Source: Lachnospiraceae bacterium
Lineage (GTDB): Bacteria > Bacillota > Clostridia > Lachnospirales > Lachnospiraceae
Assembly (NCBI GenBank): GCA_017424235.1
Contig: JAFPAQ010000030.1
Span: 1-33,015 of the forward strand
Reading direction: 5' to 3'
DNA: 33,015 bases
Every line of letters starts with the position of its first letter. The first letter of the stretch is position 1. A program made the translations under genes and the position numbers. This document shows positions 1 through 33,015 of this stretch, in pieces. The notes under the pieces are model-generated. The model did no database searches, was not told the origin of the DNA, and saw only the letters and a list, made by a program, of their open reading frames with translations.

Positions 1-650
1 GTCTCCTGATCTCCGTTAAACAGCTCCAAAAAGCTTGCCTGTGTACCTGTTGTTCCCTTTGAGCCTAATAATTTCAGGCTTCCCATAACGTACTCCAGAT
101 CCTCTAAATCCATCAGGAATTCCTGCATCCAGAGCGTTGCACGTTTTCCTACTGTTGTAGGCTGTGCAGGCTGAAAATGTGTGAATGCGAGTGTCGGCAG
201 ATTCTTGTACTTTTCAGCAAACTTTGCAAGCTCATCGATTACATTGACCAGCTTCTTATGCACAAGCTTTAATGCTTCGTTCATCACGATAATATCGGTA
301 TTATCGCCAACGTAGCATGAGGTAGCTCCCAAATGGATGATACCCGCTGCCTTAGGACACTGCTGACCATATGCATACACATGGCTCATGACATCATGGC
401 GTACGAGCTTCTCGCGCTCTCTCGCCACTTCATAATTAATATCCTCCGCATGCGCTTTCAGCTCATCGATCTGCTCCTGAGAGATGACAGGTTTACCGTT
501 CTCACTCAGTCCAAGCTCCATCTCCGTCTCGGCCAGAGCAATCCAAAGTTTTCTCCAGGTCTTGAACTTCATATCCTGTGAAAAAATGTACTGCATCTCT
601 TTACTTGCATAACGCTCTGAAAGAGGACTTGTATATCTATCTGTACTCAT
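1..650 (-). CDS. purB: Adenylosuccinate lyase, N-terminal part (cut by window edge)
   Basis: Adenylosuccinate lyase removes fumarate from SAICAR and from adenylosuccinate in purine synthesis. The reading frame starts at an ATG at 650 ([19 protein letters not shown]) and stays open to the left edge, giving about 216 residues of a protein usually near 475. The N-terminal SPLSERYAS block is typical of the clostridial/eukaryote-like branch of the family. Further on, [13 protein letters not shown] and [16 protein letters not shown] match the conserved lyase regions that bind substrate and carry the catalytic histidine (the H of THFQ). It lies 22 bases downstream of purF on the same strand, so it is probably the third gene of a purC-purF-purB operon. 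The C-terminal signature loop is outside the window. Confidence 0.95.
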
Positions 651-672
651 TGTATATCCTAACCTTTCAAAT

Positions 673-2121
673 TTATTTATCAAACTCTCCACGTATATCC
701 TCTGCCGGAGGTTCAAGTGGATAAATACCATTGAAACATCCTGTACATATATTCAAACCATTTACCATTTCCTGTAAACGCTCCATTTTCAAATATCCTA
801 ACGAATCTGCTCCAATAATATCTTTTATCTCATCAACTGTTCTGTTATATGCAATAAGCTGTTCTCTTGCCGGCACATCTGTACCAAAATAGCATGGCCA
901 CAAAAATGGTGGCGAGCTTATACGCACATGAACTTCTGTGGCACCGGCTTCTCTAAGCATACGCACAATCCTGTCGGATGTGGTTCCACGAACAATTGAA
1001 TCATCTATCATAATGATTCTCTTACCCTTAACATTCTCTTTTAGAACATTGAGTTTAACCTTAACGCTTGATTCTCTACTGCTTTGTTTTGGCTTAATGA
1101 AGGTTCTTCCAACATAACCATTTTTGACAAATGCTGTACCATAATGTATTCCCGACTGCATCGCATACCCAAGTGCTGCAGCATTACCTGATTCCGGTAC
1201 TCCAACAACCATATCAGCTTCTACCGGTGAATCCATGGCAAGAAATCTTCCTGCTTTTATTCTGGATTCATATACGCCTACTCCATCTATCTTACTGTCA
1301 GGTCTTGCAAAATAAATGTATTCAAAAATACATCTTGCCTCCTGAGCTTTCGGAAGAGCTCTTGACATATCAGACTCTATTCCTCTTTCAGGGGATATTG
1401 TTACAGTCTCTCCCGGCAAAACATCTCTTACAAACTCTGCTCCGATGGTATCAAGTGCACAGGTTTCTGAGGTAATAATATAGCTGTTATCCCTTTTGCC
1501 AATACAAAGCGGTTTAAATCCAAACGGGTCTCTTGCTCCTATAAGTTTACGAGGACTCATAACAACTAATGAATAAGCTCCTTTTATCTTGCAACAGGCT
1601 CGATTAACTGCTTCTTCTGCTGATTTGGAATTAAGTCGCTCCCTGGCAATATGGTATGCTATGACTTCCGAATCAATGGTGGTCTGAAATATTGCACCTG
1701 TATACTCCAAATCATGTCTGAGTTCATTGGCATTTGTAAGATTTCCATTGTGAGCAAGTGCCAATGTACCCTTTACATAGTTTAGCACCAGTGGCTGAGC
1801 ATTCTCCCTCGTGGAAGCTCCTGCTGTAGAATAACGCACATGTCCGACGCCTATATTGCCCGACATAGGCTCAAGCGTCTCAGGTGTGAACACTTCATTG
1901 ACAAGTCCCATACCTTTGTACGTCGTAACTTTTGCTTTTGGGGCATCGGTTTGACTAACTGCTATTCCACAGCTCTCCTGTCCTCTATGTTGCAAAGCAA
2001 ACAATCCATAGTACACAGTCGAAGCAACATCATTTCCATCAAAATCATAAATACCAAAGACTCCGCATTCTTCTTTAAGTCCTGTTTCATCAAGGTATCT
2101 GTCAGCTCTTCCATTAATCAT
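673..2121 (-). CDS. purF: Amidophosphoribosyltransferase (glutamine PRPP amidotransferase)
   Basis: PurF makes phosphoribosylamine from PRPP and glutamine, the committed step of purine synthesis. The 482-residue protein starts [18 protein letters not shown], which looks like a short propeptide; CGVFGIY follows, so Cys19 should become the N-terminal nucleophile after processing, as in the Bacillus subtilis type. The glutaminase domain shows HNGNL. The phosphoribosyltransferase domain carries the PRPP motif [15 protein letters not shown] near residues 375-390. Cysteines in [10 protein letters not shown] and near the C-terminus in ICTGCFNG fit the 4Fe-4S cluster of this type. The gene lies between purC (38-base gap) and purB. 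The start has a GAGGT ribosome site nine bases upstream. Confidence 0.97.
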
Positions 2122-2159
2122 TATTCTATTACCTCATCAATCACATAGACTATATTAAA

Positions 2160-3032
2160 TTATTCGAAATCTTTTCCTGTAAGAAGTGCAAACGCTTCTT
2201 TATATTTATCAATTGTCTTATTTACAACCTCATCAGGAAGTAAATAATCACTTTCAGGATTTGCCTTTAACCAGTCTCTTACAAACTGCTTGTCAAACGA
2301 AGGCTGTCCCTTTCCTGCTTCATATCCTTCTAATGGCCAGAAACGTGAACTGTCAGGTGTAAGCATCTCATCACCTATAACAACATTTCCATTTTCATCA
2401 AGACCAAACTCAAATTTTGTATCTGCAATTATAATTCCCTTACTTAATGCATAATCTGCACATTTCTTATAAAGAGCTATCGTTGCGTCTTTAATTTTTG
2501 TTGCATACTCAAGTCCTTTTCCAGGGAATTTTTCTTCGAGAACTTCAATACTTCTTTCAAAAGAAATGTTTTCATCATGAAGTCCTATATCTGCTTTAGT
2601 ACTTGGTGTATAAATTGGCTCAGGAAGCTTTTCTGACTCTTTAAGTCCTTCCGGAAGCTTAATTCCACATACTGTACCATTCTCTTTATAGCTTGCCCAG
2701 CCACTACCTGTTATATATCCTCTTACAATGCACTCAATAGGAAGCATCTCAAGCTTACGGCACATCATGCTGTTTCCATCAAATCTGTCATTTTGAAAAA
2801 ATTCAGGCATTTCTTTCACATCAGTGGTAATCATATGATTTGGTATTATATCACTTGTAAAGTCAAACCAGAATTTAGACATCTGTGTAAGAATAGCACC
2901 TTTTTTTGTTACTTTATTTTTTAATATAACATCGAAAGCTGAAATTCTGTCTGTCGCAACAATAATAAGACTGTCCCCGTTATCATACACCTCACGTACT
3001 TTTCCCTCTTTAATTGGTGAAAATTCCTGCAT
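2160..3032 (-). CDS. purC: SAICAR synthetase (phosphoribosylaminoimidazole-succinocarboxamide synthase)
   Basis: PurC joins aspartate to CAIR with ATP. Conserved blocks include KEGKVREVYDNGD near the N-terminus, ATDRISAFDV, the substrate-binding stretch ECIVRGYITGSGWASY, and ADTKFEFG followed by GDEMLTPDSSRFW. The reading frame is open up to an ATG at 3101, but the 23 extra residues do not look like the family. An ATG at 3032 has GGAGG five bases upstream and gives MQEFSPIKEGKVREVYD, the usual start, with a 290-residue product of normal length, so I place the start there. A TATAAT lies about 30 bases upstream of that ATG (3063-3068), without a good -35 partner. The gene heads the purC-purF-purB group. 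Confidence 0.96.
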   Translation of the reverse strand: MQEFSPIKEGKVREVYDNGDSLIIVATDRISAFDVILKNKVTKKGAILTQMSKFWFDFTSDIIPNHMITTDVKEMPEFFQNDRFDGNSMMCRKLEMLPIECIVRGYITGSGWASYKENGTVCGIKLPEGLKESEKLPEPIYTPSTKADIGLHDENISFERSIEVLEEKFPGKGLEYATKIKDATIALYKKCADYALSKGIIIADTKFEFGLDENGNVVIGDEMLTPDSSRFWPLEGYEAGKGQPSFDKQFVRDWLKANPESDYLLPDEVVNKTIDKYKEAFALLTGKDFE

Positions 3033-3113
3033 TTCTTCCTCCATTCCGAAGTGTTTGTAAGGATTATAAATACTACCTTGCAATACTTCTGTATCCATCA
3101 TATTTTTATTTTT

Positions 3114-3155
3114 AAAAATTAAAAAGCCTCTAATATTATATTACAGCTTTTAATT
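3114..3155 (-). terminator. Probable terminator of the four-gene cassette
   Basis: On the minus strand AAAAGC and GCTTTT form a six-base-pair core extended by an AATT/AATT pairing with one bulged T. The loop is about 18 bases and is followed by TAATTTTT. It lies between the last gene of the unknown cassette (ends 3191) and purC, which argues for separate transcription of the two. The stem is A/T-rich and only moderately convincing. Confidence 0.5.
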
Positions 3156-3190
3156 ATCCTACCGTAATAATAATACCGAGACTTTTGTTT

Positions 3191-4381
3191 TTATGCAAGT
3201 GCTTTTTCGTAATCTGATACTAAATCAAGAATTTTCTTGGCATATTCAGGATATTTGTTAACAATGTCTTTAACCTCATCCTGTGCATCCTGTGCCATTC
3301 GTGCATTATATTCCATTCTTTTTCTTAATTTCTGTCGTCTTAAAATAAGATTATGCCTGATTTCAACCATTTCCTTATTGTCAATAAGAGCCTGAGCCTG
3401 ATGCAGCCAGATATCAGGATCCTGAATATTGCTTTTTCTTAAAAGTTTGATAAGTGATGCCTGATTATAATCCATATCCTGTCGCATCTGCTCACGCTCC
3501 TGTCTTTGTCTGTTTTCCTCATTGTATTTATCCCACAATGCTTTTAACTCAGTGGAACTGTTGACATTATATTTTACATACAGATACTCTAACAGATTAG
3601 TATTATTTACATATTTTATCTTTATGGAATTTTGTAGCAAAACAAGCTTATTTATCGACTTATCAACCTTTACAAGCTCTTTTTGAGCATCATGATATCT
3701 CACATATACAATGGTCATGGTGAATGCTGCCACAAGAATAGCAATCCAATACCCAACTGAAACATCAATTTTCCATGCTGCTCCAACTATGGCAAGTACC
3801 ATAATCAAAAAACACATTGAACCAACGCATATAGCAGTTATCCACTTCATGTTCGTTTGATTACTCTCTATCTCATTTCTTCTAAAACGATATGCATGCC
3901 TCTCGCCTTCAAGTCTTCCCAGATCCTTTTTTACCAATACCTGATAATCCTCTGCTTCTTTGAGTTTATTATATGCTTCCGGCATATACTGCTCAATCTT
4001 TTCCATTCTGGCATAATCTTCCTCAGACATTACACTATGCTTCTTATATATCTTTTCTTTATTATTCTCCAATTCAATAATTTTTGATGCAAAATCACGT
4101 ATTTGCTGTCTGGTTTCTTTTTCAAGTGAATCAACCTCCTCCATATCAGTAAGATATGATGTAACTAAGTTATACTCACCATTTAAAGTATCAAGCTCCC
4201 TTGACGCCTCTGCCATCTGTTCAAGACATGCTGTAACATACTCTTCTCTTTGCTGATGATCATGTATATCAACATCATCACGATTTATAGCCTGTTCACA
4301 CCATTCATCAAAACCAGATTCGTCCTGTTCTGTATTCCTTCTCTTTTGTGTCCATTCCTTGATTTTAGATAATAACCCCAT
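3191..4381 (-). CDS. Uncharacterised coiled-coil protein with a hairpin of two membrane helices
   Basis: I do not recognise a characterised family. The 396-residue protein has no signal peptide. Residues about 45-175 are highly charged and heptad-rich and should form a coiled coil. Two adjacent hydrophobic helices follow, about 179-202 and 206-227, separated by only a few residues, so both ends are likely on the same side of the membrane, most simply the cytoplasm. Residues about 230-250 and 280-396 are again charged and helical, ending in a lysine/arginine-rich stretch. It is the last gene of a four-gene run behind a large repeat protein, an Hsp70-like ATPase and a TPR protein, 41 bases after the TPR gene. 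Its likely role there is as membrane anchor; that is inference from architecture and context. Confidence 0.85.
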   Translation of the reverse strand: MGLLSKIKEWTQKRRNTEQDESGFDEWCEQAINRDDVDIHDHQQREEYVTACLEQMAEASRELDTLNGEYNLVTSYLTDMEEVDSLEKETRQQIRDFASKIIELENNKEKIYKKHSVMSEEDYARMEKIEQYMPEAYNKLKEAEDYQVLVKKDLGRLEGERHAYRFRRNEIESNQTNMKWITAICVGSMCFLIMVLAIVGAAWKIDVSVGYWIAILVAAFTMTIVYVRYHDAQKELVKVDKSINKLVLLQNSIKIKYVNNTNLLEYLYVKYNVNSSTELKALWDKYNEENRQRQEREQMRQDMDYNQASLIKLLRKSNIQDPDIWLHQAQALIDNKEMVEIRHNLILRRQKLRKRMEYNARMAQDAQDEVKDIVNKYPEYAKKILDLVSDYEKALA

Positions 4382-4422
4382 ACTTTTTCCCCCTAAAAAT
4401 GAATTTCAAAAATACATTAATC

Positions 4423-5253
4423 CTACAATGTCTGTCTTCTGTAATCCTGTTTTAAATTCTTTATCAGCTCCCCTGTTTTTATATGATATTTTTCAATTTT
4501 ACCGGATTGTTTAAGGTAGCTCAAATCTTCCAAAAGCCTTCTTTCCTTTGATGTCTGCCACTTATTATCAACCTGAATAAGTAATTGTTCTACCTTTTCA
4601 AACTCTTCAGCCCACTCTGAATTTCCCCTTATAAATGAACCATACGCATAATCAGACATGCACTTTCTCTTTGAAAGAATATATGCAACCCGCGTCTTCT
4701 TATCAGGTTTTAATTTATAAGACTTCATGTAGTAATCTGCTGCCTGTTCATATGCAAAATCAATTGCATAAATTGATGCAATATTATAATACATCTCTGC
4801 TCGCGTTTGCATATTTTTGGATGATGTGAAATCGAGTAATTCAAAATATAAAGTTAATGCCTGCCTGAATCTTCCACTGCGGTAGAGATACTCTGCCCTT
4901 TTTCTATAACGCTCAGGCATGCTAAGATTCGCCTGTTCTTTTAGTATCCTGTCTATCTTACGTATAGTTTCCTCATCATACATCTGAGTCCTTTCAAGAA
5001 CAGTTGATACAAAAACAGCTATTGAAACATGTTTTCTAACATAAATTTCAAGTTCTTGTGCAAGTTCCTCAAGCCCACATTCTTCTTTTATCCAGACTAC
5101 CAGTTCCATTGTAACCATTGAATCATCAAGAATATGTACTTTATCCATAAAATAATAGCACAATTCTTCAATAGAATATATATACACATCTGAAAATTTT
5201 AAATAAAATGGATTCTCTGCATAATTTCCTATACATAAACATACATTATTCAT
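4423..5253 (-). CDS. Uncharacterised TPR-like helical protein
   Basis: A 276-residue protein without membrane segments. The middle (about residues 115-210) has TPR-like helix pairs: RKRAEYLYRSGRFRQALTLY, then AEMYYNIASIYAIDFAYEQA followed by ADYYMKSYKLKPD, with the small and aromatic residue spacing of tetratricopeptide repeats. The first about 100 residues, starting MNNVCLCIGNYAENPFY, are not a repeat I recognise. The frame is open to a TTG at 5274, but the ATG at 5253 has AGAGG six bases upstream and is preferred. It lies 65 bases after the Hsp70-like gene and 41 bases before the coiled-coil membrane protein gene. TPR proteins commonly act as adaptors, including for Hsp70s, so a partner role is plausible but not shown. 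Confidence 0.85.
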   Translation of the reverse strand: MNNVCLCIGNYAENPFYLKFSDVYIYSIEELCYYFMDKVHILDDSMVTMELVVWIKEECGLEELAQELEIYVRKHVSIAVFVSTVLERTQMYDEETIRKIDRILKEQANLSMPERYRKRAEYLYRSGRFRQALTLYFELLDFTSSKNMQTRAEMYYNIASIYAIDFAYEQAADYYMKSYKLKPDKKTRVAYILSKRKCMSDYAYGSFIRGNSEWAEEFEKVEQLLIQVDNKWQTSKERRLLEDLSYLKQSGKIEKYHIKTGELIKNLKQDYRRQTL

Positions 5254-5318
5254 TAAATGCCTCTTATAAATCAAATTAATTATTTATTTGTAACTATTCC
5301 ATATCTTAATTGTTGCAT

Positions 5319-6680
5319 TTATTCTATCGCTTCTATAGGTATACGTTCTTTCCACACCTGGCCTGTTGAAGGAAACATTTCTCCAAACCCCTTATCAACT
5401 ATTTCTATATTGATTGACTTTGAATCGTTCATGTAAAACTTCAGTCCAACTCTATTGGTTTTGTTCCCCCTGACTTTTAAGCCTTCAAGTGATATCTGTG
5501 CAACCCTTGTTCTTCCTCCATCAACAGGCGTGATAACAAGATTTATAACATTATTTTTAACCAGCATAACATCAAAATTCTTATTTGCATCATACCAGTT
5601 AGTACCAGCATCCAAAATTGGGAAATATATTTCTTCCTGTCCTCTATCACATTTCATGCCGATATTAGCGCGAAGTTTATCGTCAGAAAGATAAACATAC
5701 GATGTAGATAATGTAGATGCAAGCATTTTTTCGCGCGCACCATAACAAGCTCCCTTACTAAAAAGATTATTTCCCTGAAAAACCCTTCTGCCATGGCACA
5801 TGTACTTTAATGACTCTTTACACCATTCTTTTGAAAAGAAATCTCCCAACAAAAATATTGATGTGATATTTTTTTTGTAGCATTGTTTTTCCAATATATC
5901 AAGCAAAATAGCATCTAATCTTTTATAAAGCGCCTGTCTGCTTTCCTCTGTCATCTCTTTTGTATCAGGCATTTTCATCTGAGGGAAAGAATCAGTGTCT
6001 ATAAAACATGCAATAGGATTAGTCTGTCTGTTAACCTGAAAATCATAACTGAGTACACCACTTTTCCTATAATCATATAAAATTACATCATGTATCCACA
6101 TTTCTTCAGGCTGATGTATTATATATTGATAAAAACAGTCTTCATGGCTTTGAAAGCATATCTGTACTTTCCTATAATACATACTGTCCATTGCATCTTT
6201 TATCATTTTCATCATCTCAGGCTTCATTTCCTTCAGTGTAAATGCAATACACGAAATATCATCCATAGAAATATATGCTCCTAATAAAGCCAACGCCTTT
6301 CTTATATATATGCCCAGCAGCATATCCGGCTTATATTTTACATCGCCAACCTCTATGGGAGTATTATATCTGGCATTAAGAACAATATCCTCTATAAGTA
6401 TTCCTCTGCCTTCTTCAGATGCCTTAACAGCATCCCTGCCGATAAGCCAACATGATTTTTTCTCTTCATCAGCATTTTCTAATGCAGCAGCTTTATCATT
6501 CAGTCTGCATAATACTGTAGGTATATCATATTCTTCTTCACCCATTACCTGACTAAATGTCTCAGGCATGCTCTGGTCAATTCTACAGTAACTGATTTGC
6601 GAAAAATCATTTTCCAAGTCAAAGCCGACTACAATTTTATTCTTTTTGGTAAGTTCATCGAATGCCTTATCAATCATCAT
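5319..6680 (-). CDS. Divergent Hsp70/actin-fold ATPase-like protein (DUF5716-like)
   Basis: A 453-residue protein that I read as a distant Hsp70 relative. Residues 17-31, VVGFDLENDFSQISY, resemble the phosphate-1 motif of Hsp70 (VVGIDLGTT...). Residues 199-212, VILYDYRKSGVLSY, sit where phosphate-2 is expected but lack its glycines. Residues 274-316 fit the adenosine motif and following helix: ITSIFLLGDFF, then NNLFSKGACYGA, like VVLVGG...DEAVAYGA. After the ATPase part, residues about 355-435 resemble the Hsp70 substrate-binding beta domain: ISLEGLKVR, then VGLKFYMND and INIEIVDKGFG. No helical lid follows. The frame is open to 6737, but ATG 6680 has GGGG ten bases upstream and follows the previous stop by 28 bases. 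From memory, databases call such proteins DUF5716. The beta-domain match is by eye. Confidence 0.8.
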   Translation of the reverse strand: MMIDKAFDELTKKNKIVVGFDLENDFSQISYCRIDQSMPETFSQVMGEEEYDIPTVLCRLNDKAAALENADEEKKSCWLIGRDAVKASEEGRGILIEDIVLNARYNTPIEVGDVKYKPDMLLGIYIRKALALLGAYISMDDISCIAFTLKEMKPEMMKMIKDAMDSMYYRKVQICFQSHEDCFYQYIIHQPEEMWIHDVILYDYRKSGVLSYDFQVNRQTNPIACFIDTDSFPQMKMPDTKEMTEESRQALYKRLDAILLDILEKQCYKKNITSIFLLGDFFSKEWCKESLKYMCHGRRVFQGNNLFSKGACYGAREKMLASTLSTSYVYLSDDKLRANIGMKCDRGQEEIYFPILDAGTNWYDANKNFDVMLVKNNVINLVITPVDGGRTRVAQISLEGLKVRGNKTNRVGLKFYMNDSKSINIEIVDKGFGEMFPSTGQVWKERIPIEAIE

Positions 6681-6708
6681 TAATATCAATCCCCATTTCT
6701 GAGCATAA

Positions 6709-9700
6709 TTAAATAACCCTGAATAACTCACGCACACAGAAATCCTGATATATATATTCCTCAGAAAGCTGTTCAGACGTCATTTCATCCTGTAATTCAA
6801 TACTGGCTATAATATCATTAAGCTGTGCAAATCTTCCACTCATAAGTCCTTCGTTCTCTAACTTTTCATTATGCACATCTCCTAAAAGAGTATCACTTTG
6901 TGTAACACTCTCTTCTTCATATCCATCATCAGTAACATAATCCTCTGTAATATAGTATTGAAGTGCCTCTCCATAAAATAACTGAAATACACACACATAT
7001 ATACCTTCAAACATTTCATGCATGTCCTCTATATTATATCTGTCAGTTTCTTCAACAGAAACAGACTTTGAGTGTTCATAAACATTACAATCAGATGGAT
7101 CAAAGAGTTTTTCATCATCCTTTAATGCATTTTCTCTACTAAAGTCACCTAACACCTTAGCGTCCGGGGTACTTGTATCAAATTTGTTAAAATCTTCATA
7201 AATATAATGAATCTTAACTCTTGTTCCAGGCACTGTTCTATATTCAACAAAAATTCTGTCTTTGAAATAATGTAACTCAGGTATGTCCTGTGCAAGCTTT
7301 TGAAAAAATGGGAAATAGATATCAAGTCTCAAAAATTCACATATAAGTTCAGTAATAGTTTCTTTAGGAATATTCTTCCTGCTTTGTGGATTTTCTGACC
7401 AGTATCTTATAAGTGCCAGTTTTGAACACTTATCCTGAATACCATTTACAGCATAGTTTTCATACATCTTATCAAACAGACCTTCATGTATTATTGCATC
7501 ATTTACAAAATAATCATAGGCTGCTTCCTGTAAAAGTTCATCTACAAGCTCATAATCGTATTCTTCGTACTGAGAATACTCAAGTATAAGCAAATCCTTT
7601 TCAGGTATAACCACATGGCAATAATGTATCTGTTTTAATATTCTGTACATTATATCACAGGTATCTAATTCAAGTTCTATTGCAGACTTCCAAATATGTC
7701 TAAGATCTGTTACCTTCCCTTCATAATGCATCATCAAATATGTCAAAATCACTTCATCATATTTCATGTTTTTATAAATATAATATGATACATTTATGAG
7801 AAATTCATCCGGTGCATAGTCTTTGGTAATAATTCTCTTGCTTATAAGACGAGCAACTGCTTTAGGTTCAACATTAGCTAAGCCATAATCTTTTATCCAC
7901 TGATATGCCTTTTCAAACATACCTCGCGAAATAAGATATTTTATAAACTCAGCCCTTTCATGACGTTCCATCTCATCTGCATCCATCTCTTCAAGAAAAC
8001 CATCAAGCTCACCTATCATATCATTGTCATAATAATACCTTAAAAGTCTTGTTCTTATTTCCTTCTTAAAGCCTTCAATTACCTGTGGAGACTGTGCAAG
8101 ATTTTTATATCTTTTCAAATTAGAAGAATTTATTGTTATATAGTTTTTGTCAAGTTCACATAAATATATATCAAAACTTAATCGTCCCTGCATACAATCA
8201 GAAACATAATCAACCATTTTTGACGTATCCATTAATTGAATATCCAAAAAGCCGACACTTTGTGTAAACCTGTTTCCGTCATCATCCTGTAAAAAGAGTT
8301 TATATTCATTTCCATAAATTGGTGCCATACAAACGCCATCAACCACCGGATAAGTACTTTCTCCATTTACCTTCTCATGCATAACAACTACCGACTTGAT
8401 ATTCTTGTTATCCAAGGATATTTTATGCATAAACAATAATGGTGCAAAAGTATATGCTGTATCCGATGTAAGCATTTGTTTTACAAGAACTTTTTGATAA
8501 ATATATGCCAGATTTTCATTTATTCTGCCTTGTTTTATCTGCTCTATAACAAATCTTTCGATTGCTATCTTGTAGCTTTGCTCAATATCCGGATACCTAT
8601 CACTGTTCATCAGCACATATGCATATAAAAAGGCATTCTTATCATATTCCAAAGTACTTTGATATGCAAAATACAAAAGCACCATTTTGGGTATCTCAAA
8701 TTCGGTATTACTATTTTTTTTCTTTCCAAAAAGATCAACAGCCTCTACATCCAAAGACATCATATAATACTCATATAATTTAGTAACCCTGACAGAATAT
8801 TCAACTCCTAATGCATACCATTTAAAGTATTCAGCTCCCTGTTTATCTCCTAAAATCAGCAACTGACATATAGCTGCTATTGTCTGGGCAGATTTATGTA
8901 TTTTATATACCTCACATAAGGTTATAAATAAAATAGGTGAAAATTCTTTTTTACGTGCTGTAAGATACTGCATTTGATCAATAATTTCCGGACTAAGTAC
9001 TTTTCTTCTGGCACCAAATAACAATACCTGTTCTTCAAACTTATCAAGCTTAAGCAACATTTTGGGATTGTTATTTAACATAAGAAAGGCTTCGCAATAT
9101 ATAAGAGGACTTGTACATCCCATATCATACATATCTTCAAGAAAGCTCCACTTATTATCTAAATTTCTATCAAAATCTTTTTCAAGGTTAAACAGCATCA
9201 GTCCAAGTAACCAGTTTTCCTTATCATTTACATATGCTGTATCAATTTCATCACAAACTGTCTGAATGTATATATCTTCCTGATTAAAAAGTGTAGTAAC
9301 ATACATACAATAATATTTTAATATATTATCTGCCTTTTCTTTTACTATTCTTTCCTCCGTATTATCAAGATACCATTTTGCTTCATTATATCGTTCCTTA
9401 GCTAAAAGTAACTCTGCATAATACAGTTGAATGAGTATATCATCTTCATCAAGGGTTCTGAGCTTTTCAACAATTGTACCTGCTTTATCAATCCATAATT
9501 CCCATGATATGTTTTTAAGTTTAAAATCAATATAATTTTTTACTAACTCAGCTAATAATGTTCTTTTTGTTCTCTTATAATCTCTTCTATCAACGTTATC
9601 TTCCATAACAATCTCTATTGGAAGAGTATATTCATTACATGCATCACTAAATATTATTTTGCCGGTATTTATTCCATTATGCAACTTCTGTGCATCTATA

Positions 9701-10437
9701 AACACACTAAACTCATACTTGTTATTTTCAAAATCATCACTTGTTATCAATTCTGTACAAGGCTGTAAAAAATCTCCATAGGCACACACTTTGAGTTCGG
9801 AATATCCCCAGGTATTTCTGGTTATATTCGTTGTCTTATACATGCTATCCTCTATATCTTCAAGCCAGAAACCACTTATGTCAAAATCATAGATAATTGG
9901 AGATTTCTTATTCATCTCTATAAGAAATTCTTCTACATTTTGATTATTACCATAATTCTTTGAAAATCCTACATATGAAAGATATAAGTTTTTGTCACTT
10001 TTTTGAAAGATTTCAGCAAAATCCGGAGAATAGAACAATTCAACAGCCTCCTGCCAGTTAGCCTGTGCAAGATTAGTGAAATGAAATAAGTTTTTAATTT
10101 GTCCAAGGGAACTATGCAATTGGGGTTTTTGAACTGTAATACTGTAAGGAATCGTATATTCACCATAGTTACTCAATATAGTAAATTCACCTTTTATATG
10201 GCTGCCGGTTTCTATTCCATTACTATCAAACCTGTACTCTACCAAAAAAACCTCACCATTAAAGCTTAGTTTCACAAGCTGCATTCTTGTATCGGAAGAG
10301 TAAATCCTGCATTCTGCATTTTTATTATTTGCATATATCCTAAAATGTCCCTCATAAACTTCATTATGCTTAATATCTATTTCAATGTTTTGGCAGGAAA
10401 AGCCTAAATGACGCATCTGTTCCCTGTTTTCTTGCAT
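6709..10437 (-). CDS. Large uncharacterised protein with duplicated beta modules and helical repeats (DUF5717-like)
   Basis: A 1242-residue protein with no signal peptide or membrane helix, so cytoplasmic. Two similar beta-rich modules, about residues 15-103 and 182-278, each end in a related pattern (IKGEFTILSNYGEYTIPYSI and NTGKIIFSDACNEYTLPIEI), which suggests an internal duplication. From about 285 to 690 the sequence is helical and TPR-like, for example YYAELLLAKERYNEAKWYLD. A second beta-rich stretch lies at about 690-770, then another helical array to about 1080, and an acidic C-terminal tail. The start ATG has GAGG ten bases upstream. It is the first and largest gene of the cassette and stops 28 bases before the Hsp70-like gene. 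I recall such proteins as DUF5717. Function is unknown; size and repeats suggest a scaffold or client-binding platform. Confidence 0.85.
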   Translation of the reverse strand: MQENREQMRHLGFSCQNIEIDIKHNEVYEGHFRIYANNKNAECRIYSSDTRMQLVKLSFNGEVFLVEYRFDSNGIETGSHIKGEFTILSNYGEYTIPYSITVQKPQLHSSLGQIKNLFHFTNLAQANWQEAVELFYSPDFAEIFQKSDKNLYLSYVGFSKNYGNNQNVEEFLIEMNKKSPIIYDFDISGFWLEDIEDSMYKTTNITRNTWGYSELKVCAYGDFLQPCTELITSDDFENNKYEFSVFIDAQKLHNGINTGKIIFSDACNEYTLPIEIVMEDNVDRRDYKRTKRTLLAELVKNYIDFKLKNISWELWIDKAGTIVEKLRTLDEDDILIQLYYAELLLAKERYNEAKWYLDNTEERIVKEKADNILKYYCMYVTTLFNQEDIYIQTVCDEIDTAYVNDKENWLLGLMLFNLEKDFDRNLDNKWSFLEDMYDMGCTSPLIYCEAFLMLNNNPKMLLKLDKFEEQVLLFGARRKVLSPEIIDQMQYLTARKKEFSPILFITLCEVYKIHKSAQTIAAICQLLILGDKQGAEYFKWYALGVEYSVRVTKLYEYYMMSLDVEAVDLFGKKKNSNTEFEIPKMVLLYFAYQSTLEYDKNAFLYAYVLMNSDRYPDIEQSYKIAIERFVIEQIKQGRINENLAYIYQKVLVKQMLTSDTAYTFAPLLFMHKISLDNKNIKSVVVMHEKVNGESTYPVVDGVCMAPIYGNEYKLFLQDDDGNRFTQSVGFLDIQLMDTSKMVDYVSDCMQGRLSFDIYLCELDKNYITINSSNLKRYKNLAQSPQVIEGFKKEIRTRLLRYYYDNDMIGELDGFLEEMDADEMERHERAEFIKYLISRGMFEKAYQWIKDYGLANVEPKAVARLISKRIITKDYAPDEFLINVSYYIYKNMKYDEVILTYLMMHYEGKVTDLRHIWKSAIELELDTCDIMYRILKQIHYCHVVIPEKDLLILEYSQYEEYDYELVDELLQEAAYDYFVNDAIIHEGLFDKMYENYAVNGIQDKCSKLALIRYWSENPQSRKNIPKETITELICEFLRLDIYFPFFQKLAQDIPELHYFKDRIFVEYRTVPGTRVKIHYIYEDFNKFDTSTPDAKVLGDFSRENALKDDEKLFDPSDCNVYEHSKSVSVEETDRYNIEDMHEMFEGIYVCVFQLFYGEALQYYITEDYVTDDGYEEESVTQSDTLLGDVHNEKLENEGLMSGRFAQLNDIIASIELQDEMTSEQLSEEYIYQDFCVRELFRVI

Positions 10438-10526
10438 TGTTCCACATCCTCGTTTAGTTACTGTTTAAATTTTCATTATCGTATAATTTTTTGTCATTCT
10501 ATATATGTTTTTACACAATAAACCGT

Positions 10527-10554
10527 ATTATAAGTATAAAACATTTGTTGACAT
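10527..10554 (-). promoter_or_regulatory. Possible promoter of the four-gene cassette
   Basis: A perfect -10 TATAAT (10527-10532) has ATGTCA (10549-10554) 16 bases upstream, matching four of six -35 positions. It lies between the ilvE terminator and the large repeat-protein gene, leaving a leader of about 85 bases. Confidence 0.4.
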
Positions 10555-10570
10555 AAGACAAGAACTAATT

Positions 10571-10605
10571 AAAAACAGTGCACACTAGCAGCATGCACTG
10601 TTTTT
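10571..10605 (-). terminator. Terminator of ilvE
   Basis: A perfect 12-base-pair inverted repeat, AAAAACAGTGCA and TGCACTGTTTTT, with an 11-base loop. It begins 11 bases after the ilvE stop codon and its descending arm ends in TTTTTAATT. Because the arms carry A and T runs it could also work on the other strand, though no gene there needs it. Confidence 0.8.
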
Positions 10606-10615
10606 AATTACATTA

Positions 10616-11638
10616 TTAGATTTCTACAATCCATCCCTTTGGAGCTTCAATTCTACCCATCTGGATACCGGTAAGTGTATCATAAAGCTTCTTGGTTACA
10701 GGTCCCATCTCACTCATGCCTGATGGTAAACAGATTTCCTTACCATGATCAACAATCTTTCCTACAGGTGAGATAACTGCTGCTGTACCGCAAAGTCCAC
10801 ATTCAGCAAAATCTTTTACTTCATCAAAATATACTTCTCTTTCTTCTACTTCAAGTCCAAGATAGTCTTTTGCAACAACCATTAACGAACGACGTGTAAT
10901 AGATGGAAGAATACTGTTAGACTTAGGAGTTACTACTTTATTATCCTTAGTTACAAAAAGGAAGTTTGCTCCGCCTGTTTCTTCAACCTTTGTACGTGTT
11001 GCAGAATCAAGGTACATATTTTCATCAAAGCCTTCTTTGTGAGCCGTAACAATTGGATGTAAACTCATTGCATAGTTAAGTCCTGCTTTGATATGTCCTG
11101 TTCCGTTTGGAGCTGCTCTGTCAAAATCACTGACTTTAATTGTAAGCGGCTTCACACCACCTTTAAAGTATGGTCCAACAGGAGTTGCAAAAACTCTGAA
11201 CTGATATTCATCAGCAGGCTTTACACCAATAACCGGATTAATACCAAACATATATGGTCTGAGATAAAGTGTAGCACCTGAACCAAATGGTGGCACATAA
11301 GCTTCATTTGCTTTTACTACCTGTTTAACTGCTTCAACAAAACGTCCCTGTGGAAGTGTAGGCATCTCAAGACGCTCGCAGCTGTCATGCATACGCTGCT
11401 CATTAAGGTCAGGGCGGAAAATAACTGTACGTCCGTCTTCTGTTGTGTATGCCTTTAAGCCTTCAAAACATGTCTGTGCATACTGAAGAACACAGGCACA
11501 TTCGCTCATCACAATATTTGCATCCTCTGTGAGATATCCCTCATCCCATGCTCCGTTTTTAAAGTTTGTTACATACCTTTTATCAGTCTGTCTGTATCCG
11601 AATCCAAGACTAGACCAATCAAGATTTTTCTTTTCCAT
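10616..11638 (-). CDS. ilvE: Branched-chain amino acid aminotransferase (class IV PLP enzyme)
   Basis: This enzyme exchanges amino groups between 2-oxoglutarate and leucine, isoleucine or valine. The 340-residue length and the blocks QTCFEGLKAY, GATLYLRPYMFG and NGTGHIKAGLNYAMS are those of the longer, mitochondrial-like branched-chain aminotransferases. Lys184, in GHIKAGLNY, is the expected pyridoxal-phosphate lysine. EVEEREV and the CGTAAVISPVGKI block near residues 280-292 fit the cofactor-phosphate and substrate region. The start has GGGAG eight bases upstream. It has its own promoter and terminator, so it is probably monocistronic. No other ilv or leu gene is nearby. Confidence 0.95.
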   Translation of the reverse strand: MEKKNLDWSSLGFGYRQTDKRYVTNFKNGAWDEGYLTEDANIVMSECACVLQYAQTCFEGLKAYTTEDGRTVIFRPDLNEQRMHDSCERLEMPTLPQGRFVEAVKQVVKANEAYVPPFGSGATLYLRPYMFGINPVIGVKPADEYQFRVFATPVGPYFKGGVKPLTIKVSDFDRAAPNGTGHIKAGLNYAMSLHPIVTAHKEGFDENMYLDSATRTKVEETGGANFLFVTKDNKVVTPKSNSILPSITRRSLMVVAKDYLGLEVEEREVYFDEVKDFAECGLCGTAAVISPVGKIVDHGKEICLPSGMSEMGPVTKKLYDTLTGIQMGRIEAPKGWIVEI

Positions 11639-11706
11639 GTCATATTCTCCCTTTCGTAATAACTCTTTGATGCAGGTACAGCCTATTTATACTAAAAGTA
11701 CTTACA

Positions 11707-11720
11707 CCAAATCTATTTGG
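11707..11720. repeat. Palindrome in the ilvE leader
   Basis: CCAAAT-CT-ATTTGG is a 14-base near-perfect palindrome between the predicted ilvE promoter and the start codon. Its position, about 60 bases downstream of the predicted transcription start, suits a roadblock repressor site or a small RNA hairpin. I cannot assign a regulator. Confidence 0.35.
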
Positions 11721-11776
11721 CATTTACCATAATTTTATTTTCTAACAGCTATTTTTTATCTTTTTAGCTTCAATTT

Positions 11777-11805
11777 ATTATCATACTAAAAAACAAAAAA
11801 GTCAA
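11777..11805 (-). promoter_or_regulatory. Promoter of ilvE
   Basis: TTGACT (11800-11805) and GATAAT (11777-11782) match five of six positions each and are separated by 17 bases. The predicted leader is about 130 bases. I do not see a T-box consensus in it. Confidence 0.6.
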
Positions 11806-11835
11806 CATAAATGAATTTATTAATATTGGGTAAAT

Positions 11836-12327
11836 TTATTTTTTCTTCTTATATTTAAGGAATACATACTCAAGATCAAAATACGTCTGTTCTTCACTGT
11901 CTGCAACAATTTCCCATTCGGGCATTTTATCAAGGTCAGGACAGTATGTATCTGCCTGATACTCATAATCAATTTTTGTAACATGAGCTGTATCACAGTA
12001 TGGAAGCATCTGTTTATACAAGCTTTCTCCTCCCGCAATAAAGATATCATTATCATTATACTTTTTCAATTCCTTTAAAAGTTCTTCAATGGAATTTACC
12101 ACAGTTGCCCCTTTTACTTTAAAAGCTTTGTTACCTGATAAAATTATATTAATCCTGTTTTGAAGTGGCTGCTTTTGAGGCAATGACTCAAGAGTTTTTC
12201 TTCCCATAACAACCACCTTCCCTGTAGTCATTTCCTGAAACAGCTTCTGATCTCTTGGAATCTTTACCAAAAGACTGTTTTTGTAACCTATTGCCCAATT
12301 GTTATCAACTGCTACTATCATGTTCAT
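11836..12327 (-). CDS. folA: Dihydrofolate reductase
   Basis: Reduces dihydrofolate to tetrahydrofolate with NADPH and is the trimethoprim target. MNMIVAVDNNWAIGYKNSLL is the family N-terminus. Asp26 in KIPRDQKLF is the expected catalytic acid, VVVMGRKTLESL is the NADPH-binding stretch, and IFIAGGESLYKQML is the second nucleotide motif. The usual Pro-Trp after the N-terminal Leu is Leu-Val here, as in some other clostridial enzymes. The frame could begin at ATG 12339; I prefer ATG 12327, which has GGTG six bases upstream and gives 163 residues. No thymidylate synthase gene is next to it. A perfect hairpin lies just upstream. Confidence 0.93.
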   Translation of the reverse strand: MNMIVAVDNNWAIGYKNSLLVKIPRDQKLFQEMTTGKVVVMGRKTLESLPQKQPLQNRINIILSGNKAFKVKGATVVNSIEELLKELKKYNDNDIFIAGGESLYKQMLPYCDTAHVTKIDYEYQADTYCPDLDKMPEWEIVADSEEQTYFDLEYVFLKYKKKK

Positions 12328-12359
12328 ATTAATCACCATGCTTTCTTCAAATTCGCTGT

Positions 12360-12390
12360 GTGCAAAAACTTCCGTTTATGGTTTTTGCAC
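12360..12390 (-). promoter_or_regulatory. Perfect hairpin in the folA upstream region
   Basis: GTGCAAAAAC (12360-12369) and GTTTTTGCAC (12381-12390) form a perfect 10-base-pair inverted repeat with an 11-base loop, ending 33 bases before the folA start. There is no T run after it, so it is not a standard terminator. It could be a leader hairpin or an operator. Confidence 0.45.
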
Positions 12391-12413
12391 ATTATCATAT
12401 CCTACTATATATC

Positions 12414-12451
12414 AAAAAAGTACTCAGACTATTTTAACATAATCTGAGCAC
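12414..12451 (-). terminator. Terminator of the beta-CASP gene
   Basis: On the minus strand GTGCTCAGA pairs with TCTGAGTAC (nine pairs, one of them G-U) across a 14-base loop and is followed by six Ts. It lies about 90 bases after the upstream gene and before folA, separating the two transcripts. Confidence 0.7.
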
Positions 12452-12541
12452 CTTGTTTACTTATTTTTTGGTAACTGTTCAGAACTGAGTTCTTCACAAT
12501 TAGTGGTTTTGAATAGTTTCGATTCCCAATCTTAAAAATAA

Positions 12542-14140
12542 TCAGAAATCCCATTTATCTGCAAGTGAATTAATCTGGTCTGCAAATTTAGCCAGATCTT
12601 TGTTTGCACCACCCTCATTTTTATGAATAACAGCAATAAGTCTCTGTCCTGCTGCCAAAAGTCTTGCAAATACATCTGATACAGCTCTGGTACGTTTCTT
12701 TACAACAACCGGAGATGCCTCATATTCAACCGTATTGGTTATTAAGTCTACTCTGGTTCCTGAATAAGGAGCATATGCATTTAATCCATGTTCTATCTTG
12801 AGACATTCTGAAAAGAGATTACATACACTGTCTTCTCCATGAACTATAAATACTCGTTGAGGTTTTTTCTCAAAGGCAGTTACCCATTCAATAAGTCCGG
12901 CTTTATCGGCGTGACCGCTCATTCCCGGAAGCTGTTTAATTTGGGCTCTGACTTCAACAATCTCACCAAAAAGCTTAACTTCATTTGTACCTTCAACAAG
13001 TACGCGTCCCAAAGTGCCTGCGGCCTGATATCCAACAAAAAGTATTGTACACTCCGGTCTCCACAAATTATGCTTTAAATGATGCCTGATACGTCCGGCC
13101 TCACACATACCACTTGCCGAAATAATTACCTTTGGTCTATCATCAAAATTTATCTGTTTTGATTCTTCACTTGTAATCGCAAGCTTTAATCCCGGAAACG
13201 TAAGTGGATTTATTCCTTTATTTACAAGAGCCATTGCTTCTTCATCAAAACATGTATGAATGTTTTTTTGAAAAACACCCGTAGCCTCAACTGCCAAGGG
13301 GCTGTCAACATATACTTCAAATTTGGGAAAGTCCGGAACAAGATTATCCTCTTTAATCTTTCTGATAAAATATAACATCTCCTGAGTTCTTCCAACTGCA
13401 AAAGACGGTATCACAACATTACCACCCTTGGCAAATGTATCAGAAATAACCTTTGCAAGATTTTCAACATAATTGGGGTGATCTGTTGTATGAAAACGGT
13501 CTCCATAAGTAGACTCCATTACCACATAATCTGCGTTTTTTGTATAGGCAGGATCCTTTATCAAAGGCTGATGCTTATTTCCAATATCACCGGAAAAAAC
13601 TATCTTTTTGGTAATATCGCCTTCTGTAAGCCATACTTCAATACTGGCAGAACCAAGCAAGTGTCCCACATCTGTAAACTTGATTTTTATTCCCTCTGAA
13701 ATCTCAATCTCATCATCATAAGGACATGGTACTATTCTCTTGATTATTCCATCCGCATCTTCCATCTTATATGCAGGCTCTACGGCTTCAAGACCGGAAT
13801 GTCTCTTGGCTTTTCTATTTTTCCACTCTGCCTCCTGCATCTGAATATGTGCACAGTCTCTAAGCATTATTGAACATAAATCAGCTGAGGCCTCTGTTGT
13901 ATAAACGTTTCCGCGGAATCCTTTAGCATACAATAATGGAAGATTTCCTGAATGGTCAACATGTGCATGTGTAAGAAAAACATAATCAAGTTTTGCCTCA
14001 TCGACCGGTATATCACAACATTCAAAAGGATTAGCACCCTGCTGCATTCCACAGTCTACAAGTATGTTTTTACCGCATGCCTGTATATAATGACAACTTC
14101 CCGTTACCTGATGATCTGCACCTACAAAAGTCAACTTCAT
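12542..14140 (-). CDS. Metallo-beta-lactamase/beta-CASP RNase-like protein
   Basis: A 532-residue enzyme of the family that includes CPSF-73-like and TTHA0252-type nucleases. THAHVDHSG (His58, His60, Asp62, His63) is the metal-binding HxHxDH motif. DVGHLLGSAS and FSGDIG carry further metal ligands. The beta-CASP part has VIPSFAVGRTQEML and IISASGMCEAGRIRHHL, and the C-terminal part has GMSGHADKAGL and FIVHGE, as in the RNA-specificity region. Endonuclease action on RNA is likely from the family, though the substrate is unknown. An ATG at 14146 is open, but AGGAGG ends one base before it and seven bases before ATG 14140, so the latter is the start. Own promoter and terminator are visible. Confidence 0.9.
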   Translation of the reverse strand: MKLTFVGADHQVTGSCHYIQACGKNILVDCGMQQGANPFECCDIPVDEAKLDYVFLTHAHVDHSGNLPLLYAKGFRGNVYTTEASADLCSIMLRDCAHIQMQEAEWKNRKAKRHSGLEAVEPAYKMEDADGIIKRIVPCPYDDEIEISEGIKIKFTDVGHLLGSASIEVWLTEGDITKKIVFSGDIGNKHQPLIKDPAYTKNADYVVMESTYGDRFHTTDHPNYVENLAKVISDTFAKGGNVVIPSFAVGRTQEMLYFIRKIKEDNLVPDFPKFEVYVDSPLAVEATGVFQKNIHTCFDEEAMALVNKGINPLTFPGLKLAITSEESKQINFDDRPKVIISASGMCEAGRIRHHLKHNLWRPECTILFVGYQAAGTLGRVLVEGTNEVKLFGEIVEVRAQIKQLPGMSGHADKAGLIEWVTAFEKKPQRVFIVHGEDSVCNLFSECLKIEHGLNAYAPYSGTRVDLITNTVEYEASPVVVKKRTRAVSDVFARLLAAGQRLIAVIHKNEGGANKDLAKFADQINSLADKWDF

Positions 14141-14265
14141 AGCCATCCCTCCTATATACTATAAATGTATTCTCAGAATCTTATAAAAAATGCATCAAAA
14201 AAGATTTTGAGAGTATATTATCAATAAACATAACCAATTATCCATCTTTTGTTTTTAGTTTATTT

Positions 14266-14293
14266 ATTATAATATTATCACATATTCTGTCAT
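14266..14293 (-). promoter_or_regulatory. Promoter of the beta-CASP gene
   Basis: ATGACA (14288-14293), five of six matches to a -35 box, is 16 bases from a perfect TATAAT (14266-14271). It lies in the 217-base gap after the exporter permease gene and leaves a leader of about 115 bases. I see no convincing terminator for the exporter operon in this gap. Confidence 0.55.
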
Positions 14294-14357
14294 TTTAAAA
14301 CCGGTATGACTATTTTTTGTATTAATTATGTTATTGCACATTACTGTACAAAAGTTA

Positions 14358-15599
14358 TTATTCATGTCTCAATGCTTCTATCGGGCTAAGCTTAGCTGCT
14401 TTCCTGGCAGGATATATTCCAAAGAAAATACCTATTAATGATGAAAAAGCTGTTGCTATAAGAACTACCACAGGGTCTACCGAAGCTTTGATATCTCCCA
14501 TTCCAAGTGCACCAACAATCTTACATACTCCATTTGCTCCAAGTACTCCAAACACAATTCCTATAAATCCACCAATAAGAGTTATGATTACAGCTTCCAT
14601 CAAAAACTGGAATAATATTGAACCTGTTCTGGCACCAAGTGCCTTTCTTATACCTATTTCCTTTGTACGTTCAGTTACCGATACAAGCATAATATTCATA
14701 ACACCTATTCCACCAACTATAAGTGATATAGCTGCTACAAGAACAACAAATATTGTAATATAGTTCAAAACTCCTGTTATCTGGTCTACCTCTGATGCAA
14801 GATCATATATTTGTATCATATCTTTTCCGCGAATGTTATAACGTGCTTCCAAAATATTTTTTGCTCTTTTGGCTATTCCCTGAACATATTCTGCCGAATC
14901 GGCAAATATGAAAAACTCTGAAAACTCCTCAGTATAATATCCATACACATTTTCAAGCACTGTTGTCGGGATTTCCATCTCAACATCACCTGTTGCAAAT
15001 ACCATCCCCTTCATTGCTGATTTATTGTCTTGTCTGATACCAATTATAGTATATTCCTGTGTTACTCCATATAATGTAAAGCTTATCTCCATTCCAATTA
15101 CATCAGTAGAACCAAATAACTTTTTAGCACTGCTTTCAGAAATAACACACACCTTGCTGCCTTTTTGATATTCACTCTTTGTAAAATATCTGCCGCGCAC
15201 CAAAGGAGCTGTATTATAATACTGCAAAAATTCATTTCCAAAAGTAGCAGCAACATCAAATGTACCCTTATTGCTTTGAGCAGTTCCTCCGTTCATCATC
15301 CATAAATCAGTAGCACCTTTAACATGATCAATCTCACTTACAAGTATATCAAGGTCATCATTATTAAATCTGATGAAATTGCCATCCTTATCATTAGGAT
15401 TAGAATACAATTCTACATATCCACCAACAAGGCTGTTAAGCTGTCCACTTACACCGGCCTTTATACCTGTACCTGCTGATACAATAAGAATAACTGATGA
15501 AATACCTATGATTATACCAAGCATAGTCAGTGCTGAGCGCCCTTTATTGCTCTTTATATTCATTAATGCTATTTTTATATATTCATAAATTTTAGTCAT
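14358..15599 (-). CDS. MacB-type ABC transporter permease
   Basis: A 413-residue permease of the MacB/FtsX family. One membrane helix lies near the N-terminus (ALTMLGIIIGISSVILIVSA), a large outside domain of about 220 residues follows, and three helices lie in the last third (about 280-400). The motif TERTKEIGIRKALGAR after the second helix and YPARKAAKLSPIEALRHE at the C-terminus are hallmarks of the family. It follows the adaptor gene by 14 bases and is the last gene of an ATPase-adaptor-permease operon. MacB-type permeases use a mechanically coupled outside domain rather than a classical channel. Substrates range from peptides to antibiotics; this one is not predictable. Confidence 0.92.
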   Translation of the reverse strand: MTKIYEYIKIALMNIKSNKGRSALTMLGIIIGISSVILIVSAGTGIKAGVSGQLNSLVGGYVELYSNPNDKDGNFIRFNNDDLDILVSEIDHVKGATDLWMMNGGTAQSNKGTFDVAATFGNEFLQYYNTAPLVRGRYFTKSEYQKGSKVCVISESSAKKLFGSTDVIGMEISFTLYGVTQEYTIIGIRQDNKSAMKGMVFATGDVEMEIPTTVLENVYGYYTEEFSEFFIFADSAEYVQGIAKRAKNILEARYNIRGKDMIQIYDLASEVDQITGVLNYITIFVVLVAAISLIVGGIGVMNIMLVSVTERTKEIGIRKALGARTGSILFQFLMEAVIITLIGGFIGIVFGVLGANGVCKIVGALGMGDIKASVDPVVVLIATAFSSLIGIFFGIYPARKAAKLSPIEALRHE

Positions 15600-15613
15600 C
15601 GGATTCCTCCTAT

Positions 15614-17116
15614 TTACTGTTCAGGTATTGCCACAGCAGGAGTTCCCTCTACTAAGTCAATTCCACCTAATGCCGAAGTTACGATTTCAGAACCATCCTC
15701 AAGCCCACTGGTAATCTGTATATACTGTTCTGAAGAAATACCTACTTCAACATATTTTTTGCTAAGTATTCCATTCTCAATAATGTAACAGAAGTTTCCC
15801 TCATTATCTATATTTACTGCTTCAACAGGTACTAAAAGTACATTGTCTTCTTTTGCTGTAAGAATTTTTATTTTTGCTTCTATTCCCAGATAAATATTTT
15901 CATCCGGATTATCTATATGAACCCTTGCACCTACCATTGGCACGCCTGAATTGTTCTGCTCTGCAATATGATTGATTTTTGATACCTTACCTGTATAACT
16001 CTTGCCTGAAATCTCTATTTCTGCTGTCTGTCCGATAGCAAGAGTTTCCAGATCAAATTTGGATGCCTGAAATTCAACACATACATTTTCAAAGCTTTCA
16101 AGCACCATAAGCTGTGTTCCTTCCTGAACAGTAGCTCCTTCATCTACACTAAGCTGTGACACAACTCCATCAAAATCTGCAACAATACCATTAAGTGCCT
16201 GCTCATACTTCTTGCCTGCATCTTCACTTAAAAGCTGTGATTTTTCATTATTCAACTGATAACCGGTAACTTTACTTCCGTTGACAATTGCAGCTTCTGC
16301 ACTTGCCTTCTGGGATTTTGCCTCTGAAAGCTTTGTCTCATAATCAGCAAGATCTTTCTTGGCCTGTTTAAGTAAATCCTCCCAATCATATTCTGTTTTA
16401 TAATCTGAAAGCATACTCAGTTCATTATTAATCTTGTTTAACTCATTTGATTTTGCAGTCTTTTTAGAAAGAAGTGCTTCCATATCAGTATTTTCATTAG
16501 GTGTCTGAAGTGCCAGATCACATTCATTTATTTCTCGCTGTATATCATACATTTTAGAATAAAGACTTGCTTTTTTAGCAGCCGTACTGTCTTCAATTCC
16601 ACCTGTAAGATCATCTATGTATTTATTATAATTGTCTATTTGAGCCTGATACTGTGCTATGTCAGCTTCTGCCTGTGCAAGCTTAACCTTTTGTTCATTA
16701 TTTTGCTGTACGTTTGAATTAAAATCAGCTTTGCTTATCTTACTTTCAAGTTCACTCTGGCGTTTGGCATATTCTACTGCCCGCTCATCAAAGCATATAA
16801 GTAAATCACCTTCTTTTACAATATCACCCTTGTCAGCTCCTATTCCTGCTACTTTTACATTTGCAGGTGCATAAAATGTCTTTTTATCTTCTGCACCAAC
16901 ATGACCACTGGTGTTAAGATTAGTAGTGATTTCTCCATTAAAAGCCTTGGTAGTGTATACCTGCAAGCCAACATTCTTTCCTGCTGCTACACTTGATATC
17001 ACAAGTATCACCACCAGAGCTGCTGCTATAAATCCAACTACTTTTAACCACTTTTTCTTACCTTTTGTTTTTACTGCCTTATCCTTGTTTTTCACAACCT
17101 GTCTCCTCTCTGACAT
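15614..17116 (-). CDS. HlyD/MacA-like membrane fusion (adaptor) protein
   Basis: A 500-residue adaptor. After a lysine-rich start (MSERRQVVKNKDKAVKTKG), residues about 25-46 form a single membrane helix, so the rest lies outside the cell. A biotinyl-lipoyl-like half motif (FYAPANVKVAGIGADKGDIV) leads into a long alpha-helical hairpin at about 100-290, rich in Lys, Glu and Gln. The second half (GIVADFDGVVSQLSVDEGAT) follows, then beta-barrel and membrane-proximal domains with LLVPVEAVNIDNEGN and LEDGSEIVTSALGG. In a Gram-positive cell there is no outer-membrane channel, so it probably works as a substrate-handling partner of the permease. It lies between the ATPase gene (29-base gap) and the permease gene (14-base gap). 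Its ribosome site is weak. Confidence 0.92.
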   Translation of the reverse strand: MSERRQVVKNKDKAVKTKGKKKWLKVVGFIAAALVVILVISSVAAGKNVGLQVYTTKAFNGEITTNLNTSGHVGAEDKKTFYAPANVKVAGIGADKGDIVKEGDLLICFDERAVEYAKRQSELESKISKADFNSNVQQNNEQKVKLAQAEADIAQYQAQIDNYNKYIDDLTGGIEDSTAAKKASLYSKMYDIQREINECDLALQTPNENTDMEALLSKKTAKSNELNKINNELSMLSDYKTEYDWEDLLKQAKKDLADYETKLSEAKSQKASAEAAIVNGSKVTGYQLNNEKSQLLSEDAGKKYEQALNGIVADFDGVVSQLSVDEGATVQEGTQLMVLESFENVCVEFQASKFDLETLAIGQTAEIEISGKSYTGKVSKINHIAEQNNSGVPMVGARVHIDNPDENIYLGIEAKIKILTAKEDNVLLVPVEAVNIDNEGNFCYIIENGILSKKYVEVGISSEQYIQITSGLEDGSEIVTSALGGIDLVEGTPAVAIPEQ

Positions 17117-17145
17117 ACATTTTCATCTCTGTCTTTAAAAACATA

Positions 17146-17880
17146 TTAATTATTCATTACATCTGAAATTATCTTTCCATCACTTATAGTTATAACCCGA
17201 TTTGCCTGTTGAGCTATTTCATTATCATGTGTGATCAGGATTACTGTCCTGCCTTCATTATACAAATCACGAAGAATCTGCATTATTTCTCTTGTTGAAT
17301 TAGAATCAAGATTACCGGTAGGCTCATCTGCCAGTATTATAGGAGGTGCCTGTGCTATTGCCCTCGCTATCGCCACTCTTTGCTGCTGACCACCTGACAT
17401 CTGAGCAGGTCTGTGATTCAGTCTGTTGGCGAGTCCTACTTTTTCTAATGCCTTTAATGCAAGCTTTTCTCTTTCCTTTTTGCCGACTCCCCTGTAAATA
17501 AGCGGCAAGGCTACATTTTCTACTGCTGTAAGATTCTGAATCAAATGAAATCCCTGAAAAATAAATCCTATTTCTTTGTTTCTAATATCTGATAACTCAT
17601 CATCCTCCATATCTGACACATCAGTACCATGAAGCATATATGAGCCTTCAGTTGGTGTATCCAGACATCCAAGCATATTCATCAGAGTAGATTTGCCTGA
17701 GCCCGAATGTCCTATTATTGCAACAAGTTCTCTTTCACATATTGTAAGATCAATTCCATCCAGTGCCCTAACCTCATTTTCCCCAGGATTATATATCTTT
17801 CTCATATCCCTTATCTGTATTAAGGGATTTCCTGTTGGTGGAATCTTATCAGGTTTTTGATTTTCTAATATTTCTTCCAT
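17146..17880 (-). CDS. ABC transporter ATP-binding protein of the MacB/LolD type
   Basis: A 244-residue cytoplasmic ATPase. It shows Walker A GHSGSGKST, Q-loop context IGFIFQGFHLIQ, signature MSGGQQQRVAIARAIA, Walker B IILADEPTGNLD and the switch histidine in VILITHDNE. The spacing and the MLGCLDTPTEG motif are typical of ATPases that drive MacB/LolCDE-like permeases. It is the first gene of the three-gene exporter operon, with GGAAGGGAAG just before the ATG. The 259 bases upstream hold two candidate promoters and a large palindrome, so expression is probably controlled by a repressor that is not encoded in this window. Confidence 0.94.
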   Translation of the reverse strand: MEEILENQKPDKIPPTGNPLIQIRDMRKIYNPGENEVRALDGIDLTICERELVAIIGHSGSGKSTLMNMLGCLDTPTEGSYMLHGTDVSDMEDDELSDIRNKEIGFIFQGFHLIQNLTAVENVALPLIYRGVGKKEREKLALKALEKVGLANRLNHRPAQMSGGQQQRVAIARAIAQAPPIILADEPTGNLDSNSTREIMQILRDLYNEGRTVILITHDNEIAQQANRVITISDGKIISDVMNN

Positions 17881-17916
17881 TTACTTCCCTTCCTTTTATA
17901 TTATTTATTGTAAAAA

Positions 17917-17943
17917 CGTTTTATAACTACCGTTTTATAACTA
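17917..17943. repeat. Tandem 13-base repeat in the exporter leader
   Basis: CGTTTTATAACTA occurs at 17917-17929 and again at 17931-17943, giving a 14-base period. It lies between the second candidate promoter and the ATPase start codon. Direct repeats of this size can be response-regulator sites, but the period is not the usual 10-11 or 21 bases. Confidence 0.5.
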
Positions 17944-17954
17944 TGTTTTGATAA

Positions 17955-17983
17955 ATCTTACTCTATCATTTCAATTATGTCAA
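17955..17983 (-). promoter_or_regulatory. Second candidate promoter of the exporter operon
   Basis: A perfect -35 TTGACA (17978-17983) is 17 bases from TAAGAT (17955-17960), which matches four of six -10 positions. It is closer to the gene than the palindrome-linked promoter. Confidence 0.4.
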
Positions 17984-18012
17984 TTACATATTTATATTTA
18001 TCACCCTAAATC

Positions 18013-18058
18013 ATTAAAGTATTAGTGTACTATATAATTAACACACTAATACTTTAAT
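18013..18058. promoter_or_regulatory. 16-bp perfect palindrome, probable operator of the exporter operon
   Basis: ATTAAAGTATTAGTGT (18013-18028) and its exact reverse complement (18043-18058) flank a 14-base AT-rich spacer. The right arm contains the -10 box of a candidate promoter. No T run follows on the minus strand, so an operator is more likely than a terminator. The inner half-sites AGTGT and ACACT resemble those of GntR regulators of the YtrA group, which often control ABC transporters; that comparison is from memory. Confidence 0.55.
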
Positions 18059-18079
18059 ACTTAACTCAGATTATGTCAA
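18051..18079 (-). promoter_or_regulatory. First candidate promoter of the exporter operon
   Basis: A perfect -35 TTGACA (18074-18079) is 17 bases from TAAAGT (18051-18056), four of six matches. The -10 lies inside the palindrome's right arm, the classic layout for repression by blocking RNA polymerase. Confidence 0.5.
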
Positions 18080-18082
18080 TAT

Positions 18083-18119
18083 AAAAAAAGATATATTTTG
18101 AAATTAATCAGAATATACC
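18083..18119 (-). terminator. Possible terminator after truA
   Basis: GGTATATT pairs with AATATATC (eight pairs, one G-U) across a 14-base loop, followed by seven Ts on the minus strand. The stem is weak, but its place just after the truA stop and just before the exporter promoter fits. Confidence 0.4.
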
Positions 18120-18139
18120 TTTTTCATCATTATCCTAAT

Positions 18140-18895
18140 TTAATACCTTACTTCCATCAAACACAAACCTTTTGCCGGTGCAAGTGCCCCTGCCATATCT
18201 CTGGTTGCATTTTCAAACAATTTTTTCATTTCTTCCGGTTTTCGTTGACCAAGCCCTACCTCTATCAAAGTACCCGTTAAAATCCTGACCATATGATACA
18301 GGAAACCGTCTCCGTTATAAGTAATAGTTATATCCTTATATCCTTCTTTGGTCTCTGAATAGTCAATATCTATTGAATAAATAGTTCTTACTGTTGACTT
18401 TTTACTCTTTTTGTTAGATGTAAAAGCTTTAAAATCATGTTTTCCAACAAAATATTGTGCTGCATCTTTCATAGCTTCTATATCAAGCCGTTCAGAAAGC
18501 TCATAAACATATTTGCGTTCAAACACGTTGCGCAATGGTGAATTCCATATTCTATAGCAATAAGTCTTTTCTTTGGCATTGAGTCTGCTGTGAAATCGCT
18601 CATGCATCTGCTCAATACTTATTACTGCTATATCCTCAGGAAGATACTGATTTATATAGTCCATAACTTCCTCAGGTGTTTTATCTGTATCTATCTTAAA
18701 ATTAGCTACCTGTCCATAAGCATGTACGCCTGCATCTGTCCTGCCGGAGCCATCTACCTGCACCATTTTCTGTCCGGTCATCTTTCCAAGTATTGCCTCA
18801 AACTTGCCCTGTATAGTATTGCATGTTGACTCCTGACGCTGCCAGCCCTGATACCTTGTTCCTTCATATTGTATGATAATTTTAAAATTTCTCAT
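18140..18895 (-). CDS. truA: tRNA pseudouridine synthase A
   Basis: TruA makes pseudouridine at positions 38-40 of the tRNA anticodon arm. The 251-residue protein has the family N-terminus (KIIIQYEGTRYQGWQRQ) and the catalytic motif GSGRTDAGVHAYGQ, with Asp54 as the expected nucleophile. F(H)SRLNAKEKTYCYRI and FLYHMVRILTGTLIEVG match the conserved central and C-terminal regions. It lies 23 bases after engB and probably ends the operon that begins with lon. Length and motifs are normal. Confidence 0.96.
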   Translation of the reverse strand: MRNFKIIIQYEGTRYQGWQRQESTCNTIQGKFEAILGKMTGQKMVQVDGSGRTDAGVHAYGQVANFKIDTDKTPEEVMDYINQYLPEDIAVISIEQMHERFHSRLNAKEKTYCYRIWNSPLRNVFERKYVYELSERLDIEAMKDAAQYFVGKHDFKAFTSNKKSKKSTVRTIYSIDIDYSETKEGYKDITITYNGDGFLYHMVRILTGTLIEVGLGQRKPEEMKKLFENATRDMAGALAPAKGLCLMEVRY

Positions 18896-18918
18896 AAGCT
18901 ATTCTCCACAAAATCTGC

Positions 18919-19524
18919 TTATGCATTAATGTTTTCATCATCAGCAACAAGACTGTCTATCAATTCATATATCTCATCTCTTCCCTGCTTTGATTCAGCC
19001 GAGAAAGGAATAACAACAGTACCTTTCTCAACTTCAAGCTTCTGTTTTATGAGTTTAACCTGCTTCTGAATCTGACTTCTGTTTATTTTATCAAGCTTGG
19101 TAGCTATAATAATCGGACTGTAGCCATTTGATAGTATCCATTCATACATCTGCTTATCATTAGCACTTGGTTCATGTCTTATATCTATCAGCAAAAATAC
19201 TGCCTTTAAAACCTTTGACTGTCTAAGATACTTCTCAATCATTTTGCCCCATTTTTCTTTTTCCTGCTGGCTTACCTTGGCATAGCCATAACCCGGAAGA
19301 TCAACAAAATAAAGCTCATCATTAATATTGTAGAAATTAATAGTCTGTGTCTTTCCCGGCTGAGCACTGGTTCTAGCAAGAGATTTTCTATTCATAAGGG
19401 CATTGATAAGAGAGGATTTACCCACATTACTTTTACCGGCAAAGGCTATCTCCGACATCTTATTATCCGGAATACTACTTGTTACACCTATCACAGTCTC
19501 AAGACTAACGTTTTTTATTACCAT
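18919..19524 (-). CDS. engB: Ribosome biogenesis GTP-binding protein EngB/YsxC
   Basis: A 201-residue TrmE-Era-like GTPase needed for assembly of the large ribosomal subunit. GTPase motifs are complete: G1 GKSNVGKSS (residues 30-38), a G2 threonine in SAQPGKTQTINFYN, G3 DLPGYGYAKV and G4 TKLDK. The track of the frame is open to a TTG at 19527, but the ATG at 19524 has AGGAG seven bases upstream. That ribosome site overlaps the lon stop codon (TAGGAG), so translation of lon and engB is probably coupled. lon-engB order is conserved in many Firmicutes. Confidence 0.96.
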   Translation of the reverse strand: MVIKNVSLETVIGVTSSIPDNKMSEIAFAGKSNVGKSSLINALMNRKSLARTSAQPGKTQTINFYNINDELYFVDLPGYGYAKVSQQEKEKWGKMIEKYLRQSKVLKAVFLLIDIRHEPSANDKQMYEWILSNGYSPIIIATKLDKINRSQIQKQVKLIKQKLEVEKGTVVIPFSAESKQGRDEIYELIDSLVADDENINA

Positions 19525-19534
19525 CAATTTTCTC

Positions 19535-21868
19535 CTATAAACTCTCTTTTACAAAGGCTTTGTCAATTACCTGTTCCATACTGTCAACATAAAAAATACT
19601 CATTCCTGACTTAATTTCATTAGAAATCTCATCAACATCTTTTTCATTTTTTGATGGAACAAGCACTGTCTTTATTCCTGCCATTTTGGCTGCTAACAGC
19701 TTTTCCTTAAGCCCACCTATTGGCAGCACTCTTCCCCGCAGCGTTATCTCTCCTGTCATTGCAAGCTTTGCATGAACCGGGATTTTTGTTATTGCTGATA
19801 AAAGTGCTGTTGCCATTGTTATACCTGCTGAAGGGCCATCCTTAGGAACTGCCCCCTCGGGAATATGAATGTGAAAATCATTATCTTTAAAAAACTTAGG
19901 TTTTATATCGTATTTAGGAGCAATGGAACGAATATAACTCATTCCTGTCATTGCAGATTCCTTCATGACATCTCCCATCTGACCAGTAAGTTCTATCACT
20001 CCCTTACCAGGCATTATATTAACTTCTATCTCGAGAGTGTCTCCGCCTACACTGGTCCATGCCAGACCTCTTACTATACCAATATCATCCTTTTCATTAG
20101 CCATATCTGTTCTGTATTTAGGCTTTCCAAGATATTTCTCAAGATTCTGTCCTGTAATCTTTATTGTCTTATTTTTTCTTTCCTGTTTGTCATATTTAAG
20201 AAGCTCTTTTGCAGTTTTTCTGCATATTGTGCCGATATTTCTCTCAAGATTTCTGACTCCTGCTTCCTTTGTATATGACGAAATAATAGCTTTAATCGCA
20301 TTATCACTGATTGTAAGCTGTTTGTCCTTAATACCGTTCTTTTCAAGCTGCTTATCCACCAAATAACGCTTCGCTATATGAAATTTTTCATTAGCGGTAT
20401 AGCTTGTAACCTCTATTATCTCCATTCTGTCCAATAGTGGTCGTGGAATATTGGAAGCATCATTGGCAGTTGCAATAAATAATACCTTAGACAAATCAAC
20501 CGGTATCTCAATATAATGATCCCTAAAATGGCTGTTCTGCTCCGGATCAAGCACTTCAAGAAGTGCAGAAGAGATATCTCCTTTATAATCACTGCTTACC
20601 TTATCTATCTCATCAAGAAGCATAAGAGGATTACCTACGCCCGACTGCTTCAATGCAGCTGCTATTCTGCCTGGCATAGCACCTATATAAGTTTTTCTAT
20701 GTCCTCTTATTTCAGCCTCATCTCTTACTCCACCAAGACATATTCTGACATATTTCTTATTTAATGACTCAGCTATTGATTTTGCAATAGAAGTTTTACC
20801 TGTTCCCGGCGGTCCTACAAGACACAGAATCGGTGCATCACATTTATTTGATAAGCTCCTTACTGCAAGATATTCAATAATGCGCTCTTTTACTTTTTCA
20901 AGTCCATAATGATCCCTGTCTAAAATCTCCTGAGCCTTTTCTATATCATTTGTATCCTTTGTAACCTTATCCCACGGCATATCAAGCAATGTCTCAATAT
21001 ATACTCTTTCTATAACGCTTTCTGAGCTTGCTCCTGCTACCATTTTGAGTCTGGCTATCTCTTTTTTTATCTTTTCCTTAACCTCATCAGAGGCTTTTAA
21101 TTTCTCCAGCTTTTCTTCCAAATCCTGCGTATCAGAATATTGTACCTTATCGCCAAGCTCTTCTTTTATATATTCAAGCTGTTCCCTTAATATATATTCT
21201 TTTTGATTTTTGTCTATTTTTTCTTTGACATTAACTGCAAGCTGGGTTCTTATTGCAGCTATCTGTGCCTCATTCATTATAAGAGTAATCAGCTGTTCAC
21301 ACTGCTCTTTTATATCCTCAATCTCTAAAAGTTCCTGTTTTTGCTCATTTGAAAAAGGAAAATTAATCATTACCTGATTCATAATAAATGAAAGCTTATT
21401 ATCTTCTTCAAAATAGCGTTTAAGCCCTTTTCCAACCTTAGGATAGAATCTTAAATATGCTTCAGCTACCTCTTTTAATGAACGAATCAAAGCCTCTTCT
21501 TCTGCATCTGCTAAATCATCATTTTCAAATATATCCTCAACAGTAGCTTTCAAATATTCTGTCTCCTCTGTATCCAAGCCTATAAGTCTGGCACGACTAC
21601 AGCCTTCAACCATAACACGTTCAATATTGTTTGGAAGCTTCACCACCTGCTTAATAAATGCTACTGTACCAACATCATATAAACCTTGCCTGTCTGGTTT
21701 TTCCTCTTCAATGTCTTTTTGCATTACCAAAAAAATTTTCTGTTCCTCATTCAATGCATATTCTACAGATTTTTTTGATACTTCACGGCTAAGGTCAAAA
21801 TGTATAATCATATCAGGAAGCACAGTAAGACCTCTCAATGCTACCATAGGTAATTCATACTGACTCAT
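19535..21868 (-). CDS. lon: ATP-dependent protease Lon (LonA type)
   Basis: A 777-residue soluble protease that degrades misfolded and regulatory proteins. The N-terminal substrate domain begins [16 protein letters not shown] and a long coiled region lies at about 180-290. The AAA+ module has Walker A GPPGTGKT (352-359), Walker B LMLLDEID (416-422) and an arginine-finger region [11 protein letters not shown]. The protease domain shows DGPSAGITM with catalytic Ser680 and [11 protein letters not shown] with Lys723, matching Ser679/Lys722 of Escherichia coli. There are no membrane helices, so it is LonA rather than LonB. A terminator separates it from clpX upstream, and it appears to have its own promoter, running on into engB and truA. 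Confidence 0.97.
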
Positions 21869-21886
21869 AATAACCTCATTTCTAGC

Positions 21887-21915
21887 TATATAAACAAATT
21901 CTTACACTGTCGCAA
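21887..21915 (-). promoter_or_regulatory. Candidate promoter of lon
   Basis: TTGCGA (21910-21915) and TATATA (21887-21892) are separated by 17 bases, four of six matches each. The -35 lies in a 26-base sequence repeated upstream of tig. The leader would be short, with GAGGT close to the start codon. I see no CtsR or CIRCE operator. Confidence 0.4.
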
Positions 21916-21927
21916 TTTTCTTATAAT
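21902..21927. repeat. Copy A of a 25-26-base sequence shared with the region upstream of tig
   Basis: This sequence (core ACACTGTCGCAA on the plus strand) is found again at 25534-25558 with a single one-base difference in a T run. Both copies lie just downstream of a strong terminator on the minus strand. Confidence 0.7.
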
Positions 21928-21929
21928 TT

Positions 21930-21962
21930 AAAAAGATGATGCCAATAAGGCATCATCTTTTT
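21930..21962 (-). terminator. Terminator of clpX
   Basis: AAAAAGATGATGCC and GGCATCATCTTTTT form a perfect 14-base-pair stem with a five-base loop directly after the clpX stop codon. The descending arm ends in a T run. It separates the clpP-clpX transcript from lon. Confidence 0.9.
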
Positions 21963-21963
21963 A

Positions 21964-23232
21964 TTATCTCGCCTTTTTTTCAAGTCCGGAATGCATTTCG
22001 CGATGCACTATGAAAGGCTGGCTACTTCCTTCTACAGCTTCTTTTGTAATAACACAACTCTCTATTGTATCATCTGATGGAATCTCATACATTACATCCA
22101 TCATAACACTTTCCATTATCGAACGAAGTCCTCTTGCTCCAGTCTTTCTTTCAAGTGCCTTCTCTGCAATTGCTTCTATTGCATCTTCTTCAAAACTAAG
22201 CTTGACATCATCAAACTCAAAAAGCTTCTGATACTGTTTAATAATCGCACTCTTTGGCTCTTTAAGAATACGTACAAGCGCGTCTTTATCAAGACCCTTA
22301 AGCGATACATTGATTGGTACTCTACCAACAAACTCAGGTATAAGACCAAATTTGTTAAGATCCTGTGGAGTAACCTCTTTAAACAATTCACCAAGGTCAC
22401 GTTCTGTCTTATCAACAATGTCCTTATTAAATCCAATAGATTTACGGTCAAGTCTTGATTCTACAATCTTATCAAGACCATCAAATGCTCCACCGCAAAT
22501 AAACAGGATATTTGTAGTATCTATCTGTATCAATTCCTGATGTGGATGCTTTCTTCCACCCTGTGGTGGAACGCTTGCAACAGTTCCTTCAATAATTTTA
22601 AGAAGCGCCTGTTGCACACCTTCACCTGAAACGTCTCTTGTTATAGATACATTTTCGCTTTTTTTGGTAATCTTATCGATTTCATCAATGTATATGATTC
22701 CATATTGAGCACGTTCTACATCATAATCAGCTGCCTGTATAAGCTTTAAGAGAATATTTTCTACATCTTCACCTACATAACCGGCTTCTGTAAGAGTAGT
22801 AGCATCCGCAATGGCAAAAGGCACATTAATAATCTTTGCAAGTGTCTGCGCAAGATATGTCTTACCCGATCCTGTAGGCCCTATCATGATAATATTACTC
22901 TTTTGAAGTTCAATGTCATCCAGGTCTTTTCCACTCATGACACGCTTATAATGATTGTACACAGCAACTGATAATACTTTCTTTGCCTCATCCTGCCCGA
23001 TTACATAATCATCCAGAAATTCCTTTATTTCTACAGGTTTGAGAAGATTTATATCCATACCGCCTTCAGCTGGTTCTTCTTCATACTCTTCTTCAATTAT
23101 GTCCGCACAGATATCTACACATTCATCACAAATATAAACCCCTGATGGACCTGCTATCAGCTTTCTGACTTGATCCTGCGTCTTATTACAAAAGGAACAT
23201 CTTACTTTTCCTTCAGTGCTTTTTCCTGCCAT
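21964..23232 (-). CDS. clpX: ATP-dependent Clp protease ATP-binding subunit ClpX
   Basis: ClpX unfolds substrates and feeds them to ClpP. The 422-residue protein has an N-terminal zinc-binding domain with CSFC (Cys12, Cys15) and CDEC (Cys35, Cys38). Walker A is GPTGSGKT, Walker B is IIYIDEIDK, and the pore loop follows [16 protein letters not shown] fits the region around the IGF loop that docks on ClpP, and EFVGRVPI and [10 protein letters not shown] are sensor motifs. It follows clpP by 37 bases and is closed by a strong terminator. Confidence 0.97.
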
Positions 23233-23269
23233 CGCATTTCTCCTTTTATAAATTTCTAATCATATATTA

Positions 23270-23863
23270 TTATTTAGCTTCCGCCCTGTCTGTGATAACT
23301 CTGTCAATAAGACCATATTCCATAGCCTCTTTAGCTGACTTCCAATTATCACGCTCTGTATCAGCAGCCACTTCTTCATATGGTCTTCCACAGTTTTCTG
23401 CAAGCATTCTGTTAAGCTTTTCCTTAGTCTGAAGAATATGTTTAGCTGCTATCTCTATTTCTGTTGCCTGACCCTGTGCTCCGCCAAGTGGCTGATGAAT
23501 CATGATCTCAGCATTTGGAAGTGCGAGTCTCTTTCCTTTAGTACCACCTGCAAGAAGAAACGCACCCATGCTGGCTGCCATACCGATACAGATAGTAGAA
23601 ACATCACACTTAATATAGTGCATCGTATCATAGATTGCAAGTCCTGCTGTTACTGATCCACCCGGACTGTTAATATACAACTGGATATCCTTGTCTGGAT
23701 CTTCTGCCTCCAAAAATAATAACTGTGCAACCACAAGACTAGCTGTAACTTCATTTACTTCCTCACCAAGGAAAATAATACGCTCTTTTAAAAGTCTTGA
23801 ATAAATATCGTATGAACGCTCTCCACGACTTGTCTGTTCAATGACATATGGGACTAAACTCAT
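23270..23863 (-). CDS. clpP: ATP-dependent Clp protease proteolytic subunit ClpP
   Basis: The serine peptidase chamber used by ClpX and other Clp ATPases. Counting from [10 protein letters not shown] the protein has 197 residues and a catalytic triad at Ser98 (GMAASMGAF), His123 (MIHQPLGG) and Asp172 (DTERDNW), one position off the Escherichia coli numbering. The frame is open to an ATG at 23878, but that ATG lies inside the ribosome site GGAGGT, which is seven bases upstream of ATG 23863, so the latter is the start. It follows tig and precedes clpX in the usual order. Confidence 0.97.
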
Positions 23864-23891
23864 AAACTCTACCTCCATTTCTAAATAATAC

Positions 23892-23921
23892 GCTATATCA
23901 TTACATTATATGATTTGTCAA
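23892..23921 (-). promoter_or_regulatory. Candidate promoter of clpP-clpX
   Basis: TTGACA (23916-23921) lies 18 bases from TATAGC (23892-23897). An alternative -10 TATAAT is at 23905-23910 with a poor -35. The 147-base gap after tig also holds a small inverted repeat, AACCATT/AATGGTT (23973-23994), without a T run. Confidence 0.4.
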
Positions 23922-24010
23922 TTTTATAATAAGACACTTTTTACCTGTATGTTTGAAATGCAGATAAATTGTAACCATTCATAATCCAATGGTTTCAAAA
24001 TCGTACTGTT

Positions 24011-25297
24011 TTATTTCTCTACAGCGTTCTCAATTACAAAATCAACTGCTTTCTTAATTGCAAGATCTTCTTTAATTGCCTTTGTCTCGAACTGGCCAAT
24101 CATCTCTTCAAGCTTAGCAGCTTCCATCTGGTAAGCTTCTGCCATCTTGTTGATTTCTTCTTTGAATTCTTCCTCAGATACTTCAATATTCTCAGCCTTT
24201 GCAACTGCCTCAAGAACAAGTCTTGACTTAATTCTCTTTTCAGCCTGTGGCTTCATCTGCTCAAGGAATGTATCTCTTGAAAGACCTGTGAACTGGAAGT
24301 ACTGGTCAATTGAAAGTCCCTGCATCTGAAGTCTCTGTGCAAAATCATCAGCCATCTGACGCTGCTGAGTTGTTACCATTGCAGCCGGAATATCCATCTT
24401 TGCATCTTCGATAATTGCTTCGATAACCTTATCTTCTTTCTGATTCTTAGCATCAGCTGCTTTCTTATCTTCCAGGTTCTTCTTAACATCTTCTTTGTAC
24501 TCAGCTAATGTATCAAATTCAGATACTTCACTTGCGAACTCATCATCAAGCTCCGGAAGCTCTTTTTCTTTGATTTCTTTGATTGTACACTTAAATACAG
24601 CTGCTTTTCCTGCAAGCTCTTCTGACTGATAATCTTCAGGGAAAGTAACATTTACTTCTACTTCTTTATTGATTTCAGCACCGATTAACTGATCTTCAAA
24701 GCCTGGGATAAATGTGTTTGAACCAATTGTTAATGGATAGTTCTCTCCCTTTCCACCTTCAAATGCAACACCATCTACAAATCCCTCAAAATCAAGAATT
24801 GTCATATCGCCGGCTTTAACTGCTCTGTCTTCTACAGCAATTGTTCTTGCATTGTTTTCTCTTTCTTTGTTGATAGCTTCTTCAACTTCTTCATCAGTTA
24901 CTGTTGTATCAATCTTATCGATTTCGATACCTTTATATTTTCCAAGAGTAACTTCCGGTTTTAAAGCAACCTCTGCTGTAAAAATGAAAGGCTTTCCTGC
25001 CTCTAACTGTACTACATCAATTGTAGGCTGAGAAACTATTTCTTCCTCACACTCATCTACAGCTTTTGCATAAGCTGAAGGAATAACGATGTTAGCAGCT
25101 TCTTCATAAAATACTTCTTTACCATACATCTGCTCAATCATTTTACGTGGAACTTTACCCTTACGGAATCCAGGAACAGAGAGCTTATTCTTGTTTTTCT
25201 GATAAGCCTGCTCAACTGCCTTCTCAAAATCTTCTGCTGCTGCTTCAATTGTAAGCTTAGCCATGTTTCCTTCTAACTTTTCAACCTGTAAACTCAT
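24011..25297 (-). CDS. tig: Trigger factor (ribosome-bound chaperone and peptidyl-prolyl isomerase)
   Basis: Trigger factor binds nascent chains at the ribosome exit tunnel. The 428-residue protein has the N-terminal ribosome-binding signature VPGFRKGKVPRKMIEQMYG near residues 42-60. A FKBP-type isomerase domain follows at about 160-245 (GDMTILDFEGFVDG, then IGSNTFIPGFEDQLIG), and a helical C-terminal chaperone domain comes last. GGAGG lies 11 bases before the start. It is the first gene of the tig-clpP-clpX block, with its own extended -10 promoter. Length and motifs are normal. Confidence 0.97.
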   Translation of the reverse strand: MSLQVEKLEGNMAKLTIEAAAEDFEKAVEQAYQKNKNKLSVPGFRKGKVPRKMIEQMYGKEVFYEEAANIVIPSAYAKAVDECEEEIVSQPTIDVVQLEAGKPFIFTAEVALKPEVTLGKYKGIEIDKIDTTVTDEEVEEAINKERENNARTIAVEDRAVKAGDMTILDFEGFVDGVAFEGGKGENYPLTIGSNTFIPGFEDQLIGAEINKEVEVNVTFPEDYQSEELAGKAAVFKCTIKEIKEKELPELDDEFASEVSEFDTLAEYKEDVKKNLEDKKAADAKNQKEDKVIEAIIEDAKMDIPAAMVTTQQRQMADDFAQRLQMQGLSIDQYFQFTGLSRDTFLEQMKPQAEKRIKSRLVLEAVAKAENIEVSEEEFKEEINKMAEAYQMEAAKLEEMIGQFETKAIKEDLAIKKAVDFVIENAVEK

Positions 25298-25389
25298 TTG
25301 TTTTATTTCCTCCTTGAGAACCTCTATTTTATTTGTATCTTGTATATTCAGAAGTGATTTTAATGCACATAATGCATATGAATCTTATT

Positions 25390-25414
25390 ATTATACAGTC
25401 ATTTTACAATTATA
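25390..25414 (-). promoter_or_regulatory. Candidate -10 boxes of tig
   Basis: Two perfect TATAAT boxes lie about 95-115 bases upstream of tig (25409-25414 and 25390-25395). The first is an extended -10 (TGCTATAAT) with a poor -35. The leader also carries a small ATGCA/TGCAT inverted repeat. Confidence 0.5.
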
Positions 25415-25461
25415 GCACAAGCTTCACAAAAATAAAAGAGTTAAGTTTATTAATTAAATAT

Positions 25462-25490
25462 AAAAAAATCGGATGCCAGCGCATCCGATT
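25462..25490 (-). terminator. Strong terminator with no obvious gene of its own
   Basis: AATCGGATGC and GCATCCGATT form a perfect 10-base-pair stem with a four-base loop, followed by seven Ts on the minus strand. The spore protein gene upstream already has a terminator at 25562-25604, so this one closes either a short RNA or read-through. It lies within the 319-base gene-free stretch 25298-25616. Confidence 0.75.
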
Positions 25491-25492
25491 CC

Positions 25493-25521
25493 AAAAGCAA
25501 AGCTTTCAAAGCTACGCTTTT
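25493..25521. repeat. Interrupted inverted repeat next to the orphan terminator
   Basis: AAAAGC/GCTTTT outer arms and AGCTT/AAGCT inner arms form an interrupted hairpin two bases from the terminator stem. Read on the minus strand the two make a tandem hairpin; read on the plus strand this one ends in five Ts. Confidence 0.5.
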
Positions 25522-25533
25522 TGATTAAATGTT

Positions 25534-25558
25534 TTACACTGTCGCAATTTCTTATAAT
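25534..25558. repeat. Copy B of the 25-26-base sequence shared with the lon upstream region
   Basis: Differs from copy A (21902-21927) only by one T in a T run. It lies directly after the spore protein gene terminator and just before the tandem hairpins, about 240 bases upstream of tig. Confidence 0.7.
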
Positions 25559-25561
25559 AAT

Positions 25562-25604
25562 AAAATAAAAAGGAATATGCTCATCGCATATCCCTTTTTA
25601 TTTT
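25562..25604 (-). terminator. Terminator of the spore protein gene
   Basis: AAAATAAAAAGGGATATGC pairs over 19 positions (one G-U) with its partner across a five-base loop, starting 13 bases after the stop codon. The descending arm has TTTTT. The A/T-rich ends make it potentially bidirectional. Confidence 0.85.
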
Positions 25605-25616
25605 ATTCAGAGTATT

Positions 25617-25817
25617 TTATTTAATTGACTCTTCGTAGTTTTTAACCATTCGTCTTACCATCTCACCGCCGATTGAACCAGCTTCTCTTGATGTTAAATC
25701 TCCGTTATAACCTTCCTTAAGGTTAACACCTAATTCACTTGCTACTTCTGTCTTAAATTTATCCATTGCTGCCTTTGCTTCCGGAACTTCTACTCTGTTT
25801 GATCTACTTGATGACAT
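25617..25817 (-). CDS. Small acid-soluble spore protein, alpha/beta type
   Basis: These proteins coat DNA in the dormant spore, protect it from UV and heat, and are later broken down as an amino acid source. The 66-residue protein has both family signatures: KTEVASELGV, which includes the germination protease site, and LTSREAGSIGGEMVRRMV near the C-terminus. The frame is open to 25832, but GGAGGT lies seven bases before ATG 25817, which gives the usual MSSSRSNRVEVPEAK start. It shows that the organism is a spore former. It stands alone with its own terminator and a possible forespore promoter. Confidence 0.96.
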   Translation of the reverse strand: MSSSRSNRVEVPEAKAAMDKFKTEVASELGVNLKEGYNGDLTSREAGSIGGEMVRRMVKNYEESIK

Positions 25818-25829
25818 ATCAATTACCTC

Positions 25830-25932
25830 CATAAAACTTTTTATGATTTGTTATCATTTCCAAAATCTATTTTCAAAGATAAGTTTCATCACTTATCTTA
25901 ATCCTAGTATTAACACTATAAAAAGTTTTATG
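25830..25932. repeat. Widely spaced 15-bp inverted repeat around the spore gene leader
   Basis: CATAAAACTTTTTAT (25830-25844) and its exact reverse complement (25918-25932) are 73 bases apart. The gene-proximal arm touches the GGAGGT ribosome site; the distal arm lies in the candidate promoter. Confidence 0.6.
25876..25899 (-). promoter_or_regulatory. Hairpin at the predicted 5' end of the spore protein mRNA
   Basis: AAGATAAGT and ACTTATCTT form a perfect nine-base-pair stem with a six-base loop. It begins about where transcription from the candidate promoter would start, so it may be a 5'-terminal stabilising hairpin. Confidence 0.5.
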
Positions 25933-25933
25933 A
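25905..25933 (-). promoter_or_regulatory. Possible sigma-G (forespore) promoter of the spore protein gene
   Basis: TCATA (25929-25933), 17 bases, then AATACTA (25905-25911). Each box differs by one base from the Bacillus subtilis sigma-G pattern as I recall it (GHATR and CATWHTA). This fits the forespore-only expression of such genes. Confidence 0.45.
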
Positions 25934-25967
25934 ATGGTATTTATTTGATTTTTTTCTTGTTTTTTCC

Positions 25968-27080
25968 TTAAAATCTGTTTTTATAATCGCCCTGGTCAAG
26001 TCCTATAAAATTTCGGTATATCTTTAAAAATACCTGCATTATATCAGGGTCGAACAGGCTGCCTGCTCCTGCCTCCATGTAGTCAAGGCTCTGTTCAAGA
26101 GGTATAGGCTGCTTATATGCCCTTTCTCCAAGCATTGCATCAAATACATCAACTATCTTGACAATCCTTGCAGATAAAGGTATTTCTTCACCCTTTAATC
26201 CCTTTGGATAACCTGTTCCGTCCCAATTTTCATGATGATACCATGCAATATCTATTGCCATATTGACAAAATCATTCTTTTCAACACCGTCATATATATC
26301 AATAAGTGTCATTGCCCCAAGCTCAGCATGTGTACTCATTATTGTTCTTTCTTCATTTGTAAGGGGTGCATTCTTAAGCAAAATCCTGTCAGTTATCATT
26401 ATTTTACCTATATCATGCAATCCTGCACTGGACTCTATCGTATCAATAAAATCATCTGTAATTCTGTCTTCAAACTTTGGTGACATCTGCATTCCCTGTG
26501 CAAGTATCCTGCTGTTATAAGGAATATTGCGATAATGCGAACCACTTACGCACTCTCTGTTCTCTACCAGTCGTGCAAGGGCTGTCATGATATTTTTCTG
26601 CTCAATTCTAAGCTTTTCCATCTGTCTTGCAACAACGGTACTAAGATTTCTATTATTTTCCTCCAGATCCTTTTGCATAGAATACAGCTTGAGATGTGTA
26701 TCAATACGCATCTGTACTTCTGTCTGGTCAAAAGGCTTGGGTATATAATCAACCGCTCCAAGTGCAAAGCCCTGACTGAGATCGGAGGCAGTATCCATGG
26801 CAGATATAAAAATGACCGGTATATCTCTGGTATATGCATCTTTTTTCAGCATTGAACAAAATGTAAATCCATCAATTTCAGGCATTGAAATATCTGACAA
26901 AATTACCTGAGGCAGACTTTCACTTTCCTGCAAAATCTGCAAAGCCTCTTTTACACTTTGCGCCCTGAGTGGCTTATATCCCATATTTTTAATAATTTCT
27001 TCTAATATTATAAGATTAACTTCAACATCATCTACTATAAGAATTTTTATCTCTTTATCTTTTAATTCCGGCATCCCCAT
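25968..27080 (-). CDS. Response regulator with HD-GYP domain (probable c-di-GMP phosphodiesterase)
   Basis: A receiver domain followed by an HD-GYP domain. Counting from the first possible ATG (27113), the acidic pocket is at Asp28-Asp29, the phosphorylated Asp is 74 (ILSDISMPEIDG) and the conserved Lys is 126. A coiled linker (about 140-180) leads to the catalytic domain with ENRECVSGSHYRN, LHDIGKIMI (HD at 233-234) and HHENWDGTGYPKG (293-305), all intact, so hydrolysis of c-di-GMP is likely. The start is uncertain: ATG 27113 lacks a well-spaced ribosome site, while ATG 27080 has AAAGGA 12 bases upstream and is used here. It is the last gene of the signalling operon, close behind the kinase that may phosphorylate it. 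Confidence 0.9.
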   Translation of the reverse strand: MGMPELKDKEIKILIVDDVEVNLIILEEIIKNMGYKPLRAQSVKEALQILQESESLPQVILSDISMPEIDGFTFCSMLKKDAYTRDIPVIFISAMDTASDLSQGFALGAVDYIPKPFDQTEVQMRIDTHLKLYSMQKDLEENNRNLSTVVARQMEKLRIEQKNIMTALARLVENRECVSGSHYRNIPYNSRILAQGMQMSPKFEDRITDDFIDTIESSAGLHDIGKIMITDRILLKNAPLTNEERTIMSTHAELGAMTLIDIYDGVEKNDFVNMAIDIAWYHHENWDGTGYPKGLKGEEIPLSARIVKIVDVFDAMLGERAYKQPIPLEQSLDYMEAGAGSLFDPDIMQVFLKIYRNFIGLDQGDYKNRF

Positions 27081-27127
27081 TTTATACCAGCGTCCTTTCC
27101 GTAACCCGAACATCCTTTGCGTTGTAT

Positions 27128-28582
27128 TTACATCACAATGTCTTTTATCTCTTCACGAAGCATTTCTTTTACCCGTTCTGAACATTCTCTGGATTTTTCA
27201 TAATCAGATTTTCGTATAGACATTTCCATTCTGAATACTGCCCTTTGAAGCTCCTTTGAACCACCAGCGGTAAGCTGTTTTACAGTTGCCGCAAAGCTTT
27301 CTGTCTTCTGCCAGTTATCCATATCCATACTAATATTCATCTTTTCAAAATAATTTCTGATTTCACGTTTATTTATATCACTGCCAAATTCATACATAAG
27401 ATCCTGTTCAGCAACTATCTTATTTACATTAGTTGAAGATTTCCATGTTCTTATCGGAGACTCCTCAATATGTTCTTCATCATTTGGCTCAAGTTTGAGT
27501 CTTATGGTGAAATTAAAGCTCGAACCTTTTCCCTTCTCACCATCTGCCCATATTTTTCCCTTCATCATATTTACAAGCTCTTTAGTTATCGAAAGTCCCA
27601 AACCGGTACCTCCAAATTTTCTTGTAATGGATGCATCTACCTGCGAAAAGCTCTTAAACAGCTTATCCTTATCCTCCTGGGCAAGACCTATTCCGGTATC
27701 AACTACCATAAAAAACAGTTCAATTTCATCGTCAAGCTTCATATTTAATGTAACTTCTATTCCTACATAACCCTGTTCTGTAAATTTTACTGCATTAGAA
27801 ACAAGATTGTTCAGTATCTGGGTAAGCCTTAATTCATCACCTATAACTTTGTCAGGTATATCATTAGCTACATTCAGCATAAAACGCAGACCTTTTCTTT
27901 TGGTAAGCGTTGTAAACATTTTTTCTACCTTTGACATAAGATCATAAAATGAAAATGGCTTTTCCTCTATCTGAAACTTACCTGCTTCAAGTTTTGAAAA
28001 ATCAAGGATATTGTTTATTATACCCTCCATTGTCGAACAACAGTCCAATATCATCTTAAGGTACCCTGTCTTTTGAAAATCCTTTTCATTTTCAAGCAAA
28101 ATCTCTGTATGACCTTTTATTCCATTAACAGGAGTCCTGAGTTCATGTGTTACATTCGCCACAAACGCATCTCTTGCCTTCATGGATTCCTGCATCTTTA
28201 TAGTAGTTTCTTCTACTTTTTTAATACTCTCTTTATATCTGGTCATATCAACTGCAGTACATACATAGACATTTTCTTTTTCCATAAAAGTTATTCTAAG
28301 CTCAACCGGAAAACATGTCTTATTCTTTCTGTAAATTACAGTCTCAATTATATCATCATTTGTATATGCCTGCGAAAGCTTTACATTGCCAGACTCAAGC
28401 ACAAAAGTACCAGTGAGTACCTCACCTATAAATTTTCCCTCTAATTCATCAGCAGTATATCCGGTAAGTTCAAGAAGCCTCTCATTGCAGAAATCCATTT
28501 TGCCACTCTTATCATATCGAATAACACATTCCTGACTATGATTTAATATGAAAAATAATAGTTGTTCTTTGTTCTCTACCAT
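27128..28582 (-). CDS. Cytoplasmic PAS histidine kinase with a phosphotransfer-like tail
   Basis: A 484-residue kinase without membrane helices. A PAS sensor domain covers about residues 5-115 (MDFCNERLLELTGYTADELE). The dimerisation domain has the H-box VANVTHELRTPVNGIKG with His146. The ATPase domain is complete: N-box NNLVSNAVKF, G1 DTGIGL, F-box LFKSFSQVDAS and G2 GGTGLGLSI. After about residue 390 an extra helical region resembles an HPt domain, AATVKQLTAGG...ELQRAVFRMEMSIRKSDYE, but has Ala432 where the phosphorylated His would be. It lies between cheW and the HD-GYP regulator; the latter and the stand-alone receiver are obvious candidate partners. Confidence 0.92.
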   Translation of the reverse strand: MVENKEQLLFFILNHSQECVIRYDKSGKMDFCNERLLELTGYTADELEGKFIGEVLTGTFVLESGNVKLSQAYTNDDIIETVIYRKNKTCFPVELRITFMEKENVYVCTAVDMTRYKESIKKVEETTIKMQESMKARDAFVANVTHELRTPVNGIKGHTEILLENEKDFQKTGYLKMILDCCSTMEGIINNILDFSKLEAGKFQIEEKPFSFYDLMSKVEKMFTTLTKRKGLRFMLNVANDIPDKVIGDELRLTQILNNLVSNAVKFTEQGYVGIEVTLNMKLDDEIELFFMVVDTGIGLAQEDKDKLFKSFSQVDASITRKFGGTGLGLSITKELVNMMKGKIWADGEKGKGSSFNFTIRLKLEPNDEEHIEESPIRTWKSSTNVNKIVAEQDLMYEFGSDINKREIRNYFEKMNISMDMDNWQKTESFAATVKQLTAGGSKELQRAVFRMEMSIRKSDYEKSRECSERVKEMLREEIKDIVM

Positions 28583-28660
28583 CTATACATCATACCTTTC
28601 CCTCAAAATCAAATTTATTTATACGATAATGCTAATAACCATGCAGAAGTTCTTTTCATA

Positions 28661-29197
28661 CTATTCTTCCTCTTCTTCTGTCATATCATCAAAATCAAGC
28701 GCCTCATCACTCAACAGTTTTACGGGGTCAAGCAAAAGCTTCACTCCCCCCTCCATCTTACCTATACCACGTATAAATTTACTTTGAGTTGTCTCTTTGG
28801 AATTGTTACTATTATGTGTAATATTTGGAGGTGGCAGAATATCTTTTTCTTCAATAGAAACTACTTCTGCTATATTTTCAATAATAAGACCTACCTCTAC
28901 AGACTGCACTTCAATAACAATAATGCAGGTTCTGTCATTGTATTCAAATGATTCCTTTCCAAATCGGTCAGCTACATCAATTACAGGAATTATTTTTCCT
29001 CTCAGATTAATAAGTCCTCTGATAAAATGCTCTACCTCAGGTATTGGTGCAATTGGCTGCATCTGGATAATCTCATTAACATATTTCAATTCTATCCCAA
29101 ACACATCACTTCCAACCTTAAAAGTCATGTATTTTCCCTGTCTTATATCTTCCTTTTCCTGCTCCTGTACAGTAGTTTCTTCTAATAGTTCTTCCAT
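28661..29197 (-). CDS. cheW: CheW-like coupling protein
   Basis: CheW links chemoreceptors to the CheA kinase. The 178-residue protein has the double-barrel fold pattern: TFKVGSDVFGIELKYVNEII, IRGLINLRGKIIPVIDV (residues 59-75) and EVGLIIENIAEVVSI. Two additions are unusual: an acidic N-terminal extension of about 20 residues, and an acidic tail ending DDMTEEEEE. No CheA or chemoreceptor gene is present here, so its partners must be encoded elsewhere. It lies between the stand-alone receiver gene and the kinase gene. Confidence 0.92.
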   Translation of the reverse strand: MEELLEETTVQEQEKEDIRQGKYMTFKVGSDVFGIELKYVNEIIQMQPIAPIPEVEHFIRGLINLRGKIIPVIDVADRFGKESFEYNDRTCIIVIEVQSVEVGLIIENIAEVVSIEEKDILPPPNITHNSNNSKETTQSKFIRGIGKMEGGVKLLLDPVKLLSDEALDFDDMTEEEEE

Positions 29198-29233
29198 AGT
29201 AATCCCCTTTCAAATATATTCCCCTATCCGGAA

Positions 29234-29626
29234 CTAAATCAGTCCAAGCTTCTGAAGAGTACTCTTAAGTCCATCCATATCTATAGGCTTTGCACAGTAA
29301 ACTGTACATCCCAGTTCAAATGCCTTCTTAACATTTTTTTCTTCATTTAAAGCTGTTGTCATTATTACCTTGGCCTGCTTTTCGGGTGGTATCTTGTTTT
29401 CCTTCTCCAGTTTACGAATATTTGATAATGCCTGATATCCATCCATTATAGGCATCATTACATCAAGACAAATCAAATCATATGGATTGTCTTCTTCTAA
29501 TGCCATCATAAATGCATCTATAGCTTCCATTCCATCTACAGTTACATCACACTCTCCATACACAGAAAGAAATTTAAGTATAACTTTTCTACTTGCAAAA
29601 TCATCTTCTGCTATTAGTATTCTCAT
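29234..29626 (-). CDS. Stand-alone receiver (CheY-like) protein
   Basis: A 130-residue single-domain receiver. It has the acidic pocket IAEDD (residues 7-9), phosphorylated Asp55 (LICLDVMMPIMDG), the Thr at 90-91 and Lys113 in YCAKPI, so it should be phosphorylatable. There is no output domain. GGAGG lies six bases before the ATG. It sits directly behind cheB, whose own receiver is degenerate. It may be a CheY, a phosphate sink or a relay partner of the PAS kinase; the sequence alone does not decide. Confidence 0.92.
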   Translation of the reverse strand: MRILIAEDDFASRKVILKFLSVYGECDVTVDGMEAIDAFMMALEEDNPYDLICLDVMMPIMDGYQALSNIRKLEKENKIPPEKQAKVIMTTALNEEKNVKKAFELGCTVYCAKPIDMDGLKSTLQKLGLI

Positions 29627-29640
29627 AGTAATCCTCCATT

Positions 29641-30660
29641 CTACTTATTTTTATCTAATAAATAATATATTTTACTTGCTATATTTTCTAATGCCACCTG
29701 CCACATTACTGCACCTATATCATAGGCCGCCTTGGGCATTCCATAAACCACGCAGCTTTTTTCATCCTGACCAATGGTTCTTGCTCCTGCTCTTCTCATA
29801 TCAAGAAGTCCCTTTGCTCCATCTTGTCCCATTCCGGTTAAAATAACACCAATAGCATCCTTTCCGGCAACTCTTGCAACTGATTGGAACATGGCATCAA
29901 CAGATGGACAATGACCGCTTACCTTTTCACCTGCCCTGCATTCCACCTGATAAAAACCATTGACTTTAACCAGTCTCAAATGCTTATCACCAGGTGCCAA
30001 AAGAACCTGCCCTCTTTTTACAATATCACCGGATTTAGCTTCCTTGACACTTACCTCACATTCATTATCAAGTCTCTGTGCATACATCCTGGTAAAACCC
30101 TCAGGCATATGCTGTACCATTATCACTCCGGGAATATCCTTTTTAAATCCACTAATAACCTTTGCAATTGCCTCTGTGCCTCCTGTTGAAGCTCCAATGG
30201 CAATGACAGTTTTCTCATTCTGACCAAACATCTCCAGGTCACTGTCACATTTTGTATTCGCATTGTCTTTCCAATCAGGATAAACTGCTTTTTTTATCCT
30301 CTCAGGTATATTTTCATAATTAAGCGAATTATATGCATCCGGCATACATTCATAATATGTAATAAAGTCTGTTGCACCTGCATCATATGCCATTTCCTCA
30401 CATCTGGGTTCAGCAAGAATAATTGCAGGCATTGGATGCTGCGGCATAAGCCTTTCCAAAAAAGTAATACCGTCCATTCTCGGCAGTTCATTTTCCAGAA
30501 TCATTATATCCGGATCACAGTCTATTATTCGGTCTCTCGCATCATAGGCATTACCTGCCTCCGCTACTATATCAAGTTCAGTATCAGAATCAATAATATT
30601 CCTTAAAGCACATATAAGTTCATATGCTCCTGCAACCAGCAGAACTTTAATATTTGCCAT
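29641..30660 (-). CDS. cheB: CheB protein-glutamate methylesterase with a degenerate receiver
   Basis: CheB removes methyl groups from, and deamidates, chemoreceptors. The 339-residue protein keeps the two-domain layout. The esterase triad is intact: Ser158 (GASTGG), His184 (VQHMPEGFT) and Asp280 (LTGMGQDGAKG). The receiver, however, has VLLVAGA where VDDS is normal, Glu56 in place of the phosphorylated Asp (ILENELPRMDG), and Tyr at the conserved Lys position, so it should not be phosphorylated. The frame is open to a TTG at 30675, but GGAGG lies upstream of ATG 30660 at normal spacing and the product MANIKVLLV is normal. It lies 26 bases after cheR. Confidence 0.93.
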   Translation of the reverse strand: MANIKVLLVAGAYELICALRNIIDSDTELDIVAEAGNAYDARDRIIDCDPDIMILENELPRMDGITFLERLMPQHPMPAIILAEPRCEEMAYDAGATDFITYYECMPDAYNSLNYENIPERIKKAVYPDWKDNANTKCDSDLEMFGQNEKTVIAIGASTGGTEAIAKVISGFKKDIPGVIMVQHMPEGFTRMYAQRLDNECEVSVKEAKSGDIVKRGQVLLAPGDKHLRLVKVNGFYQVECRAGEKVSGHCPSVDAMFQSVARVAGKDAIGVILTGMGQDGAKGLLDMRRAGARTIGQDEKSCVVYGMPKAAYDIGAVMWQVALENIASKIYYLLDKNK

Positions 30661-30686
30661 ACCCATTCCCTCCAAATTGTAACCAT

Positions 30687-31490
30687 TTATTTTCTATATA
30701 TAGATGGCTGCACATATCTGAATTTAGTATTTGTCTGGGTAATAGACTCTGTTGAACCTATAAATAAATAACCCCCCGGCTCTAATACTTCATATATATT
30801 ATCCAAAAGCTTCTGTTTTGTTTTTTCATCAAAATATATCATTACATTTCTTATAAAAACAATGTGTAAAGGCTTTCTAAAAGGTAATGTACTCATAAGA
30901 TTAAACTGTCTGAATAAAACCTCTCTCTTTAATTCATCTTTTACCATGTACTGTTTATCATTTATCTGTTTAAAAAATCTGCGCACATAATGCTCCGGAA
31001 GATTTTCAACTGAATCCTTGGAATATATTCCCTTAACTGCTTTTTCCAAAACACTAGTATCAATATCAGTTGCAAGTATCTTGGTATCCCACTTATTATG
31101 CTCAAGTCCCAAATAGTCCATACACAGCATTGCAAGTGTATATGGTTCTTCACCGGAAGAAGAGGCTGCGCACCATATTCTCCAGTCATGTGTATTCTGT
31201 GTTCTTTCTTTAAGCTCCGGAAAGACACTCTTTTTAAGATAAAGAAACTGCTCATATTCACGCCAGAAATAAGTATGATTGGTTGTAAGTGTATTCATGA
31301 GAGTTTCTGCTTCAGGACCTGTTGGATATTTTTCTACAATATCCATAAATTCATTGTATGACTTGTATCCATTTCTTTGCATATAATTATCCAGTCTGCC
31401 CTGTATCAGAACCTTTTTATCACTCAGATTGATTCCTGATTTTCTTTTCATATATACAACAATCCGCTCAAATTCCTGCTGTGAAATCAT
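30687..31490 (-). CDS. cheR: CheR protein-glutamate methyltransferase
   Basis: CheR methylates receptor glutamates using S-adenosylmethionine. The 267-residue protein has the helical N-terminal domain (TTNHTYFWREYEQF near residues 69-82), the cofactor site IWCAASSSGEEPYTLAM (106-121), ATDID (140-144) and the NPPY-like IRNVMIYF (213-220). TPR or other fusions are absent. The start is fixed by an in-frame stop directly before ATG 31490; a GAAAGG site is a rather long 14 bases upstream. It is the first gene of the signalling operon, about 95 bases behind the promoter -10. Confidence 0.95.
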   Translation of the reverse strand: MISQQEFERIVVYMKRKSGINLSDKKVLIQGRLDNYMQRNGYKSYNEFMDIVEKYPTGPEAETLMNTLTTNHTYFWREYEQFLYLKKSVFPELKERTQNTHDWRIWCAASSSGEEPYTLAMLCMDYLGLEHNKWDTKILATDIDTSVLEKAVKGIYSKDSVENLPEHYVRRFFKQINDKQYMVKDELKREVLFRQFNLMSTLPFRKPLHIVFIRNVMIYFDEKTKQKLLDNIYEVLEPGGYLFIGSTESITQTNTKFRYVQPSIYRK

Positions 31491-31511
31491 TTATATGAAC
31501 CATACCTTTCT

Positions 31512-31535
31512 GTTACATACATATCAACATGTAAC
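31512..31535 (-). promoter_or_regulatory. Hairpin before the cheR ribosome site
   Basis: GTTACAT and ATGTAAC form a seven-base-pair stem with a 10-base loop, ending one base before the GAAAGG ribosome site at 31505-31510. It may influence translation of the first gene of the operon. Confidence 0.4.
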
Positions 31536-31585
31536 TTATTTTAAATTATCTGTCTTTTTTCTCTATTGTACGCATTATATTAATA

Positions 31586-31614
31586 ATTATAGCATTATTA
31601 CATAATATTGTCAA
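31586..31614 (-). promoter_or_regulatory. Consensus promoter of the signalling operon
   Basis: A perfect TTGACA (31609-31614), 17 bases, then a perfect TATAAT (31586-31591) with an extended TG motif. It should be a strong housekeeping (sigma-A) promoter. Its -35 overlaps the end of the upstream terminator's T run. Confidence 0.85.
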
Positions 31615-31667
31615 AAAAAAGGTTCTAAAACCTTTAACTTTATCAGCTAAAAATTTTAGAACCTTTT
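31613..31667 (-). terminator. Terminator of the DJ-1 gene
   Basis: AAAAGGTTCTAAAA and TTTTAGAACCTTTT form a perfect 14-base-pair stem with a 23-base loop, followed by more Ts on the minus strand. It starts four bases after the stop codon. Confidence 0.85.
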
Positions 31668-31670
31668 ATT

Positions 31671-32219
31671 TTATAAGTACACTATTTTTTTGCCAAGCGC
31701 ATCAGCAGTTGGTCTGTCTGTCAAAGTGGCAACTATTTCAAGTCCAAAATCAATAGATGTGCCCATACCGCGACTTGTGATAACATTTCCATCATGTGAA
31801 ACCTTGTCAAACACTACCTGTGCACCCTTTAATTCATCTTCCATACCCGGGTAAATACATGCTTTTCTTCCCTCTACAAATCCAAGATGACCAAATATCC
31901 TTGGTGCTGCACATATAGCTGCTATAAGTTTGCCTGAATCGTAAAACTCTTTTAACTTATCAGTAAGCATGGTACATGCTTCAAGATTGTCCACACCGGC
32001 AAGTCCACCCGGACATATCAAAATATCATAGCTGTCAAAATCTGCGTCTTTTATCGCTTTATTCATTTCAACTGTAATACCATGAGAACCTGTAACTGTG
32101 CTATTGTTATCGATTGCAACACATTCAATCTCAATTCCTGCACGTCTCAATAAATCTACTACGGTAAGGGCTTCTATCTCCTCATATCCTTTTCCAAAAA
32201 ATATTCCTGCTTTTTTCAT
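31671..32219 (-). CDS. DJ-1/PfpI family protein
   Basis: A 182-residue protein of the DJ-1/ThiJ/YajL branch. KKAGIFFGKGYEEIEALTVVD is the family N-terminus, with the Glu (EE) that activates the nucleophile. AAICAAPRIFG carries the nucleophilic Cys in the elbow, and ITSRGMGTSIDFGLEIV the conserved C-terminal stretch. Members act as glyoxalases, deglycases or stress-linked chaperones, and the true activity is debated; I do not assign one. It follows the CYTH gene by 37 bases, with GGAG before its ATG, and ends at a strong terminator. Confidence 0.93.
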   Translation of the reverse strand: MKKAGIFFGKGYEEIEALTVVDLLRRAGIEIECVAIDNNSTVTGSHGITVEMNKAIKDADFDSYDILICPGGLAGVDNLEACTMLTDKLKEFYDSGKLIAAICAAPRIFGHLGFVEGRKACIYPGMEDELKGAQVVFDKVSHDGNVITSRGMGTSIDFGLEIVATLTDRPTADALGKKIVYL

Positions 32220-32256
32220 TTTCGCTCCATTCTGCCATTATTATGGCTCAATTAAT

Positions 32257-32754
32257 CTACAGTTTCTTCATTGCCATATTTGAATTATGATAAGCTGTAT
32301 CCATAGTCACATCCTGATCAAACCATTCAGGCGGTATAAATGCATCTGCCATTTCTATTGATGGAAATTCCACTTCTGCCATTATCAATGGTGCAAAAGG
32401 TGCCTCAAAAATATCAAGCTCAATCTTTAACTTTGGCATTTTTACAGGCAGATAATCATCTTTAAACATTGGATTTTCAATAGGTATAATATATCTTTTC
32501 TTTGAAATAATATTTCCATCTGCCTTTGCAAGTAAATGTTCATAGGCTTCCTTATCCAAAGGCAGATTATACTCTTCTCTTGCCATAAGCCCACTGCCCT
32601 TATAAGTAAGATAATACTTATCATTTGACCTGCGCACTCTGACCACAGGCGCAATATTCAGATATGCCTGTTCAATAATCTTGCAAGGATAAGAATCCAA
32701 ATTCGGCGGTAATTCTTTCAGAGTATATTTTCTTTCGATTTCCATATTCTCCAT
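32257..32754 (-). CDS. CYTH-domain protein
   Basis: CYTH enzymes act on triphosphate compounds, for example tripolyphosphate or thiamine triphosphate, or form cAMP. The 165-residue protein has the N-terminal ExExK motif (EIERKYTL), basic tunnel residues in VVRVRRSNDKYYLTYKG, and the acidic LKIELDIFEAP and MAEVEFPS strands that bind metal. Size and motifs suit a small single-domain triphosphatase. Substrate cannot be decided from sequence. ATG 32754 has AAGGA at a normal distance; a second ATG nine bases further on is less likely. Confidence 0.88.
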   Translation of the reverse strand: MENMEIERKYTLKELPPNLDSYPCKIIEQAYLNIAPVVRVRRSNDKYYLTYKGSGLMAREEYNLPLDKEAYEHLLAKADGNIISKKRYIIPIENPMFKDDYLPVKMPKLKIELDIFEAPFAPLIMAEVEFPSIEMADAFIPPEWFDQDVTMDTAYHNSNMAMKKL

Positions 32755-32836
32755 TAGTTTTTCATCCTTTCCACCATTAATTCTAACTTACATTAATCTC
32801 TAATGCAAACTTCTTTTCTATTGCTTTTAAGTATTT

Positions 32837-33015
32837 TTATGATTCCTTGAAAATCAGTCCCTCTACATTATTTACCATTTCCAAGGCTGATGCGATTACC
32901 GCATCCATATCATAATATTTATACTCTCCAAGCCTGCCGCCAAAGATTACTTTACTCTCTTTATCTGCAAGTTCACGATATTTTGTATACAAATCACCAT
33001 TCTTTTCATCGTTTA
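32837..33015 (-). CDS. glf: UDP-galactopyranose mutase, C-terminal end (cut by window edge)
   Basis: About 58 codons up to a TAA at 32837-32839 lie in the window. The translation contains NDEKNGDLYTKYRELAD, then VIFGGRLGEYKYYDMDAVI, the C-terminal signature of Glf with the Arg and the YKYYDM block near the flavin and substrate. Glf turns UDP-galactopyranose into UDP-galactofuranose for cell-surface glycans. It lies 82 bases before the CYTH gene; I see no clear terminator between them. Confidence 0.9.
   Translation of the reverse strand, partial: NDEKNGDLYTKYRELADKESKVIFGGRLGEYKYYDMDAVIASALEMVNNVEGLIFKES

What the first reader, a model, noticed from the sequence alone, without database searches (positions are those of the whole stretch)
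3191..10437. Four-gene cassette: large repeat protein, Hsp70-like ATPase, TPR protein and coiled-coil membrane protein
Four consecutive same-strand genes of unknown function lie between a strong terminator (10571-10605) and a probable one (3114-3155), with gaps of 28, 65 and 41 bases. The combination of a 1242-residue beta/helical-repeat platform, a divergent Hsp70-like ATPase, a TPR protein and a two-helix membrane anchor looks like one machine rather than chance neighbours. A membrane-tethered chaperone, a scaffold or an actin-like filament system are all possible. The domain calls are by eye, the joint function is inference. From memory, the first two correspond to DUF5717 and DUF5716, with no described function.
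Basis: partly seen in the sequence, partly recalled or inferred. Interest (0 to 1): 0.82.

Follow-up and report, generated by a model that had tools for sequence, protein, structure and literature searches.

The report
Gut-bacterial chaperone complex without its ATPases
Nearly all sampled bacteria of a major gut family carry a conserved gene cluster that seems to be the stripped-down remainder of a multi-part protein-folding machine: its only Hsp70-type protein looks enzymatically dead, yet the cluster is kept almost everywhere, which points to an important job that appears unstudied.

Summary
The four same-strand genes exist as described (DUF5717, DUF5716, TPR protein, coiled-coil two-helix membrane protein). 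The block is a core feature of Lachnospiraceae: DUF5716 in 195 and DUF5717 in 196 of 200 sampled genomes, adjacent in 117 of 120 pairs with listed places; the membrane protein occurs in 91 of 200. In other families of the order the operon is longer: DUF5717 (often as two genes), three Hsp70s with intact motifs (one fused to VWA), a GrpE-like exchange factor, DUF5716 and TPR. DUF5716 is a degenerate Hsp70: DnaK-type K70, T199 and D201 are absent in 41 of 41 sequences, kept in 48 of 48 neighbouring paralogues. The Lachnospiraceae form also lacks about 70 residues matching subdomain IIB, the lobe exchange factors grip, and these same genomes lack the operon's exchange factor and active Hsp70s. 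The cassette is best read as the non-catalytic half of an Hsp70 machine, a nucleotide-independent, often membrane-tethered scaffold. Evolution and anatomy are well supported; client and function are inference. My searches found no paper on these families.

The parts
10566..10610 (-). strong intrinsic terminator of the upstream ilvE-type gene; insulates the cassette
   Evidence: 20-pair stem; -25.4 kcal/mol, z -7.0
10527..10554 (-). promoter-like site (ATGTCA-16-TATAAT) between terminator and DUF5717 start
   Evidence: consensus scan only; that scan found no more sites (53) than shuffles do (mean 59.7)
6709..10437 (-). DUF5717 protein, 1242 aa: N-terminal part of beta-rich look (by eye) plus long helical-looking body; proposed platform
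   Evidence: PF18984 5.2e-276, PF18983 4.4e-64; two genes (~390 and ~900 aa) in 9 of 20 loci of other families; fold untested, no PDB match
5319..6680 (-). DUF5716 protein, 453 aa: degenerate Hsp70 (NBD without IIB lobe plus SBD-beta-like end, no lid)
   Evidence: PF18980 1.5e-101; Lachnospiraceae profile hits DnaK 2.3e-5 over its first 135 positions; hhalign to other-family DUF5716 8.7e-44 over nearly full length; motif loss
4423..5253 (-). TPR protein, 276 aa, with conserved non-TPR N-terminal part; shorter than the ~387 aa homologue of other families
   Evidence: weak TPR hits; homologues by phmmer; alignment A11
3191..4381 (-). coiled-coil protein with a two-helix membrane hairpin; optional anchor
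   Evidence: hydropathy; alignment A1; weak PDB profile hits to coiled coils: three keratins (best 0.0024) and one YopN (0.09); 91 of 200 genomes
3114..3155 (-). possible weak terminator before purC
   Evidence: z -0.85, not better than shuffles

Best explanation
The cassette is the non-catalytic remainder of an Hsp70 chaperone complex. Shown: in other families of the order the operon encodes DUF5717, three Hsp70s with intact ATPase motifs and, by length and alignment, no lid (one carries a VWA domain instead), a GrpE-like exchange factor with a long helical-looking N-terminus, the degenerate Hsp70 DUF5716, and a TPR protein; Lachnospiraceae keep DUF5717, DUF5716 and TPR, in about half with the coiled-coil membrane protein, and no operon-type Hsp70 or exchange factor was found in those searched. 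Inferred: DUF5716 no longer cycles nucleotide; its retained Hsp70-like C-terminal part holds a client or a fixed partner, DUF5717 is the platform on which it sits, the TPR protein is the adaptor, and the hairpin protein ties the assembly to the membrane. It would act as a static holdase or assembly scaffold for a set of clients shared by almost all Lachnospiraceae.
For: Near-universal and mostly single copy: 195 of 200 and 196 of 200 genomes. Order and strand kept: 20 of 20 loci read, 117 of 120 pairs with both places listed; of the 3 others G009 and G055 are broken by contig ends and G039 is a true separation. DUF5716 and TPR overlap by 4 bases in 6 of 20 loci. Homology to Hsp70: other-family DUF5716 profile aligns over DnaK NBD and SBD-beta, 4e-20; Lachnospiraceae profile to DnaK 2.3e-5, N-terminal part only. 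Tree: 41 DUF5716 rows form one clade (SH-aLRT 100) beside Hsp70-B; the 21 Lachnospiraceae rows are nested within it. K70, T199, D201: 0 of 41, against 48 of 48 in the three paralogues. Phosphate-2 to adenosine spacing 49-67 aa in 21 of 21 Lachnospiraceae, 122-141 in 20 of 20 others, mapping to the IIB region. GrpE-like factor: 0 of 11 Lachnospiraceae, 50 of 105 other genomes of the order; a GrpE scan finds the second, operon GrpE in 17 of 17 system bearers tested and in none of 22 Lachnospiraceae, the same 21 genomes as above included. Six further Lachnospiraceae Hsp70s score at most 232 bits with operon models that give true members 753 or more. Distances co-vary beyond DnaK, 0 of 5000 permutations.
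Against: The first aspartate of phosphate-1 (19 of 21), D194 (11 of 21) and the first adenosine-motif glycine (21 of 21) survive, so nucleotide binding without hydrolysis is not excluded. The membrane protein was not found in 109 of 200 genomes, so tethering is not general. Client unknown. Rate co-variation can come from lineage-wide acceleration and saturated distances. G029 (93% complete) and G091 (98%) have neither large gene, so the system is not indispensable everywhere; G098 (99%) has DUF5717 but no DUF5716 match, not followed up. No J domain was recognised among the 8 system proteins of L085.
Confidence: 0.5

Rival explanations
1. Adaptor for the housekeeping DnaK: DUF5716, TPR and DUF5717 recruit the general DnaK/GrpE pair, which supplies the ATPase cycle that the operon's own Hsp70s gave in the ancestor.
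For: All 43 genomes searched have Hsp70 and GrpE matches, the best ones of DnaK and GrpE grade (dnaK split in G189). TPR proteins often dock chaperones (recalled).
Against: No J domain or known DnaK-binding motif was recognised. DUF5716 lost the IIB lobe by which Hsp70s meet exchange factors, though that concerns DUF5716 itself, not DnaK.
Confidence: 0.25
2. A conflict or defence module of the type described as GAP1-N2 GTPase-centred systems with HSP70, GrpE and FNIII-TPR proteins.
For: Similar parts list: HSP70, GrpE, a second HSP70 without its peptide-binding domain, FNIII protein fused to DnaJ or TPR (PMC7159879, section 29). Two L085 Hsp70s match a candidate PADLOC family, PDC-M61B, at 3.9e-11 and 2e-7, over their Hsp70 part.
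Against: No GTPase among the 8 system proteins of L085; its other neighbours were judged by eye. No PADLOC match for the four window proteins or for DUF5717, DUF5716 and the GrpE-like protein of L085. Near-universal and ordered; no DUF5716 match in the plasmid collection, unlike variable defence loci.
Confidence: 0.08
3. DUF5716 is still an active, divergent ATPase and the cassette is an ordinary ATP-driven membrane-tethered chaperone.
For: First aspartate of phosphate-1 kept in 19 of 21, first adenosine-motif glycine in 21 of 21.
Against: K70, E171, T199 and D201 absent in 21 of 21 Lachnospiraceae; GGGT motif gone; IIB region missing.
Confidence: 0.07
4. An actin-like filament or cytoskeletal scaffold.
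For: Hsp70 and actin share a fold (recalled).
Against: Sequence kinship is to Hsp70 with an SBD-beta-like end, nucleotide pocket lost, IIB missing; relatives sit beside a GrpE-like factor.
Confidence: 0.03
5. Chance neighbours without joint function.
For: The membrane protein is optional, and in G039 DUF5717 is away from the rest.
Against:: conserved order across genera and families.
Confidence: 0.01

Closest known systems
DnaK-GrpE Hsp70 chaperone system
   Same: Other-family operons hold Hsp70s with intact motifs and a GrpE-type exchange factor; DUF5716 descends from an Hsp70 and keeps an SBD-beta-like end.
   Different: Several Hsp70s without lid in one operon, one with VWA; no J domain recognised; in Lachnospiraceae only the degenerate Hsp70 stays, without ATPase residues, IIB lobe or own exchange factor.
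GAP1-N2 GTPase-centric systems, HSP70/GrpE theme (Kaur et al. 2020, PMC7159879; section 29 read)
   Same: HSP70 plus GrpE plus, in some, a second reduced HSP70, plus FNIII protein fused to DnaJ or TPR.
   Different: No GTPase recognised in L085; order-restricted in my samples; core and ordered; degenerate Hsp70 with lost motifs. Kinship of DUF5717's N-terminal part to FNIII is not shown.
Pfam DUF5716 and DUF5717 families
   Same: P0001 and P0002 are clear members.
   Different: Pfam gives no function in the descriptions shown; kinship to Hsp70 and the operon context are added here.

Membership tests
Hsp70 (for DUF5716, P0002) | sequence kinship to Hsp70 | tested here: met
   Lachnospiraceae profile to DnaK 2.3e-5 over positions 7-135; hhalign to other-family DUF5716 8.7e-44, whose profile matches DnaK at 4e-20 and whose L085 member matches PF00012 at 1.8e-14. 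P0002 alone does not hit PF00012 nor DnaK in the PDB
Hsp70 (for DUF5716, P0002) | ATPase motifs (K70, E171, D194, GGGT, T199) | tested here: not met
   K70, E171, T199 0 of 21; D194 11 of 21; residue numbers of E. coli DnaK are recalled
Hsp70 (for DUF5716, P0002) | subdomain IIB | tested here: not met
   about 70 residues missing between phosphate-2 and adenosine motifs in 21 of 21; IIB boundaries recalled, no structure
Hsp70 (for DUF5716, P0002) | substrate-binding domain with lid | tested here: inconclusive
   SBD-beta-like region aligned, no room for a lid; peptide binding not testable
GrpE (other-family operon gene) | GrpE sequence signature | tested here: met
   PF01025 7.1e-11 for the L085 gene, no hit for the L099 gene at E up to 0.1; profile A10 to GrpE 6.8e-6; genome scan finds it over the cut-off in 17 of 17
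GAP1-N2 GTPase-centric HSP70 system | GTPase component | tested here: not met
   none among the 8 system proteins of one locus, L085, by Pfam; neighbours of L085 and L099 by eye only
GAP1-N2 GTPase-centric HSP70 system | FNIII-repeat protein | tested here: inconclusive
   N-terminal part of DUF5717 looks beta-rich by eye, but no FNIII match in Pfam and no PDB match
DUF5717 / DUF5716 (Pfam) | score over curated cut-off | tested here: met
   918 and 217 bits against 25; 340 bits against 34.7
known anti-phage systems (PADLOC) | match to a listed protein family | tested here: not met
   none for the four window proteins; in L085 two Hsp70s match PDC-M61B (3.9e-11, 2e-7) over their Hsp70 part and the TPR protein matches PrimPol (4.4e-6) over TPRs

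The most novel reading that the evidence does not exclude
An Hsp70 machine evolved to work without nucleotide: after losing three active Hsp70s and their exchange factor, the Lachnospiraceae kept the degenerate Hsp70, its platform, its TPR adaptor and often a membrane anchor as a near-universal static chaperone or assembly scaffold, a core cell-biology component of this family.
Probability: 0.4. Interest if true: 0.85.

Novelty: new variant of a known kind. Interest (0 to 1): 0.72.

Why it matters
Lachnospiraceae are among the commonest human gut bacteria (recalled), and a machine kept in nearly all sampled members has no described function that my searches found. The natural series from a full multi-Hsp70 operon to a remainder that keeps only the dead paralogue makes it testable what an Hsp70 fold does without ATP, and which part of a chaperone complex is really indispensable.

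Tried and rejected
Rfam scan of the window: nothing at gathering scores. PADLOC on the window proteins: nothing. Mobile-element reading: no plasmid match for DUF5716; four 'phage' records matched DUF5717, of which I looked at two: both carry DUF5717, DUF5716, TPR and the coiled-coil protein (cut at the record end in one), one is followed by valS at 72-82% identity, so I take them as bacterial DNA in virome assemblies. IMG/VR scans for relatives of DUF5717: none. Considered that the block is tied to purine genes: purC, purF or purB lie downstream in 9 of 20 loci and valS in 6 of 20, valS also in L083 outside the family (names), so the neighbours vary and are probably old gene order. Considered a link to tig-clpP-clpX-lon-engB: all or part of it lies within 30 kb upstream in 4 of 20 loci with an upstream flank (all five genes in L067 and L082, four in L065, two in L066) besides the window, in 0 of 15 loci of other families (L081 had no flank); suggestive, not used as evidence. 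dN/dS: synonymous sites saturated between same-genus genomes (pS 0.81-0.91), so only pN is usable. Checked whether other Lachnospiraceae Hsp70s are relocated operon types: six tested; five score best with the DnaK model, the 785-aa one of G185 slightly better with the Hsp70-B model (104.7 against 96.5 bits); all stay at or under 232 bits with the operon models, against 753 or more for true members in leave-one-out. DnaK-grade fragments of G198, G091 and G000 were not tested so. PDB profile searches for DUF5717 and its N-terminal part: nothing useful. Literature.

Rows dropped or choices made before counts: the motif table and tree leave out four incomplete Hsp70 pieces (L083_5, L083_6, L087_0, L093_5), and the groups A and VWA were set by length. 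The tree was rooted by me on the VWA group. The rate test used 20 loci; L080 was left out because its dnaK and grpE matches lie on different contigs, and the DnaK of L078 was a 395-aa part.
Full report
Observation. The four minus-strand ORFs, their lengths and gaps are as stated, with starts at ATG 6680 and ATG 5253 for the second and third. Pfam confirms DUF5717 (PF18984, PF18983) and DUF5716 (PF18980); the TPR call is sub-threshold; the fourth protein has no family and two hydrophobic stretches. NCBIfam and PADLOC add nothing. The upstream terminator is strong, the downstream one is not distinguishable from shuffles. Flanks are a branched-chain aminotransferase and purC.

Distribution. In 200 Lachnospiraceae, DUF5716 is found in 195 and DUF5717 in 196, mostly once per genome. 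Both are missing from G029 and G091; G098 (99% complete) lacks a DUF5716 match only, and the other single misses are genomes of 67-70% completeness. Of genomes with both places in the capped listings, 117 of 120 have them adjacent, same strand, same order; G009 and G055 are cut by contig ends, G039 is a true separation with DUF5716-TPR-membrane protein kept together. In 20 of 20 loci read, DUF5717, DUF5716 and TPR follow one another, with one extra ORF inside in L078. The coiled-coil protein is in 91 of 200: downstream of DUF5716 in 67 of 68 listed pairs, the other (G092) cut by contig ends, in 18 further genomes on the DUF5717 contig and strand, 5 not placed. Outside the family, DUF5716 was found in 59 of 116 genomes of the order, 48 of them of other families; in 6 of 196 of the class sample, all Lachnospiraceae; DUF5717 in 4 of 299 of the phylum sample, all Lachnospiraceae.

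The larger operon. I read 20 loci of other families. By gene order, 14 of 20 hold Hsp70-A, GrpE-like, DUF5716, Hsp70-B, Hsp70-VWA and TPR in this order on one strand (insertions in L084, L088, L089; broken genes in L083); 3 run off the contig or the stretch I took (L087, L093, L097) and 3 are dispersed or partial (L086, L096, L100). DUF5717 precedes, as two genes in 9 of 20 and one long frame in 3 of 20 (L092, L094, L101); elsewhere only part is in view or none. Pfam on L085: DUF5717 in two genes, HSP70 6e-78, GrpE 7e-11, DUF5716 2e-33 with HSP70 2e-14, HSP70 2e-63, HSP70 8e-92 with VWA, TPR 3e-20; the L099 GrpE-like gene alone gives no hit, but the profile of 11 finds GrpE at 6.8e-6. The membrane protein is directly after TPR in L102 and follows the TPR pieces in L083.

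Loss in Lachnospiraceae. The GrpE-like factor is in 50 of 116 genomes of the order: 0 of 11 Lachnospiraceae, 50 of 105 others. Set against by hand, outside the family 47 genomes have both DUF5716 and the factor, 3 the factor only (G205, G246, G267), 1 DUF5716 only (G215), 54 neither; in Lachnospiraceae DUF5716 11 of 11. In the class sample the factor is in 0 of 196 (that call holds no known positive, one search is the positive control). A GrpE scan of 43 chosen genomes gives a second, operon GrpE in 17 of 17 system bearers, and in none of 22 Lachnospiraceae (G046 and G012 have second hits below cut-off, G000 a contig-end fragment) nor of 4 other genomes without the system. The Hsp70 scan of the same genomes lists operon-type hits only outside the family (capped listing); six further Lachnospiraceae Hsp70s score at most 232 bits with the operon models, true members 753 or more in leave-one-out.

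DUF5716 is a degenerate Hsp70. Alignment of 89 proteins: DnaK-type K70, T199 and D201 are 0 of 41 in DUF5716; E171 0 of 21 in Lachnospiraceae and 5 of 20 elsewhere; the three paralogue groups keep all at 48 of 48 (residue numbers recalled; four incomplete pieces left out). Some positions survive: first phosphate-1 aspartate 19 of 21, D194 11 of 21, first adenosine glycine 21 of 21. The tree puts all 41 in one clade beside Hsp70-B, the 21 Lachnospiraceae nested, L083 as their sister (quick method, SH-aLRT only, rooted by me, long branches flagged by the tool). The spacing between phosphate-2 and adenosine motifs is 49-67 aa in 21 of 21 Lachnospiraceae and 122-141 in 20 of 20 others; the missing residues (chiefly 239-276 and 288-311 of the L085 Hsp70-B) map, through the alignment with DnaK 2v7y, to subdomain IIB by recalled boundaries. 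All exchange-factor families target IIB (PMC4753570, passages). The 21 genomes with the short form are among the 22 without operon GrpE; the 20 with the long form all have the factor (17, G208, G211 and G302). So the lobe and its partner are lost together. The conserved end of DUF5716 matches the SBD-beta region.

Selection. Between the window and a same-genus genome the four proteins are 54-65% identical, purF, purC and ilvE 84-90%; synonymous sites are saturated while pN is 0.23-0.29, which means purifying selection at a fast rate. Across the family median identity is 24-28% for the four against 69-85% for purF, valS and purB (purC 31%). Distances of DUF5716, DUF5717 and TPR co-vary beyond DnaK (partial r 0.62, 0.49, 0.70; 0 of 5000 permutations each; 20 loci); shared acceleration and saturation are not excluded.

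Mechanism. Shown: joint inheritance, Hsp70 descent, loss of catalytic residues and of the IIB region, absence of active operon partners. Inferred: nucleotide-independent holding or assembly on a DUF5717 platform, TPR adaptor, optional membrane hairpin. Not known: clients, binding, localisation. Structure prediction was off, so folds of DUF5717 and the complex are untested.

Known work. Of the papers I looked at, the nearest is Kaur et al. 2020 (PMC7159879; section 29 read; passages), which describes HSP70-GrpE-FNIII/TPR neighbourhoods centred on GTPases; in L085 no GTPase was recognised. PMC11019930 (passages) on DnaK duplication does not hold 'Lachnospir' or 'Clostridia'. No paper with DUF5717 or the Pfam accessions was found; one listed paper holds DUF5716 once, its title being on another subject (listing only).

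Noticed in passing
window 18919-25297 (-): A proteostasis cluster (trigger factor, ClpP, ClpX, Lon, EngB/YsxC) lies on the same strand upstream; all or part of the like is within 30 kb in 4 of 20 other Lachnospiraceae loci with a flank (names).
   Followed up: partly
L119, L120 (MT835486.1, MT835988.1): GenBank 'Bacteriophage sp.' faecal scaffolds carry the DUF5717-DUF5716-TPR-coiled-coil block, one followed by valS: most likely bacterial DNA filed as phage.
   Followed up: partly
L083 5205-8375: In G202, sister lineage to the family in the DUF5716 tree, the Hsp70-VWA and TPR genes are each split into two ORFs; decay or assembly error.
   Followed up: no
L111, L112: In G039 DUF5717 sits alone while DUF5716-TPR-membrane protein stay together elsewhere.
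   Followed up: partly
G189 contig C10, 102900-105500 (L140): The housekeeping dnaK reads as several frames, as if frameshifted; probably an assembly error.
   Followed up: no
G000 contigs C190 and C252: Two DnaK/GrpE pieces in the window's own assembly (5.22% contamination), perhaps strain mixture.
   Followed up: no
L078 between DUF5717 and DUF5716: A 270-aa ORF of unchecked family is inserted in the cassette.
   Followed up: no
L092, L094, L101: DUF5717 reads as one frame also in three other-family genomes (1213, 1326 and 1006 aa), so fusion or fission happened more than once, or gene calls err.
   Followed up: no
G205, G246, G267, G215: Outside the family three genomes have the GrpE-like factor without a DUF5716 match and one the reverse; divergence, incompleteness or real loss.
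   Followed up: no
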